Shown here: positions 1-64,000 of the stretch, piece after piece
Position numbering within the stretch: position 1 is the first letter of the stretch
How the letters are laid out: the number at the start of each line of letters is the position of its first letter
Source of the DNA: Stappia sp. 28M-7
Lineage (GTDB): Bacteria; Pseudomonadota; Alphaproteobacteria; Rhizobiales; Stappiaceae
Length of the DNA: 64,000 nt
Reading direction: 5' to 3'
Assembly (NCBI RefSeq): GCF_014252955.1
Contig: NZ_JACMIA010000001.1
Span: 930,001 to 994,000 of the forward strand
Made by a program: the position numbers and the translations under genes
The notes under the pieces: generated by a model
What the model was told of the DNA's origin: nothing
The model's input: only the letters and a program-made list of their open reading frames with translations
Database searches by the model: none

Positions 1-86
1 GGCGGCTCGAGGTCCTGCGCGGCAACACGCAGGGCTGGAACATCCAGGCGGAGAACATTGCCAGGCATGTCGCACCCTCGAGCTGA
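1..86 (+). CDS. SRPBCC/AHSA1-family protein, C-terminal fragment
   Basis: Only the last 27 codons are in the window; the frame is open from the left edge and ends at TGA 84-86. The visible tail includes NTQGWNIQAENIARHVA, which resembles the end of SRPBCC (AHSA1-like, START-fold) proteins that are often paired with an ArsR-type repressor. The stop overlaps the start of the downstream ArsR gene, so the two are probably translationally coupled. The family call rests on a short tail and on the neighbour. Confidence 0.55.
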   Translation, partial: RLEVLRGNTQGWNIQAENIARHVAPSS

Positions 87-399
87 CACGTCCTCCGTCG
101 CTTCGGTGTTCGCCGCGCTCGGCGACCCGACACGTCTGGCGCTGCTGTCCCGGCTGGCCGACGGGCCTGCGCAGTCGGTCGTCGAGCTGACGCGCGGCAC
201 CGGCCTGACCCGGCAGGGGATCAGCAAGCATCTGGCCGTTCTGGAGGAGGCGGGCGTCGTCTCCAGCACCCGGGTCGGCCGCGAGAGCCGCTTCGCCATC
301 CAGCCGGCCGGACTGACCGAGGCGAGCCGCTATCTGGAGCGTGCCTCGCGGCAATGGGACGATGCGGCGGCGCGGCTGCGCGCGCTCGTCGAGGATTGA
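67..399 (+). CDS. ArsR/SmtB-family winged-helix transcriptional regulator
   Basis: A 110-residue protein. A winged-helix domain fills about residues 10-85, with the ArsR signature ALGDPTRLALLSRL and a recognition helix around GLTRQGISKHLAVLEEAG. There are no cysteines, so the classical CxC metal site is absent and a non-metal signal is likely. Such regulators commonly pair with SRPBCC proteins, and the upstream fragment fits that. ATG at 67 was chosen; an in-frame TTG at 58 sits closer to a GGAG at 50-53 and is possible. The start overlaps the upstream stop by about 20 bp, which suggests an operon. Confidence 0.85.
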   Translation: MSHPRADTSSVASVFAALGDPTRLALLSRLADGPAQSVVELTRGTGLTRQGISKHLAVLEEAGVVSSTRVGRESRFAIQPAGLTEASRYLERASRQWDDAAARLRALVED

Positions 400-430
400 C
401 CCGTGAAGTCGGGCAGACCCCGCGATACGG

Positions 431-889
431 CTACTTTTTCTTGAACGGCGCCATGCCCTTGCGGGCGAGCTCGTCGGCGCGCTCGTTCTCGTCGTGCCCG
501 GCATGGCCCTTGACCCAGTGCCAGGTGACGTCGTGGCGGCCGCGTGCCGCATCAAGCGCCTGCCACAGCTCGGCATTCTTCACCGGCTTCTTGTCGGCCG
601 TGCGCCAGGCGTTGCGCTTCCAGTTGTAAAGCCACTTGGTGATGCCGTCGCGCACATAGGTGCTGTCGGTGTGCAGGTCGACCTTGCACGAGCGCTTGAG
701 GGCGTTCAGCGCCTCGATGGCCGCCGTCAGCTCCATGCGGTTGTTGGTGGTCTGGGCCTCGCCGCCGCACAGCTCGCGCTCATGCTCGCCGAAACGCAGG
801 ATCGCGCCCCAGCCGCCGGGACCCGGATTGCCCGAGCACGCCCCGTCCGTGTGGATGGTGACGCGCGTCTCCGCCGCTGCCTCGCTCAT
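431..889 (-). CDS. rnhA: Ribonuclease HI
   Basis: A 152-residue cytoplasmic RNase H1 that cuts the RNA strand of RNA-DNA hybrids. The four catalytic acidic positions can be seen in [33 protein letters not shown] and NERADELAR. Length is normal for the bacterial enzyme. The ATG at 889 overlaps the thrB stop by four bases (ATGA), so the pair is translated as one unit. The longer open frame upstream of this ATG lies inside thrB and was not used. The type 2 enzyme, rnhB, is also in this window at 24.4 kb. Confidence 0.95.
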
Positions 890-1851
890 GGGGCGAGCCC
901 GTAGTCGGAGGCGGTGGAAACGCCCTGATGGAAGCGCAGCTTGCGCAGGTATTCGCGCGGGTCCTTCGGAGTGACCAGCGCGCCCGGCGGCACGCGCAGC
1001 CAGTCGTGCAGGCGGGTCAGCAGGAAGCGCAGGGCCGAGCCGCGCGCCAGCAGCGGCAGGGCGGCGAACTCCGCATCCGTGAAGTCGCGCACCTGGCGAT
1101 ATCCGTTGAGCAGCGCCCGCGCCTTGGTGACGTTGAAGGAGAGGTCCGGCTCGAAGCACCAGGCATTGAGGCAGATCGCCACGTCATAGGCGAAGGCATC
1201 GTTGCAGGCGAAATAGAAGTCGATAAGCCCGGACAGGCGCTCGCCGATGAAGAAGACGTTGTCGGGAAAGAGATCCGCGTGGATGACGCCGGAGGGAAGA
1301 CCGGTCGGCCAGCGGCTCTCCAGATGATCGAGCTCGGCGGTCAGCTCTGCGCCGAGACCCGGGACGACGGTGTCGGCCTGGTCGAGCGAGGCGCCCAGCA
1401 GCGGCCGCCAGCTGTCCACCGACAGGGTGTTGGGGCGCTGGCCGGCAAAGTCCGAACCGGCGAGATGGAAGCGGGCGAGCGCCTCGCCGAGCTCCGCGCA
1501 ATGCTCGCGCTTGGGCCGGCGCACCCACATGCCGTCGAGGAACGAGATGATGGCGGCGGGCCGTCCGGCCAGCTCGCCCAGCATCGCGCCGGAGCGCGCG
1601 GCGATCGGCTGCGGGCAGGAAATGCCGCGCGCCGCCAGATGGCGCATCAGCTCCAGGAAGAACGGCAGGTCGGCCGGGTTCACCCGCTTCTCGTAGAGCG
1701 TAAGGATGAAATAGCCGCTCGTCGTGTGCAGCAGGAAGTTCGAGTTCTCGACGCCTTCGGCGATGCCCTTCAGGGCCAGCGTGTCGCCGATATCGTAAAG
1801 GGCGACGAAGGCCGCAAGGTCCTCGTCCGAGACGTCAGTGTAGACAGCCAT
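886..1851 (-). CDS. thrB: Homoserine kinase (APH-fold, ThrB type II)
   Basis: A 321-residue aminoglycoside-phosphotransferase-fold kinase that phosphorylates homoserine in threonine synthesis. The N-terminus ([19 protein letters not shown]) is typical of the alphaproteobacterial enzyme. The catalytic loop is [11 protein letters not shown] and the following metal-binding Asp is in GLIDFYFA. It is followed directly by rnhA with a four-base overlap, a pairing common in Hyphomicrobiales. The family is unrelated to the GHMP-type ThrB of enterics. Confidence 0.93.
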
Positions 1852-1884
1852 GGGGTCGGGTTCGTTTTCCGGGCGTGAGAAGGG

Positions 1885-2517
1885 TCAGGGCGAGAGCGGA
1901 TTGCGTGCATCGGCAAGGATGCGCCCGCCGATGGCGACGAAGCAGGCGCCGGCCACGCGCTCGATCCAGTGCTGCAGGCCGGAAAAGCGGCGCAGCACCG
2001 GCGCGGACGACATGAACAGGCTGACCAGCGTGTACCACAGCGCGGCCGAGACGACGACCAGGGCCACCATGGCGACGAGCACCCAGGCTGGCGTCGTCGC
2101 GCTGACCGAGGTGGCGAAGACACTGGCGAACAGCACGATGGCCTTCGGGTTGGTCATGGTGACGAGGAAGCCGAAGACCAGCGGATTGCGGCGCGGGGTG
2201 CGGGCGGCAGCATCAAGCTCCAGCTCCTGTGGCCGGGCAAAGAGCAGCCGGAGGCCGAGCCAGGCGAGATAGAGCCCGCCGGCAACGCGCAGCACCACGG
2301 CAAGCCACTGGTACTGCACGAGCAGGGCGGAGAGGCCGACGAGCGAGAGCGTCGCGTAGACGCCAAGGCCGAGCGAGACGCCGGCGGTGGTCAGCAGTCC
2401 GGCGCGGGCGCCATGCGCCATCGAGGAGCGCACGACGGCGATGAAATCCGGCCCCGGCAGCATCAGGGCCGGCAGGAAGATCGCGAAAACCGCGACGAAG
2501 ACGCCAAGCCACTCCAT
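1885..2517 (-). CDS. LysE/RhtB-family amino-acid exporter
   Basis: A 210-residue inner-membrane protein with about six hydrophobic segments. The N-terminal PGPDFIAVVRSSMAHG region matches the PGP motif of LysE/RhtB translocators, which export amino acids such as lysine, threonine or homoserine lactone. Substrate cannot be read from sequence. A purine-rich GGGGGGAAAG precedes the ATG. The location beside thrB and upstream of ispH is compatible with amino-acid efflux, but no functional link is shown. Confidence 0.85.
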   Translation of the reverse strand: MEWLGVFVAVFAIFLPALMLPGPDFIAVVRSSMAHGARAGLLTTAGVSLGLGVYATLSLVGLSALLVQYQWLAVVLRVAGGLYLAWLGLRLLFARPQELELDAAARTPRRNPLVFGFLVTMTNPKAIVLFASVFATSVSATTPAWVLVAMVALVVVSAALWYTLVSLFMSSAPVLRRFSGLQHWIERVAGACFVAIGGRILADARNPLSP

Positions 2518-2544
2518 CCGCTTTCCCCCCGTTGCTGCGCGACG

Positions 2545-3528
2545 TTACTCGGCCGCCTCGCGCAGGGCGCGCGGCAGGTTGAAGGAGATCGTCTCCTCAG
2601 CCGTGCGCACGCTGTCGACAGTGACCTCGTAGCGTTCGGCAAATGCGGCGATGATCTCCTCCACCAAGACCTCGGGCGCGGAGGCGCCGGCGGTGATGCC
2701 AAGGCTCGTCAGCGGCGGAAGCGTGTCCCAGGGAATGTCGGCGGCGCGCTGCACGAGGAGCGCGACCGGGCAGCCGGCACGCTCGGCGACCTCGCGCAGG
2801 CGCTGCGAGTTCGACGAGTTCGGCGCGCCGACGACGATCAGCGCCTCGACGTCCGGGGCAACGGCCTTCACCGCTTCCTGCCGGTTGGTGGTGGCGTAGC
2901 AGATGTCGTCCTTGTGCGGGGCGACGATGTCGGGGAAGCGGGCGGTCAGCACCTCGACGATCTGGGCGGTGTCGTCCACCGACAGCGTGGTCTGGGTGAT
3001 CCAGGCCAGCGGCCGGTCGCCGGCCGGCTCGAACGCTCGCGCGTCCTCCACCGTCTCGACGAGGCGCACCGCGCCCTCGGGCAGCTGGCCCATCGTGCCG
3101 ATGACTTCCGGATGGCCGGCATGGCCGATCAGCACGATCTCGCGGCCGCGGCGGAAGTGGATCTCCGCTTCCTTGTGGACCTTGGAGACCAGCGGGCAGG
3201 TGGCGTCGAGATAGAACATGTTGCGCGAGCGCGCGTCCTCGGGCACCGACTTCGGCACGCCATGGGCGGAGAACACCACCGGGCGGTCGTGATGGCCGTC
3301 CGGGATCTCGTCCAGCTCCTCGACGAAGACGGCGCCCTTGGTCTTCAGGCTCTCGACGACGAACTTGTTGTGCACGATCTCGTGACGCACGTAGACCGGC
3401 GCGCCGAAGCGCTCGAGCGCCAGCTCGACGATCTGGACGGCACGGTCGACGCCGGCGCAAAAGCCCCGCGGGGCGCAAAGCAGCACCTTGAGCGGCGGGC
3501 GGTTTCCGGCGGAAGGGTCTGAAGCCAA
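2545..3528 (-). CDS. ispH: 4-hydroxy-3-methylbut-2-enyl diphosphate reductase
   Basis: A 327-residue iron-sulfur enzyme catalysing the last step of the MEP isoprenoid pathway, HMBPP to IPP and DMAPP. Cluster cysteines are visible in [26 protein letters not shown] and [20 protein letters not shown], and substrate histidines in SAHGVPKSV and GHAGHPEV. The start is a TTG at 3528 with a strong AAGGAGG five bases upstream. An in-frame ATG 89 codons upstream would overlap the divergent lipoprotein gene and has no family-like sequence, so it was rejected. Confidence 0.93.
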
Positions 3529-3743
3529 GAGGGCCTCCTTGCAGTCGGCGTCGGCGGGGAGCCGCGACGCACGGGCTTTGCTGGCAATAGAGGTATGGGG
3601 GCAGGGCGTGTCAAGGGTAGCCGGCCAAGTCGTGAGGCGGGAAATCGCCGCGCACCCGCAGCCGCTCGCCAAGCGCCGGTCCGCCTGATATAGACGTTCC
3701 CCTGAACGAGTATGCGTCCTTGAGCAGAATTGGGAAGATTGGC

Positions 3744-4346
3744 ATGCAGCACGCCGACTGGATCCGTCGTACGGGCCCGCTCGCCTCGCTCGCACTCGGC
3801 CTTGCCGTTGCGGCCTGCGGTACGGATATCGCAGGGGTCAGCAACGATGTGGCCAAGACCGTGATCTCCGGCAACGCCGCCGGCAAGTCGGTGGTGGAGG
3901 ACATCAACCCCGAGACCTTCCGCCAGGAGGTCCCCTGTCCGCCGCTGGGAGTGGAGCCCGACGGCTATTTGCTCATGACCTACGACCGGGGCAAGCAGGA
4001 CGACCCGCAGGGCCTGCGCTATCAGGCGAATATCGAGAAGTGGGCGCGCAAGTGCCAGCGCGGCGCCGATGGCGGCGTGCTGATGACTGTCGGCGTGTCC
4101 GGACGCGTGACGCCGGGCCCGGCCTGGCCGGGCGGCGAGATCCTGCTGCCGCTGCGCATTTCCGTCTCGGATACCGACGCTGCCAAGGCCAAGCCGCAGG
4201 TTCGCCAGCTGTCCATCCCGGTGACGCTGGGCGCGGGCGCACCGGCCGAGCAGTGGGCGCTGGTGGAGGAGAATGTCTCTATTCCCCAGGGCGGTTCGGC
4301 AAAGGTGCAGATTGCGCTGGACGAGAAGGGAAAACGTCGGCAATAG
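3744..4346 (+). CDS. Predicted lipoprotein of unknown function
   Basis: A 200-residue protein. A hydrophobic N-terminus ends in a lipobox, LAVAAC, with the acceptor Cys at about residue 25, so it is probably a lipid-anchored envelope protein. The mature part has [20 protein letters not shown] and a C-terminal half rich in beta-like sequence ([23 protein letters not shown]). I do not recognise the family. It is divergent from ispH. ATG 3744 was chosen over TTG 3720 because it gives a compact signal peptide. The gene ends about 10 bp before a candidate promoter for the gcv operon. Confidence 0.75.
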
Positions 4347-4356
4347 GGAGGGCATG

Positions 4357-4385
4357 TTGACAGTGCGACAGGCGCTGTCGACAAT
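4357..4385 (+). promoter_or_regulatory. Candidate sigma-70-type promoter of the gcv operon
   Basis: TTGACA at 4357-4362 is followed after 17 bp by GACAAT at 4380-4385, giving a perfect -35 and a four-of-six -10. It lies about 80 bp upstream of the glycine riboswitch and is the best match in the gap. No transcription start is known. Confidence 0.4.
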
Positions 4386-4463
4386 GCGACACGAAAGGCG
4401 GCGTGGACGTTGTGCGCCGCCGGCAGGGACCTGAAGACGCACGTCTTCGCGATCCTGCTTCAA

Positions 4464-4695
4464 GGACTTGCGGGAGAGATCGGCATCACGGGTGCCGGCG
4501 CCGAAGGAGCAACCGCCCCGGAAACTCTCAGGCAAAAGGACCGCAGGTCGAGCAACGCTCTGGAAAGAAGTCCGGACCGCCCTTCGGGTCGGGGCCGGGC
4601 TCACCGAAGGAGTAACCGCCTCAATTACGGGCGCCGGTCACGGACCGGAAGCCGGGCGGGAAATCTCTCAGGTCGTCAGGACAGAGGGGGTGCGT
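4464..4695 (+). promoter_or_regulatory. Tandem glycine riboswitch (two aptamers)
   Basis: Two glycine aptamers lie in tandem upstream of gcvT. Aptamer I (about 4464-4573) has the conserved GCCGAAGGAGCAA and CTCTCAGGCAAAAGGACCGC cores, and GGACTT (4464-4469) pairs with AAGTCC (4568-4573) as a closing stem. Aptamer II (about 4580-4695) has CACCGAAGGAGTAA and CTCTCAGG...AGGACAGAGGGG. The AGAGGG at 4683-4688 can pair with CCCTCT at 4725-4730 just before the gcvT ribosome-binding site, a possible expression platform. In this family glycine usually switches the downstream gcv genes on. Confidence 0.93.
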
Positions 4696-4747
4696 GGATA
4701 CGAAACCGTGTTCGCGTCACCAGACCCTCTAGCGCCAGGACGACCAA

Positions 4748-5896
4748 ATGGCCGATCACGCCGACGGACCTCTGCTTTCGACGCCCCTGACGGACCTGCA
4801 CCGCGAGCTCGGTGCGCGTCTCGTGCCGTTCGCCGGCTACGAGATGCCGGTCCAGTATCCCGCCGGCATCATCGCCGAGCACAGCCATACCCGCGAGAAG
4901 GCCGGCCTCTTCGACGTGTCGCATATGGGCCAGGCCTGGCTGGTCGGCCCGGACCATGAGACGACGGCCCGCGCGCTCGAGGCGATGGTTCCCTCCGACG
5001 TCGCCGTGCTGAAGCCCGGCCGCCAGCGCTACACCGTACTTCTGAATGCCGAAGGCGGCATCGTCGACGACCTGATGGTCGCGCGGCCGCAAGGGCCGGA
5101 AAACGAGGGCCGGCTGTTCCTGGTTGTCAACGCCTCGCGCAAGGCGGTCGACTACGCGCTGATCGCGGCGAACCTTCCCGATAACGTGAAGCTGGAGGTC
5201 ATCGAGGACCGCGCGCTGATCGCGCTGCAGGGCCCGATGGCGGCCGAGGTGATGGCCGCCCATGCGCCGGCCGCCGCGGACATGGCCTTCATGGGCGTTG
5301 CGCAGATGGAATTTGACGGCATCGCCGTCTATGTGTCGCGCTCCGGCTATACCGGCGAGGACGGCTACGAGATCTCCGTGCCGGCCGGTGCTGCCGAGCC
5401 GCTGGCCCGGGCCCTGCTCGCCGACGAGCGCGTCGCCCCGATCGGGCTCGGCGCGCGCGATTCGCTGCGCCTCGAAGCCGGGCTTTGCCTCTACGGCCAC
5501 GACCTCGACGAGACCACCTCGCCGGTCGAGGGCGCGATCACCTTCGTGCTGCAGAAGCGCCGCAAGGAAGAGGCCAATTTCCCGGGCGCGGCCCGCATCC
5601 TGTCCGAACTGGCGGACGGGCCGTCGCGCGTGCGCGTCGGCCTGACGCTCGCCGGCCGTGCCCCGGCCCGCGAGGGCGCGGAGATCCGCGCCGCCGATGG
5701 CAGCGTTATCGGCGTTCTCACCTCGGGCGGCTTCGCGCCGACGCTGGGTGCCCCGATTGCCATGGGCTATGTCGACCCGGCCCATGCGGGTGTCGGCACG
5801 CCGGTGAAGCTGGTGGTGCGCGGCCGCGAGCTCGAGGCGAGCATCGCCGACATGCCCTTCGTTCCCCAGCGCTACTATCGCAAGCCGTCCGCCTGA
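4748..5896 (+). CDS. gcvT: Aminomethyltransferase, T protein of the glycine cleavage system
   Basis: A 382-residue tetrahydrofolate-dependent enzyme that takes the aminomethyl group from lipoylated GcvH, releasing ammonia and making methylene-THF. The N-terminal TPLTDLHRELGARLVPFAGYEMPVQY and the folate-site DVSHMGQ are typical, and the C-terminal barrel (LTSGGFAPTLGAPIAMGYV) is complete. Length is normal. AGGA about seven bases upstream supports ATG 4748. It is the first gene behind the tandem glycine riboswitch, so glycine should control the whole operon. Confidence 0.96.
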   Translation: MADHADGPLLSTPLTDLHRELGARLVPFAGYEMPVQYPAGIIAEHSHTREKAGLFDVSHMGQAWLVGPDHETTARALEAMVPSDVAVLKPGRQRYTVLLNAEGGIVDDLMVARPQGPENEGRLFLVVNASRKAVDYALIAANLPDNVKLEVIEDRALIALQGPMAAEVMAAHAPAAADMAFMGVAQMEFDGIAVYVSRSGYTGEDGYEISVPAGAAEPLARALLADERVAPIGLGARDSLRLEAGLCLYGHDLDETTSPVEGAITFVLQKRRKEEANFPGAARILSELADGPSRVRVGLTLAGRAPAREGAEIRAADGSVIGVLTSGGFAPTLGAPIAMGYVDPAHAGVGTPVKLVVRGRELEASIADMPFVPQRYYRKPSA

Positions 5897-5961
5897 CGGC
5901 CCTTTGCCTATCGTTCCAGACAACCTGAAGCGGCCTGAAGGCCTTCCGGAGGACAAGTGAA

Positions 5962-6333
5962 ATGAGCACCCGCTACACCGAAGACCACGAGTGGATCACC
6001 GTCGAGGGCGACGTCGCCACGGTCGGCATCACCGACTATGCCCAGCAGCAGCTGGGCGACGTCGTGTTCGTCGAGCTGCCCGAGGTCGGCCGCAAGGTCT
6101 CCAAGGGCGACGAGGCGGCGGTCGTCGAAAGCGTCAAGGCAGCTTCCGAGGTCTATGCCCCGCTCGACGGCGAGATCGTCGAGGCCAACGGCGTGCTGGC
6201 CGACGAGCCGGGCAAGGTGAACGAGGATCCGGAAGGCGCGGCGTGGTTCGTCAAGATCCGCCTGGCCGACACCTCGCAGCTCGACAGTCTGATGGACGAG
6301 GCCGCCTACAAGGCGCATGTAGAGGGGCTCTGA
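5962..6333 (+). CDS. gcvH: Glycine cleavage system H protein
   Basis: A 123-residue lipoyl-domain carrier that shuttles the aminomethyl intermediate between the P, T and L proteins. The lipoylated lysine is Lys59 in [25 protein letters not shown] precedes the ATG. It lies 65 bp after gcvT in the same operon and is followed three bases later by an OsmC-family gene. Confidence 0.97.
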
Positions 6334-6336
6334 TCC

Positions 6337-6834
6337 ATGGCACGGCACCTCTACCGGGCCGATGTGAGCTGGCGGCGGCAGGGCGACTTTGCCGCCAACG
6401 CCTACAGCCGCGGCCATGACTGGTCCTTCGACGGCGGTATCACCGTGCCGGCCTCGGCTTCGCCGAGTGTCGTGCCGCTGCCCAACTCCGTCGAGGCGGC
6501 AATCGACCCGGAAGAGGCCTTCGTGGCCGCGATCTCCAGCTGCCACATGCTGTGGTTCCTCGATCTTGCCCGCCGCGACGGGCTGGTGGTCGAGAGCTAC
6601 CGCGACGCGGCCGAGGGCACCATGGAGCGGGTCGCGCCCGGAAAGATGGCCGTGACCCGCGTCGTGCTGCGCCCGCAGATCGTGCTGGCCGGCGACACGC
6701 TGCCCGAGCCTGGCCGGATCGACGCCCTGCATCACCAGGCTCACGAGGCCTGCTTCATCGCCAATTCCGTGAAAAGCGAGATCGTGGTCGAGGCCGTGCC
6801 CGCCACGCTTGCCGACAACTCCCAAGGAGCGTGA
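6337..6834 (+). CDS. OsmC-family protein inside the gcv operon
   Basis: A 165-residue OsmC/Ohr-fold protein. Both cysteines expected of a peroxide-reducing member are present, in [10 protein letters not shown] and EACFIANSV. OsmC proteins reduce organic or lipid hydroperoxides with thiols such as lipoyl or lipoamide systems. The gene sits three bases after gcvH and two bases before gcvPA, so it is co-transcribed with the glycine cleavage genes and comes under the glycine riboswitch. A role tied to the lipoyl-H protein or dihydrolipoamide is an inference from position. Confidence 0.88.
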
Positions 6835-6835
6835 C

Positions 6836-8182
6836 ATGCGCTATCTGCCGCTGTCCGATACCGACCGTGCCGACATGCTGGCGCGTGTCGGCATTTCCGA
6901 TGTGGACGAGATCTTCGTCGACATCCCCAAGAGCGCCCGCATCGACGGTCTGCTGGACCTGCCGCGCCGCCAGAGCGAATTCGCGGTCGAGCGCGACCTG
7001 TCGCGCATGGCCGGCAAGAATGTCGCCGCCTCCTCGGTGCCGTTCTTCGTCGGCGCCGGCGCCTACAAGCATCATGTGCCGGCCAGCGTCGACCACCTGA
7101 TCCAGCGCTCCGAATTCCTCACCTCCTACACGCCGTACCAGCCGGAGGTGACGCAGGGCACGCTGCAGTATCTGTTCGAGTTCCAGACCCAGGTGGCCGC
7201 GCTCACCGGCATGGAGGTCGCCAACGCCTCCATGTATGACGGCTCGACCGGCACGGCCGAAGCCGTGCTGATGGCGCACCGGGTGACCCGCCGCAACAAG
7301 GCGGTGCTGTCCGGCGGGTTGCACCCGCAGTATCGACAGGTGGTCGAGGGCCTGAGCTCGATGGCCGGCGACCGGGTCGAGGCGCTGCCGGCCGATCCCG
7401 CAGGCACCGAGGACATTCTGGCCGCCATCGACGACGAGACCTCCTGCGTGGTGGTGCAGTCGCCGTCCTTCTACGGCCAGCTGATCGACCTGAAGCCGAT
7501 CGCCGAGAAGGCGCATGCCCATGGCGCGCTGCTGATTGCCGTCTTCACCGAGGTGGTGTCGCTGGGCCTGATCGAGGCGCCGGGCGAGCAGGGCGCCGAC
7601 ATCGTCGTCGGCGAGGGCCAGTCCATCGGCAACGGCCTCAATTTCGGCGGGCCTTACGTCGGCCTCTTCGCGACGCGGCAGAAGTTCATCCGCCAGATGC
7701 CGGGGCGCCTGTGCGGCGAGACGGTCGATGCCAACGGCAAGCGCGGCTTCGTGTTGACGCTCTCGACCCGCGAGCAGCACATCCGCCGCGACAAGGCGAC
7801 GTCGAACATCTGCACCAATTCGGGCCTCTGCTGTCTGGCCTTCACCATCCACATGACGCTGCTCGGCGGTAATGGTCTCGCCAAGCTCGCTCGCATCAAC
7901 CACGCCAACGCGGTGAAGCTGAAGGGCGCGCTGGAAGGCGTTGCCGGCGTGAAGGTGCTCAACGACGCCTTCTTCAACGAGTTCACCGTCAAGCTGCCGA
8001 AGCCGGCGGCCGAGGTGGTCGAGGCGCTTGCCGAAAAGGGTGTGCTCGGCGGCGTGCCGGTGTCGCGGCTGGAGCCGGGCCAGGCCGAGCTTGCCGACCT
8101 GCTGCTCGTCGCATCGAGCGAAGTCAATTCCGACGAGGACCGCGCGGCCTTCGTCGCGGCACTGAAGGAGGTGCTGGCATGA
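6836..8182 (+). CDS. gcvPA: Glycine dehydrogenase (decarboxylating) subunit 1
   Basis: A 448-residue N-terminal half of the P protein. The opening [20 protein letters not shown] and [19 protein letters not shown] are typical of GcvPA. With GcvPB it forms the PLP-dependent decarboxylase that loads the aminomethyl group on GcvH. AAGGAG at 6824-6829 fixes ATG 6836 rather than the upstream in-frame start, which lies inside the OsmC gene. The stop overlaps gcvPB by four bases. Confidence 0.95.
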
Positions 8183-9771
8183 GCATGAACAATCAGGGCC
8201 GTCCGTCCGCCCCTGCCGAGACGGCGATCACCAGCGAGCGTGCGACCTTCACCGGCAACAAGGCGCTGGCCATGGAAGAGCCGTTGCTCTTCGAGATCGG
8301 CCGCATGGATGTGTGCGGCGTCGACCTCGACGAGGCGGAGGACTTCGCACCGGCGCTGGGCAGCCATGCCCGCAAGGCGGTGCCGGACCTGCCGGCGCTG
8401 ACCGAGCCGGAGACCATGCGCCACTATGTGCGCCTGTCGTCCAAGAACTACGCCATCGACGCCGGCCTCTATCCACTCGGCTCCTGCACGATGAAGCACA
8501 ATCCGCGCCTCAACGAGAAGATGGCGCGCCTGCCGGGCTTCGGCGACGTGCATCCGCTGCAGCCGCTGTCGACGGTGACCGGCGCGGTCGAACTGATCGC
8601 AGAGCTGGCGCACTGGCTGGTCACCATGACCGGCATGAGCGCGGTGGCGATGAGCCCGAAGGCCGGCGCCCATGGCGAGTTGTGCGGCATGATGGCGATC
8701 AAGGCCGCGCATCAGGCGGCCGGCCGCGACCCGAAGATCGTCCTGGTGCCGGAATCGGCCCATGGCACCAACCCGGCGACGGCCGCGCTCCTCGGCTACA
8801 AGGTGGTCTCCATCGAGGCGCGCGAGGACGGCACGGTGGATCCGGCGGCGGTCAAGGCGCGCATCAAGGAGCATGAGGGCGACATCGCCGGCATCATGCT
8901 GACCAACCCCAACACCTGCGGCCTGTTCGAGCGCGACATTATCGCCATCGCCGAGGCGATCCACGCCGCGGACGGCTATTTCTACTGCGACGGCGCGAAC
9001 TTCAACGCCATCGTCGGCAAGGCCCGTCCGGGCGATCTCGGCGTCGACGCCATGCACATCAACCTGCACAAGACCTTCTCCACCCCGCATGGCGGCGGCG
9101 GTCCCGGTGCAGGTCCCGTGGTGCTGTCGGAGCGCCTGGCGCCGTTCGCCCCGCTGCCCTTCCTGCGCAAGGGCGAGGGCGGCATCGAGTGGGTGGAAAC
9201 GGATGCCGAGCTCAAGGACGGCGAGCAGCCCTTCGGCCGCATGACCGCCTTCCACGGCCAGATGGGCATGTATGTGCGCGCGCTCGCCTACATGAAGAGC
9301 CACGGCGCCGACGGGTTGAAGCAGGCGTCCGAGGACGCGGTGCTCAACGCCAACTACGTGCGCGTCGGCCTGCAGGACCTGATGAGCCTGCCCTTCGGCC
9401 AGCGCTGGTGCATGCATGAGGTGCTGTTCGACGACAGCTTCCTCAAGGATACCGGCGTCACCACGCTCGACTTCGCCAAGGCGATGATCGACGAGGGCTA
9501 CCACCCGATGACCATGTATTTCCCGCTGGTCGTCCACGGCGCGATGCTGATCGAGCCGACGGAATCGGAGAGCCGCTCCTCGCTCGATCTGTTCATCGCC
9601 ACCATGCGCGACCTCGTCCTGAGCGCGCAGAAGGGCGAGACGGACCGCTTCAAGGGGGCGCCGTTCCATGCCCCGCGCGGCCGTCTCGACGAGACGCGGG
9701 CGGCGCGCAACCCGGTGCTCAAGTGGGAGCGCCCGGCAGCCCAGGCGGTGCAGCCGCAGGCCGCGGAGTAA
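8179..9771 (+). CDS. gcvPB: Glycine dehydrogenase (decarboxylating) subunit 2
   Basis: A 530-residue PLP-binding half of the P protein. The PLP lysine is Lys298 in [18 protein letters not shown], preceded by [13 protein letters not shown] 8179 overlaps the gcvPA stop (ATGA); a second ATG six bases on is possible. Together with gcvPA it replaces the single long GcvP of enterics. The gene is followed 30 bp on by a strong terminator that closes the operon. Confidence 0.95.
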
Positions 9772-9800
9772 TCCGGACGGCCTTGCCAGTACGACACGAA

Positions 9801-9831
9801 CGCCCGGCCCCGTGCCGGGCGTTTTCGTTTG
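9801..9831 (+). terminator. Intrinsic terminator of the gcv operon
   Basis: Perfect 8-bp stem CGCCCGGC (9801-9808) and GCCGGGCG (9814-9821), a 5-base loop, then TTTTCGTTTG. It lies 30 bp after the gcvPB stop. The same ten-base tail follows the terminator of the atp operon at 23.8 kb. Confidence 0.85.
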
Positions 9832-9845
9832 GGGGGGACTGCTCA

Positions 9846-9896
9846 CCCCCCTCTGTCGGCTGCGCCGACATCTCCCCCTCAAGGGGGAGAGGGGAG
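9846..9896. repeat. Interspersed palindromic element, copy 1
   Basis: Contains two adjacent dyads: TGTCGGC-TGC-GCCGACA (9854-9870) and TCTCCCCCT-CAA-GGGGGAGA (9871-9890). A close copy is at 23853-23905. This kind of CCCCTCTGTCGGCTGCGCCGACAT element is a known small intergenic repeat type in Hyphomicrobiales. It cannot be a gene and may form an RNA hairpin. Confidence 0.8.
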
Positions 9897-9939
9897 CACG
9901 GGGGCTCGGCCAGCGTGTCGTCGCGGATGCCTCTGCCTT

Positions 9940-10066
9940 CGTCATTCCGGGCAAGCGCAGCGCGACCCGGAACCGGAGAGGCACAAGCGGTCGGAGTGTG
10001 CTCTGCGTGCCCCTCAAACGCCCTCGGCTCTCCGGTCCCGGCTCGGCGCTCACGCGCCGTCCGGGA
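9940..10066. repeat. GTCATTCCGGGC-type long inverted repeat, copy 1
   Basis: Begins GTCATTCCGGGCAAGCGCAG, contains ACCCGGAACCGGAGAG, and ends with the complementary CTCGGCTCTCCGG...CCCGGCTCGGCGC, so the two ends can pair into a long hairpin. A second copy is at 23956-24080 and shorter relatives follow it. No coding signal is seen; the gap between gcvPB and the hemerythrin gene (9772-10207) holds only the terminator and these repeats. Confidence 0.75.
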
Positions 10067-10207
10067 GGACGCAGGGAGAGGGCGGGGCGAGTGGAGGGGA
10101 TCCGAGGGCATCGCCGCCCAATCCGGCGTTGCCGCATTGACCTTGCGCCCCATCTTGCCGCATGAGGCGGGGCGGAGAACATCAGGAAAACGTCAGGAGC
10201 GGCGGCG

Positions 10208-10786
10208 GTGACAGACGATCTCGACTTGCGGCAGGGGCTTTCCGAGGAGCTGCTGTACCTTTTGCGCCGTCATCCGCGCGAGGGCTGGGACGGGAATGCG
10301 GAGCTCGGCGATCTCGCCCGCTTCTGGCTGACCCGCCATGACGGCTTCCGCCAGCTGGGCGGGGCGCTGACCGATGCGCTGACGCGGTTTCGCGAGGGAG
10401 AGGTCGAGGCGATGCAGTTCGGCGGCTATTTCGCGCCGCGCCTGCAGCACTTCCTGACCGAGCTGCACCATCACCACATGATCGAGGACCAGCATTATTT
10501 CCCGGTCTTCGCGGCGGCCGAGACGCGGCTCAAACGCGGCTTCGACATCCTGGAAAACGATCACGAGCTGATCCACGAGCGCATCGGCCGGGTGATCACC
10601 AGCGCCAATGGCTTGCTGGGCCTGCTGGAGGGCGGCGACATGGACCGCATCCGCCGGGCGGCCGATGTCTATGCCGCCGACAGCGACCTGCTGGTGAACG
10701 GCCTGCTGCGGCATCTCGACGACGAGGAAGACCTGATCGTGCCCCTGATGATCGAGCGCGGCGAGGGGCCTCTCGGCGTCGCCTGA
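10208..10786 (+). CDS. Hemerythrin-domain (HHE) protein
   Basis: A 192-residue all-alpha protein with the HHE cation-binding pattern: ELHHHH at 85-90 with E93 and H96, NDHELIHERI at 118-127, and LLRHLDDEEDLIVPL at 166-180. These would ligate a di-iron site. Hemerythrin-domain proteins bind oxygen, NO or iron, or act as sensors, and the exact role cannot be told here. GTG 10208 is the start; no strong ribosome-binding site is visible. It stands alone, convergent with ccrM. Confidence 0.85.
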   Translation: MTDDLDLRQGLSEELLYLLRRHPREGWDGNAELGDLARFWLTRHDGFRQLGGALTDALTRFREGEVEAMQFGGYFAPRLQHFLTELHHHHMIEDQHYFPVFAAAETRLKRGFDILENDHELIHERIGRVITSANGLLGLLEGGDMDRIRRAADVYAADSDLLVNGLLRHLDDEEDLIVPLMIERGEGPLGVA

Positions 10787-10892
10787 TGCGGGGGCCGCAC
10801 GCGGAACCGCCCCCGCCGGAGTGTCCGGTCGGAGGCGGCCCTTCGCGCGGGGAAGCGCTTCTCAGGAACGGGCGGGCGCCGGACGGGGTGCG

Positions 10893-12430
<1,538 letters not shown>

Positions 12431-13933
12431 ATGGGCAACGAGTTCACGAACACCGATCCCTCGCAGGAACTGGCGACCTGGGAGCCGCCGCACGCTCCCT
12501 ACCAGGCCTTTACCGACGCGCAGGCCGCCGTCGACCGGCTGCGGGAGTTGTTCGAGACCAACGCCGCTTTCCTGCGCGATGCCTTTGCCGACTTCCTGGC
12601 GGGCCGCATTCCGCAAGGGCGGGTGCGCGCCTGCTATCCGGAAGTGCGGATCGCCACCGCCACCCATTCGCGCATCGACAGCCGGCTGGCCTATGGCTTC
12701 GTGTCGGGCCCCGGCGTCCATTCCGCGACGGTGACGCGCCCGGACCTGTTCGGCAACTATCTCAAGGAGCAGATCGAGCTGCTGCTGCGCAATCACGAGG
12801 TGCCGGTGGAGGTGGGAACGAGCTCCCTGCCGATCCCGCTGCATTTCGCCTTCTATGACGGCACCCATGTGGAAGGGGCGGCGGAGGTGCTGCAGCGCCC
12901 GCTGGCCGATGTCTTCGACCTGCCGGACCTGTCGATCCTGGACGATGCCATCGTCAACGGCACCTTCGAGGTGCCGGCGGGAGCCCCGCGGCCGCTGGCA
13001 CCCTTCACCGCGCCGCGCGTCGACTATTCGCTGCACCGGCTGCAGCACTACACCGCGACGGCGGCCGAGCATTTCCAGAACTTCGTCATCCTGACCAACT
13101 ACCAGTTCTATATCGACGAGTTCTGCCGGCTGGCGCAGGAGCTGATGAGCGATCCGGCAAGCGGCTACACCCGCTTCGTCGAGCCGGGCAACCTGGTGAC
13201 GGAGGCGGGCCGCGAGCGGCAGGACGGGCAGTCGCAGCGGCTGCCGCAGATGCCGGCCTATCACCTGGTGCGTCCGGACGCCTCCGGCATCACCATGATC
13301 AATATCGGCGTCGGTCCGTCCAACGCCAAGACGATCACCGACCATGTGGCGGTGCTGCGCCCGCATGCGTGGCTGATGCTGGGTCACTGCGCCGGCCTGC
13401 GCAACAGCCAGAAGCTCGGCGACTATGTGCTGGCCCATGGCTATGTGCGCGAAGACCATGTGCTGGACGCGGACCTACCGACCTGGGTGCCGATCCCGCC
13501 GCTGGCCGAGGTGCAGGTGGCGCTGGAGCGGGCGGTGGAGGAAATCACCGGCCTTGCCGGCTACGAGCTGAAGCGGGTGATGCGCACGGGCACGGTCGCC
13601 TCCATCGACAACCGCAACTGGGAACTGCGCGATCACCGCGAGCCGGTGCAGCGCTTTTCCCAGTCGCGCGCCATCGCGCTCGACATGGAATCGGCGACGA
13701 TCGCGGCCAATGGCTTCCGCTTCCGCGTGCCCTACGGCACGCTGCTGTGCGTGTCCGACAAGCCGCTGCACGGAGAACTCAAGCTGCCGGGCATGGCGAC
13801 GGATTTCTACAAGCGGCAGGTGGCGCAGCATCTGCGCATCGGCATCCGCAGCATGGAGATCCTGCGGGCGATGCCGCGCGAGCGGCTGCACTCCAGAAAG
13901 CTGCGCTCCTTCGCCGAGACCGCTTTCCAGTAA
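12431..13933 (+). CDS. amn: AMP nucleosidase
   Basis: A 500-residue enzyme splitting AMP into adenine and ribose 5-phosphate. The N-terminal domain of about 170 residues (including ATATHSRIDSRLAYGFV and PDLFGNYL) precedes a nucleoside-phosphorylase-like catalytic domain with RPHAWLMLGHCAGLRNSQKLGDYV and ALDMESATIAANGFRFR. Length is normal. ATG 12431 is preceded by AGAAAGG, so it is preferred to the ATG at 12392, which lacks a ribosome-binding site. It is monocistronic and convergent with the oxygenase gene. Confidence 0.92.
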   Translation: MGNEFTNTDPSQELATWEPPHAPYQAFTDAQAAVDRLRELFETNAAFLRDAFADFLAGRIPQGRVRACYPEVRIATATHSRIDSRLAYGFVSGPGVHSATVTRPDLFGNYLKEQIELLLRNHEVPVEVGTSSLPIPLHFAFYDGTHVEGAAEVLQRPLADVFDLPDLSILDDAIVNGTFEVPAGAPRPLAPFTAPRVDYSLHRLQHYTATAAEHFQNFVILTNYQFYIDEFCRLAQELMSDPASGYTRFVEPGNLVTEAGRERQDGQSQRLPQMPAYHLVRPDASGITMINIGVGPSNAKTITDHVAVLRPHAWLMLGHCAGLRNSQKLGDYVLAHGYVREDHVLDADLPTWVPIPPLAEVQVALERAVEEITGLAGYELKRVMRTGTVASIDNRNWELRDHREPVQRFSQSRAIALDMESATIAANGFRFRVPYGTLLCVSDKPLHGELKLPGMATDFYKRQVAQHLRIGIRSMEILRAMPRERLHSRKLRSFAETAFQ

Positions 13934-13962
13934 AAGGGGGCCAGTAAAGGGGGCGCCCGGCT

Positions 13963-14511
13963 CTAGCGGAACTGCGGTCCGTGGCACCAGCAGGTGAGCG
14001 ACTTGCGCCGGCCGGACGAGACCGGCGCCACCCGGTGCAGCATGAAGGAGGCGAACAGCGTGGCATCGCCGATGCCACGCTCGGCCGACAACACGGCGCT
14101 GCCGAGATTGATCTGCAATTCGCCGCCCTGATAATCGGCCGGCTCGGTGAGCTGCACCACGATGGTCAGCTTGCGCCGGCGCGCGATGGGGCCGTCGCCG
14201 ATGTCGGAATGCCAGTCGTAGTGGCCGGCATTGCTCTCGTCATAGGTCGCGACCTGCAGCCGCTCGCCGAACTCGGTGATGGCGAAGTCGAACTGCTCGC
14301 GATTGGCGGTCGCCACGCCTGAGACGATCCGCTCCATGACCCAGGCGGCGCTGCCGGTGTCGTCGAGCCAGGCGATCTGCGCCCGGCGGATATCGTTGTG
14401 CTGGAGGCCGCCGACGAGACCGCCCGCAGCCGCCTGCGCGTCGTCCGCAAGGCGAACGATCTCGCGGGTTTCTTCCCTGGAAAACAATGCCGGAATGGAA
14501 TGCGTGAACAT
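13963..14511 (-). CDS. 2OG-Fe(II) oxygenase (prolyl-4-hydroxylase-like)
   Basis: A 182-residue double-stranded beta-helix dioxygenase. The iron triad is HSD in YDWHSDIGDG and a later His in SFMLHRVAPVS; the 2-oxoglutarate arginine is in SSGRRKSLTCW. The family resembles PiuC/P4Hc proteins, some of which respond to iron, but the substrate is unknown. ATG 14511 was chosen because the remaining upstream in-frame sequence is basic and unlike the family. It is convergent with amn and ends 30 bp from its stop. Confidence 0.8.
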   Translation of the reverse strand: MFTHSIPALFSREETREIVRLADDAQAAAGGLVGGLQHNDIRRAQIAWLDDTGSAAWVMERIVSGVATANREQFDFAITEFGERLQVATYDESNAGHYDWHSDIGDGPIARRRKLTIVVQLTEPADYQGGELQINLGSAVLSAERGIGDATLFASFMLHRVAPVSSGRRKSLTCWCHGPQFR

Positions 14512-14597
14512 CGGCCGAAGTCTCCGCAACGGCGAAAGGTGCGCGTCTATGCGGCAGTTCTTCGGAAAACGCAATCGAATTGCTGAGGAACTTTACG

Positions 14598-15707
14598 TCA
14601 GGCCTTGAGGCCCGCCTCGACCGCCTTGCGCATCACCGTCGGCAGCGCCTCGCTGCCGATGTCGGAAGGCGCCGACCACCAGCAGCCGTCCGGCGCGGCA
14701 AGGTCCATCGGTGCCGTGGCGTGCCAGACCGCAAGCTCCAGATGGAAATGGGTGAACGTGTGCCGCACGTCGCTGGCAACGCGCGTCCAGCGCAGCCGCG
14801 CGGCGGCCAGCTCCGGCGGCAGCAGGGTGAAGTCGCCGCCGTCGACATCTTCTCCCCAGGCGCTGACCGGCGGCTCGCTCATGCCGCCGAGCAGGCCCTT
14901 TGGCGGGCGCCTGCGCAGCAGCACCGCACCGTCCTCGCGTTTCACGACGAAGGCGAGGCCGTAGCGGGTGGGCTTTGCCGCCTTGCGCTGCTTGACCGGC
15001 AGGGTCTCGGCGATGCCGAGGCGCCGGGCCTCGCAAGGGGTGGACCATGGGCAGAGCGCGCATGCGGGCTTGCGTGGGCTGCACAGGCTGGCGCCGAGAT
15101 CCATCATCGCCTGCGCGAAGTCGCCGGGCCGCTCGCGCGGCACCATCAGCGCGACGGCGGAGCGGATGTCCGGCTTGGACGCCGGCAGCGGCGTCTCGAT
15201 GGCATGCAGGCGCGAGGTGACGCGTTCGACATTGCCGTCGACGACGGCGGCCGGCAGGTCATAGGCGATGGCGGCGATGGCCGCCGCCGTATAGGGGCCG
15301 ATGCCGGGCAGGGCGCGCAGGCCCTCCTCCGTATCGGGGAAGGTGCCGCCATGATGGCGCACGACCGCCTCGGCGCAGGCCTTGAGATTGCGCGCCCGCG
15401 AATAGTAGCCGAGCCCCGCCCAGGCCTTCATGACGTCGGCCTCGTCCGCCGCGGCAAGATCCGCCACCGTCGGCCAGCGTTCGGTGAAGGCGGCGAAATA
15501 GGGCTTCACCGCCTGCACCGTCGTCTGCTGCAGCATGATCTCGGAGAGCCACACCCGGTAGGGATCGGGGACCTGCCCCTGCCCACGGTCGCGCGGCGAC
15601 ACGCGCCAGGGGAGCACGCGGGCATGCCGGTCGTACCAGGCGAGCAGCGCGGCGGCGAGATCGGGGGCGGAAGCGGTGTGGGTTGCGGTCGTGGGGGCTG
15701 CGGTCAT
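14598..15707 (-). CDS. mutY: Adenine DNA glycosylase
   Basis: A 369-residue base-excision repair glycosylase removing A opposite 8-oxoG. The helix-hairpin-helix is in ALPGIGPYTAAAIAAIAY, the catalytic Asp in VVDGNVERVTSRL, and the 4Fe-4S loop C-x6-C-x2-C-x5-C in CSPRKPACALCPWSTPC. The C-terminal MutT-like domain that reads 8-oxoG is complete. ATG 15707 is used; the in-frame ATG 12 codons upstream is less likely. Order mutY / DUF721 / DsbA-like / smc is conserved in Hyphomicrobiales. Confidence 0.95.
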   Translation of the reverse strand: MTAAPTTATHTASAPDLAAALLAWYDRHARVLPWRVSPRDRGQGQVPDPYRVWLSEIMLQQTTVQAVKPYFAAFTERWPTVADLAAADEADVMKAWAGLGYYSRARNLKACAEAVVRHHGGTFPDTEEGLRALPGIGPYTAAAIAAIAYDLPAAVVDGNVERVTSRLHAIETPLPASKPDIRSAVALMVPRERPGDFAQAMMDLGASLCSPRKPACALCPWSTPCEARRLGIAETLPVKQRKAAKPTRYGLAFVVKREDGAVLLRRRPPKGLLGGMSEPPVSAWGEDVDGGDFTLLPPELAAARLRWTRVASDVRHTFTHFHLELAVWHATAPMDLAAPDGCWWSAPSDIGSEALPTVMRKAVEAGLKA

Positions 15708-15888
15708 GGGGCAAGAGGATCGGGCGGCACGGGGGGATTTCAAGTCTTCTGTGTTTCACGGCCCGCACGGCCTGTGGATGGAGGCGGCACGGACGAGGAT
15801 GTGCGCACAACGTGGACAATGGTGACGGAGGCCCGGCCGCAGCCCCCGCGTCGCAAAAGGGTCGCAATTCACGCGTGAAACAGGGGAC

Positions 15889-16461
15889 ATGAGTGATTCG
15901 CGCCAATATCGACCCGGCGGCAGGTCGAACAGCAGGACCAATACGGGAGCGGCCACCGGCTACATGCGCCGGGTGACGCGCGCGCGTCCGCTTGCCGACC
16001 TGATCGGCAAGACGCTGGAGCCGGCCTGCCGCAAGCGCGGCTTTGCCGCCGCCGATCTCCTGTCCGACTGGCCGGAGATCGTCGGCGAGCGCTATGCCGG
16101 CCGGGTGCAGCCGATCCGGCTCGACTGGCCGCGCGGCAGCCGCGGCGGCGAGTTCGACGAGACCCCGCGCCCGGCGACGCTGGTGGTGCAGACGGACGGG
16201 GCGACCGCGCTGCTGCTGACCCACGAGATGCCGCAGCTGGTCGAGCGCATCAACGGCTTCTTCGGCTGGGCCGCGGTCGAGCGGATCCGCATCCTGCAGC
16301 GCCCGGTCACCGACCGTCGCCGCAAGCCGCCGCCGAAGCTGCGTCCGCTGACCGGCGAGGAGGAGGCGGAACTGCACGAGCGCCTCGCCCCTGTCGAGGG
16401 CACGCCGCTGGGTGCCGCCCTCGAGCGGCTGGGCCGGGCGGTGCTGGCCCGCACGCGCTGA
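15889..16461 (+). CDS. DUF721 (DciA-like) protein
   Basis: A 190-residue protein with the DUF721 core from about residues 30-130 (RPLADLIGKTLEPACRKRGF, WPEIVGERYA, HEMPQLVERINGFFGWAAVERIRIL). DUF721 includes DciA, which loads replicative helicase DnaB where DnaC/DnaI are absent. The N-terminus is basic and disordered, and the C-terminus carries a long charged helix. It is divergent from mutY and upstream of the DsbA-like gene and smc, a chromosome-maintenance neighbourhood. The family is clear; the DciA role is inferred. Confidence 0.8.
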   Translation: MSDSRQYRPGGRSNSRTNTGAATGYMRRVTRARPLADLIGKTLEPACRKRGFAAADLLSDWPEIVGERYAGRVQPIRLDWPRGSRGGEFDETPRPATLVVQTDGATALLLTHEMPQLVERINGFFGWAAVERIRILQRPVTDRRRKPPPKLRPLTGEEEAELHERLAPVEGTPLGAALERLGRAVLARTR

Positions 16462-16639
16462 CGCGAGCCGTGCCTGCGATTGCCCGCCCGCTCTGCTCGC
16501 GATCTTGTGAAGTCGGCGGAACCGCGCCGTTTTTCGCGCTCCCAATGCCGCCACAATATCCGTGTCGTTTGAATTCCGCGCAAAAGGCGATAAACAGCGT
16601 TTACGCCGAAAGATGCCTTCATTCAGTGGGAAGATACTC

Positions 16640-17278
16640 GTGAGCCTGAACCGTCGACAGTTGATCCTGCGTTCCTCCGCCGGCCTGCTCCTGGCCGGGA
16701 CCGTGCTGCCGGCCATGCCGGCCTTTGCCCAGTCGGTCGACGTCGAGGAACTGATGAAGCCGGGCGCGCTTCCCGACAAGGTGCTGGGCAGCGAGGACGC
16801 GCCGCTCACCATCGTGGAATACGCCTCGATGACCTGCGGCCACTGCGCCAACTTCCACAAGAACACCTATCCGCATCTCAAGAAGGAGTATGTGGAGACC
16901 GGCAAGGCGCGCTTCGTCTTCCGCGAGTTCCCGCTCGACCCCGTCGCCTCGGCCGCCTTCATGCTGGCGCGCTCGGTGCCGGAGGACAAATATTTCGAGG
17001 TGGTCGACTTCATGTTCGCCGAGCAGCGCGCGTGGGCCTTCACCCAGGATCCGTATAACTCGCTGCTGAATTTCGCCAAGCAGATCGGCTTCACCCAGGA
17101 GAGCTTCGAAAAGGTCCTGACCGATCAGGCTCTGCTTGACGGGATCAATGCGACGCGCGACCGTGCTTCGAGCCAGTTCGGGGTCGACTCGACGCCGACG
17201 TTCTTCTTCAACGGCAACAAGGTCAACGGTGCGATCTCGCCTGAGGAACTCGACAAGGAAGCTGCCAAGTATCTCTAG
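16640..17278 (+). CDS. DsbA-family thioredoxin-fold oxidoreductase
   Basis: A periplasmic disulfide protein of 212 residues from GTG 16640. The N-terminus has a twin-arginine-like LNRRQLILR followed by a hydrophobic stretch ending AMPAFAQ, so export is predicted. The active site is CGHC in SMTCGHCANFH and the cis-Pro loop is STPTFFFNG. A GGGAAG lies upstream of the GTG; an ATG at 16613 would add nine residues. It sits 113 bp before smc in the conserved order. Confidence 0.88.
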   Translation: MSLNRRQLILRSSAGLLLAGTVLPAMPAFAQSVDVEELMKPGALPDKVLGSEDAPLTIVEYASMTCGHCANFHKNTYPHLKKEYVETGKARFVFREFPLDPVASAAFMLARSVPEDKYFEVVDFMFAEQRAWAFTQDPYNSLLNFAKQIGFTQESFEKVLTDQALLDGINATRDRASSQFGVDSTPTFFFNGNKVNGAISPEELDKEAAKYL

Positions 17279-17391
17279 GTCCGGCCCCGCCGGTGCCCGG
17301 GCGCCGGCGGCTGCCCGTGCGCGGGCCATGGCGGGCGAGCGGACCCATGCGCGGGGCGTGATCGCCCCGCCGGCCTCCTGACGCTGCGCCC

Positions 17392-20300
17392 ATGAAGTTC
17401 AACAAGCTCCGCGTCCTCGGTTTCAAATCCTTCGTCGAGCCGATGGAATTCATCATCGGCGACGGCCTGACGGGTGTCGTCGGGCCGAACGGCTGCGGCA
17501 AGTCCAATCTTGTCGAGGCCCTGCGCTGGGTGATGGGCGAGAACTCCTACAAGAACATGCGCGCGTCCGGCATGGACGACGTCATCTTCTCCGGCAGCCT
17601 CAACCGGCCGGCCCGCAACACCGCCGAAGTCACGCTCTTCCTCGACAATGCCGACCGCACCGCGCCGGCCGGCTTCAACGACAGCGATGCGCTGGAGGTG
17701 ACGCGGCGGATCGAGCGCGAGGCGGGCTCCAACTACAAGATCAATTCCCGCGATGTGCGCGCCCGCGACGTCCAGCTGCTGTTCGCCGATGCCTCGACCG
17801 GCGCGCGCTCGCCCGCGCTCGTGCGTCAGGGCCAGATCGGCGAGCTGATCGCCGCCAAGCCGACCTCCCGCCGCCAGATCCTGGAAGAGGCCGCCGGCAT
17901 TTCCGGCCTGCATTCGCGCCGTCACGAGGCGGAGCTGCGCCTGCGCGCGGCCGAGCAGAACCTGGAACGGCTGGAGGACGTGCTGGTCCAGATCGACGGC
18001 CAGCTGGACAGCCTGCGCCGCCAGGCCCGGCAGGCGAGCCGCTTCCGCAACCTGTCGGCCGAGATCCGCTCCGCCGAGGCCGGGCTCTATTATCTGCGCT
18101 GGATCGACTGCCGGGACAGGCTGGCGGCGGCGCAAGCCGAGTTCGCCGAAGCCGAGGAGGGCGTGCGGCTGGTGTCGCTGGCCCAGGCGGAAGCGGCGAA
18201 GAACCAGGCGATCTCCGCCCACAAGGTGCCGGAGATGCGCGAGGCGGCGGCCCGCGCGGGCGCGGCCGTGCAGCGGCTGGTCATCGCCCGCAACGAGCTG
18301 GACGGCGAGGAGCGTCGCATTCGCGAGCGCCTGTCGGACCTGACCGGCCGCCTGCAGCAGCTGCATCAGGACATCGCCCGCGAGCAGGCGCTGGTGTCCG
18401 AGAACGACGAGCACCTGTCGCTGCTCTCGGAGGAAGAGGAAGAGCTGCGCGGCGAGGACCTGTCGCAGGAGGAGCGCGCCGAGGAAGCGCGCCTTGCGGT
18501 GGAGGCGGCAAGCGAGGTCGTGGCCGCGGCCGAGGAACGGCTGTCGGCTCTGACCCAGGAACAGGCGGGCATCGTCGCCCGCCGGCGCCAGCTGGAGGAG
18601 GCGCATCGCGCGGCGGTGCAGCGGGCCGAGCGGCTGGTCGCCCAGCATGGCGAGGCGGCGGCGCAGGTCGCCGCGCTGGAAGCCGATATCGAAGGCGCAC
18701 CGGCGCTGGAAATGGGACGCGAGGCGCTGCTCGACGCGGAAGGCCGGCTCGATCTCGCCGAAGAGCGCGTGCTGGAGGCCGAGGAGCGGACCCGCAGCCA
18801 CCGCGCCGCCGTCGATGCCGCGCGCCGGCCCTTGAACGATGCGGAAGCCGCGCTGTCGCGCCTGGAGACGGAAGCGCTCACGCTGAAGGAGGTGCTGTCC
18901 GCCGGACAGGCCGGCGAATGGCCGGCCGTGGTCGAGGCGATGACGGTGGAGCCGGGCTTCGAGACGGCGCTGGGTGCAGCGCTCGGCGAGGATCTGGACG
19001 CCCCCGTCGGCGGCGATGCGCCGATGCGCTGGAGCGCGGATGCGGCGGACGGCGGGACGCTGGCCGGGGACCCCAAGCTTCCCGCCGGCTGCCGGCCTCT
19101 CTCCGAGGTGGTGCGGGGACCGGCGGCACTGGCCCGGCGCCTTGCCCAGATCGGCCTTGTCGAGGACGGAGCGGCAGCGGGCCTGATGCGCCAGCTGAAG
19201 CCGGGGCAGCGGCTCGTCAGCCGCGAGGGCGCGGTGTGGCGCTGGGACGGGTTCACCGTCTCCGCCGACGCGCCGACCGCGGCCGCGCAGCGGCTTGCCC
19301 GCAAGAACCGGCTGGCGGCGCTGGAGCTGGAAATCGACGCGGCGGGCGAGCAGCTGGAGGTCCTGCGCGAGGCTTTCGTTGCGGCCGAACAGGCGCTGGC
19401 CGGCGCCGGCGCGGCCGAGGAGACCGCACGCCAGGACGTGCGTGCGGCGCGCTCTGCCGCCGATGCGGCGCGCCAGGAGGTGCTGCGGCTGGAGCGCACC
19501 CATGCGGAGGCCGAGGCGCGCCTTGCGGGCTTGCGCGCCACCGTGGAGCGGCTGGCCGGCGACCTTGCCGAAGGGCGCGAGGCGGCGGAAATGACCGCCG
19601 CCGCGCTCGAGGAGATTTCCGGCAGCGAGGGATTGCAGGCCGCGATCGATGCCGCGCGGGCGGAAGCCGCGGAAGCGCGCGCCGCTCTGTCGCGCGAGCA
19701 GGCGGCGGCCGACGGCTTGGCGCGCGAGAGCGAACTCCGCCGCCGGCGGCTGGAGGCCATTGCCCGCGAGCGGGCCAGCTGGATCCAGCGGGCGGCCGGT
19801 GCGCGCCAGCAGATCGAGGTGCTGGGCGAGCGCATCGCCGCCGCCGAGGAAGAGCGCATGGAGCTGATGGAGGCGCCTGAGGATATCGAGCTCAAGCGCC
19901 GGTCGCTGCTGAGCGAGATTTCGGCCGCCGAGGAGGCGCGCCGCGTTGCCGACGATGCGCTGGCCACCGCCGAGGAAAAGCAGCGCGAAGCCGACCAGCA
20001 GGCGCATCAGGCGCTGTCGATGCTGGGCGAGGCGCGCGAGCGGCGCATCCGCGCCGAGGAGCGGCTGACCGCCGCAACGGGACGCAAGAGCGAGATCGAG
20101 GCGCGAATCGACGAGGCGCTGGAGGTCGCCGTCTCCGCCCTGCCCGGACTGGCGGGGCTGAAGGAGGGGGCGCCGCTTCCCGAGCCGGACGGCATCGAGC
20201 GCCGGGTGGAGCGGCTGAAGGCCGAGCGCGAGCGCCTTGGCGGCGTCAACCTTCGCGCCGAGGACGAACTGTCCGAGATCGAGGGGCAGCGCGGCTCGCT

Positions 20301-20862
20301 GGTGGGCGAGCGCGACGACCTGATCGAGGCGATCAAGCGGCTGCGCGGGGCGATCTCCAACATCAACCGCGAGGCGCGCGAGCGCCTGCTCTCCGCCTTC
20401 GAGACGGTGAACGGCCATTTCCAGCGCCTGTTCACCCATCTGTTCGGCGGCGGCACCGCCGAATTGCAGCTGGTCGACGCCGAGGACCCGCTGGACGCAG
20501 GCCTGGAGATCGTCGCCCGCCCGCCGGGCAAGAAGCCGCAGACCATGACGCTGCTGTCGGGCGGCGAGCAGGCGCTGACGGCGATGGCGCTGATCTTCGC
20601 CGTCTTCCTGACCAACCCAGCGCCGATCTGCGTGCTGGACGAGGTGGATGCGCCGCTCGACGATGCCAATGTCGAGCGCTACTGCGATCTCCTGGACGAA
20701 ATGACCCGCAGCACCGCCACCCGCTTCGTGGTGATCACCCACAACCCGATCACCATGGCCCGGATGAACCGCCTGTTCGGCGTGACGATGGCCGAACGCG
20801 GCGTTTCGCAGCTGGTTTCGGTGGATCTGCAGACCGCCGAGCGGTTCCTCGAGGCGGTCTGA
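17392..20862 (+). CDS. smc: Chromosome partition protein SMC
   Basis: A 1156-residue structural-maintenance-of-chromosomes ATPase that condenses and segregates DNA with ScpA and ScpB. Walker A is GPNGCGKSN (about 31-39), the ABC signature is LLSGGEQALTAMAL (about 1055) and Walker B is CVLDEVDAPLDD (about 1080). Between the heads lie two long alanine- and glutamate-rich coiled-coil arms, about residues 165-495 and 625-1000, flanking a hinge around 497-625. Length is normal. scpA/scpB are not in the window. Confidence 0.97.
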   Translation: MKFNKLRVLGFKSFVEPMEFIIGDGLTGVVGPNGCGKSNLVEALRWVMGENSYKNMRASGMDDVIFSGSLNRPARNTAEVTLFLDNADRTAPAGFNDSDALEVTRRIEREAGSNYKINSRDVRARDVQLLFADASTGARSPALVRQGQIGELIAAKPTSRRQILEEAAGISGLHSRRHEAELRLRAAEQNLERLEDVLVQIDGQLDSLRRQARQASRFRNLSAEIRSAEAGLYYLRWIDCRDRLAAAQAEFAEAEEGVRLVSLAQAEAAKNQAISAHKVPEMREAAARAGAAVQRLVIARNELDGEERRIRERLSDLTGRLQQLHQDIAREQALVSENDEHLSLLSEEEEELRGEDLSQEERAEEARLAVEAASEVVAAAEERLSALTQEQAGIVARRRQLEEAHRAAVQRAERLVAQHGEAAAQVAALEADIEGAPALEMGREALLDAEGRLDLAEERVLEAEERTRSHRAAVDAARRPLNDAEAALSRLETEALTLKEVLSAGQAGEWPAVVEAMTVEPGFETALGAALGEDLDAPVGGDAPMRWSADAADGGTLAGDPKLPAGCRPLSEVVRGPAALARRLAQIGLVEDGAAAGLMRQLKPGQRLVSREGAVWRWDGFTVSADAPTAAAQRLARKNRLAALELEIDAAGEQLEVLREAFVAAEQALAGAGAAEETARQDVRAARSAADAARQEVLRLERTHAEAEARLAGLRATVERLAGDLAEGREAAEMTAAALEEISGSEGLQAAIDAARAEAAEARAALSREQAAADGLARESELRRRRLEAIARERASWIQRAAGARQQIEVLGERIAAAEEERMELMEAPEDIELKRRSLLSEISAAEEARRVADDALATAEEKQREADQQAHQALSMLGEARERRIRAEERLTAATGRKSEIEARIDEALEVAVSALPGLAGLKEGAPLPEPDGIERRVERLKAERERLGGVNLRAEDELSEIEGQRGSLVGERDDLIEAIKRLRGAISNINREARERLLSAFETVNGHFQRLFTHLFGGGTAELQLVDAEDPLDAGLEIVARPPGKKPQTMTLLSGGEQALTAMALIFAVFLTNPAPICVLDEVDAPLDDANVERYCDLLDEMTRSTATRFVVITHNPITMARMNRLFGVTMAERGVSQLVSVDLQTAERFLEAV

Positions 20863-20988
20863 GGCGGCATCATCGCGGTGCGATGCAACACGGTCCTGTG
20901 AAGATGCGCCGGCGGACAGTTCGACGCAGCCCGGTTTCCACCCTGAAAGTGCATTTATAACAATGGTTTGGCTGTTTTCTGCGTGTTC

Positions 20989-21017
20989 TTGACAGGGGCA
21001 GGGGCGCCGACTATGGT
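20989..21017 (+). promoter_or_regulatory. Candidate promoter of the atp F0 operon
   Basis: TTGACA at 20989-20994, a 17-bp spacer, and TATGGT at 21012-21017, about 60 bp before atpI. It is among the best sigma-70 matches in the window. The 217-bp gap from smc holds nothing else I can name. Confidence 0.55.
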
Positions 21018-21079
21018 GCGCCCGGCTTCCAGGGGTCGGCGGCGTACGCCGGAGCGTATCGGGAGAGGGGACCAAAGCA

Positions 21080-21442
21080 ATGTCTCCGAACGAGAACGAA
21101 CCGGACGTGCGGGGTGCACGGCCAACGGAAGCGGAACTGTCCGAGCGAAGAAACCGGCTTGCACGGGCGCTCGAGGAAAAGACGGCGCAGGCCGAAGGCC
21201 AGAAAAGCGTGTCGTCCTCGGGTACGGGGCAGGGCTTTGCCCAGGCCATGAAACTGTCGACGGAGTTCGTCGCAGGTGTTCTGGTCGGGGCGGCCATAGG
21301 CTGGATGATCGACAAGGGTTTCGGCACGAGTCCGTGGGGCTTGATCGTCTTTCTCTTGTTGGGATTCGTCGCGGGCGTGCTGAACGTCTTGCGCTCTGCC
21401 GGCTTGATCGCGGAGCAGCAAGACAGGACGCGCGACGGATAG
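21080..21442 (+). CDS. atpI: ATP synthase protein I
   Basis: A 120-residue small membrane protein with two hydrophobic helices in its C-terminal half (FVAGVLVGAAIGWMIDKGFG and GLIVFLLLGFVAGVLNVLR). AtpI helps assemble the c-ring and is the usual first gene of F0 operons in alphaproteobacteria. The N-terminal half is charged and variable. It precedes atpB by 82 bp and lies behind a near-consensus promoter. Confidence 0.85.
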   Translation: MSPNENEPDVRGARPTEAELSERRNRLARALEEKTAQAEGQKSVSSSGTGQGFAQAMKLSTEFVAGVLVGAAIGWMIDKGFGTSPWGLIVFLLLGFVAGVLNVLRSAGLIAEQQDRTRDG

Positions 21443-21524
21443 TTCGAACCTGAATTCAGGCCGGTGAGCGAAAGGGATTCGCACGCCGGCGTGCCATGCG
21501 ACCGCTAGACGAGGGGCTAACCCG

Positions 21525-22283
21525 GTGGCGAACGATCCGATCTCTCAGTTCAAGATCACCAAGCTCGTTCCGATTGAGGTCGGTGGCCTCGATCTTTCCT
21601 TCACCAATTCCTCGCTGTTCATGGTGGCGACCACGGCTGTCGTGGCGACGTTCCTGATCCTGTCCACGAGCGGACGCGGTCTGGTTCCGGGACGCTGGCA
21701 GTCGATCGCGGAAATGTCCTACGAGTTCGTGGCGAACACGCTGAGAAATGCCGCCGGCAACGAGGGAATGCGATTCTTCCCGCTGGTCTTCTCGCTGTTC
21801 ATGTTCGTGCTGATCGCCAACCTGATCGGCATGGTTCCCTACTTCTTCACCGTCACCAGCCACCTGATCGTCACCTTCGCGCTGTCGATGCTGGTGATCG
21901 GTACGGTGATGATCTACGGCTTCGCCAAGCACGGCGCCAAGTTCCTCAAGCTGTTCATGCCGGACGGTGTGCCGCCGGTGCTGTACATCCTGGTGACGCC
22001 AATCGAGATCATCTCGTTCCTGTCGCGTCCGGTCAGCCTGTCCGTCCGTCTGTTCGCCAACATGCTGGCGGGCCACATCACGCTGAAGGTCTTCGCAGGC
22101 TTCGTCACCTCGCTGATCGCCGCCGAGGGTCTGGGCATCATGGGGCCGGCGCTGTCGATCCTGCCGCTCGCGATGACCGTCGCGATCACCGGGCTTGAAT
22201 TCCTGGTGTCCTTCCTGCAGGCCTATGTTTTCACGGTTCTGACTTGCATGTACCTCAACGATGCCCTGCATCCGAGCCACTAA
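21525..22283 (+). CDS. atpB: ATP synthase F0 subunit a
   Basis: A 252-residue inner-membrane subunit forming the two half-channels for protons. The essential Arg is in [18 protein letters not shown], and the C-terminal transmembrane pair carries the second channel residues. GTG 21525 is the start, with GAGGGG ten bases upstream. A hairpin lies between it and atpE. Confidence 0.95.
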
Positions 22284-22297
22284 GAGTCAGTTTGGTT

Positions 22298-22321
22298 CGG
22301 CCCCGCAATAAGGCGGGGCCG
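22298..22321 (+). terminator. Hairpin between atpB and atpE
   Basis: A perfect 9-bp stem, CGGCCCCGC (22298-22306) and GCGGGGCCG (22313-22321), around AATAAG. There is no T-run, so it may attenuate or protect the transcript end rather than fully terminate, which would help atpE be made in excess. Its arm sequence is the same as that of the operon terminator at 23791-23810. Confidence 0.5.
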
Positions 22322-22361
22322 TCGTTACGTCGCTGCAATCTCACCTCAAGGAGCTAGTGTC

Positions 22362-22589
22362 ATGGAAGCTGAAGCAGCAAAGTACATTGGTGCGGGTCTC
22401 GCCTGCCTTGGCATGGCCGGTACCGCTCTCGGCCTCGGCAACATTTTCGGCAGCTACCTGTCGGGCGCCCTGCGCAACCCGTCTGCCGCTGATGGCCAGT
22501 TCGGCCGCCTCATTTTCGGCTTCGCCGTGACCGAGGCGCTCGGCATTTTCTCGCTTCTCGTCGCCCTTCTCCTGCTCTTCGCCGTCTGA
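22362..22589 (+). CDS. atpE: ATP synthase F0 subunit c
   Basis: A 75-residue hairpin of two transmembrane helices forming the rotor ring. The proton-carrying carboxylate is the Glu in [11 protein letters not shown], and the loop has [15 protein letters not shown] precedes the ATG. The gene lies after a stem-loop, a common way to raise c-subunit dosage relative to a and b. Confidence 0.97.
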
Positions 22590-22703
22590 TAACGACGTCG
22601 GATTGCGTCAGCGACGCAAACTTTCCGGCCGGGCGCATGGCGCGCCCGGCCGGCGCTTCGCGCAAGGCGCGATGCGAGCATGGCTGCGGCATTGGAGATG
22701 ATA

Positions 22704-23270
22704 ATGGCCACGACCGGCGCCGAGACCCAACACGGCAGCACCAACGCTGTCATCGAGATCCCGGCCGACGAACATTCGGTCGGCACGTTCCCTCCTTTCG
22801 ACGGGGCGACCTATCCTTCGCAGCTGCTCTGGCTCGCGATCACCTTCGGCCTGCTCTACTGGATCATGAGCAAGGTGGCTCTGCCGCGCCTGAGCGGCAT
22901 CCTGGAGGATCGCCGCGACCGGATCGCCGGCGACATCGCCGAGGCGAACCGTCTGAACGAAGAGAGCAACGCCGCGATCGCTGCCTATGAGCAGGCGCTG
23001 GCGGAAGCTCGCAACAACGCTCACAAGATCGCCCAGGAAACCCGCGAGAAGCTGAAGGCCGACGTCGACCGTCGCCGCTCCGAGACCGAAAAGGGTCTCG
23101 CCGAGAAGCTGTCGCAGGCCGAGGCCCGCATCGCCGAGGTCAAGGCCGCCGCGCTGGGCAATGTCAGCGAGATTGCCACGGAGACCACCAGTGCGCTGGT
23201 CGAGGCTCTGATCGGCAAGGCGCCGACTGCGACCGAACTCAACAAGGCCGTCGATACGGCGATGAAGTGA
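22704..23270 (+). CDS. atpF2: ATP synthase F0 subunit b'
   Basis: A 188-residue stalk subunit: a short N-terminal region, one transmembrane helix (LLWLAITFGLLYWIMSKVAL) and a long alanine- and glutamate-rich helix. Alphaproteobacteria and plastids use a b and b' pair rather than two copies of b. ATG 22704 has GGAG seven bases upstream; ATG 22680 has none. Confidence 0.9.
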   Translation: MATTGAETQHGSTNAVIEIPADEHSVGTFPPFDGATYPSQLLWLAITFGLLYWIMSKVALPRLSGILEDRRDRIAGDIAEANRLNEESNAAIAAYEQALAEARNNAHKIAQETREKLKADVDRRRSETEKGLAEKLSQAEARIAEVKAAALGNVSEIATETTSALVEALIGKAPTATELNKAVDTAMK

Positions 23271-23280
23271 GGACAGACTG

Positions 23281-23760
23281 ATGGACGCTACTGCATGGTC
23301 TTTCGTCGGCCTCATCATCTTTCTGGCGATTATCGTCTATGTGAAGGTCCCCGGCATGATCGGGACCTCTCTGGACAAGCGCGCCGACACGATCCGCAAG
23401 GAACTTGAGGACGCCCGCCGTCTGCGCGAGGAAGCTCAGGCCCTGCTGGCCGACTATCAGCGCCGCCGCCAGGAGGCCGAAAGCGAAGCCGAAGGCATCG
23501 TCGCCGAAGCCAAGCGCGAGGCCGACCGCCTGACGCTCGAGGCCAACGCGGCCCTGGAAGACCTGATCGCCCGCCGCACGGCCGCTGCCGAGCGCAAGAT
23601 CGCCCAGGCCGAATCCCAGGCGATCTCGGAAGTGCGTGCGCGCGCCGCCGATATCGCGGTGGCCGCCGCCGAGACGATCCTCGCCAAGAAGGTTGCCGGC
23701 AATGTCGGTGAAGAGCTTCTGGCCAAGAGCATCGAGGAAGTGAAGACGCGCCTCAACTGA
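23281..23760 (+). CDS. atpF: ATP synthase F0 subunit b
   Basis: A 159-residue stalk subunit with an N-terminal membrane helix (SFVGLIIFLAIIVYVKV) and a long amphipathic helix. It follows b' by ten bases and is the last gene of the F0 operon. The F1 genes are not here, which is the usual split in Hyphomicrobiales. Confidence 0.93.
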   Translation: MDATAWSFVGLIIFLAIIVYVKVPGMIGTSLDKRADTIRKELEDARRLREEAQALLADYQRRRQEAESEAEGIVAEAKREADRLTLEANAALEDLIARRTAAAERKIAQAESQAISEVRARAADIAVAAAETILAKKVAGNVGEELLAKSIEEVKTRLN

Positions 23761-23790
23761 GGCAGGCTTCATCTCCATACAGCTACAAGA

Positions 23791-23820
23791 CGGCCCCGCT
23801 TGCGGGGCCGTTTTCGTTTG
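23791..23820 (+). terminator. Intrinsic terminator of the atp F0 operon
   Basis: Perfect 9-bp stem CGGCCCCGC (23791-23799) and GCGGGGCCG (23802-23810), a two-base spacer that would form a small loop with flanking bases, then TTTTCGTTTG. It lies 30 bp after atpF. Confidence 0.85.
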
Positions 23821-23852
23821 TGCGGCTGATGGGAAGATCGTCGCAGGCGCTG

Positions 23853-23905
23853 CCCCCCCTCTGTCGGCTGCGCCGACATTTCGCCCACAAGGGGGAGAGA
23901 GGAGC
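23853..23905. repeat. Interspersed palindromic element, copy 2
   Basis: CCCCCCTCTGTCGGCTGCGC and the rest of the dyad match copy 1 at 9846-9896, with small changes in the second hairpin (CGCCCACAAGGGGGAGAG). Both copies sit just after an operon terminator. Confidence 0.8.
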
Positions 23906-23955
23906 GTGACGCTCCGCCTGTGTGGCATGGCCTCCTCGCACCAGGCTCGCCGGTC

Positions 23956-24080
23956 GTCATTCCGGGCGAGCATCGCGAGCCGGAACCGGAGAGCCACGGC
24001 GGTTGCGGTGTCTTGCGGGAGCGCGGCCGAGAGGCCCTCGGCTCTCCGATCTCGGCTCGGCGCTGCGCTTGGCCGGGGTC
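23956..24080. repeat. GTCATTCCGGGC-type long inverted repeat, copy 2
   Basis: GTCATTCCGGGCGAGCATCG and the CCGGAACCGGAGAG / CTCGGCTCTCCG arms match copy 1 at 9940-10066. Copy 2 opens a repeat cluster that fills the 687 bp between atpF and rnhB. I see no gene in that gap. Confidence 0.75.
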
Positions 24081-24120
24081 AAGGCCGAGGAGGAGGTGAG
24101 ACGTGCCACGTTTTCAAGCC

Positions 24121-24159
24121 GTCATCCCGGCCGCAGGCGAAGCCGGAGAGCCGGGAGCC
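24121..24159. repeat. Short GTCATCCCGG repeat
   Basis: GTCATCCCGGCCGCAGGCGA followed by AGCCGGAGAGCCGGGAGCC is a degenerate relative of the longer inverted repeat at 23956-24080. Confidence 0.55.
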
Positions 24160-24210
24160 ATTGGCACCCTCGGCAGGTGTGAGGCGGGAGGCGGTCACCA
24201 CATCCTCGGC

Positions 24211-24240
24211 TGTCATACCTGCGAAGGCGGGTATCCAGTA
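24211..24240. repeat. Short TGTCATACC-type palindrome
   Basis: TGTCATACCTGCGAAGGCGG then GTATCCAGTA: a small dyad (ATACC..GCGAAGGC..GGTAT) of the same cluster, resembling the widely scattered GTCATACCTGC repeats of proteobacteria. Confidence 0.5.
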
Positions 24241-24330
24241 TCCGCCGAAGCGGATGGTGGCGCCAAGCCAGCCGTCTCCGGCTGTCTGGCGGCAGCGCTA
24301 GGGCCTGAGCCGTTACCTTTCGGGGTTACT

Positions 24331-24370
24331 GGTTCCCGGTCTTCGGCTTCGCCGAAACCGGGATGACATC
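24331..24370. repeat. Short palindrome near the rnhB end
   Basis: GGTTCCCGGTCTTCGGCTTC and GCCGAAACCGGGATGACATC form an inverted repeat centred on CTTCGGCTTCGCCGAA. It is the mirror orientation of the GTCATCCCGG type and the last element of the cluster. Confidence 0.55.
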
Positions 24371-24447
24371 CTGCGCTTGGGGTTCATGTCCGGAGGATCG
24401 TTTCCGCCGCTCCTGCGCTCTGCCCTCTTCCGGCATCTCCGCCCCGC

Positions 24448-25110
24448 CTAGTCGTCGCGCAGGCCGAGGGCCACGGCGACCGGGCGGAAGCTGCGACGGT
24501 GCAGCGGACAGGCACCGATCTCGGCAAGCGCGGCGGCGTGGCGGGCCGTGCCATAGCCCTTGTGCCCGGCAAAGCCGTAGCCGGGAAAGACGCCGTCCAT
24601 GCGGGTCATCAGCCGGTCGCGTGTCACCTTGGCGACGATGGAGGCCGCGGCAATGCACAGAAGGCGCCCGTCGCCCTTGATCGCGGCCTGTCCGGGGCAG
24701 GGTAGGTCCGGGGGCACGTCGCGCCCGTCGATCAGGCAGGCAAGCGGGGCGAGCGGCAGGGCGTTTGCAGCGCGGGCCATGGCGCGCAGGGTCGCCGCAC
24801 GGATATTGCGCGCATCGATCTCGCGCGGCGAGGCGAGCGCCACCGCGACGTGGGAGGTCTCGAGGATTTCCTCATAAAGCTGCTCGCGGCGCGCCTCGGT
24901 GAGCTTCTTGGAATCGGCAAGCCCGTCCGGCACCGCCTGATGGTCGAGAATGACGGCGGCGACGGCGACGGGACCGGACCACGGACCCCGTCCGGCCTCG
25001 TCGATGCCGGCGAGCCGGCCCTCGAACCGGCGCGACAGCTTGCGCTCGGCAGAAGGGTCGAGATCGGCCGGAAGGGCCAGCTCAAGGGCGGTGGAAAGCG
25101 AAAGGCGCAT
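24448..25110 (-). CDS. rnhB: Ribonuclease HII
   Basis: A 220-residue RNase that cuts at single ribonucleotides and RNA-DNA hybrids. The motif GIDEAGRGPWSGPVAVAAV and DSKKLTEARREQLYEEI are diagnostic, and the C-terminal acidic residue is in ASIVAKVTRDRLM. ATG 25110 matches the family start. It lies downstream of the radical SAM gene on the same strand, 78 bp apart. Confidence 0.94.
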   Translation of the reverse strand: MRLSLSTALELALPADLDPSAERKLSRRFEGRLAGIDEAGRGPWSGPVAVAAVILDHQAVPDGLADSKKLTEARREQLYEEILETSHVAVALASPREIDARNIRAATLRAMARAANALPLAPLACLIDGRDVPPDLPCPGQAAIKGDGRLLCIAAASIVAKVTRDRLMTRMDGVFPGYGFAGHKGYGTARHAAALAEIGACPLHRRSFRPVAVALGLRDD

Positions 25111-25188
25111 GGTGCCCAAGGTTCCGCCAAGCCGGCACGCACGCAACCGCTATCTTTGCGAAATCCACCGGGTGCGGCGGTTATGAGG

Positions 25189-26328
25189 TCAAAACAGCTG
25201 CAACTGGACGCCGCCGGCGGTCGGGGGAATGAACAGGTCCGTGCTCAGGGTCTTGCGGCTGCGGTTGAGGCCGAGCCGCTTGCTGGCCAGCGCGAAGCGG
25301 TTGGCGAGCTGCTTGGCATAAGGCCCGTCGCCGCGCATCCGCTTGCCCCACTGGGCATCGTAATCCTTGCCCCCGCGCATGGAGCGGATGAGGTTCATGA
25401 CATGGCGGAAGCTGTCCGGCCGATGCCGCAGCAGCCAGTCCCGGAACAACGGGCTGACCTCGATGGGCAGCCGAAGCAAAATGTAGCCGGCGCCCGTCGC
25501 GCCGTTCTCGCAGGCCGCTTCCAGGATCCGCTCCATCTCCGAATCGGTGAGCGCCGGGATCACCGGCGCGATCATCACCGAGGTCGGGATGCCGACCTGC
25601 GACAGGCCGCGGATCGCCTCCATCCGCTTGGCGGGCGTTGCCGCGCGGGGCTCCATGGTACGGGCGAGCTTTCGGTCCAGCGTCGTCACCGACAGGGCCA
25701 CGCGCACCAGCCCGCGCTCGGCCATCGGGGCCAGAATGTCGAGGTCGCGCAGGACCAGGGCCGACTTGGTGACGATGCCGACCGGATGATTGCACCGGTC
25801 GAGCACCGACAGGATCTCGCGCATCAGCTTCCGCTCTCGCTCGATCGGCTGATAGGGATCGGTGTTGGTTCCGATGGCGATGGTGCGCGGGCTGTAGTTC
25901 GGGCTCGACAGCTCGCGCTCCAGCAACTCGGCCGCATTGGGTTTCACCGTCAGGCGCGTCTCGAAGTCGAGGCCGGGCGACAGGCCGATATAGGCGTGGC
26001 TGGGACGGGCAAAGCAGTAGATGCAGCCATGCTCGCAGCCGCGATAGGGATTGATCGAGCGGTCGAAGGAAATGTCGGGCGATTCGTTGCGCGTGATGAT
26101 GGTTCGCGCGCGCTCTTCCTGCACATGGGTCTTGAGCGGGGGAAGATCGTCCAGCGTGCCCCAGCCGTCGTCGAAACTGTCACGGCTCTCTTTCTCGTAG
26201 CGGCCGGCCATGTTGAGACCGGCGGCCCGGCCGCGTCCGCGATGGGCATTGACGCTGGCCGACAGCGTCTCCTCGGACGCTTCAGGCGGATCGTTTTCGG
26301 TGGTGCGCGTGTGTGCCGGAATGGCCAT
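25189..26328 (-). CDS. PA0069-type radical SAM protein
   Basis: A 379-residue radical-SAM protein of the COG1533 group, related to spore photoproduct lyase. The cluster motif C-x3-C-x2-C is in YRGCEHGCIYCFARPSH. Other family landmarks are RGRGRAAGLNMAGRY near the N-terminus and GTNTDPYQPIERE. The reaction is not known for this branch; a DNA-repair role is usually suggested. A LexA-type box lies 35 bp upstream of the start, which supports a DNA-damage role. It is followed by rnhB. Confidence 0.88.
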   Translation of the reverse strand: MAIPAHTRTTENDPPEASEETLSASVNAHRGRGRAAGLNMAGRYEKESRDSFDDGWGTLDDLPPLKTHVQEERARTIITRNESPDISFDRSINPYRGCEHGCIYCFARPSHAYIGLSPGLDFETRLTVKPNAAELLERELSSPNYSPRTIAIGTNTDPYQPIERERKLMREILSVLDRCNHPVGIVTKSALVLRDLDILAPMAERGLVRVALSVTTLDRKLARTMEPRAATPAKRMEAIRGLSQVGIPTSVMIAPVIPALTDSEMERILEAACENGATGAGYILLRLPIEVSPLFRDWLLRHRPDSFRHVMNLIRSMRGGKDYDAQWGKRMRGDGPYAKQLANRFALASKRLGLNRSRKTLSTDLFIPPTAGGVQLQLF

Positions 26329-26363
26329 GGGACTGCCCGGATGTTCCTGCTGAACTATGATCG

Positions 26364-26378
26364 GAACATAACAGGAAC
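26364..26378 (-). promoter_or_regulatory. LexA (SOS) box upstream of the radical SAM gene
   Basis: GAAC (26364-26367), seven bases, GAAC (26375-26378), which is GTTC-N7-GTTC on the minus strand. This is the direct-repeat operator of alphaproteobacterial LexA. It lies 35-50 bp upstream of the start, where it would block a promoter. A further GAAC is at 26352-26355, eight bases before the first half site. Confidence 0.72.
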
Positions 26379-26432
26379 AAATGGCCGAGGGAAGCGGGCA
26401 AGCAGGGAGAGGGAAGGCGGCGGCAAAATGCA

Positions 26433-26467
26433 GATCGCCCCGTGTCCGAGGGGGACACGAGGCGATC
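26433..26467 (-). terminator. Terminator of the EF-hand gene
   Basis: GATCGCC-C-CGTGTCC (26433-26447) pairs with GGACACG-A-GGCGATC (26453-26467) around a five-base loop, with one mismatch. On the minus strand it is followed by TGCATTTTGCC. It lies 20 bp after the EF-hand gene and before the SOS promoter region. Confidence 0.6.
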
Positions 26468-26487
26468 GGGCAGGTAGCAGTGGCTGA

Positions 26488-26721
26488 TTAGCCGCCGCTG
26501 CTCTGGAGCAGGGCCGTGTACTCGGCCTCGGAGAGCGTACCGTTGCCGTCGGTGTCGGCGGCGGTGAAGGCCTCCTCGGTGACGTTCGGCAGCACGGCGG
26601 TCACTTCGGTGAAGGTCAGGTCGCCGCTCTGGTCGGCGTCGGCGGTCGCGAAGGACGTGTCCTGAGCGAAAGCGGAGCCGGCAAAGGTGAGAGCCGCAAG
26701 GGCGATGATCGTTCTCTTCAT
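26488..26721 (-). CDS. Small secreted EF-hand calcium-binding protein
   Basis: A 77-residue protein. A signal peptide (MKRTIIALAALTFAGSAFA) is followed by two EF-hand loops, DADQSGDLTFTE and DTDGNGTLSEAE, each with the 12-residue DxDxSG or DxDGNG pattern ending in Glu. It probably binds calcium in the periplasm. The longer in-frame extension upstream of ATG 26721 does not look like coding sequence. No functional neighbour is evident. Confidence 0.82.
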   Translation of the reverse strand: MKRTIIALAALTFAGSAFAQDTSFATADADQSGDLTFTEVTAVLPNVTEEAFTAADTDGNGTLSEAEYTALLQSSGG

Positions 26722-27051
26722 GGTGTTGGCCTCCATGTGAGCCTGTATTCGGTACCGCAGGTCTGGGTCTGTGTGTACCGGTGGGGGCGTCGTGCCGTCC
26801 ACGAGAGAAAAGGTGGCGTCCCATCTGGGCTCGTCCGCGTTGTTCAAGGGGTCTTTTCGGGGAGAAACAATGGCGTAACAAAGATGTGTCCGGATTGTGA
26901 AACCTGGTGACTTCAGGAAAACTGCGGGGTTCGGGCGCGTTGCTGGATATTCATAGGTAAAAAAGACAGGGGCTGAACCAAATGAAACAGCCCCGGAGAT
27001 GCTCCGGGGCTGCAGGTGGTGCGCCGGCGCAATGCCGGAAAACCGAATCTC
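26722..27051. other. Gap between EF-hand gene and metallo-hydrolase
   Basis: About 330 bp. It holds the promoter side of the EF-hand gene, with no clear -35/-10, and the terminator of the metallo-hydrolase at 26988-27012. No RNA gene or further coding sequence is visible. Confidence 0.5.
26977..27012 (-). terminator. Terminator of the metallo-hydrolase gene
   Basis: Perfect 11-bp stem CAGCCCCGGAG (26988-26998) and CTCCGGGGCTG (27002-27012) around ATG. On the minus strand it is followed by TTTCATTTGG, as expected for the gene ending at 27052. Confidence 0.78.
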
Positions 27052-28020
27052 CTAAAGCGCGAACTGATAGGCCGCCGGGGTCCAGCGATAGCTTTCGCCG
27101 GCCGCCTGGATGTAGCCGAGGGCCGGGAAGGGCATGTGATAGCCCGTCACCGGCACCTTGTCGGTCGCCACCATGTCGAAGATGCGCTTGCGGGTCGCCG
27201 CCGCCTTCTCCTTGTCCATGTCGAAGCGGACATGCCAGTCCGGCCGCTGGATCGAGGCGACGAAGTGGTTGGCGACATCGCCCCAGATCAGCAGCCGCTT
27301 GCCGCCGCTCTCCACGTGGAACGACATGTGGCCCGGCGTGTGGCCGGACGTGTCGATGCCGGTGATGCCCGAGACCACCTCGCCGCCGTCGCCGATGAAG
27401 GTCATCTTCTCGGCCAGCGGCGTCACGTTGGAGCGCACAAGCGTGGCGACGCGCTCTGTCGGGCCGGACATGCGCTCCTCGGCCGACCAGAAGTCGTACT
27501 CGGCCTGGCCGGCGACATAGCGGGCGTTCGGATAGGTCGGCGCGCCGCCGCTCATCAGGCCGCCGATATGGTCCGGGTGCATGTGGGTCAGCACCACGAT
27601 ATCCACCTGGTCGGGCGTGTAGCCGGCGGCGGACAGCTGGCTCGCCAGCGTGCCGGCATCGCCGCCAAGGCCCGTGTCGAAGAGGACGAGCTGGGACCCG
27701 GTGTTGACGAGCACCGGCGTGAAGCCGTTGACCATCTTCTCGGACGGCAGGTTGTTGGCCTCCAGAAGCTCGGAGACCGCTCCGGCCTCCTGGTTCTCGC
27801 CGAAGATCGGGTGCGGCCCGTCCATCGCGCGCGCGGCGTCGAGAATGGTGGTGATCTCGAAGTCGCCGAACTTGATGCGGTTGAAGCTCGGGGTGGCGGT
27901 GCCGAGCATCGGCGCTTCCGCCCGCACCCGCGCCGCGCCGGAAACGATGGCCGGCGCGGCGAGAGCGCCGACGGCGGCGCCGGTCAGAAGCGTCCTGCGG
28001 TTGAGACTGAGTTCGATCAT
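27052..28020 (-). CDS. Tat-exported MBL-fold metallo-hydrolase
   Basis: A 322-residue metallo-beta-lactamase-fold hydrolase. The N-terminus has a twin-arginine motif (SLNRRTLLTGAAVGALAAPA), so folded export to the periplasm is predicted. The zinc motif is HMHPDHIGG (HxHxDH), with further histidines in TSGHTPGHMSFH. Substrate is unknown; related Tat-exported proteins include lactonase-like and quorum-quenching types. ATG 28020 fits the signal peptide. Confidence 0.85.
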   Translation of the reverse strand: MIELSLNRRTLLTGAAVGALAAPAIVSGAARVRAEAPMLGTATPSFNRIKFGDFEITTILDAARAMDGPHPIFGENQEAGAVSELLEANNLPSEKMVNGFTPVLVNTGSQLVLFDTGLGGDAGTLASQLSAAGYTPDQVDIVVLTHMHPDHIGGLMSGGAPTYPNARYVAGQAEYDFWSAEERMSGPTERVATLVRSNVTPLAEKMTFIGDGGEVVSGITGIDTSGHTPGHMSFHVESGGKRLLIWGDVANHFVASIQRPDWHVRFDMDKEKAAATRKRIFDMVATDKVPVTGYHMPFPALGYIQAAGESYRWTPAAYQFAL

Positions 28021-28138
28021 GTCCTGAAACCCTCCCGTTGGGATCAACAAAGCTCCGCTGCGGCACTTAGGCCCCGCCGGCATGGCGGAAAGCGGCAATC
28101 ACGCATCCGTGAAGGTGAGGGGGAGGATTTCGGACGCG

Positions 28139-28696
28139 TCACGCCTCGCGCAGCTTGCCGCGCTTCAGGTGCTCGTCGAGCCGGGGCATGATCTCCACGA
28201 AGTTGCAGGGCATGTGCCGGTAGTCGAGCTGCCACTTGAGAATGCCGTCCCAGGCATCCTTGCAGGCGCCGGGGGAGCCGGGGAGGACGAAGACATAGGT
28301 CGCGGCGATGACGCCGCCGGTCGCGCGCGACTGGATCGTCGAGGTGCCGATCTTGTCGTAGGAGATCCGGTGGAAGACCTCGGAAAAGCCGTCCATCTTC
28401 TTCTCGAACAGCGGCTCGATGGCCTCCGGCGTGACATCGCGTCCGGTGAAGCCGGTGCCACCGGTGGTGATCACCACATCGACATCCGGCGAGGTGGTCC
28501 AGGCCTTTACCACCGCCCGGATCTTTTCCACGTCGTCGGTGACGATGGCGCGGTCGGCAAGGCGGTGGCCGGCCTCCTGCAGCCGGGCGACCAGCGTGCC
28601 ACCGGAGCGGTCCTCCTCCAGCGAGCGGGTGTCCGACACGGTGAGGACGGCAATGTTGAGCGGAACGAAGGGGCGGCTGTCATCAATGCGATGCAT
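28139..28696 (-). CDS. moaB: Molybdopterin biosynthesis protein, MoaB/Mog type
   Basis: A 185-residue molybdenum-cofactor protein of the MoaB/MogA fold, probably adenylylating molybdopterin. The signature is ITTGGTGFTGRDVTPEAI, with LTVSDTRSLEEDRSG near the N-terminus and LPGSPGACKDAWDGI later. ATG 28696 gives the family length. The long open frame upstream (to 29605) is a shadow across the ceramidase-like gene. Divergent from that gene. Confidence 0.88.
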   Translation of the reverse strand: MHRIDDSRPFVPLNIAVLTVSDTRSLEEDRSGGTLVARLQEAGHRLADRAIVTDDVEKIRAVVKAWTTSPDVDVVITTGGTGFTGRDVTPEAIEPLFEKKMDGFSEVFHRISYDKIGTSTIQSRATGGVIAATYVFVLPGSPGACKDAWDGILKWQLDYRHMPCNFVEIMPRLDEHLKRGKLREA

Positions 28697-28828
28697 CGGC
28701 GTGCTGATCCTCTTGGGGCCTGACGGTTGGGGCCTGACGGCGGGTAGCATTTGCCCGAGAGGATAGGGCGGGTCACACTCGGGCGCCAGCCATGGACGAC
28801 AGGCGGGCGAGGGGGCAGGGAGCGGACG

Positions 28829-29509
28829 ATGGACTGGACGACACCGATCGATGCCTATTGCGAACGGCTGGGACCGGAGTTCTGGTCCGAGCCGGTCAAC
28901 GCCATCACGAACGGCGCCTTCCTGCTCGCGGCCGTCGCCGCCTGGATGCTGTGGTGCCGGCAGGCGGCGGGCGATGGCGGCACCTTGTTCCTGATCGTGG
29001 TGGTGGCCTGCGTCGGCATCGGCTCGTTCCTGTTCCACACCGTCGCCACCCGCTGGGCGGCACTGGCCGACGTGCTGCCGATCGCGGTGTTCATCTACGC
29101 CTATTTCTTCCTGGCGATGCGGCGGATCCTGCGGCTCGGGCTTGCCTGGTCGATCGGCCTGACGCTCGGCTTTCTTGCAGCCAGCTACGGCGTGGCGCCG
29201 CTCCTGTCGGGAGTGCTGGGATCCTCTGCCGGCTATGCGCCGGCCGCGCTCGCCATTTTCGCCGTGGCCGCGGTTGCGGCGCGGCGCTGCCCGCCCGCCA
29301 GCGCACCGCTGGCGCTGACCGGGGCGATCTTCGTTATTTCGCTTGCTTTCAGAACGAGTGATATCCCATTTTGCCCGTCTTTCCCTTTGGGGACGCATTT
29401 CGTATGGCATTGCCTGAACGCGCTGGTCCTGTACCTGCTGATTCGCATTCTCGTCCTGGTCGCGCCGGTTTACCGCGCTGTCGACAGGACGGACACGAAC
29501 AGCCGGTGA
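28829..29509 (+). CDS. Ceramidase-family integral membrane protein
   Basis: A 226-residue protein with about seven hydrophobic segments. Family landmarks are EPVNAITNGAFLLAA, GIGSFLFHTVATRWAALADVLPI and GTHFVWHCLNALVLYLLI, in which the His and Asp residues could ligate zinc as in alkaline ceramidases. The natural substrate in bacteria is unknown. ATG 28829 is preceded by GGGAGCGGACG. It is followed by malic enzyme with a 61-bp gap. Confidence 0.78.
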   Translation: MDWTTPIDAYCERLGPEFWSEPVNAITNGAFLLAAVAAWMLWCRQAAGDGGTLFLIVVVACVGIGSFLFHTVATRWAALADVLPIAVFIYAYFFLAMRRILRLGLAWSIGLTLGFLAASYGVAPLLSGVLGSSAGYAPAALAIFAVAAVAARRCPPASAPLALTGAIFVISLAFRTSDIPFCPSFPLGTHFVWHCLNALVLYLLIRILVLVAPVYRAVDRTDTNSR

Positions 29510-29570
29510 CCGCGCCGTCCCGGATGTGCCGACAGCCCTGCCGCCAGCCAGCATCGAGTAGTGGATCGCG

Positions 29571-31874
29571 ATGACCGAGAAAAAAACAGACAATACGCCC
29601 GTCAACGATCTGGATGAGGCCGCGCTCTATTACCACCGGCATCCGCGCCCGGGTAAGCTGGAGATCCAGGCGACCAAGCCGCTCGGCAACCAGCGCGATC
29701 TGGCGCTCGCCTATTCGCCCGGCGTCGCAGCTCCCTGTCTCGAGATCGCCCGCGATCCCTCGCTTGCTGCCGAATACACCGCGCGCGCGAACCTTGTCGG
29801 CGTCGTTTCCAACGGCACGGCTGTGCTCGGGCTCGGCAATATCGGCCCGCTCGCATCCAAGCCTGTGATGGAAGGCAAGGCGGTCCTCTTCAAGAAGTTT
29901 GCCGGCATCGATGTCTTCGACATCGAGGTGGACGAGCTCGACGTCGACAAGTTCGTCGATGCGGTCGCCGTGCTCGAGCCGACCTTCGGCGGCATCAACC
30001 TGGAGGACATCAAGGCCCCCGAATGCTTCATGATCGAGCGCGCGCTGCGCGAGCGGATGAACATTCCCGTCTTCCATGACGACCAGCACGGCACGGCGAT
30101 CATCGTCGCCGCCGCGGTGAAGAACGCGCTGGAACTGGCCGGCAAGGACATCGCGTCGGTGAAGATCGTCGCCTCCGGCGCGGGCGCGGCCGCGCTCGCC
30201 TGCCTCAACCTCCTGGTCGCCCTCGGCGCCTCGCGGGAGAACATCTTCGTCAGCGACATCGAAGGCGTCGTCTACAAGGGCCGCGAGACCCTGATGGACG
30301 AGTGGAAGTCGATCTTCGCCCAGGAGACCGATGCACGCACGCTGGCCGAGGTCATTCCCGGCGCGGACGTCTTCCTCGGCCTTTCGGCCGCCGGCGTGCT
30401 GAAGCCGGAGATGGTCGCGGCGATGGCGGAGAAGCCGCTGATCATGGCGCTGGCCAACCCCAAGCCGGAGATCATGCCGGAAGCGGCACTCGCCGTGCGC
30501 GACGACGTGATGATGTGCACCGGGCGGTCGGATTATCCGAACCAGGTGAACAACGTTCTGTGCTTCCCCTACATCTTCCGTGGCGCGCTGGACGTGGGTG
30601 CGACCACGATCAACGAGGAGATGAAGCTCGCCGCCGTGACCGCCATCGCGGAGCTGGCGCGCGAGGAGCCCTCGGAAGTGGCGGCGCGCGCCTATGGCGG
30701 CGTGACCGAGACCTTCGGCCCGAAATACCTGATCCCCTCGCCGTTCGACCAGCGCCTGATCCTGCGCATCGCCCCGGCCGTTGCCCGCGCGGCGATGGAG
30801 ACCGGCGTCGCGATGCGGCCGATCGACGACTTCGACGCCTATCACGACCGGCTGAACCGCTTCGTCTTCCGCTCCGGCATGATCATGAAGCCGATCATTG
30901 CCGCCGCCCGCTCCAGCGAGACGCGGATCATCTATTCCAACGGCGAGGACGAGCGCGTGCTGCGCGCGGCGCAGGTGCTGCTGGAAGACCGGCTGGCACG
31001 CCCGATCCTGATCGGCCGTCCCTCGGTGATCGAGAGCCGCTGCGAGCGCTTCGGCCTCAAGATCCGTCCGGGTCGCGATATCGAATGTATCAACCCGGAA
31101 GACGATCCCCGCTACCGCGACTATGTCGACACGCTGTTCTCGCTGGTCGGCCGGCGCGGCGTGACGCCGGAGGCGGCCCGCACCATGGTGCGCTCGAACA
31201 CCACTGTGATCGGCGCGCTGGCCCTGCACCGGGGCGAGGCGGACGCGCTGATCTGCGGTCTGGAAGGGCGCTATTCCAAGCACCTTGCCGACGTGCGCGG
31301 CATCATCGGCAATGCGCCGGGTGTGCAGGACTTCTCGGCGCTGTCGCTCCTGATCAACTCGAACGGCGCGACCTTCTTCACCGATACCTATGTCACCGTC
31401 GATCCTTCGGCGCGTGAGATCGCCGAGACGACGATGCTGGCGGCCGAGGAAATCCGCCGCTTCGGCATCACGCCGCGCGCCGCGCTGCTTTCCGCGTCGA
31501 ACTTCGGTTCCCGCGACATGGCCTCGGCCGACAAGATGCGGGCGGCGCTGGATATCCTCAAGGACATGGCGCCGGACCTGGAAGTCGACGGCGAGATGCA
31601 TGGCGACAGCGCGCTGTCGCTGGCCATGCGCGGCCGGGTGATGCCGGATTCGCGCCTGACCGGAGAAGCGAACCTTCTGGTCTTCCCCTCGCTCGACGCC
31701 GCCAACATCGCGCTCAACCTGGTGAAGGTGATGACCGACAGCCTGCATGTCGGCCCGATCCTGCTGGGCACCGCAAAGCCGGTGCATATCCTGACGCCCT
31801 CGGTCACCTCGCGCGGCGTCGTCAACATGTCGGCCTTCGCCGCCGTGGAGGCGCAGACGCGAAATCGCACCTGA
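29571..31874 (+). CDS. maeB: NADP-dependent malic enzyme with phosphotransacetylase-like domain
   Basis: A 767-residue two-domain protein. Residues 1-430 are the malic enzyme ([38 protein letters not shown]), converting malate to pyruvate with NADPH. Residues from about 440 form a phosphotransacetylase-like domain ([29 protein letters not shown]) thought to regulate the enzyme. This fusion is typical of proteobacterial MaeB. The stop codon lies inside the terminator hairpin. Confidence 0.93.
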
Positions 31875-31895
31875 AGGTGCGATTTCCTTTGCCGG
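31861..31895 (+). terminator. Terminator overlapping the maeB stop codon
   Basis: A 12-bp perfect inverted repeat, GAAATCGCACCT (31861-31872) and AGGTGCGATTTC (31875-31886), with only the last bases of the stop codon between arms. It is followed by CTTTGCC. The last four codons of maeB form the left arm, so translation reaching the stop would keep the hairpin from forming. Confidence 0.7.
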
Positions 31896-31986
31896 CTACA
31901 TCTTGATCGTGTTGACTTCCGTCATGAAAGCTTCGTCCGGCTAATGCAACCTGCAAGGCCGGACGCGGCACTGCAGGATGGACGGA

Positions 31987-32544
31987 ATGGCACACTTCCT
32001 CGTGGTCTACGCCACGACCGAGGGACAGACACGCAAGATATCGGAGAAGGTGGCCGCGCGCCTGAGGGGGGCGGGGCACAGCGTCACGCTGGTCGATGCC
32101 AGAGCCGCGGCCTCGCTTGAGCTCGGCTCCTTCGATGCGGCCGTGCTTGCCGCCTCGCTGCATGTCGGCCGTCACCAGCCGGAAATGCTCGATTTCATCC
32201 GGCGCCAGACTGTGCGGCTGGAGCGGGTGCCGACCGCGTTCATCTCCGTCAGCCTGTCCGCATCGTCCGCCAAGGCGGAAGACATCGCCAATGCCCGCGA
32301 GGCGGCCGAGGCGATGTTCGACGAACTCGACTGGGAACCGACGCATCTGCATCTTGCGGCGGGCGCCGTGCACGACCGGCAGATGGGCGTGCTGAAGCGC
32401 TGGGTGATCCACCGCATTCTCAGGCAAAAGGGCGTAGAGATGTCCGCGTCCGGCGACATGGAATTCACCGACTGGCCGGCGCTGGAGCGCTTCGTCGACA
32501 CGTTCATGCGCGAGACGCTGGAGGCGGGCAGGGAATTCGCCTGA
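31987..32544 (+). CDS. Flavodoxin-domain protein, HemG-like
   Basis: A 185-residue protein with a flavodoxin fold: FLVVYATTEGQTRKISEKVA carries the FMN phosphate loop. It resembles HemG-type protoporphyrinogen oxidase (LDFIRRQ, DWPALERFVDTF), but a function in haem synthesis is not proven. CAGGA is nine bases before ATG 31987; ATG 31978 is an alternative three codons upstream. It is convergent with the ETF-QO gene. Confidence 0.78.
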   Translation: MAHFLVVYATTEGQTRKISEKVAARLRGAGHSVTLVDARAAASLELGSFDAAVLAASLHVGRHQPEMLDFIRRQTVRLERVPTAFISVSLSASSAKAEDIANAREAAEAMFDELDWEPTHLHLAAGAVHDRQMGVLKRWVIHRILRQKGVEMSASGDMEFTDWPALERFVDTFMRETLEAGREFA

Positions 32545-32592
32545 TGGCGTTCCCCTGCCTGCTGTTGTCTGCGCCGCAGATGCGGCCTGCCG

Positions 32593-34272
32593 TTACATGT
32601 TCGGGTAGTTCGGGCCGCCCGCACCTTCCGGCACCGTCCAGGTGATGTTCTGGTTCGGGTCCTTGATGTCGCACGTCTTGCAGTGGACGCAGTTCTGCGC
32701 GTTGATCTGGAAGCGCGGGGCGTCCTCGCCTTCCTCGATCCACTCGTAGACGCCGGCCGGGCAGTAGCGGTTCGACGGGCCGGCATAGACATCGTGCTCC
32801 GACGTCTTCTGCAGGGTCTCGTCCTTCACCTTCAGGTGGATCGGCTGGTCTTCCTCATGGTTGGTGTTCGACAGGAACACCGAGGAGAGCTTGTCGAAGG
32901 ACACCTTTCCGTCCGGCTTGGGATAGGCGATCGGGCTGTGCTTGGCGGCCGGCTCCAGGCTCTCCGAATCCCGCTTGCCGTGCGAGACGGTGCCGAAGAA
33001 GGAGAAGCCGAAGAGCTCGTTCGTCCACATGTCGAGGCCGCCGAGCATGGTGCCGAACAGCGTGCCGTAGCGCGACAGCAGCGGCTTGACGTTGCGGACC
33101 TTCTTCAGGTCCTTGCCGATCTCGCTTTCCCGCCAGGCCGTGTCGTAGCCGGCAAGCTCGGCATTCGCCTCGCCGCGGCCGAGCGCCGCCATGACTTCCT
33201 CTGCCGCCAGCATGCCCGAGAGCATGGCGTTGTGAGAGCCCTTGATGCGCGGCACGTTGACGAAGCCGGCGGAGCAGCCGATCAGCAGGCCGCCGGGGAA
33301 GGAGAGCTTGGGCACCGACTGGAAGCCGCCCTCGGTGATGGCGCGTGCGCCATAGGCGATGCGCTTGCCGCCCTCGAACGTCTCGCGGATCGCCGGATGG
33401 GTCTTGAACCGCTGGAACTCCTCGAACGGGGCGAGGTAGGGGTTCTTGTAGTTGAGGTGGACGACGAAACCGACCGCGACCTGGTTGTCCTCAAGATGAT
33501 AGAGGAACGAGCCTCCGCCGGTCCGGTTGTCGAGCGGCCAGCCGAAGCTGTGCTGCACCAGGCCCGGACGATGCTTCGACGGGTCGACCTGCCACAGCTC
33601 CTTGATGCCGATGCCGAACTTCGGCACGTCGGAATTCGCATCGAGATCGAAATGCGCGATCAGCTCCTTGGCGAGCGATCCGCGCACGCCCTCGGCGATG
33701 AGGACATACTTGCCGCGCAGCTCCATGCCGCGGGTGAAGTTGGCATTGGGCTTGCCGTCCCGGCCGATGCCCATGTCGCCGGTGGCAACGCCGACCACGG
33801 CGCCGGTGTCGTCGTAAAGCACTTCGGCCGCGGCAAAGCCGGGATAGATCTCGACGCCGAGCGCCTCGGCCTTCTCGGCCAGCCAGCGGCAGACATTGCC
33901 GAGCGAGACGATGTAGTTCCCGTGATTGTTCATCAGGGACGGCATCATGATGTTCGGCAGCCGCATGGAGCCTGCGGGGCCCAGCACCAGGAAGTGGTCA
34001 GCGGTCACCGGCGTCTTGAACGGCGTGTCCGCCTCCTCGCGCCAGCCCGGCAGCAGCTTGTCGACGCCGATGGGATCCACCACCGCGCCCGAAAGGATAT
34101 GGGCGCCGACTTCGGAGCCCTTTTCCAGCACGACGACGGAAAGGTCTTCGCCCTTCTCCTCGGCGATCTGCTTGAGCCTGATGGCTGCCGACAGTCCGGC
34201 CGGTCCCGCGCCGACGATGACGACGTCGAACTCCATGCTCTCGCGTTCGCCAAGCGTCTCCGTGTCGCTCAT
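32593..34272 (-). CDS. etfD: Electron-transfer flavoprotein:ubiquinone oxidoreductase
   Basis: A 559-residue membrane-associated flavoprotein that takes electrons from ETF, made during fatty-acid and branched-chain amino-acid oxidation, and passes them to quinone. The FAD motif is GAGPAG at 21-26, and the 4Fe-4S cysteines are near the C-terminus (RYCPAGVYEW and NCVHCKTCD). GGAGAG precedes ATG 34272. The promoter has a LiuR-like box. etfA and etfB are not in the window. Confidence 0.95.
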   Translation of the reverse strand: MSDTETLGERESMEFDVVIVGAGPAGLSAAIRLKQIAEEKGEDLSVVVLEKGSEVGAHILSGAVVDPIGVDKLLPGWREEADTPFKTPVTADHFLVLGPAGSMRLPNIMMPSLMNNHGNYIVSLGNVCRWLAEKAEALGVEIYPGFAAAEVLYDDTGAVVGVATGDMGIGRDGKPNANFTRGMELRGKYVLIAEGVRGSLAKELIAHFDLDANSDVPKFGIGIKELWQVDPSKHRPGLVQHSFGWPLDNRTGGGSFLYHLEDNQVAVGFVVHLNYKNPYLAPFEEFQRFKTHPAIRETFEGGKRIAYGARAITEGGFQSVPKLSFPGGLLIGCSAGFVNVPRIKGSHNAMLSGMLAAEEVMAALGRGEANAELAGYDTAWRESEIGKDLKKVRNVKPLLSRYGTLFGTMLGGLDMWTNELFGFSFFGTVSHGKRDSESLEPAAKHSPIAYPKPDGKVSFDKLSSVFLSNTNHEEDQPIHLKVKDETLQKTSEHDVYAGPSNRYCPAGVYEWIEEGEDAPRFQINAQNCVHCKTCDIKDPNQNITWTVPEGAGGPNYPNM

Positions 34273-34369
34273 GCCTCTCTCCCTCTCGTGCCGCGTGCCT
34301 CGGTCTAAGGGTTTCTGTTTAGTGCAGCGCGAAAGAGGCCGCAATGTCGATAAACCGATGGCAGTTATA

Positions 34370-34383
34370 TGACGTTTACGTAA
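34370..34383 (-). promoter_or_regulatory. LiuR-like operator upstream of ETF-QO
   Basis: TGACGTTTACGTAA (34370-34383) is TTACGTAAACGTCA on the minus strand, close to the remembered MerR-family LiuR consensus TTTACGTAAACGTAAA. LiuR controls branched-chain amino-acid and fatty-acid catabolism, and ETF genes are reported in its regulon. It lies about 100 bp before the ETF-QO start. No liuR gene is in the window. Confidence 0.5.
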
Positions 34384-34462
34384 GAGTAATATCCGAAACG
34401 CTTTGCGGGACGTCAAGGTCGGGGCAATTGCGCTTGTCCCGGCGATGCGGCACAACAGCGGC

Positions 34463-35434
34463 ATGGAACCTGCTGACCCGACCGACCAGAGGCAAGACGA
34501 CCGTCCGTCCGTGATGGATGGCGAGGGCGAGCGCAAGGTGTCCTCGGCGCTCGAGGCGCTGCTCGACTTCTATATCTCCGCGGGAGCCGACGGCTGGCTG
34601 GAGCTGGACCCGGCGGACGCCTTCGCCCTATCCGAGGCGCCGCGCCCGTCGATGCAGGCAGCTTCTGGGCGTGCGGCACCGGCCGCAATGCCGCCTGCCG
34701 CGCCCGCGGCGCCCGCGCGGCAGATGCCGCCCAAGTCTGCGCCGCCGATGCAGCCGGCGCCCGCTCATGCACCGGGCGCGCCGGTGGGCGGTGCGGCGGT
34801 CGTTCCGGGCGATGAAGTGGTGGTTGCCGCCCGCGAGGCGGCGCGTTCGGCAGCGACGCTGGACGAGCTGCGCGACACGCTGGCCCGTTTCGATGGCTGC
34901 AACCTGAAGCTCACCGCCAAGTCGCTGGTCTTCGCCGACGGGCCGGCGGATGCGAAGGTGATGTTCGTCGGCGAGGCGCCGGGCCGGGAGGAAGATGCGC
35001 GCGGGCTGCCCTTCGTGGGGCGCTCGGGCCAGCTTCTCGACCGGATGCTGGAGGCCATCGGCCTGGCGCGCGGCGAGGTCTACATCACCAATGTCGTGCC
35101 CTGGCGCCCGCCGGGCAACCGCACGCCGAGCCCGCAGGAAACCGAGATCTGCAAGCCCTTCATCCTGCGCCAGATCGAACTGGTGCAGCCGAAGGTGCTG
35201 GTGTTTTTGGGCGGAGCTTCGGCCAAGGCGCTGACCGGCGTGCAGGACGGCATCCTGCGGCTGCGCGGACGCTGGCTGGAACTGCCGCTGGGGCCGGCCG
35301 CGCAAGGGGTGACGATCCGGGCGATGGCAACGCTCCATCCGGCCTACCTGCTGCGCAGTCCGGTGCAAAAGCGCTATGCCTGGCGCGATTTCCTGGCCAT
35401 CAAGGCCGCGCTGGACGAGGCCTCCGGTACCTGA
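34463..35434 (+). CDS. Family-4 uracil-DNA glycosylase
   Basis: A 323-residue base-excision repair glycosylase for uracil in DNA. The family-4/5 motifs are FVGEAPGREED (about 169-178) and TLHPAYLLR. An extra N-terminal region of about 110 residues is rich in Ala and Pro and probably flexible. Of the four iron-sulfur cysteines of family 4, only two can be matched (Cys146 and Cys230); the others are Phe143 and Trp214. ATG 34463 is plausible but lacks a clear ribosome-binding site; ATG 34514 is possible. Confidence 0.85.
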   Translation: MEPADPTDQRQDDRPSVMDGEGERKVSSALEALLDFYISAGADGWLELDPADAFALSEAPRPSMQAASGRAAPAAMPPAAPAAPARQMPPKSAPPMQPAPAHAPGAPVGGAAVVPGDEVVVAAREAARSAATLDELRDTLARFDGCNLKLTAKSLVFADGPADAKVMFVGEAPGREEDARGLPFVGRSGQLLDRMLEAIGLARGEVYITNVVPWRPPGNRTPSPQETEICKPFILRQIELVQPKVLVFLGGASAKALTGVQDGILRLRGRWLELPLGPAAQGVTIRAMATLHPAYLLRSPVQKRYAWRDFLAIKAALDEASGT

Positions 35435-35521
35435 CGGCGGCTCTTTTATCGCCGCGCCGCAGACCTATATCCCGAAGATACCGGTATTTCCGCCGGACCA
35501 CTTCGAGCCCGAGGACACCCC

Positions 35522-36373
35522 TTGTTCGACAGCCTTCGCAAGCGCCTTCCCGGAAAATGGGGCAATGTCCCCACCACCATCCCGGTGGTGCGCCTTCAAG
35601 GGGCGATCGGCATGGCCTCGCCCCTGCGCCCCGGCCTGTCGCTGGCGACCGTCGCGCCGCTCCTCGACAAGGCCTTCTCCTTCGATGCGCCGGCGGTGGC
35701 GCTGATCGTCAACTCGCCCGGTGGCTCGCCCGTCCAGTCGCGGCTGATCCACGACCGCATCCGCCAGCTCGCCGGCGAGAAGAAGAAGGACGTTCTCGTC
35801 TTCGTCGAGGATGTGGCGGCCTCGGGCGGCTACATGCTGGCGATTGCCGGCGACGAGATCGTCGCCGACGAGAACTCCATCGTCGGCTCCATCGGCGTGG
35901 TGTCGTCCGGCTTCGGCTTTTCCGAGGCGATCTCGAAGCTCGGCATCGAGCGACGGGTGCACACGGCCGGTGAGAACAAGGCGATCCTCGATCCGTTCCG
36001 CCCGGAGCGCGAGGAGGACATCGTGCATCTGAAGGCGCTGCAGCAGGAAGTGCACGAGAGCTTCATCGCCCTGGTGCGCCGTCGCCGCGGCGACGTGCTT
36101 ACCGATGCGCCGGACCTGTTCACCGGCCTGTTCTGGACCGGTGCGACCTCGCGCGATCTTGGACTGATCGACCGGATCGGCGATATTCGTTCGACCCTGC
36201 GCGAGCGGTTCGGCGACAAGGTGAGAGTGCGGCTGGTCGGCGGACCGCGCTCGCTGTTCTCGCGTCGTCAGGGCGTGGGGGTGGAGATTGGTGCCGGCCT
36301 GACGCAAGGCTGGGCGGACGAGGCGATCGGAGCGCTGGAGCAGCGTGCGCTCTGGGCCCGCTACGGACTGTGA
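35522..36373 (+). CDS. S49-family serine peptidase (SppA-like)
   Basis: A 283-residue Ser-Lys peptidase of the SppA group. The catalytic Ser lies in DVAASGGYMLAIAGDEI and the Lys in GENKAILDPFR. No signal peptide or membrane segment is visible, so it looks cytoplasmic, unlike enteric SppA. The start is TTG 35522 with GAGGAC nearby; no ATG lies upstream. A 61-residue small protein follows 16 bp on. Confidence 0.85.
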   Translation: MFDSLRKRLPGKWGNVPTTIPVVRLQGAIGMASPLRPGLSLATVAPLLDKAFSFDAPAVALIVNSPGGSPVQSRLIHDRIRQLAGEKKKDVLVFVEDVAASGGYMLAIAGDEIVADENSIVGSIGVVSSGFGFSEAISKLGIERRVHTAGENKAILDPFRPEREEDIVHLKALQQEVHESFIALVRRRRGDVLTDAPDLFTGLFWTGATSRDLGLIDRIGDIRSTLRERFGDKVRVRLVGGPRSLFSRRQGVGVEIGAGLTQGWADEAIGALEQRALWARYGL

Positions 36374-36389
36374 GGATCGGGAGGACGGC

Positions 36390-36575
36390 ATGGTCAACGT
36401 GATCGCGGCGGCAGGCCTCGCCATTGGCGGATATCTGCTGATACGAGCGGTGAGGCGGGAAATGTCGCGCGTCGAGCGCCGGGTGTCCGAAGCGGCCAAA
36501 CGGGCGACCGGCGAACTGCCGGTCAAGACGCTGGAGCAGGATCCGGAGACGGGCCGCTATCGCCCGAAGGACTGA
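36390..36575 (+). CDS. Small membrane-anchored protein of unknown function
   Basis: A 61-residue protein. A short hydrophobic N-terminus (VIAAAGLAIGGYLLI) is followed by a highly charged, probably helical tail ending in DPETGRYRPKD. GGGAGG precedes the ATG. It is probably in one transcription unit with the S49 peptidase gene. I do not recognise the family. Confidence 0.7.
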   Translation: MVNVIAAAGLAIGGYLLIRAVRREMSRVERRVSEAAKRATGELPVKTLEQDPETGRYRPKD

Positions 36576-36599
36576 ACCGGATTTCATTGTCCGCGTGCG

Positions 36600-36631
36600 T
36601 CGGGCGCCGCGAGACCCTCGCGACGCCCCGA
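36600..36631. terminator. Hairpin between the S49 unit and the secreted protein
   Basis: TCGGGCG-C-CGCGAG pairs with CTCGCG-A-CGCCCCGA around ACC, with one bulge. It lies between convergent genes and may end both. No long T-run is present, so the call is tentative. Confidence 0.45.
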
Positions 36632-36644
36632 TGCACTGCGAACT

Positions 36645-37043
36645 CTAGCGATGGGTAGAGATCGCCCCCTTCACCACACGCGGGCAGGTCGGCTGCACGA
36701 TGATCGTGCCGTTGGGGTAGACGTAGCGCACGGTGTCACAGCTTGCCGCGGTGCTCGGCAGCGGCTTGCGCGGCAGGCCGCCAGGATAGTTCGACGCATG
36801 CGTCGGAGCGGCTGCCTGCTGGGCCTTCATGCACTTGGGGGTCGCGCACAGGATGACGCCGTCGGCAGCGCCCTTGTAGCTCCAGACCCGGCCGGACGAG
36901 GAGCCGCCCTGCGACTGACCGGCGCCGGCGCCCGCAGCCGGGCCGCCATTTCCGGCGGTGCTGTTGGCAAAGGCCGTACCGGCGGTGCCCGCCATTGTCA
37001 GGGCGAGTACGGTTGCCAGAGTCATTTTTCGAAACGCGGTCAT
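36645..37043 (-). CDS. Secreted protein of unknown function
   Basis: A 132-residue protein. A signal peptide ends near GTAFANS, followed by a Gly/Ser/Ala-rich linker (GGPAAGAGAGQSQGGSSSG) and a C-terminal domain with four cysteines (ILCATPKCM, SCDTVRYVYPNG and PTCPRV) that could form two disulfides. GGAGG before ATG 37043 fixes the start. The family is not recognised. Confidence 0.7.
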   Translation of the reverse strand: MTAFRKMTLATVLALTMAGTAGTAFANSTAGNGGPAAGAGAGQSQGGSSSGRVWSYKGAADGVILCATPKCMKAQQAAAPTHASNYPGGLPRKPLPSTAASCDTVRYVYPNGTIIVQPTCPRVVKGAISTHR

Positions 37044-37312
37044 GTCACTTCCTCCGGATGTCGGACGGGGAACCATTCCCGGTGTCCGTATCTCGATGGC
37101 GCGGGATGTGTGTCCTCCCCGGTCGTCATCGCACTATGAACATGACGTAAGGTGAGATGTGCCGCTGTGACCCCGGGCACAGTTTTCCGTGATGTGCTGC
37201 CGGGCGGATCGGGCCTTGCGATGCCGCCATGTCTTGACGCCACCGGGTGTTGATGGCACCTCTCGCCCGGGCCCCGACGGGCCATCCATTCTTGCATTCA
37301 AGGACGACGCAG

Positions 37313-38287
37313 ATGACGAGCGAAACGGTGCCTGCGCACATGCGGCCCGAAAACTCCTTCCAGGGGTTGATCCTGACGCTTCAGAGGTTCTGGGCCGATC
37401 AGGGTTGCGTTGTCCTGCAGCCCTACGACATGGAAGTGGGCGCCGGCACCTTCCACCCGGCGACGACCCTGCGCTCGCTCGGCCCGCGTCCCTGGAAGGC
37501 CGCCTATGTGCAGCCCTCGCGCCGCCCGACAGACGGGCGCTACGGCGAGAACCCGAACCGGCTGCAGCACTACTATCAGTTCCAGGTGATCATGAAGCCG
37601 TCGCCGGAGAACCTGCAGGACCTCTACCTGCGCTCTCTGTATGCCATCGGCCTCGATCCTGCCCTGCATGACGTGCGCTTCGTCGAGGACGACTGGGAAA
37701 GCCCGACGCTGGGCGCCTGGGGCCTCGGCTGGGAGTGCTGGTGCGACGGCATGGAAGTGTCGCAGTTCACCTACTTCCAGCAGGTCGCGGGTTTCGAATG
37801 CGCGCCGGTCTCGGGCGAGCTCACTTACGGCCTGGAGCGCCTGGCGATGTACATCCAGGGCGTCGATAACGTCTACGACCTCAACTATAACGGCCGCGAA
37901 GGCGCCGAGAAGGTGACCTATGGCGATGTGTTTCTGCAGGCCGAGCAGGAATATTCCCGCCACAACTTCGAACATGCCGACACCGAGATGCTGTTCCGCC
38001 ACTTCCGCGATGCGGAAGAGGAATGCCGCCGACTGCTCGACGCCGGCGCCAAGGCGCGCGAGGCATCGGGCGCGGCCGTGCACCAGGTGGTGCTGCCGGC
38101 CTACGACCAGTGCATCAAGGCGAGCCACGCGTTCAATCTGCTGGATGCGCGCGGCGTCATCTCGGTGACGGAACGCCAGAGCTATATCCTGCGGGTGCGC
38201 GAGCTGGCCAAGGCCTGCGGTGCGGCATTCCTGGAGACGGAAGCCGGCGGGGTAGGGTATCAGGGCGGGATTTCGCTCGCAGGTTGA
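37313..38287 (+). CDS. glyQ: Glycine-tRNA ligase alpha subunit
   Basis: A 324-residue class II aminoacyl-tRNA synthetase catalytic subunit, making Gly-tRNA as an alpha2-beta2 complex with GlyS. Typical are [32 protein letters not shown], and [22 protein letters not shown] precedes ATG 37313. glyS lies 3.3 kb downstream rather than next to it. Confidence 0.96.
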
Positions 38288-38333
38288 AGGCGGGTGTGCT
38301 AGCTGCTGCGATGTTTCCGTAAGGAGTCATTGC

Positions 38334-38807
38334 ATGCACCATCCGGCCTTTTTCGCCCTTTCGGCCCTTTTTGCCGTTCTCGTTGCCGCCTCGCCCGCCC
38401 TGGCAAAGACCAAGGCGGGGATAACGCCTTTGTCCGTCTGCTCCACCAAGGGCGAGTGGGACAAGCTCAACAAGACGCTCCGGACCCGCGCCCACAATTT
38501 CGAGTTCGTCGGGCGCGTCGACAAGAACAACCCGAACCGGCAGGACAAGAAAGCGGCCGCCCGCAGCGCTCTTGCCAGCTCGAAGAAGGGCCAGCCGGTC
38601 GACTTGAATTGCCGTCCGCTGCCGGGCGGCACGGTTCTTGTCGACGATGCCGGCGGCTTCTCCGGTTACATGTGCGTGCGGGCACCGAAGTGGAGTTCCT
38701 GCGGCTGGATCCACAAGCGCTATTTCACCGACTATTTCGGGGCTACCTCCGACCCCAAGGTCTGGCGCCGCAGCCCGAAGCAGGAAATCCTGTTTCTCTA
38801 TCGCTGA
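38334..38807 (+). CDS. Secreted SH3-like protein
   Basis: A 157-residue protein. A signal peptide (FFALSALFAVLVAASPALA) precedes a basic region and a C-terminal stretch with YMCVRAPKWSSCGWIHKRYF, which resembles bacterial SH3-like folds (GWIHxRY). Four cysteines suggest disulfides. AAGGAG precedes the ATG. The gene lies between glyQ and lemA. Confidence 0.7.
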   Translation: MHHPAFFALSALFAVLVAASPALAKTKAGITPLSVCSTKGEWDKLNKTLRTRAHNFEFVGRVDKNNPNRQDKKAAARSALASSKKGQPVDLNCRPLPGGTVLVDDAGGFSGYMCVRAPKWSSCGWIHKRYFTDYFGATSDPKVWRRSPKQEILFLYR

Positions 38808-38978
38808 GAGACAGCCGGCAGCGTCGGGTGCTCCACCGGCTGAGACGGGCAAGGTCGCGCGGGCCGCTTTCGCGCTGCCGGTGACCTGCGTCACATTCCC
38901 TTCAACCAATCCGGTTTCCACTGCAGCCTGCTTGCAGTAGCGTTACGCGCTTAATGTGACTGGAGAGGGTATCGCCTG

Positions 38979-39536
38979 ATGGCCACCTGGATCGTGCTCG
39001 CCCTGATCGCCCTGATCGGCCTGTACCTCGTCTACATCTACAATGATCTGGTGCGGAAGCGGCAGATGGTACGCGAAGGCTGGAGCGGCATCGACGTCCA
39101 GCTCAAGCGCCGCTCCGACCTCATTCCGAACCTCGTCGAGGCGGTGAAGGGCTACGCCACGCACGAGCGGGCGGCGCTGGAGGCGGTCACCGAGATGCGG
39201 GCGCAGGCGGCAGGGCTCGATCCGGCGGACGTTGCCGGCCGCGCGCGCGCCGAGGGCATGCTGTCCCAGGCGCTCGGCAGGCTCTTTGCGGTGGCCGAGG
39301 CCTATCCGGACCTCAAGGCCAGCGCCAATTTCCGGGAGCTGCAGTCGTCGCTGGAAAGCGTCGAGGATGCGCTGCAACTGGCCCGTCGCTACTACAACGG
39401 CGCGGTGCGCGCGCTCAATGTCGTGGTCGAGAGCTTCCCCTCCAACCTGGTGGCCGGCCGGTTCGGCTTCACCCAGGAGGAGTATTTCGAGATCGACGAC
39501 CCGGCCGAGCGGGCGGTGCCCAAGGTCAGCTTCTAA
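38979..39536 (+). CDS. lemA: LemA-family protein
   Basis: A 185-residue membrane protein: an N-terminal helix (IVLALIALIGLYLVYIYNDLV) and a long helical domain with RSDLIPNLVEAVKGYATHE and ARRYYNGAVRALNV. LemA is often linked to DUF2207 (TPM-like) membrane proteins, as here, 15 bp before the DUF2207 gene. The cellular role of LemA is not settled. Confidence 0.9.
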   Translation: MATWIVLALIALIGLYLVYIYNDLVRKRQMVREGWSGIDVQLKRRSDLIPNLVEAVKGYATHERAALEAVTEMRAQAAGLDPADVAGRARAEGMLSQALGRLFAVAEAYPDLKASANFRELQSSLESVEDALQLARRYYNGAVRALNVVVESFPSNLVAGRFGFTQEEYFEIDDPAERAVPKVSF

Positions 39537-39551
39537 AAGGGCAGTCCTGCC

Positions 39552-41495
<1,944 letters not shown>

Positions 41496-41611
41496 GCATA
41501 TCGGCCCTAGCTCTCACGCGCGGGGGTGACTTTTTCCCCCGCTCTTGCTAACGGACGCGCAACAGTCACGGTCGCCGGCTGCCCGGCTGCCCAACCATTC
41601 GAGACCTCCCG

Positions 41612-43690
41612 ATGCCCGATCTTCTCCTGGAGCTTTTCAGCGAGGAAATTCCCGCCCGTATGCAGCGCCGCGCTGCAGAGGACCTGAAGTCGCTGGTGAC
41701 CAATGCGCTGGTCGAGGCGGGCGTCACCTATGAGGGCGCGAAGGCGTTTTCCACGCCGCGGCGGCTGGCGCTGCATATCGCCGGGCTGACGGCAGGCTCG
41801 AAGCCGACCCGCGAGGAGCGCAAGGGCCCGCGCGTTGGATCGCCGGAAAAGGCGCTGGAAGGCTTCCTGCGCGGTGCGGGGCTTGCCTCCATCGACGAGG
41901 CTCAGGTCGTCTCCGATCCGAAGAAGGGCGACTTCTACGTCGCGGTGATCGAGAAGCCCGGCCGCTCGACGCCGGACATCGTTGCCGAAGTGATGCCGGG
42001 CATCATCCGCGGCTTCCCCTGGCCGAAGTCGATGCGCTGGGGCAGCGGACAGCTGCGCTGGGTGCGCCCGCTCCACTCCGTCGTCGCGACCTTCGGGCCC
42101 GAGACCGAGGAGCCGGAGGTGGTGCCCTTCGAGATCGACGGCATCGTCTCGTCCAACACGACGCGTGGCCACCGCTTCATGGCGCCGGATGCCTTCGAGG
42201 TGCGGCGGCTGGAGGACTATGCCGACAAGCTGGAGAAGGCGAAGGTCGTGCTCGACGCCGACCGGCGCAAGGACATCATCGTCAACGATGCGCGCAACCG
42301 CGCCATGGCGCTGGGCCTGGAACTGGTCGAGGACGAGGGCCTGCTGGAGGAAGTCGCCGGCCTGGTCGAATGGCCGGTCGTGCTGGTGGGCAGCTTCGAC
42401 GAGGCGTTCCTGGAACTGCCCGACGAGGTCATCCGCCTGACCATCCGCGCCAACCAGAAGTGCTTCGTGATGCGCGACCCGGCAACCGGGCGCCTGTCCA
42501 ACCGCTTCGTCGCCGTGTCCAACATCGTCGCTTCCGATGGCGGCGCGACGATCATCGCCGGCAATGAGAAGGTGATCCGCGCCCGCCTGTCCGATGCCCG
42601 CTTCTTCTGGGAAACGGATCTCAAGGCGCCGCTGGAAAGCCGGCTGCCGAAGCTCGATAGCGTGGTCTTCCACGAAAAGCTCGGCACGCAGGGCGCGCGG
42701 GTGAACCGCCTCGAGGCGCTGGCGCGGGAGATCGCCCCGCTGGTCGGAGCCGATGTGGAAAAGGCGGCGCGCGCCGCGCGCCTTGCCAAGGCCGACCTGC
42801 CGACGCAGATGGTCTACGAGTTCCCCGAGCTGCAGGGCCAGATGGGCCGCACCTATGCCGAGCTGCAGGGCGAGGACGCCTCCGTCGCCCGCGCCATCGA
42901 GGAGCACTACAAGCCGCAGGGCCCGTCCGACGCAGTGCCGGCCGATCCGGTCGCCGTCGCCGTGGCGCTCGCCGACAAGCTCGATCTGCTCACCGGCTTC
43001 TGGGCCATCGACGAGAAGCCGACCGGCTCCAAGGATCCCTTCGCCCTGCGCCGCGCCGCACTCGGCGTGATCCGCATCGTGCTGGAGAACGGGCTGCGGT
43101 TACGGATGTCCGAGTTGCTTGCCAGCGCCAACGCGGCGATGGCGGCGGCCGGCGGCGAGCTGCGCCAGGATCTCCTGTCGTTCTTTGCCGACCGTCTGAA
43201 AGTGCATCTGCGCGAGCAGGGCGCCCGTCACGACCTGATCGACGCGGTCTTCGCGCTGGAGGGGCAGGACGACCTGTTGATGGTGGTGCGCCGGGTGGAG
43301 GCGCTGGGCGCGTTCCTGGCGACCGAGGACGGCGCGAACCTCCTGGCCGGCACCAAGCGCGGGGCGAACATCCTGCGCGCCGAGGAGAAGAAGGACGGCG
43401 CCGCCATTTCCGGCGCGCCGCATGCCGATCACCTGGCCGAGCCGGCGGAGATCGCCCTGGCGGCGGCCATCGACACGGCACGCTCACAGATCCGCGATGC
43501 GCTGTCGCGCGAGGACTTCGCCGGCGCGATGACGGCGCTGGCGGGCCTGCGCGCGCCGGTCGACACGTTCTTCGACGACATCCTGGTCAATGCTGAGGAT
43601 GCGGACCTGCGCCTCAACCGGCTGCGGCTGCTCGCGGAGATCCGCGAGGCGACCCGCGAGGTGGCCGACTTCTCGAAAATCGCCGGCTGA
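41612..43690 (+). CDS. glyS: Glycine-tRNA ligase beta subunit
   Basis: A 692-residue tRNA-binding subunit of the alpha2-beta2 glycyl-tRNA synthetase. It begins [20 protein letters not shown], typical of GlyS, and ends with the anticodon-binding helical region. It is separated from glyQ by three genes and followed by a strong bidirectional terminator. Confidence 0.96.
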
Positions 43691-43711
43691 CGGGCCGGTT
43701 TCGAAACCAGC

Positions 43712-43749
43712 AAAAAGGGCGCGGAACCGGCAGGTCCCGCGCCCTTTTT
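43712..43749. terminator. Bidirectional terminator between glyS and MFS gene
   Basis: AAAAAGGGCGCGG (43712-43724) pairs with CCGCGCCCTTTTT (43737-43749), giving a T-run on both strands. It lies between convergent genes and can end both. Confidence 0.88.
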
Positions 43750-43779
43750 CATGTCCGGGTGCGGCAGATGCCGCCCGCC

Positions 43780-45057
43780 TTATTCCGCAGGCGTGCCGGC
43801 CAGCCGGGCGACCGGCTCTTCCTTGATCGGCCAGTGGACGATGGCCGCGAACAGACCGAGCGCGATGCCGAGATACCAGATCACGTCGTAGGAGCCGGTC
43901 TGGTCGTAGAGCCGGCCGCCGAGCCAGACGCCGAGGAACGAGCCGATCTGGTGCGAGAAGAACACGAAGCCGAACAGAGTCGCCATGTAGCGCGGGCCGA
44001 ACATCACCGCGACGAGGCCGGAGGTCGGCGGCACCGTGGAGAGCCACAGGAAGCCCATCGTGCCGGCGAAGATCAGCACGGTCAGCGGCGTTGCCGGCGC
44101 CATCAGGAAGAGGGTGATGGCAATGGCGCGGCCCAGATAGATCAGGGACAGGAAATAGGGCTTCGACCAGCGCCCGCCGATATAGCCCGCGGCAAGCGCC
44201 CCGAACACGTTGCACAGGCCGATCAGCGCGATGGCGATGGCGCCCCACTTCGGGTCGAGGCCGAGATCCGCGATATAGGGCGGCAGGTGCACGGTGATGA
44301 AGGCGACGTGGAAGCCGCAGACGAAGAAGCCGAAGGTCAGCAGGATGAAGCCGCGGGTGCGGAAGGCCTCGGAGATCGCCTCGGTGAGCTTCTGGTCGGC
44401 AATGGCCGAGCCCGGCACGTAGGCGGCCGGCTTGCCCTTCAGCGCCACCGCCAGGAAGGGAATGAGGACCATGAGGCCGGCCAGCACATAGAGGCTGTCG
44501 TGCCAGCCGAGCCCGTCGATGAGGCCCTGGCTGAGCGGAGCGAAGAGGAACTGGCCGAAAGAGCCGGCCGCCGTGCCGATGCCGAAGGCGAGCGAGCGGC
44601 GCTCCGGCGTCACGGCGCGCCCGAAGGCGGCGAGCACCAGCGAGAAGGACGAGAAGGCGACGCCGAGGCCGATCATCACGCCGCCGGCGACATGCAGCAG
44701 CAAGGGGCTTTCCGCCTGTGCCATCAGCAGGAGGCCGAGCGTGTAGACAACGCCGCCGAAAGCGATCGTGCGCGCCGTGCCGAACCGGTCGGCGATCATG
44801 CCGGCAATCGGCTGGGCCGCGCCCCACATGAGGTTCTGGATGGCGAGCGCCAGGGCGAAGATCTCGCGCGACCAGCCGCGCGCCTCGGTCATCGGCGTGA
44901 GGAAGAGGCCGAGCGCGGAGCGCGGGCCGAAGCTGAGAAGGGCGATCAGGCAACCGCAGATGATGATCAGCGGCAGGTTGGCGGAGGCCTTGGGGAGGGG
45001 CGAGCCGGGAGACGGCGCGCGCGTCGCGGAGGTGGTCACGTCGTAGGGTCCTGTCAC
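43780..45057 (-). CDS. MFS transporter
   Basis: A 425-residue major-facilitator protein with about twelve transmembrane helices. The loop after helix 2 (GMIADRFGTARTIAFGG) is the MFS signature. It resembles the oxalate/monocarboxylate-type MFS branch, but the substrate is not clear. It stands alone between the glyS terminator and an inverted repeat at 45207-45242. Confidence 0.85.
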   Translation of the reverse strand: MTGPYDVTTSATRAPSPGSPLPKASANLPLIIICGCLIALLSFGPRSALGLFLTPMTEARGWSREIFALALAIQNLMWGAAQPIAGMIADRFGTARTIAFGGVVYTLGLLLMAQAESPLLLHVAGGVMIGLGVAFSSFSLVLAAFGRAVTPERRSLAFGIGTAAGSFGQFLFAPLSQGLIDGLGWHDSLYVLAGLMVLIPFLAVALKGKPAAYVPGSAIADQKLTEAISEAFRTRGFILLTFGFFVCGFHVAFITVHLPPYIADLGLDPKWGAIAIALIGLCNVFGALAAGYIGGRWSKPYFLSLIYLGRAIAITLFLMAPATPLTVLIFAGTMGFLWLSTVPPTSGLVAVMFGPRYMATLFGFVFFSHQIGSFLGVWLGGRLYDQTGSYDVIWYLGIALGLFAAIVHWPIKEEPVARLAGTPAE

Positions 45058-45206
45058 TGCGGCAGGTCAGGGCAAAGGGTCCGCCCGGCTGAAGAGCGTT
45101 GCTGCCGCCTGCCGGCATGCTGAGGGGGCCTTGCCGCCCGCGCGCCCGGGAGGGCAGCGCGAGGCAAACGAAGCCGGTTGCCGGGATTATGCTCGATACG
45201 CAGGCC

Positions 45207-45242
45207 GTGAAAAAGCGAAACAATTTCATGTTTCGCTTTCAC
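45207..45242. repeat. Strong inverted repeat upstream of the MFS gene
   Basis: GTGAAAAAGCGAAAC (45207-45221) and GTTTCGCTTTCAC (45230-45242) flank AATTTCAT; the left arm has two extra A. It lies 150 bp upstream of the MFS start and 44 bp after the anti-sigma gene stop. It could end the sigma-factor operon or be an operator for the MFS gene. The core GAAAC-N8-GTTTC is operator-like. Confidence 0.55.
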
Positions 45243-45285
45243 ATCCCTGATGAATTCACGGAGGGTTTCGCGGCGGCAGACGCAC

Positions 45286-46008
45286 TCAGATCGGTTGCTG
45301 CGCGAGGCCCTTGCCGTGGATCGGACCGGTCGGCAGGTTGGTCGGCGAGCCGCCCTCCGGCTCGAAGGTGATCTCGTAGAGCTGGTCGCGGCGCGGCGGC
45401 GGAAGGCCTTCAACCGACAGGCGCGTGCCCGTTCCGCTCGGCAGCAGCCCGAGCGAGACCGGCGGGCCTTCCTCGGTCGGCTTGGTCCAGACCTGCATGA
45501 CCTGGCCCTGCGGCACGGCGGCGCCGTCCAGCAGGGTGATCCAGGTGGTGTTGTCGGCTGCGCCCTCCACGAGGGCGACCGGCTTGCCGCCGGCATCCAG
45601 CAGGACGGCGACCACGGTCGGCTGCGGCATGGTGAGAAGCGACCAGCCGAGCGCGACGGCCAGAACCAGCGAGGCGGCGAGGCTGGCCAGCGCGGCAAGG
45701 CGCCAGCGGGTGTCTGCAGGCTTGTCGCCGCGGTTCCTGGTGGCAAGTGGAACGACATTACCGGCAGGCTTCTGGGCCTCGGCCGGCGCCTCGTCGAGAC
45801 GCGCGGCGACACGATTCCAGAGCCCGTCGGGCAGGGGAACCTCGTCGGCGGTCGCATCCAGCTCCCCGAAGCGGACGCGGGCGCGCTCCAGCCTTGCGGC
45901 GACCACAGGATCGGCGGCGGCAAGCGCCTCGATCTCGGCCTGTTCCGCCTCGCTGGCGAGGCCGAGCACGACCTCGTCGATGCGTTCATCGAGCGGGCGC
46001 TGCGTCAT
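45286..46008 (-). CDS. RskA-type anti-sigma factor
   Basis: A 240-residue membrane anti-sigma factor. The N-terminal cytoplasmic part (MTQRPLDERIDEVVLGLASE) would bind the sigma factor. A single helix (ALASLAASLVLAVALGWSLL) precedes a periplasmic RskA-like domain (TTWITLLDGAAVPQGQVMQVW). The start overlaps the sigma-factor stop by four bases, so sigma and anti-sigma are coupled. Confidence 0.88.
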   Translation of the reverse strand: MTQRPLDERIDEVVLGLASEAEQAEIEALAAADPVVAARLERARVRFGELDATADEVPLPDGLWNRVAARLDEAPAEAQKPAGNVVPLATRNRGDKPADTRWRLAALASLAASLVLAVALGWSLLTMPQPTVVAVLLDAGGKPVALVEGAADNTTWITLLDGAAVPQGQVMQVWTKPTEEGPPVSLGLLPSGTGTRLSVEGLPPPRRDQLYEITFEPEGGSPTNLPTGPIHGKGLAQQPI

Positions 46009-46538
46009 GACAGGCACTCCCGCAGCTGCGTCAGGCCGCGCCGGAGCCAGGCCTTCACCGAGCCGAGCGGCGCCTTCATCCGTCCGGAAATCTCGCCATG
46101 GCTGTAGCCGAGTACGTAGGAAGCAAGGATCGCCATGCGCTTGCTCGGCTCCAGGGCGGACAGGCAGCGCCTGAGGTCGCTGTTGGCATCCAGCCGGTGA
46201 TAGGCGTCTTCCAGCACGCTTTCGTCCGCCGCCTCGTCGAAGGCCTCCATGTCGCCATGCGGCACATCCCTCTCGCCCTGGCGCAGCAGGGTAAGGCAGC
46301 GGTTGCGCAGGATCGTGTAGATCCAGCCCGTGGCGCTGCCGCGCGCGGGATCGAACTGGCCGGCGTTGCGCCACAGCGCGACGAAGCTTTCCTGCACCGC
46401 GTCCTCGGCAAGGTCGCGGCGGCGCAGCATGCGCAGCGCAACGCCGAGCATCCGCTTGCCTTCATGGTCCATCAGGGTCTTCAACGCGGCACGGTCACCG
46501 GCGGCGCAGGCTGCGACAAGGGCGCTGTGGTCGATCAA
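46005..46538 (-). CDS. ECF-family RNA polymerase sigma factor
   Basis: A 177-residue ECF sigma factor. Region 2 is RDLAEDAVQESFVALWRNAGQF and region 4 is YVLGYSHGEISGRMKAPLGSVKAWLRRG. The start is a TTG at 46538 after AGCGGGACC; no ATG gives a family-like N-terminus, and the open frame above it is low-complexity. Paired with RskA anti-sigma, it belongs to the SigK-like group. Target promoters are not identified. Confidence 0.88.
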   Translation of the reverse strand: MIDHSALVAACAAGDRAALKTLMDHEGKRMLGVALRMLRRRDLAEDAVQESFVALWRNAGQFDPARGSATGWIYTILRNRCLTLLRQGERDVPHGDMEAFDEAADESVLEDAYHRLDANSDLRRCLSALEPSKRMAILASYVLGYSHGEISGRMKAPLGSVKAWLRRGLTQLRECLS

Positions 46539-46795
46539 GGTCCCGCTCTTCTTCAGCCGGTCATCGCGAACCTGCCCGGGAGGAGGGGCTGCGGCTCGCC
46601 TCGCAGTCGGTGCCGATGGTGGAGCTTTCGCTGCGACTTGGCAAAGGAAATCCGGAGCAGCTGGCAACCGGTCCGCCTCGGCGGGAACCTGCGGAAAGGT
46701 GTGGGATGCCATGGCGATGCACCGGCGATGCGGGGAGGAGGGGGCAGGGGCGGCACCCGGCGGCGCCGACCCCGAAAACCCGAAAGCCTCGCGGC

Positions 46796-47599
46796 TTACT
46801 TCGCCGTCATGAACGTGATGTCGCGCACGCTTACGCCCTCGGCACCCTTGAGCGGCCAGCTCTGGGTGATCTTGCCATCCTCGAGCGAGACGGTGTGCAG
46901 CCCGCCGCCAGAGACGAGCCAGGCGGTGTTGGTGCCGGCCTCGTCGGTGGCAATGTCGAAGGCATAGACGTCGGAACCCTCGATGCCGAGCTTGCCGACG
47001 GCTGCCAGCGTGCCGTCATTGGGTGAGGTCTGACGGATCAGCGCGACGATGGTGCTGTCGATGTCGTACATCGCCGTCTTCTCGGGCTTGCCGAAGGAGT
47101 TGGTGTAGGCCGCCGCCACGATGGCCGGCGCCTCGCCCGCATGCATGTCGGCCGTCTCGAAGGCAAGGCTGCCGTCAACGGTCACGGCGCCGCTTTCGAT
47201 GTCGACGCGGTGATTGGTGGTGCCCGACATGAAGCGCAGCTTGTTGGCTGCCGGGTTGAAGTCGACGATCACGGCGCCGCCCTCGGCGACGGGCAGTTCC
47301 TTGTCCATGGTGGAGATCACCGTGGTGGCGCCGGTCTCGGGATCGATCTCGACGATCTGGAACGTCTCGGTCACGCCGATCAGCTGGCCGTTGGCCGGCC
47401 GCAGGTCGATGCCGAGCAGGCGGTCGACGCCCTGGGCATCCATGGTGGCGGTGACCGTGGCGGTGGATGCGTCGATCTTGTGAAGGGTCTTGTCGCCCGA
47501 CAGGGCGATTGCGGTGAGGCCGTCGTTGTCCGCAGCATGAGCTGCCGTGGCGAGGGCGATGAGTGCGGTGGTCGCGAGAGCGAAAGTCGTCCTGGTCAC
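46796..47599 (-). CDS. DUF4394 secreted protein
   Basis: A 267-residue protein with a signal peptide (TFALATTALIALATAAHAAD) and repeated beta-like strands of the DUF4394 family (LTAIALSGDKTLHKID, FNPAANKLRFMSGTTNHRV). The family is often linked to ECF sigma/RskA pairs, as here. GTG 47599 with GAGGA upstream was chosen. The biological role is unknown. Confidence 0.82.
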   Translation of the reverse strand: MTRTTFALATTALIALATAAHAADNDGLTAIALSGDKTLHKIDASTATVTATMDAQGVDRLLGIDLRPANGQLIGVTETFQIVEIDPETGATTVISTMDKELPVAEGGAVIVDFNPAANKLRFMSGTTNHRVDIESGAVTVDGSLAFETADMHAGEAPAIVAAAYTNSFGKPEKTAMYDIDSTIVALIRQTSPNDGTLAAVGKLGIEGSDVYAFDIATDEAGTNTAWLVSGGGLHTVSLEDGKITQSWPLKGAEGVSVRDITFMTAK

Positions 47600-47757
47600 T
47601 TGAACTGATCCTCGTATCCATGGGCTGCGGCCGATCCGCAGCACCTGCACACCCGTGACTCTCCCAAGAGGCCGTTTGGATGCAGGGACCGCGAAAAAAA
47701 TTCGAACTGCCGGAAACGAATGACGGAAAATGTGCGAGATTGACGCAGGTGAGGGTG

Positions 47758-47771
47758 ATCAGATGTCTGAT
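47758..47771. promoter_or_regulatory. Perfect 14-bp palindrome between DUF4394 and nadA
   Basis: ATCAGATGTCTGAT is a perfect dyad in the divergent gap. It is upstream of the nad promoter and about 160 bp from the DUF4394 start. A repressor site for either gene is possible; no partner is known. Confidence 0.35.
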
Positions 47772-47828
47772 TTAAAAAGGATTTTTTGATTTGTCTTACA
47801 AAAAGCCGGGTCAGGACCAATAAACGCA

Positions 47829-47857
47829 TTGGCAAGGAACGCGCACGTGCCTATATA
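47829..47857 (+). promoter_or_regulatory. Candidate nadABC promoter
   Basis: TTGGCA (47829-47834), 17 bp, then TATATA (47852-47857); the flanking CTATAT also fits the rhizobial -10 form. The first NadQ-like operator starts inside the -10. The transcript would begin near 47864, giving a leader of about 165 bases. Confidence 0.65.
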
Positions 47858-47874
47858 TGCCCCGTGGGAGCATA
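47856..47874 (+). promoter_or_regulatory. NadQ-like operator 1
   Basis: TATGCCCCGTGGGAGCATA, a 19-bp imperfect palindrome (TATGC...GCATA) overlapping the -10 box of the nad promoter. A similar site lies 55 bp downstream. The likely binder is the COG4111 regulator at 57.3-58.3 kb, by inference. Confidence 0.6.
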
Positions 47875-47910
47875 AGCGTCGGCTAAGGACGCGTTTTTTA
47901 AACGGCAGTT

Positions 47911-47929
47911 TATGCTCAAAGTGAGCAAA
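47911..47929 (+). promoter_or_regulatory. NadQ-like operator 2
   Basis: TATGCTCAAAGTGAGCAAA shares the frame TATGCyC...GAGCA with operator 1 and contains the perfect TGCTCA-AAG-TGAGCA (47913-47927). Sites 55 bp apart, about five helical turns, would allow two dimers to interact. Confidence 0.65.
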
Positions 47930-48031
47930 ATGACCGGATCGACCGAAAGGTCTCGCAAAACGGTCATGTTGCTCGGTAGAGGTCGGGCCCTGCGCGAGCT
48001 TGAGGCCCGGACGAAGTCAAGGGAGGTCGTC

Positions 48032-49117
48032 ATGGCCACCATCGCACTCGATATCGGCAGCAATGCCGGATGCTCGACCGCCGCACCCGCACGGGCCAGC
48101 GGCTATTCGATGCTGCCGCGTCCTCATCTTGCCTACACGCCGGAAGTCGCGGAAGCGACCGCGCCGATCTACGAGAAGGTCCGTCACCTGATTCCGGAGA
48201 TCGAGTGGCCGGTGCTTGCTCCCGTGATCCACGAGATCAACCGCCTCAAGAAGGAGCGGAACGCCGTCATCCTCGCCCACAACTACATGACGCCGGAGAT
48301 CTTCCACGGTGTCTCCGACATCGTCGGCGACAGCCTGGCGCTGGCGAAGGAAGCGGCGAAGACCGACGCGGACGTGATCGTCCAGTGCGGCGTGCACTTC
48401 ATGGCCGAGACCGCCAAGATCCTCAATCCGGACAAGACGGTCCTGATTCCGGACATGAATGCCGGCTGCTCGCTGGCCGAGTCGATCACCGCCGCCGACG
48501 TGCGGGCCTTGCGCGAAAAGCACCCGGGCGTGCCGATCGTCACCTATGTGAACACCTCGGCCGACGCGAAGGCCGAGTGCGATATCTGCTGCACCTCGGC
48601 CAATGCCGTGCAGGTGGTGGAGAGCCTCGGTGCGCCGCGCGTGCTGCTGATCCCCGACCAGTACCTGGCGGCCAATGTGGCACGCCAGACGGATGTCGAG
48701 ATCCTGACTTGGGCCGGTGCCTGCGAAGTGCACGAGCGCTTCACCGCGGCGGAGCTGCGCGAATACCGCGAGATCGAGCCGAGCGTGAAGATCATCGCTC
48801 ACCCGGAATGCCCGCCGGAAGTGGTCGACGAGGCCGACTTCACCGGGTCCACCGCCGGCATGATCGACTGGGTCAAGACCAATCGGCCGGAGAAGGTGAT
48901 GCTGGTCACCGAGTGCTCGATGGCCGACAACATTGCCTCGGAGACGCCGGGCGTGGATTATGTCCGTCCGTGCAACCTGTGCCCGCACATGAAGCGCATC
49001 ACGCTGTCCAAGATCCTGGACTGCCTGCTGGAAATGCGGGATGAGGTGACGGTCGATCCGCAGGTCGCCGCCCGGGCGCGCACTGCGGTCGAGCGGATGA
49101 TCAACCTCAAGATGTGA
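48032..49117 (+). CDS. nadA: Quinolinate synthase
   Basis: A 361-residue 4Fe-4S enzyme that makes quinolinate from iminoaspartate and DHAP. Cluster cysteines are in [20 protein letters not shown] and [13 protein letters not shown] 48032 has a strong GGGAGG nine bases upstream, so the 40-codon extension is not coding. It is the first gene of nadABC and the substrate is supplied by nadB. Confidence 0.96.
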
Positions 49118-49243
49118 TCGTCCTTCCAACGGCAACACAGCCAATGCCGGGCGCGGCCAGCGTCCGGCATTGCCGCGTGGCGGCCCGCCCCGACCGTCGT
49201 TCCTCCGGCCGCCGCCCGGCTGCCGGCCTTCCGGACGAAATTC

Positions 49244-50872
49244 ATGACGTCGCCACGTCCCGTGACTTCCCATATCGATGATGTCGTCATTCTTGGCGGC
49301 GGTCTGACCGGCCTGTTCTGCGCGCTCAAGCTGGCGCCGCGTCCGGTGACGATTCTCTCCGCCTCTCCCATCGGCGAGGGCGCGTCCTCCGCATGGGCGC
49401 AAGGCGGTATTGCCGCAGCCGTGTCCGACGAGGACAGCGCAGCCGCTCACGCAGCCGATACCATCGCCGTCGGCGGCGGGCTGTGCGAGGAGAAGATCGT
49501 CCGCCTGATGACCGAGGAAGCGGGCGAGCGCGTTCGCGATCTTCTCGGCTACGGCGTTCCCTTCGACATGGACCTGGAGGGGCGGTTGCAGCTGTCGCGC
49601 GAGGCGGCCCACTCGATGAACCGTATCGTGCGCGTGCGCGGCGACATGGCCGGTCGTGCGATCATGGACGCGCTGGTCGTTGCGGTGCGCAACACGCCGT
49701 CGATCCGGGTGGTCGAGGGGTATCTGGGCGAAGAACTGCTGCATGAGGGCCGGATCGTCACCGGCGTGCTCGCCCGCCGCCGCGGCGACCGCGAGCGCCT
49801 TGCCTTCCCCGCCCACGCGGTTGTTCTGGCCTCCGGCGGCATCGGGCACCTCTATGCGGTGACGACCAACCCGCCGGAAGCCAACGGCCAGGGCCTCGCC
49901 ATGGCCCTCAATGCCGGCGCGGTGGTCGCCGACACCGAATTCGTGCAGTTCCACCCCACCGCCCTCAATGTCGGCCGCGACCCGGCGCCGCTCGCCTCCG
50001 AGGCGCTGCGCGGCGAGGGCGCAACGCTCATCAACGCCGATGGCCGCCGCTTCATGGAGGCGGTCGATCCGCTGAAGGAACTGGCGCCGCGCGATGTCGT
50101 CGCGAGGGCGGTCTTTGCCGAGAATCTTGCCGGGCGCGGGGCCTTTCTCGATTGCCGCGAGGCGCTGGGCGATAGCTTTCCCGAGCGCTTCCCGACCGTC
50201 TATGCCGCCTGCATGGAGGCCGGCATCGATCCGGTGCGCCAGCCCATCCCGGTGGCGCCGGCCGAGCACTACCACATGGGCGGCGTGCTGACCGACGCCA
50301 ACGGTCGCACCTCTCTCGACAATCTCTGGGCGGCCGGCGAGGTCGCCTCGACCGGTGCCCATGGTGCCAATCGGCTTGCCTCCAACTCGCTGTTGGAAAC
50401 GGTGGTCTTTGCCGCGCGTGTTGCCGAGGACATCCAGAACCAGATGCCCAATCCGCGCACGGCGCACTGGCCGGGCATCGACGATCACATTCAGGAGCCG
50501 AGCCGCCGCAACGAGGTGGAGCGCGAGGCGATCAGCCTGCTGCGCCGGACCATGGCGGACGGTGTGGGTGTGGTGCGCACGGCCGAGGGCCTGACGGGTG
50601 CGCTTGCCGTGATCGACGCGCTGGAGGCGCGCTGCAAGCGTCGCTCGATCCGCAACATGATGACTGCGGGCAAGGCGGTTGCAGCGGCCGCGCTTTTGCG
50701 CCGCGAAAGCCGCGGCGGGCATTCGCGCGCCGATTATCCGCAGGAGGATCCCGCCTTCGCCCGCCGCACCTATCTGACGGCGAAGGACATTGCCGGCGTG
50801 GTGCGAGAGGCGGTGGACAGCGACATCGGCCGCCGGGCCGTCGAGGCCCTGCCGGCCGTCGGAGACGCATGA
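49244..50872 (+). CDS. nadB: L-aspartate oxidase
   Basis: A 542-residue flavoprotein oxidising L-aspartate to iminoaspartate. The FAD-binding [18 protein letters not shown] is N-terminal, and the succinate-dehydrogenase-like active-site region includes [14 protein letters not shown] and RDVVARAV. It follows nadA by 126 bp and overlaps nadC by four bases (ATGA). Confidence 0.95.
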
Positions 50873-51741
50873 TGACCAGTGCTGGAACCAACCTGCCGGT
50901 TCTCCCTGCTCTGATGGTAGAGGACGCAGTGCGCGCGGCGCTGCTGGAGGACTGGGGCCGGGCGGGCGACATCACCGCCCAGGCGACGCTGTCGCCGGAG
51001 ATCGGCGCGCGCGCGGTGATCGCGGCCCGCCGCCCCGGACGCCTGTCCGGTGTCGATCTGGCCGCAGCTGCCTTCCGCCTGAGCGATCCGGCCATCGATG
51101 TCGAGATCCTGGCGCGCGACGGCGACCGGCTGGAGCCGGGCGATCTCGTGATGCGCGTGTCGGGACCGGCACGCGGCATGCTGTCGGCCGAACGGGTGGC
51201 GCTGAACTATCTCGGCCATCTGTCGGGCGTGGCAACGGCGACGGCTGCCTTCGCCGATCTTGTCGTCCACACGAAGGCCCGCATCGTCTGCACCCGCAAG
51301 ACGACGCCGGGCCTGAGGGCTTTCGAGAAATACGCGGTGCGCTGCGGCGGTGGTGCCAACCACCGCTTCGGCCTGGATGACGCGATCCTGATCAAGGACA
51401 ACCACATCGCGGTTGCCGGCGGGGTGCGACAGGCCATCGAGGCATCGCGTCGCTTTGCCGGCCATCTCGTGCGCATCGAGGTGGAGGTCGATACGCTGGA
51501 CCAGCTGCGCGAGGCGCTGGAGGCCAAGCCGGACGTGATCATGCTCGACAACATGCAGCCGGACCGCCTGCGCGAGGCCGTTGCGATCGCCGGAGGGCAG
51601 GTCGTGCTGGAGGCCTCGGGCGGCGTCAGCCTCGAGACCGTTGCGGCCATTGCGGAAACGGGCGTCGACCTGATTTCCGTCGGCTGGATCACCCATTCGG
51701 CGCCGGTGCTGGATCTCGGCCTCGATATCGAGATCGGCTGA
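50869..51741 (+). CDS. nadC: Quinolinate phosphoribosyltransferase
   Basis: A 290-residue enzyme joining quinolinate to PRPP to give nicotinate mononucleotide with CO2 release. Signature parts are [32 protein letters not shown] and [15 protein letters not shown] 50869 overlaps the nadB stop; a second ATG is at 50872. It ends the nadABC operon and converges with the EAL gene. Confidence 0.96.
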
Positions 51742-51762
51742 CGCAGCAGCGCTCCGGATAGC

Positions 51763-53628
51763 CTAAAGCGCTTCCCGGAGCCGCTCCGCCGTCTTGTGCA
51801 GCGCTTCCACCGCGCTGCGGTCCTCGCTGTCGGCCCCGAAGGTGGCGACCGCGACACCGCCCGGCTCCGCCTTCGCGCGCTGCTTGAGACGGGCGATGTG
51901 GTTGCTCAAGAGGTCGAGGTTCTCGATCGAAAGACCGGTCGGGATGTGCAGGATGGCGATGGAGCAGGACAGCAGCGGGTAGGTCTGGACGCGCCCCTTG
52001 CGATCCTCGGCAAGGATATAGCCCTGGCGCCGGTGCTCCGGGCTGTAGAGGCTCTCCACATTGCGGGCGAATTCCTCGCGAAGCTCGGCCATCAGCCGGC
52101 CGGCCCGGTCGGGCGTCCATTCTTCCAGGCCGACGAAATAGTCGTCGCCGCCGATATGTCCGACAAAGGCGCGCAAGGTGTCGAGCCGGCGCTTCATCAG
52201 CTCGGCGAACAGGATCAGCGCCCGGTCGCCGATACGGAAACCGTAGGCATCGTTGAACGGCTTGAAATTGTCGAAGTCGATGTAGCAGAAGGCCCGGTCG
52301 CGCGAAGGTTCGGCACAGGCCCGCGTCACATGGTCGGCGATGGCCGAGTTGCCTGGCAGCTTGGTCAGCGGGTTCTGGTCCTGGGCGATCTGCAGGCGGA
52401 CCTCGTTGGAAATCTTGAGCAGCGATCCGGCCAGCAGGCAGCCGACATAGCGACCCGCCCGCGTCACCAGGAGCCCGTCGGAGAAGTCCTCCGTGCCGAG
52501 ATCGACGAGCCGGTCGAGCGGAGCGTTGATGTCGGCGACCGCACAGGGCCGCACGAAGCGCTGCAGGTGATTGTCGAGCGTCGGATTGAGCAGCAGATCC
52601 CGCCCGAAGGAGAGATAGAGGAAGCTCTTCAGGTCCGCCTCGCGGATCAGGCCGCGCGGCTCGCCGGCGGCGTTGAGCACGGGCAGGACGCTCTGGTGCG
52701 GATTGGCCTGGAAGATCTCGAGCGCGTGGGCGATGCTGCCCGTCTCGCTGATGGCGGCGAGCTTGACCATCTCGCGCTCCAGGAAGTCGCGCTCGGCGAC
52801 CTTGCGCATGTCGGAGCGCAGCGGACGGTCGGTCGGCACCGGGTAGCTCGGCCGTGCCTCTCCAAGATCCGTGAAGGGGCGGGCGACCACATAGCCCTGG
52901 ACCAGATCGCAGCCGACGTCCCGGCAGGCCCGCAGCTCGGACGGGGTTTCGACACCTTCGGCGACCACCCGGATGCCCAGCACATGCGCCAGTTCCACGA
53001 CGCTCGACACGAACAGGCGCTTGCGCGCGTCGTTCTGCAGCGCGGTGATGAAGAAGCGATCGATCTTCAGGATGCCGGGCTCGTACTGGTAGAGCACGCG
53101 CAGCTGTGAATAGCCCTGGCCGAAATCGTCGAGCGCGATGCCGAAGCCGCGATCACGTGCCCGGCTGACAAGGTCGCGCAGATCGTCCTGGGCAAGGCGC
53201 TCGTGGATTTCCGGGATTTCGAGGCAGATGTTCCAGGGCGACAGGCCGTGCGCGGTCACCGCGGCGACGGTGCTGTCCAGCATGTCCTCGGTTGCAGCGA
53301 GGTTCCGGGCATCGATGTTGAGAAACAGCTTGGTCTTCTCGGCAGCCTTCATGCGCGAGAATTTGGCGATGGCCTTGCGGCGCAGCAGGGTTTCGAGCTC
53401 GGCAAGGCAGCCGATGCCATGGGCGTGGTCGAAGACGTCGCGCGGGGCGCGAAAGCCGAGCTTCTCCACCTGCCGCAGCAGCGCCTCGTAGCCGTAGACC
53501 TCGCCGGAATCGATGTCGACGATCGGCTGGAACGCATAGTCGAGCGCAGCTTCCGCTTGCGTCATGAACAGCGGCAGGCTCTGTGCGCTCTGCCAGGCGG
53601 CGGCGATCCGATGGGAGGTTTCGCTCAT
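51763..53628 (-). CDS. EAL-CBS-GGDEF cyclic di-GMP protein
   Basis: A 621-residue cytoplasmic protein. The EAL domain (about 28-270) has catalytic EALLR at 48-52, ALDDFGQGYS, LKIDRF and AEGVET, so a c-di-GMP phosphodiesterase is likely. A CBS-like region (about 285-405) follows, then a GGDEF domain (about 440-600) whose signature reads GGDDY in HIGGDDYFVGL, suggesting it is weak or a regulatory GTP-binding site. ATG 53628 is preceded by GAGG; upstream extension is low complexity. Confidence 0.87.
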   Translation of the reverse strand: MSETSHRIAAAWQSAQSLPLFMTQAEAALDYAFQPIVDIDSGEVYGYEALLRQVEKLGFRAPRDVFDHAHGIGCLAELETLLRRKAIAKFSRMKAAEKTKLFLNIDARNLAATEDMLDSTVAAVTAHGLSPWNICLEIPEIHERLAQDDLRDLVSRARDRGFGIALDDFGQGYSQLRVLYQYEPGILKIDRFFITALQNDARKRLFVSSVVELAHVLGIRVVAEGVETPSELRACRDVGCDLVQGYVVARPFTDLGEARPSYPVPTDRPLRSDMRKVAERDFLEREMVKLAAISETGSIAHALEIFQANPHQSVLPVLNAAGEPRGLIREADLKSFLYLSFGRDLLLNPTLDNHLQRFVRPCAVADINAPLDRLVDLGTEDFSDGLLVTRAGRYVGCLLAGSLLKISNEVRLQIAQDQNPLTKLPGNSAIADHVTRACAEPSRDRAFCYIDFDNFKPFNDAYGFRIGDRALILFAELMKRRLDTLRAFVGHIGGDDYFVGLEEWTPDRAGRLMAELREEFARNVESLYSPEHRRQGYILAEDRKGRVQTYPLLSCSIAILHIPTGLSIENLDLLSNHIARLKQRAKAEPGGVAVATFGADSEDRSAVEALHKTAERLREAL

Positions 53629-53954
53629 TCCCGATGCCTCTGCTCGCTCTTCCGGATGAGATTCGGCTTGATCTTCCTGGGGCGCATCGCGTTGCGGGGA
53701 GGGGAGTGCACACGCAAGGAGACGTTCCCTGGATGCCGCCTGCGCCGGAGGGTGGGCCGATTCGGTCAGATATTTGCGGAGCATGCCTGAAAAGGATGAC
53801 GGTATGACTGCAGTCAGGCGTGGGGCCAGCCGTGCAGATGCATCCACGAAAAACATGAAATCGTCCTCTCCCGGAAATGCAGCAATTAAAACGAATTGTC
53901 GCCAATGGGCCGCAACTGGCCTCGCCGGGAGGGCTTAAGGGGCAAATGTTAAAG

Positions 53955-53987
53955 GCAAGGCCGCCAACGAACCCGTGGCGGCCTTGC
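53955..53987 (-). terminator. Terminator of the SleB-type gene
   Basis: A 12-bp stem, GCAAGGCCGCCA (53955-53966) and TGGCGGCCTTGC (53976-53987), around nine bases. On the minus strand it is followed by CTTTAACATTTG. It lies 45 bp after the hydrolase gene. Confidence 0.75.
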
Positions 53988-54031
53988 GGATATGGATACT
54001 GGGGAAAACGGGAGACGGGGAGCGGCTTGCC

Positions 54032-55309
54032 TCAGCTCCAGCCACCGCCCTTGGTCCGGTAGAAGATGTGCTGGCCGATCCGGTCCAGCCGCTTCATGTA
54101 GCGGGCCCAGCGGGGGCTCACATAGGTCGCATGGTAGTGGGTCGAGGCGCCGACCTTTTCCAGATAACGCTGGCCCGAAACGGTCTCGCGAGCCACTTTC
54201 TGCGCCAGCTCCCATTGCGGCTTCTCGCCGATATTGTCGCGAATGCCGTCGCAGGCAAACGAGAACTGGCAGCGGTTGCGCAGGTGCCGGTTCTGGTAGA
54301 CGACCTTGCAGATCGTCTCCGGATAGGCCGGGTTCCGCACCCGGTTCAGCACCACCTGGGCAACGGCGACCTGCCCCTCGAGCGGCTCGCCGCGGGCCTC
54401 GAAATAGACCGCCTCGGCAAGGCAGCGCTGCTCCTTGGAGGTGATGACGCTGGCGGGAAGGGCGCGGTTCGCCCACCAGAACGGATCGCTCTTGGCGTTG
54501 GTCTCGAGCGAGGCCTCGTCCTCCGCCGCTTGGGGCAGGCCGGAGCCGCCCAGCAGCGCTTCGAACGGCGCCCTGACATTGTCCATGCCCTGGGGCGCAT
54601 AGGCGCTGGCATAGGAGACGCTGGTGGCGGCGACGTTGCGGGCCATCGCCAGCCGGACGAGATCGAGCGCCTCGCCCTCGGTCTTGCCACCGGCAGCGGC
54701 CAGAGCGGTGCCGGACAGTCCGGCCGGCAGGTTGGGACGCACGAAGGCGACGCGCGGCATGTCCGAAGGGGTCTTGCTGCCGATCATGCTGCTCATCGCA
54801 TAGACCGAGCCGGCGGCGACGCCGGTCATCTGGCGGTCCGGGGCAAGCGAGACATAGCGGTCGCCCTTGGCTTTGCGATTGACCGGCGTCTGAGCGGGCG
54901 GGGCCTTCGGCGCGCTTTCCTTGGCGAAGTTCTCGAGGCCGCGAATGACGGCGGCATCGGTGCCCGGAGCGGCATTGGTGATCGCGTAATCCGGCGCATC
55001 CTGCTGGCGCCCCTGGGAGGCATCGGCGAGCACCAAGCTCGGCGTCACACTGCTGGAATGCGGTGCGGCCTCGATGGCCGACATCCAGCGCGGCGCGCTG
55101 CCCCGGCTTGCCTCGATAAGGGCCGTGATGTCCTGCTGACCGATGCCGCCCGACCAGGCGAGATAGATCGCCGGTGCAAGGGCTGCGAGCCGCCATTTCG
55201 AGCGCTTCGCCGCCGGCTGGCGCCGGTAGCGGCCCGGCGTGCCGGTGCTGCGTGTACGAAGCCACCGCGGGGCTTGGCGGGGGTCGAAGGTCTGCACCGT
55301 GCCAGTCAT
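54032..55309 (-). CDS. SleB-type cell-wall hydrolase
   Basis: A 425-residue envelope protein. Basic residues 1-45 lead a single hydrophobic segment (WRLAALAPAIYLAWSGGI) that anchors it. A long disordered Ala/Ser-rich region follows, then a SleB-like hydrolase domain from about 290 (EQRCLAEAVYFEARGEPLEGQV, NRVRNPAYPETICKVVYQ, and CQFSFACDGI). The family cuts peptidoglycan. ATG 55309 was chosen over TTG 55318. Two TTAA boxes lie upstream (55399 and 55416) but are not spaced like CtrA sites. Confidence 0.85.
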   Translation of the reverse strand: MTGTVQTFDPRQAPRWLRTRSTGTPGRYRRQPAAKRSKWRLAALAPAIYLAWSGGIGQQDITALIEASRGSAPRWMSAIEAAPHSSSVTPSLVLADASQGRQQDAPDYAITNAAPGTDAAVIRGLENFAKESAPKAPPAQTPVNRKAKGDRYVSLAPDRQMTGVAAGSVYAMSSMIGSKTPSDMPRVAFVRPNLPAGLSGTALAAAGGKTEGEALDLVRLAMARNVAATSVSYASAYAPQGMDNVRAPFEALLGGSGLPQAAEDEASLETNAKSDPFWWANRALPASVITSKEQRCLAEAVYFEARGEPLEGQVAVAQVVLNRVRNPAYPETICKVVYQNRHLRNRCQFSFACDGIRDNIGEKPQWELAQKVARETVSGQRYLEKVGASTHYHATYVSPRWARYMKRLDRIGQHIFYRTKGGGWS

Positions 55310-55530
55310 ACGCGGCAACTCCGGTCCATGCGGCTAGCGTGTCTGGGGCGCCGGACCACACGGGCCTACGGCGAGATCGATTGAATTGATCGTCGCCGTT
55401 TAACCTTGAGAGAGAGTTAATGCGGTCAAAACACCGCGGAAATCTTTCGAAAGGCGGAGGGGAGGGGCACTGTTCTTGGTTAATGACAGTGTTGCCGGAT
55501 CGGGGGAAATTGTTTGCCGGACAGGACTTT

Positions 55531-56220
55531 TCAGAACGGGCAGGGAGCCGAGAAAGTCATGCGCTCGCCGCCGTTGGGATGGTGCAATGTCAGGCTCTGC
55601 GCATGCAGTTGCAGCCGGGATGCCGCCTGGCGCGACTCGCTGTCGCCATAGAGCGGGTCGCCGAGGATCGGGTGGCCGATGGCCAGCAGATGCACCCGCA
55701 GCTGGTGCGAGCGACCTGTCAGCGGTTCGAGCTGCACCCGTGTCGCGTGCCGCTCGCGCTCAACAACGCGCCAGTGGGTGAGCGCGCTGCGCCCCTCTTC
55801 AGGGTCGACCATCTGCCGGGGGCGGTTCGGCCAGTCGCAGCGCAGCGGCAGGTCGATCGTGCCGCCGTCCTGGGACGGGCTGCCGGCAACGCGGGCAAGA
55901 TAGGTCTTGGCGACATGGCGCCGCTCGAACTGCAGGCCGAGATGGCGGTGCGCCGCAGGGTTCATCGCCAGCACCAGTACGCCGGACGTGTCCATGTCGA
56001 GCCGATGGACGATGCGCGATTGCGGGTAGAGCGAGAGCGCCCGCGCTGCGACGCAGTCGGCAAGCGCGGGATCCTTCCCCGGAACGGTGAGGAGCCCGCT
56101 TGGCTTGTCGACGACGAGGATGTCGTCGTCGCAATGCAGCACGACAAGGAACGGCTCGCGCTCGGGGGCGTAGATGCGCTCGGGCAGGGGCCGGATCTGA
56201 GGCGGGTACTGGCTCGACAT
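55531..56220 (-). CDS. RluA-family pseudouridine synthase
   Basis: A 229-residue RNA-modifying enzyme. The catalytic Asp is in IVHRLDMDTSGVLVLA, with DKPSGLLTVPGK and PLTGRSHQLRVHL as further family marks. No S4 domain is present, so the rRNA/tRNA target is not readable. Start ATG 56220. It is in the same direction as the thioesterase gene upstream, 46 bp apart. Confidence 0.9.
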   Translation of the reverse strand: MSSQYPPQIRPLPERIYAPEREPFLVVLHCDDDILVVDKPSGLLTVPGKDPALADCVAARALSLYPQSRIVHRLDMDTSGVLVLAMNPAAHRHLGLQFERRHVAKTYLARVAGSPSQDGGTIDLPLRCDWPNRPRQMVDPEEGRSALTHWRVVERERHATRVQLEPLTGRSHQLRVHLLAIGHPILGDPLYGDSESRQAASRLQLHAQSLTLHHPNGGERMTFSAPCPF

Positions 56221-56266
56221 GGGCGGATCAATACGCCCGCACGCCGTCAGTGCAAGCGGCTTGCGG

Positions 56267-56758
56267 TCAGCGGGCCTCGCCTGCGGGGAAGATCATGCAG
56301 GTTTCGACGCCATGGGCGATGAGCTTGCCCGCGCTGTCGACAAGCCGGGCCTCGGAGGTCGCCATGCGCCGGCCCCGATGCAGGACGCGCCCCTCGCAGG
56401 TCAGCAGGCCGCTGGTCTCGAAGGCCGGCCGGACGTTGTTCACCTTGAACTCGACGGTCGTGTATCCCTCGCCCATGCCAAGGGTCGCGTGAACCGCGCA
56501 GCCGAGAGCCGAGTCCAGGATGGTGGCGATCCAGCCGCCATGAACGGTGCCGAGCGGGTTGTAGTGATCGAAGGAGGGCTCGCCCTCGAAGCGCGCAAAG
56601 CCCTCGGCGTTCGCGTCGGTCAGGATGAAGTTCATCGTCCGGCAGATTGGCGGGGCCGGAAAACGGCCGGCGATCATCGCCTCCAACTGGCCGATGCCCG
56701 TCAGTTTTGCCGCTTCTGCCGGGTCGGCAAGGCCGAAAGTGCGCGTCTCGATGTTCAT
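56267..56758 (-). CDS. PaaI-family hotdog thioesterase
   Basis: A 163-residue acyl-CoA thioesterase of the hotdog fold. The core is YNPLGTVHGGWIATILDSALGCAV with TTVEFKVNNVRPAF and RGRRMATSEARL. PaaI-like enzymes act on aromatic or fatty acyl-CoA; substrate is not readable. It is divergent from a MarR gene, with two palindromes in the gap. Confidence 0.87.
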   Translation of the reverse strand: MNIETRTFGLADPAEAAKLTGIGQLEAMIAGRFPAPPICRTMNFILTDANAEGFARFEGEPSFDHYNPLGTVHGGWIATILDSALGCAVHATLGMGEGYTTVEFKVNNVRPAFETSGLLTCEGRVLHRGRRMATSEARLVDSAGKLIAHGVETCMIFPAGEAR

Positions 56759-56779
56759 CTACTGCCGTCTCCCTTAAGC

Positions 56780-56791
56780 GTGCATATGCAC
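56780..56791. promoter_or_regulatory. MarR-type operator 1
   Basis: GTGCATATGCAC is a perfect 12-bp palindrome 22 bp upstream of the thioesterase ATG. Operator 2 is 81 bp further. It is a candidate binding site of the adjacent MarR regulator. Confidence 0.6.
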
Positions 56792-56872
56792 CTAATCATG
56801 TGATGCGACGCGGTGCAAGTGGGCGTGGCAAGACGAGGAAATGTTTGCAGATCGTCTTGTCGTGGATGTTGC

Positions 56873-56884
56873 GTGCCTATGCAC
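56873..56884. promoter_or_regulatory. MarR-type operator 2
   Basis: GTGCCTATGCAC shares 11 of 12 bases with operator 1 and sits 28 bp upstream of the chosen MarR start. It covers an in-frame ATG (56879), which argues against that ATG as the start. Confidence 0.55.
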
Positions 56885-56911
56885 GCATATGCCGCTGTGA
56901 TACGCTGGGGC

Positions 56912-57358
56912 ATGGCATCGAACCTCCTGTGCTCCTGTCACCGCATCCATCGGGCCGGCCGTGTCGTCACACGGCTTTACGAGCGGGCCATTGCCGACAG
57001 CGGCAGTGGTCTTACGCCTCAGCAATTTGCCGTTCTTGCAGCACTTGCGGAGGCGGACGCGATGACCGCATCCGAACTGACCGAGGTTGTGGGAGCGGAC
57101 AGGAGCACACTGACACGCGCACTCGAGCGTCTCGATGCGTCGGGCCTTGTGGCCGGAGCGCCCGGAACCGACCGCCGCGAGCGACGGTTCGCGGTGACCG
57201 TGGCCGGAAGGGCGGAATTTGAGTTGGCGGTTGCTGGCTGGCGCCGGGCGGAAGGGGCGATGCGCCGGGCCATGGGACCGGAGAAGGTGGCCCAGCTCTG
57301 GGACCTGCTCGAAGAGGCCGAGGCAGCAACCGGAACCTATGTCCGGAAAGCGGTATAG
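56912..57358 (+). CDS. MarR-family transcriptional regulator
   Basis: A 148-residue winged-helix repressor. The DNA-binding core is LTPQQFAVLAALAEADAMTASELTEVV followed by STLTRALERLDASGLV and the wing DRRERRFAVT. The start ATG 56912 gives a normal family length; upstream ATGs at 56813 and 56879 lie in or beyond the second operator. It probably controls itself and the divergent thioesterase. The ligand is unknown but may be a CoA thioester or aromatic acid. Confidence 0.88.
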   Translation: MASNLLCSCHRIHRAGRVVTRLYERAIADSGSGLTPQQFAVLAALAEADAMTASELTEVVGADRSTLTRALERLDASGLVAGAPGTDRRERRFAVTVAGRAEFELAVAGWRRAEGAMRRAMGPEKVAQLWDLLEEAEAATGTYVRKAV

Positions 57359-57359
57359 G

Positions 57360-58325
57360 CTAGCGACCGCCGACCCGCAGCCCGAGGGCGGGACGTTCCT
57401 TCAGCACCTCGTGGCGGAAGCGGAACAGTGCGGCCGGGCGTCCTCCCGTCTGGGTCGAGGTCTCGCCGGTGGGTTCCACCAAATCGCCCTTTTCGACGAG
57501 CCGGCGGAAGTTCTGCTTGTGGATGTGCCGGCCGGAGATCGCCTCGACGCAGCGCTGAAGGTCCGTCAGCGTGAAGGCATGCGGCATCAGCTCGAAGATC
57601 AAGGGGCGGTATTTCAGCTTGGTCCGCAGGCGCGAGATGGCGGTCGCCAGGATCCTGCGATGGTCGTGGAGCATCGGCTGGCCAAGAAGAGGCTGGCCCG
57701 CGCGCTCCTGCGCAGCCGGCCGTCCGTCGCGCTGCGCCTCGTGCAGCAGCCCTGCCTCGTAGAGCATCTCGTAGCGGTCGAGGACGCGCTCCTCGTTCCA
57801 CATTCCGTCGGTGACCGAGAAGGCCTGATGGACGCGGTCCTCCCGCGTGTTGCCGCGCGGCGGGCTGTGTTCGGGAACAGGTGCCTCCGCCCAGCGCTTC
57901 AGCGCGGGCAGGATCTCGCGTTCGACCATCGGCGGCATGCCGTCGCGCCAGTCCTCCCAGGGGAAGAACGAGTACCAGGAACGCCACTGCGCATTCTGCT
58001 GGGTGAGGGCCTCGTCCGACTTTGGTGTCTGGCGGGCAAGGGCGAGATAGCCGACCGAGACCACATGGGGCCCGGCGTCGGAATGGATGTGGTGTCGCCC
58101 GCGATCGCCGAACGTGTAGAGCTGCTCCACATAGCCGAGTTTCAGCGCGGTCTGTTCCTCCACCCATTCGCGCAGGCCGATCTCGAATGTCCGGTGGCGG
58201 GTCGGATCGAACGGGCCGAAGGGCAGCGAGGGAACGCTGGTGTTCGGAGGGGCCGCGATGGTGAGAACCTGCGGCTGCGGTGCGGCGACGGAAACGATGA
58301 CGGCGTTGAGACCGATCTCGATCAT
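57360..58325 (-). CDS. nadQ: NAD regulator of the NadQ type (COG4111)
   Basis: A 321-residue protein. The N-terminal half is Nudix-like with a degenerate Nudix box (LREWVEEQTAL), as in NrtR-type sensors that bind but may not cut ADP-ribose or NAD compounds. The C-terminal half has a winged-helix region (LQRCVEAISGRHIHKQNFRRLVEKG then STQTGGRPAALFRF). Matches the remembered COG4111 NadQ family that represses NAD genes in alphaproteobacteria. ATG 58325 overlaps the upstream phosphatase stop. nadABC is about 9 kb away. Confidence 0.82.
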   Translation of the reverse strand: MIEIGLNAVIVSVAAPQPQVLTIAAPPNTSVPSLPFGPFDPTRHRTFEIGLREWVEEQTALKLGYVEQLYTFGDRGRHHIHSDAGPHVVSVGYLALARQTPKSDEALTQQNAQWRSWYSFFPWEDWRDGMPPMVEREILPALKRWAEAPVPEHSPPRGNTREDRVHQAFSVTDGMWNEERVLDRYEMLYEAGLLHEAQRDGRPAAQERAGQPLLGQPMLHDHRRILATAISRLRTKLKYRPLIFELMPHAFTLTDLQRCVEAISGRHIHKQNFRRLVEKGDLVEPTGETSTQTGGRPAALFRFRHEVLKERPALGLRVGGR

Positions 58326-58861
58326 GCGCGCCCCGGACCCGCTCGCGAATCGCTCGGTGCGACCGGCAGGGTAAACGGGGTACCTTCGAAGGCATCCGCG
58401 CCGCGGCCGATGGAGCGGACCGCCTCGACCATCCGGCCTTCGCGCTCCAGCAGCGCGTCGGCAAGTGCTACCAGCCGGGCATTGGGCGTCGCTGACGGCG
58501 AAGCGCGCCGCAGCGCGCCGGCCAGCGCCATCTCGTTCGCCTTGGGAGCAAGCGCGCAGGTCGCAATGAAGGCTGCGGCGGTGGAACGGCTGATGCCGGC
58601 GAAACAGTGAATCACCAACGGGGTTGAGCGGTTCCAGTCGCCGACGAAGTCTAGCAGCTTGCGCACATGCGCTTCCCCGGGAGGGGTCAGTCCCTCGGCG
58701 GGAGCGGTGATGTCGTTGAAGGCGAGGAAAAGATGGTCGTCGGCAGCGATGCTTGCGGGCCGGTCGACCCGCGTGCCTGCGTTGATCAGGGTGATCATTC
58801 TGCGCGCGCCAGTCCGCTCCACTGTTTCCTGCAAACGGGCGAGCGAACAGACGGTTATCAT
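58322..58861 (-). CDS. Tyrosine-phosphatase-like protein
   Basis: A 179-residue protein with the Cys-based phosphatase loop HCFAGISRS (HCx2GxSRS) and a general-acid region DDHLFLAFNDI. It overlaps nadQ by four bases. The family is conserved beside this regulator in related genomes as I recall, but a link to NAD signalling is untested. Confidence 0.82.
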   Translation of the reverse strand: MITVCSLARLQETVERTGARRMITLINAGTRVDRPASIAADDHLFLAFNDITAPAEGLTPPGEAHVRKLLDFVGDWNRSTPLVIHCFAGISRSTAAAFIATCALAPKANEMALAGALRRASPSATPNARLVALADALLEREGRMVEAVRSIGRGADAFEGTPFTLPVAPSDSRAGPGRA

Positions 58862-58951
58862 GGCGTTCCCTGTGTCTTCCTGACCTGCACCGACACCGCA
58901 TCCGATGCCGCGGCGTCCACCTGAATTATTTAGGGCCTGCAGCCGCCCATG

Positions 58952-59596
58952 TCACCGGCTTGCCGATGCGCGAACACGCTCGAGTTCGGAAAAGCGGTCG
59001 AGGAAATGTTTCTGTGCCTGCGCGACCGGCAAGGCCCGCAGCCCCAGGCGCGGCGGCTGCCCTCGTCGTTTCGGGAACCCGGTCGGCTCGCCGAACAGGC
59101 GGCAGGCTTCCTCGTCGCTGAAGCCGGCAAGCTCCACTGCTTCGAAATAGGCGGCGACATGGTCGGCCTTCTTGGTCAGCTTGCGCAGGATCGTCGGCGT
59201 CGTTGCAGGCAGGGCGAAGCGCAGGTGAATCGCCGCCTGCAACCGGGCCTCGATCTCCTTGTAGCTGCCGCCCATTACCGCCTTGAACGGCGAGATCATG
59301 TCGCCGATGACGTATTCTGGCGCATCGTGCAGCAGGATGGTCAGGCAGCTGTCGGGCGAAAGGCCCGGCTCCATCTGCAGTGCAAGCCGCTCCACCAGAA
59401 GCGAATGCTCGGCGACGGAGAACGCGTTGTCGCCAATGGTCTGGCCGTTCCAGCGCGCCACGCGCGCAAGGCCATGGGCGATGTCCTCGATCTCGACATC
59501 GAGCGGCGAAGGGTCGAGCAGGTCGAGTCGGCGGCCGGACAGCATCCGCTGCCAGGCGCGCATCGGCTCCGCTTTCTTTCCGGCAGGGCGGCTCAC
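58952..59596 (-). CDS. HD-domain hydrolase (YfbR-like)
   Basis: A 214-residue metal-dependent phosphohydrolase of the HD family, with H...HD...D in VAEHSLLVERL and LLHDAPEYVIGDM. The opening RAWQRMLSGRRLDLLDPS is typical of the alphaproteobacterial branch. GTG 59596 was chosen; ATG 59563 is an alternative. It follows the YgfZ gene by 13 bp, so it is in the same operon; a nucleotide or dNMP substrate is likely. Confidence 0.83.
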   Translation of the reverse strand: MSRPAGKKAEPMRAWQRMLSGRRLDLLDPSPLDVEIEDIAHGLARVARWNGQTIGDNAFSVAEHSLLVERLALQMEPGLSPDSCLTILLHDAPEYVIGDMISPFKAVMGGSYKEIEARLQAAIHLRFALPATTPTILRKLTKKADHVAAYFEAVELAGFSDEEACRLFGEPTGFPKRRGQPPRLGLRALPVAQAQKHFLDRFSELERVRASASR

Positions 59597-59609
59597 GAAC
59601 GGGGCGCCG

Positions 59610-60530
59610 TCATTCGGTGGTCTCCGCAGCTGCGGCAGTCTCCGGCCAGGTGAAGCGGGCGAAATCCGGCAATGCCGGCTCCAGCGGCACGCCGCCTGCC
59701 GTCACCGGCTCGCCGCGCGCGCGTGCCTGGGCGATCCTGTCGAGCCTGACCAGAGCAAGGCCCGCGCTGCCATCGATGGTCCCGAGCGTCCCGGCGGGCT
59801 TGTCTCCGGCAAGGATCTCCGTTCCGGAGGCGGGCAGATCGCGTTCTCCGGCGACCTTGATGATGCGGCGGCGCGCGGTGCCCCGGTGGCGCATCCGGCT
59901 CACCACTTCCTGGCCGATGAAACAGCCCTTGTCGAAGGCAACGCCGTTGAGATCGTCCATGTCCGCGTCATGGGGGAACGCATCGCCCAGCGCGAAGTCG
60001 AAGGGCGCTTCCGGTACGCCGGCTGCGACGCGGCGCGCGTGATAGGTTGTCTCGGTCTCGCCGGTGGCAAGCACGTCGATGACGGCGGGCGGGCCGAACA
60101 CGCGCCAGCCGAACCCGGCAAGGCGCGGGTCGGCAACCGCGATGCAGCCATCGGCCTCGGGTTTTTGCCCGAAGGAGGCCGCGACCTTGCAGGTCTCGCT
60201 CACGTCGGCGATCTCGACCTTGGAGCGCAGCTTGTAAAAGCCGAGCCGGCGGGCAAAGTCCGCCGCCGTCTCCCGCTGCGTATCAAGCAGGTAGCCGGCC
60301 TCGGCCGCGACCACAAGGAAGTCGAACAGGATCTTGCCCTGGGGCGTCAGCAGGGCGCCGTAACCGGCGCCATCCGCGTCGACATCGTCCATGTCGCAGG
60401 TCAGAAGGTTCTGCAGGAAGCCGTGCGCATCCGCCCCGGCGACGCGCAGGACCGCCCGCGAGGGCAGGGGAACGAGGATCCCGTTGCCATCGCCCATTGC
60501 TGCGGGCTCGTTGGGTGTCTCTTCACTCAT
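59610..60530 (-). CDS. ygfZ: Folate-binding YgfZ-type protein
   Basis: A 306-residue protein related to GcvT. The diagnostic C-terminal motif is FDKGCFIGQEVVSRM. YgfZ uses folate to help mature or repair iron-sulfur enzymes. ATG 60530 was selected; the open frame extends further but without family sequence. It heads the operon ending with nadQ. Confidence 0.9.
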   Translation of the reverse strand: MSEETPNEPAAMGDGNGILVPLPSRAVLRVAGADAHGFLQNLLTCDMDDVDADGAGYGALLTPQGKILFDFLVVAAEAGYLLDTQRETAADFARRLGFYKLRSKVEIADVSETCKVAASFGQKPEADGCIAVADPRLAGFGWRVFGPPAVIDVLATGETETTYHARRVAAGVPEAPFDFALGDAFPHDADMDDLNGVAFDKGCFIGQEVVSRMRHRGTARRRIIKVAGERDLPASGTEILAGDKPAGTLGTIDGSAGLALVRLDRIAQARARGEPVTAGGVPLEPALPDFARFTWPETAAAAETTE

Positions 60531-60829
60531 CGCGTCGCCGCTCCTCGGATTTCCTCGCGGTGAATGCCGATGGTGCAAGCCGACTCACGTCGGCCGCAAT
60601 CCATTTCTCGCGACATAGGCCGGAACGCTGCGCCCAACAAGGGGAGCCGCTCCGCCTTCGCCGTTGCGCGAAACCTGCGCAAAAGCGCGGAACGTCGGGT
60701 GTCCTGCCGAAAATTCGACACGGTTTGTTACCCTCTTCGCGCTAGGATCCGTTTCAGGTCCGCGATCACCCATCTCCCGCTATCGGGCCCTGTTGCCGGC
60801 ATTTCCGGCAGTTTCTGGGGTTTGCCGCC

Positions 60830-61648
60830 ATGTGCCGCCTGGCTGCCTATATCGGTACTGAAATTCCGCTGGAAAATATCATCGCCCGGCCGCGCCACTC
60901 GCTGCTGGTGCAGAGCCAGGACGCCCAGGAGGCGAAGCTGCGCGTCAATGGCGATGGTTTCGGGATCGCCTGGTACGGCCACCTTCCGGAGCCGGGCCTG
61001 TTCAAGGACGTGTTGCCAGCATGGGCGGACACCAATCTGCCCAGCATCTGCCGGCTGGTGCGCTCGGGCCTGTTCCTGGCGCATGTGCGCGCCGCGACCA
61101 CCGGTGCCTCGTCGCGCGAGAACTGCCATCCGTTCACCCATGGGCGCTGGGCGTTCATGCACAATGGCGGCATCGGCAATTTCGGACATTTGCGGCGGGA
61201 CATGGAAGCGCTGATCGGCGACGACTATTACGCGCTGCGCCGGGGCACGACCGATTCCGAACTCTTCTTCCTGATGATGCTGTCCAACGGTCTGGACGTG
61301 GATGCGCCGGCGGCGCTGCGCAAGACGCTGGACCAGCTGCTTGCCATTGCCGAGCGGCGTGGCACGGCCGGCCAGCCGATCCGCCTGACCTGCGCCTTCA
61401 GCGACGGGACGCGGATTTTTGCGTTCCGGTTTGCCGACGACCGTCAGGCGCCCACGCTCTATCTGTCGGACTGCCTCGATCATGGCGGGCGTGCCTTCGC
61501 GTCCGAGCCGCTGGAGGGGCCGTGCGCACGCTGGCGGGCGGTCGAGCAGGACATGCTCTACGAACTGACGCCGGGCAGGCTCGATATGCACGCCATCGCA
61601 GCCGCATCGTCGCCCGTGTCCGCTTCTCTACGGTCGCTGTCCGCCTGA
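60830..61648 (+). CDS. Class II glutamine amidotransferase
   Basis: A 272-residue Ntn-type glutaminase. The Cys is residue 2 of MCRLAAYIG, to be exposed by Met removal, and the supporting residues are in NGDGFGIAWYG and FMHNGGIGNFGHL. It resembles YafJ/EgtC proteins; an EgtC role in ergothioneine synthesis is possible but the other egt genes are not here. Confidence 0.86.
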   Translation: MCRLAAYIGTEIPLENIIARPRHSLLVQSQDAQEAKLRVNGDGFGIAWYGHLPEPGLFKDVLPAWADTNLPSICRLVRSGLFLAHVRAATTGASSRENCHPFTHGRWAFMHNGGIGNFGHLRRDMEALIGDDYYALRRGTTDSELFFLMMLSNGLDVDAPAALRKTLDQLLAIAERRGTAGQPIRLTCAFSDGTRIFAFRFADDRQAPTLYLSDCLDHGGRAFASEPLEGPCARWRAVEQDMLYELTPGRLDMHAIAAASSPVSASLRSLSA

Positions 61649-61700
61649 AATCGACGAGATCGTCGGCGCGCCGGACATCCCTTCCGGACAGTTCCAATGG

Positions 61701-61731
61701 AAAACCCCGCGCGGTTCCGAGCGGGGTTTTT
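61701..61731. terminator. Bidirectional terminator
   Basis: AAAACCCCGC (61701-61710) pairs with GCGGGGTTTT (61721-61730) around ten bases, giving T-runs on both strands between convergent genes. Confidence 0.88.
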
Positions 61732-61765
61732 CAGTCGAAAAGGCCTGGCGGAAGAAAGAGCAGGA

Positions 61766-62524
61766 TCAGGCAGGGCTCGGCAGGGAGCCGCGACCGTTGC
61801 CGAAAGCGGCGGAGATCGAAGCGATCCGTGCACTCGCCGGGATCGGCCGAATGGTGAAGAGCCGCGGGATGCGGTTGTGGCCGGCATCGCTGGCGAGAGC
61901 CATCAGGGATTCGATCTGCTCGCCGACCCGGCGGTGGGTCTCGGTCTCGATGCGGATGCGCCGCCAGACGTGCCGCTGGACGACGAGATCGAGGCAGGCC
62001 TTGATGTCTGCGATCAGGAATTCGAGATCCAGCGTCGGCAGGCCGAGATAGGCGCGCAGCTCGTCGAACACCGTCTTCAGCACGGCGGCATAGGCGAATT
62101 CCTCGGAGGCCGGGCGCAGCTCGTTGATGTCGAGGCACTGGATCTGCGCTTCTTCGCGGGCGGTCTCGATGAAGGCGGCGATCTGGCCGCTGGAGAGCGT
62201 CGCCGTGCCGTCCTCGAGCGCCAGCTGCTTCATCAGGAGCGATGCCTCGAAAATGTCGAGGATCCGCCGCGACAGCAGGTGCACCAGCTCTCGCAAGGCG
62301 CGCTCCTGGGCCGGATTGCACTCCACGAAGTTCATCTCGATGATGTCGAAGATCCCCGCCTCGAACGTCTCGCTCATGTTGCGGAAGCAGGCGTGGTGAT
62401 GGAGCAACTTGTTGACTGCCGGCAGCGCATCCACCTCCACCGGGCAATCCGACATGCAGATATCGTTGATGTCGGTGAAGCGCGGTGCGTTGGTGCGGTT
62501 CTGGCTATTCTGGCTCTTGAACAC
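61766..62524 (-). CDS. Protein of unknown function, helical
   Basis: A 252-residue protein. Start GTG 62524 with a perfect AAAGGAG six bases upstream. It has no signal peptide or membrane segment. It is predicted mostly helical, with HHHACFRNMSETFEAGIF, LVHLLSRRILDIFEASLL and LRAYLGLPTLDLEFLIADI, and a Gly/Ser-rich C-terminal tail. I do not recognise it. It is upstream of a cluster of GANTC sites shared with the divergent transpeptidase gene. Confidence 0.75.
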   Translation of the reverse strand: MFKSQNSQNRTNAPRFTDINDICMSDCPVEVDALPAVNKLLHHHACFRNMSETFEAGIFDIIEMNFVECNPAQERALRELVHLLSRRILDIFEASLLMKQLALEDGTATLSSGQIAAFIETAREEAQIQCLDINELRPASEEFAYAAVLKTVFDELRAYLGLPTLDLEFLIADIKACLDLVVQRHVWRRIRIETETHRRVGEQIESLMALASDAGHNRIPRLFTIRPIPASARIASISAAFGNGRGSLPSPA

Positions 62525-62866
62525 GGCAATCTCCTTTGCCAGCCCCTACAGGGGCGGCGCGATCTCTCGTCTTGTCTTTTGGGTGTCCGGCCGGAGATGG
62601 CCGTCTTGGTTAAACGATTCCGAATCGCGATCTGAGTCGCAATTGGGAAACGCCCCGCAAGGGCAAGGTTATTTTCATGAAGGAGCGCTGTTTGGTGTGG
62701 ACAAGCGCGAATCGGGCACACAGGCGCAACAAGCGCCGGGCTGTGACAGCAATCACGGCAAGTTGAGCGGGTTTCGAGGCAGGATCTGCGGCAAATAACG
62801 AGGGGTTTACGGCTTTGCGCTACCTTTTGCCTAAGCCGCATCCGTGAGACTGCGAAGGTTGTTCGA
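62525..62866. other. Divergent promoter gap with GANTC cluster
   Basis: A 342-bp non-coding gap. It holds a TTAA half site (62610-62613) and several GANTC sites (annotated separately). A 29-codon open frame from ATG 62678 looks like chance. No terminator or RNA gene is seen. Confidence 0.55.
62616..62638. promoter_or_regulatory. Cluster of three GANTC sites
   Basis: GATTC (62616-62620), GAATC (62622-62626) and GAGTC (62634-62638) lie within 23 bp; the first two form the dyad GATTC-C-GAATC. Another GAATC is at 62709-62713. These are CcrM methylation targets and hint at cell-cycle-controlled transcription of one or both divergent genes. Confidence 0.55.
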
Positions 62867-64000
62867 ATGATCGAGATTCCCCGCGAGACCTTTCCCGGCG
62901 TCGGCCGGTTCTCGTCCACCCTTGCCGCATTGTTGATCGCCGCCGGAACGATGGCGATGGCGGGCGGCACCGCGATCGCCCGCGATGCGGCTCCGATGAC
63001 CCCGATTGCAGGCGCGGGTGCAGCGGCGCAGGCCGACGCTACCGACATGCCCTTGCAGATCCTCGTTTCGCTGGACGACCAGAAGCTGGAGGTCTACCGC
63101 GGCACGCAGCTGATCGAGACCACCCGCATCTCGTCGGGCAAGCGCGGGCACGGCACGCCGACCGGCGTCTTCAGCATCCTGGAGAAACGCCGCCGTCACT
63201 TCTCGAACCTCTACAACAACGCACCCATGCCCTATATGCAACGCCTGACCTGGTCGGGCATCGCCCTGCATGAAGGCGTGGTGCCGAACTATCCGGCCTC
63301 CCATGGCTGCATCCGGATGCCGCGTGGCTTTGCCCAGCAGCTCTTCTCGATGACGGATCGCGGCGCCCATGTGGTCGTGACGCGAAAGCGGGCCGAACCG
63401 CGCGCCGTCACCCATGCGGCGCTGCCCGCCCTGCGCCTGGCAGAGACGGAAGTCGCCAGCCTGGCTGCCGAACTGCGGCCGGGCCTGCCCGGCGCCGTCA
63501 CGGACGGCGAGGCCGGCACCGTCGGTTCGATCGGCCCGACCGAGCCGGCGCTGCAGCTGCCGAGCGAGCCGCTGCGCATTCTCGTGACGCCGACCTCCGC
63601 GCGGGAGCGTGTGCGCGACATGCAGCGGGTTCTCGACCGTCTCGGCTATGATCCGGGGCCGGCCGACGGCGTGATGGGGCGCAAGACCCGCGCGGCGATC
63701 CGCCTGTTCCAGGAGGGGGCCGAACTGCCGATCACCGGCGAGCCGACCGACCTTGTGCTGCGCGCGCTCTACGCCGATGCGGGCGAGATGGGGCCGGCAA
63801 CCGGCCGGCTCTACGTGCGGCGCAAGTTCAAGGAGGTCTATTCGGCCAATGTGGTGCTGAAGGACCCGGACCAGCCGCTCGGCACCCATCTGTTCACTGC
63901 CATTGCCGGCGTTGCGCCCGGCGCCGAACCGCGCTGGATGACCGTTGTCGCGGACGAGGCGGAAAACCGCTCGCCGGAAAGCGTGCTCGACCGCATCGAG
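62867..64000 (+). CDS. L,D-transpeptidase, truncated at the right edge
   Basis: At least 378 codons are visible and the frame runs off the window. A signal-type N-terminus (LAALLIAAGTMAMAGG) leads a YkuD domain with the active site HEGVVPNYPASHGCIRMP (catalytic Cys in SHGCIR). A peptidoglycan-binding repeat follows at about residues 246-290 (RVLDRLGYDPGPADGVMG). It would cross-link peptidoglycan or attach proteins in the periplasm. The C-terminus is missing. Confidence 0.9.
   Translation, partial: MIEIPRETFPGVGRFSSTLAALLIAAGTMAMAGGTAIARDAAPMTPIAGAGAAAQADATDMPLQILVSLDDQKLEVYRGTQLIETTRISSGKRGHGTPTGVFSILEKRRRHFSNLYNNAPMPYMQRLTWSGIALHEGVVPNYPASHGCIRMPRGFAQQLFSMTDRGAHVVVTRKRAEPRAVTHAALPALRLAETEVASLAAELRPGLPGAVTDGEAGTVGSIGPTEPALQLPSEPLRILVTPTSARERVRDMQRVLDRLGYDPGPADGVMGRKTRAAIRLFQEGAELPITGEPTDLVLRALYADAGEMGPATGRLYVRRKFKEVYSANVVLKDPDQPLGTHLFTAIAGVAPGAEPRWMTVVADEAENRSPESVLDRIE

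Follow-up and report, generated by a model that had tools for sequence, protein, structure and literature searches.

The closest described system to the locus considered here is the NadQ regulon, for which PMC5343134, in its available text, gives a 21-bp consensus operator, ttATRCTCannntGAGYATaa, with nadABC as the regulon core. The NrtR repressors carry a C-terminal winged helix homologous to that of NadQ; the N-terminal domain of NadQ is dissimilar to theirs, according to the same text. PurR, GalR, ArsR, CcpA and CodY are described, in the available part of PMC10310618, as roadblock repressors of the elongating polymerase, and roadblocks near a promoter leak more with weaker promoters, perhaps since sigma hinders Mfd (PMC4132739, available part). 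In yeast, Pol I halts 15 bp before a roadblock protein, and an RNA hairpin further upstream releases it with the aid of a T-rich stretch. The Reb1 or Nsi1 roadblock and the T-rich stretch cause Pol I to backtrack, and with a LexA roadblock there is no efficient hairpin termination of Pol I when backtracking is needed (for all three points, PMC12366685 in the sections available).

The window, i.e., the whole 64,000-nucleotide stretch of Stappia sp. 28M-7 that was analyzed, shares with the NadQ regulon (PMC5343134, as far as its available text goes; PDB 7q91-7q94) the regulator, the palindrome and the target operon nadABC (Table 1). An earlier sequence-only reading of this DNA had pointed to the COG4111 gene at 57.4 kb as the regulator, and comparison of its product with PDB 7q91-7q94, entitled 'NADQ transcription factor', revealed that it is indeed NadQ (E 1.6e-80, 7q91; residues 6-317). 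Identity with NrtR was rejected, as the score with the NCBIfam NrtR model was only 68.9 bits, far below its cut-off of 400. NAD or ADP-ribose, named in that reading for a binding check, would fit NrtR as ligand. The title of the 2022 NadQ paper, as given in reference lists, speaks of a 'Nudix-like, ATP-responsive regulator'. ATP reportedly lowers the DNA binding of NadQ, and the ligand is probably ATP rather than NAD or ADP-ribose. The nadQ cluster is preceded by no NadQ site, whether as a consensus match at up to three mismatches or as a match to a looser pattern (see below) at up to one, and self-regulation of nadQ was rejected at these thresholds. Just upstream of nadQ on the minus strand lie a tyrosine-phosphatase-like gene (58322-58861), the stop of which overlaps the nadQ start, and a YfbR-like 5'-nucleotidase-type HD gene (58952-59596; PF12917, E 8e-7); the three genes possibly form an operon linked to NAD metabolism. 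On the other side of the promoter region, genes for an ECF-type sigma factor and a DUF4394 protein (46005-47650, minus strand) are directed away from nadA, and the DUF4394 gene and nadA share one intergenic stretch upstream of each.

Table 1. Features of the nadABC promoter region, the operon and its regulator (positions in the window)
Feature	Position	Strand	Sequence or basis
P1 −35 element	47829-47834	+	TTGGCA; read directly
P1 −10 element	47852-47857	+	TATATA; read directly; 17-nt spacer from −35
O1, predicted weaker NadQ operator over −10 and predicted +1	47855-47875	+	ATATGCCCCGTGGGAGCATAA; 4 mismatches to consensus
Terminator-like hairpin in leader	47876-47892	+	GCGTC-GGCTAAG-GACGC; −6.8 kcal/mol alone
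T-run (U-tract) behind hairpin	47894-47899	+	T6 invariant in 15-sequence alignment
O2, predicted strong NadQ operator in leader	47910-47930	+	TTATGCTCAAAGTGAGCAAAA; 1 mismatch to consensus
Shine-Dalgarno sequence of nadA	48020-48026	+	AGGGAGG; read directly; GGAGGTC invariant in 15-sequence alignment
nadA, quinolinate synthase	48032-49117	+	PF02445 4.4e-115; NCBIfam nadA models above cut-off
nadB, L-aspartate oxidase	49244-50872	+	NF005701, TIGR00551 above cut-off
nadC, quinolinate phosphoribosyltransferase	50869-51741	+	TIGR00078 above cut-off; overlaps nadB end
nadQ (COG4111), regulator	57360-58325	−	PDB 7q91-7q94 match; PF21906 NrtR_WHD

The 19-bp palindrome cores of the two predicted operators, TATGCCCCGTGGGAGCATA at 47856-47874 and TATGCTCAAAGTGAGCAAA at 47911-47929, start 55 bp apart. 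The sequence-only reading had described a TTGGCA-N17-TATATA promoter, a NadQ-like palindrome overlapping its −10 element and a second copy 55 bp downstream, and these claims held on direct reading (promoter at 47829-47857), by coordinates and by comparison with the published consensus as available. The predicted start of P1, deduced from the promoter hexamers, lies at about 47864. A strict sigma-70 scan of 47600-48100 reported 0 promoters; P1 was missed because TATATA lacks the final T demanded by the scan. An ATG is present inside O2 at 47912, and O2 is placed in the untranslated leader because nadA begins at 48032 behind its AGGGAGG. By count, the loose palindrome TATGC-N9-GCATA with up to two mismatches is unremarkable in the window, since 12 matches stand against 9.4 expected and 28 of 100 shuffles reach 12; the sole exact and the sole one-mismatch match of the window are the two sites at nadA. 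In the whole genome of this strain (5.13 Mb), O2 is the only consensus match at up to three mismatches, with a reversed-pattern control giving 2. A scatter of the palindrome over unrelated sites, which the sequence-only reading had named as evidence against itself, is thus not seen in this genome, although in some relatives extra matches, among those listed, are distant from nadA. A looser operator pattern, shaped by hand so that O1 and O2 both fit, returned at up to one mismatch O1, O2 and two other places in this genome (control, 1); one of these (L083) lies within a long coding frame and the other (L084) among unidentified frames, and both were taken as chance because of this placement. As predicted operators, O1 and O2 thus belong to the known NadQ regulon and are ordinary in that respect: since the sites fit the published consensus and the 57.4-kb gene is NadQ, control of nadABC by NadQ would be of an already described kind.

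The same sites were found in related genomes. The family set comprised 87 genomes, with nadA and nadQ each in 85; some nadQ matches are fragments (G017 and G077 here, G108 and G319 in the order). Regions were examined from 70 of the 85 nadA-bearing genomes, the 15 outside the set including G067, in which nadA is cut at a contig end. G031 and G058 are the two family genomes without both nadA and nadQ; the two genes were apparently lost together, and a consensus match at up to two mismatches is also absent there. Such a match is present in 82 of the 87 genomes (reversed control, 4), the five others being G031, G058, G067, G003 and G072, and weaker NadQ sites are present at nadA in G003 and G072. 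More than one match at this threshold occurs in 19 of the 87 genomes, and among the matches listed some are O1 and others are distant from nadA. At up to five mismatches, the 70 family regions have two sites in 66 cases, three in 1 and one in 3, with the upstream O1 found in 67. Across the order, nadA is present in at least 189 of 259 genomes and at least 82 of 110 genera; the order set consisted of 60 nadA genomes, one per genus, chosen among the matches listed, and 54 of these have a site. The link between NadQ and the sites is borne out by these genomes, as a site is present in 53/53 having nadQ versus 1/7 without it, and by the two family genomes that lack both nadA and nadQ. One draft order genome in which no nadQ was found (G099, locus L213) has two NadQ sites and a hairpin at the nadA leader. 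The class set was drawn from 83 of 289 genomes with a match and contained 53 nadQ-bearing genomes outside the order, one per genus; nadA is present in 51, 50 regions were taken (G560 was left out), and 48 have a site. Among 80 named loci, 48 were used, 45 of them in the base-composition profile, and the remaining 32, many from Pelagibacteraceae, were left out.

The earlier reading was right to place NadQ-like sites on nadABC and missed the hairpin and T-run that lie between O1 and O2. These elements span 47876-47899 in the window, and the hairpin ends 17 nt before O2. The hairpin fits the intrinsic-terminator pattern, with five pairs, four of them GC, followed by GTTTTTT, and this pattern occurs at 3 sites in a 501-base stretch versus 0.6 expected. 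A hairpin-operator module was defined by a stem of at least 4 pairs with 3 GC, a loop of 3-10, at least 4 T in the next 9 positions and a gap of 14-19 to the operator. Among the regions with a site, the module is present in 70/70 of the family, 41/54 of the order and 22/48 of the class, and dinucleotide shuffles gave means of 2.4, 2.5 and 1.8 and maxima of 7, 9 and 6, respectively; control windows of equal size elsewhere in the same regions showed a module rate of 1.8-2.4%. By these criteria it is missing in 13/54 order and 26/48 class regions with a site, and a different, earlier hairpin script had found hairpins in 65/70 family regions. The order and class regions were gathered after the pattern had been noticed in the family, and they carry weight because the family genomes are close kin and the source of the idea. 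The gap between hairpin and O2 is 16.9 nt (sd 0.9; 133 modules, within the search window of 14-19) and 17.2 nt (sd 0.58) in the family alone. In the order and the named loci, positions −16 to −11 relative to O2 are enriched in T. The order regions also have a C-rich stretch, often CCC, at −7 to −4 ahead of the proximal operator (at −5, the C frequency is 0.78 over 54 regions); it is perhaps a pause signal or an extra NadQ contact. The hairpins are weak, with median stabilities of −5.8 (family), −8.4 (order) and −7.2 (class) kcal/mol.

The stems comprise 64 different pairs of arms, each of the first four positions is often GC and often CG, and when arms were exchanged between genomes all four positions paired in 7.8% of cases. 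As the arm letters vary freely and swapped arms seldom pair, what is conserved appears to be a structure and not the binding site of a protein; the evidence for this structure is the shuffle test and not self-pairing, because the arms were picked by pairing. An alignment of 15 sequences, from 13 of 14 genomes of the same genus and 2 of a sister genus, has four conserved blocks, namely O1 together with an invariant TATATAT, the hairpin stem and its T6, the O2 operator, and the Shine-Dalgarno sequence; the leader downstream of O2 is not conserved. In the window, the GCGTC/GACGC stem, in another register, replaces the CGGC/GCCG stem of the relatives. The window has another leader hairpin beyond O2, which was set aside, not being conserved in the genus alignment. 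A riboswitch or known leader RNA was rejected, as neither the window stretch nor 8 picked relatives had an Rfam match. The first 41 nt of the leader fold no better than shuffles (z −0.63), and the 146-nt leader has a long O1/O2 RNA pairing (z −4.99), a complementarity that arises because both are copies of one palindrome. A switch between the hairpin and this pairing was not taken as an antiterminator, since the partner is transcribed after the U-tract. The hairpin is not regarded as a terminator of nadQ, because the module is similarly frequent with nadQ directly upstream of nadA (8/11 order regions) and without it (33/43). Ten places with NadQ-like palindromes distant from nadA in relatives were inspected by eye, and a hairpin and T-run at this gap were found at none. 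In three genomes of one sister genus (loci L285, L286 and L289), a CAGYCGA-type hairpin that lacks a T-run is followed, after some 8-10 nt, by a NadQ-like palindrome, distant from nadA.

The sequence-only reading took the spacing of the two sites as a pointer to two-dimer repression. In the ordinary form of such a block, NadQ dimers at O1 and O2 would repress initiation at the level of polymerase binding or clearance, alone or by contact or looping, and the hairpin would be uninvolved. O1 does cover the −10 element, NadQ is described as a repressor in the available text of PMC12421817, and 13 order and class regions have operators 22-36 bp apart without a hairpin, several of them right behind TTGAC; the module is present in 0/13 of these close pairs versus 33/41 of the wider ones. 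In the class, the 50 nt preceding the proximal operator contain TTGAC in 17/26 regions without the module versus 2/22 with it (p 8e-5), and in the order its position does not separate module-bearing from module-less regions (p 1.0). The spacing itself did not sustain the argument. The distance between O1 and O2 is 53-75 in 66 of the 67 family pairs and 168 in one, with an sd of 4.1, and that from O1 to the hairpin has an sd of 3.4 (one outlier dropped from each), while the hairpin-to-O2 gap is near-fixed. The helical phase also varies, with a Rayleigh R of 0.44 for 66 spacings from related genomes and 0.26 for 14 distinct spacings. Looping or stacked dimers, as suggested by the 55-bp spacing, were demoted from the main idea because the O1-O2 spacing drifts. 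Moreover, of the two sites it is O2 that comes nearer the consensus in 65 of the 67 family pairs (tie in two) and in 11 of 14 module-bearing order pairs, but in only 8 of 16 module-bearing class pairs, with O1 better in 5 and a tie in 3. A lone site stands behind the hairpin in 25 order regions (at up to four mismatches), and four named Rhizobium loci (L016, L017, L022 and L027) have the hairpin and one strong site, a second site not being found there, which argues against a fixed contact of two dimers. An initiation block that leaves the hairpin without a role is considered unlikely.

A hairpin with a role of its own need not involve NadQ or P1. The hairpin and T-run are terminator-like and near the predicted 5′ end, and they could set a basal nadABC level as a constant attenuator or as a 5′ protector of the mRNA. 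Such an element need not hold its gap to O2 at 16.9 ± 0.9 nt while other gaps drift, nor need it vanish where O2 is close to O1, although lack of room explains that absence too; this explanation seems decidedly unlikely. Alternatively, the hairpin might end transcripts arriving from upstream, with the true nadA promoter overlapping O2. The best promoter-like pair, scored with weights set by hand, falls at O2 (−10 from −3 to +1) in 10/54 order regions; in the family, it falls around or within O2 (−2 to +16) in 21/70 regions, and nadQ is directly upstream in 11/54 order regions. Against this, the upstream gene in the window is divergent, P1 precedes the hairpin, and the frequency of the module is alike with or without nadQ upstream. 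TTGAC or TTGGC occurs upstream of the module more often than around O2 in the family (27 vs 9, n=70) and the class (18 vs 3, n=22), with the order (6 vs 5, n=41) of no help either way. A TATA-type −10 stands at the left end of O1 in 67/67 family pairs, and a TTGGC/TTGGA −35 lies within 32 nt before O1 in 22/67, namely in 13/13 of the same genus, 3/3 of one sister genus and 6/51 of the remaining pairs. A promoter before the hairpin is held to be the likelier one, and a promoter at O2 decidedly unlikely. From the P1 start predicted from the hexamers, the hairpin would extend from about +13 to +29 and the U-tract from +31 to +36, and O2 would lie downstream of the start, at about +47 to +67.

The reading preferred here, to which we give roughly even chances, is that NadQ controls nadABC at two levels, by a promoter block at O1 and by roadblock-aided termination in the leader at O2. 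A NadQ dimer on O1 would cover the −10 element and the start point and hinder initiation, a known kind of repression, and a second dimer on the stronger O2 would bar the way of polymerase after initiation, as a roadblock. By then, approximately the first 36 nt of RNA would include the weak hairpin followed by the U-tract, and in the polymerase halted by O2-bound NadQ the active site would be located 3-6 nt beyond the hairpin, on the U-tract. Backward sliding of the halted complex may be prevented by the hairpin, which may also aid its release, by which NadQ would make a weak leader terminator effective. When the ligand, probably ATP, removes NadQ, polymerase would pass the weak terminator and nadABC would be made. 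The operators, the identity of NadQ, the hairpin, the T-run, the near-constant gap and the broad conservation are shown by sequence, and the binding, start point, stalling, termination and ligand in this scheme are inferred. This leader termination is proposed on account of the geometry, the Pol I precedent, the leakage of roadblocks and the restriction of polymerase by hairpins. A built-in terminator would help, because roadblocks near a promoter leak more at weak promoters, and a hairpin in the nascent RNA can reportedly limit the movement of polymerase in either direction (Toulme 2005). As for the geometry, a stop 14-15 bp before O2 was computed to place the active site at hairpin +3 to +6, within the T-run; a stop 18 bp before O2 would place it level with the base of the hairpin or 2 nt beyond, which speaks against the mechanism. 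A roadblock just ahead of polymerase can also hinder intrinsic termination, which likewise counts against it. For bacterial release, approximately 8 nt is quoted in the available text of PMC12366685, and the predicted stop falls 2-5 nt short of this. Also against the mechanism stand the LexA result with Pol I, the weakness of the hairpins and of the fold of the first 41 nt, the order and class regions that have a site but no module, the palindromes distant from nadA that lack it, the promoter-like pairs at or around O2, the clear −35 of P1 in 22/67 family pairs only, and the module-bearing class pairs in which O1 is the better or an equal site.

NadQ operators on nadABC are already known, and the hairpin-operator module is the part that is worth a bench test. 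The words 'hairpin', 'terminator' and 'roadblock' are absent from the NadQ literature in PMC5343134 (available text) and PMC11452294, and no description of the module was found in listings and abstracts of the open-licence literature. Like the operators of PurR, GalR, ArsR, CcpA and CodY, O2 would lie downstream of the start, if transcription begins where P1 predicts. Removal by Mfd is described for the roadblock systems of PMC10310618, and in the available text of that source 'U-tract' is absent and 'hairpin' occurs in the reference list only. Attenuators and riboswitch terminators resemble the nadA module in having a terminator-like element in an operon leader; unlike them, the nadA leader is too short ahead of the hairpin to offer much space for a leader peptide or an RNA sensor and has no Rfam match, and the switch would be a DNA-bound protein. 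If the proposal is true, a repressor downstream of its promoter could work jointly with an RNA terminator to release the polymerase that it blocks, which would be one way for a roadblock close to a promoter to escape leakage. The order of hairpin, T-run, approximately 17 nt and operator would then provide a search motif for other repressors, and dozens of natural module variants exist for a direct test. The nearest parallel is Pol I termination at Reb1 or Nsi1, in which hairpin, T-rich stretch and protein site follow in the same order at a set spacing and Pol I stops 15 bp before the site; this is a working likeness drawn from sequence. The Pol I system is eukaryotic, and its backtracking is needed because its hairpin lies 20 nt from the stop, whereas the nadA module is bacterial, shorter spaced and presumably ligand-controlled. 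It is conceivable, with chances slightly short of even, that hairpin, U-tract and operator make up one ancient element, a switchable bacterial roadblock terminator in which a ligand-controlled repressor decides on termination, and such an element would be, by analogy, the bacterial counterpart of the hairpin-and-roadblock termination of Pol I.
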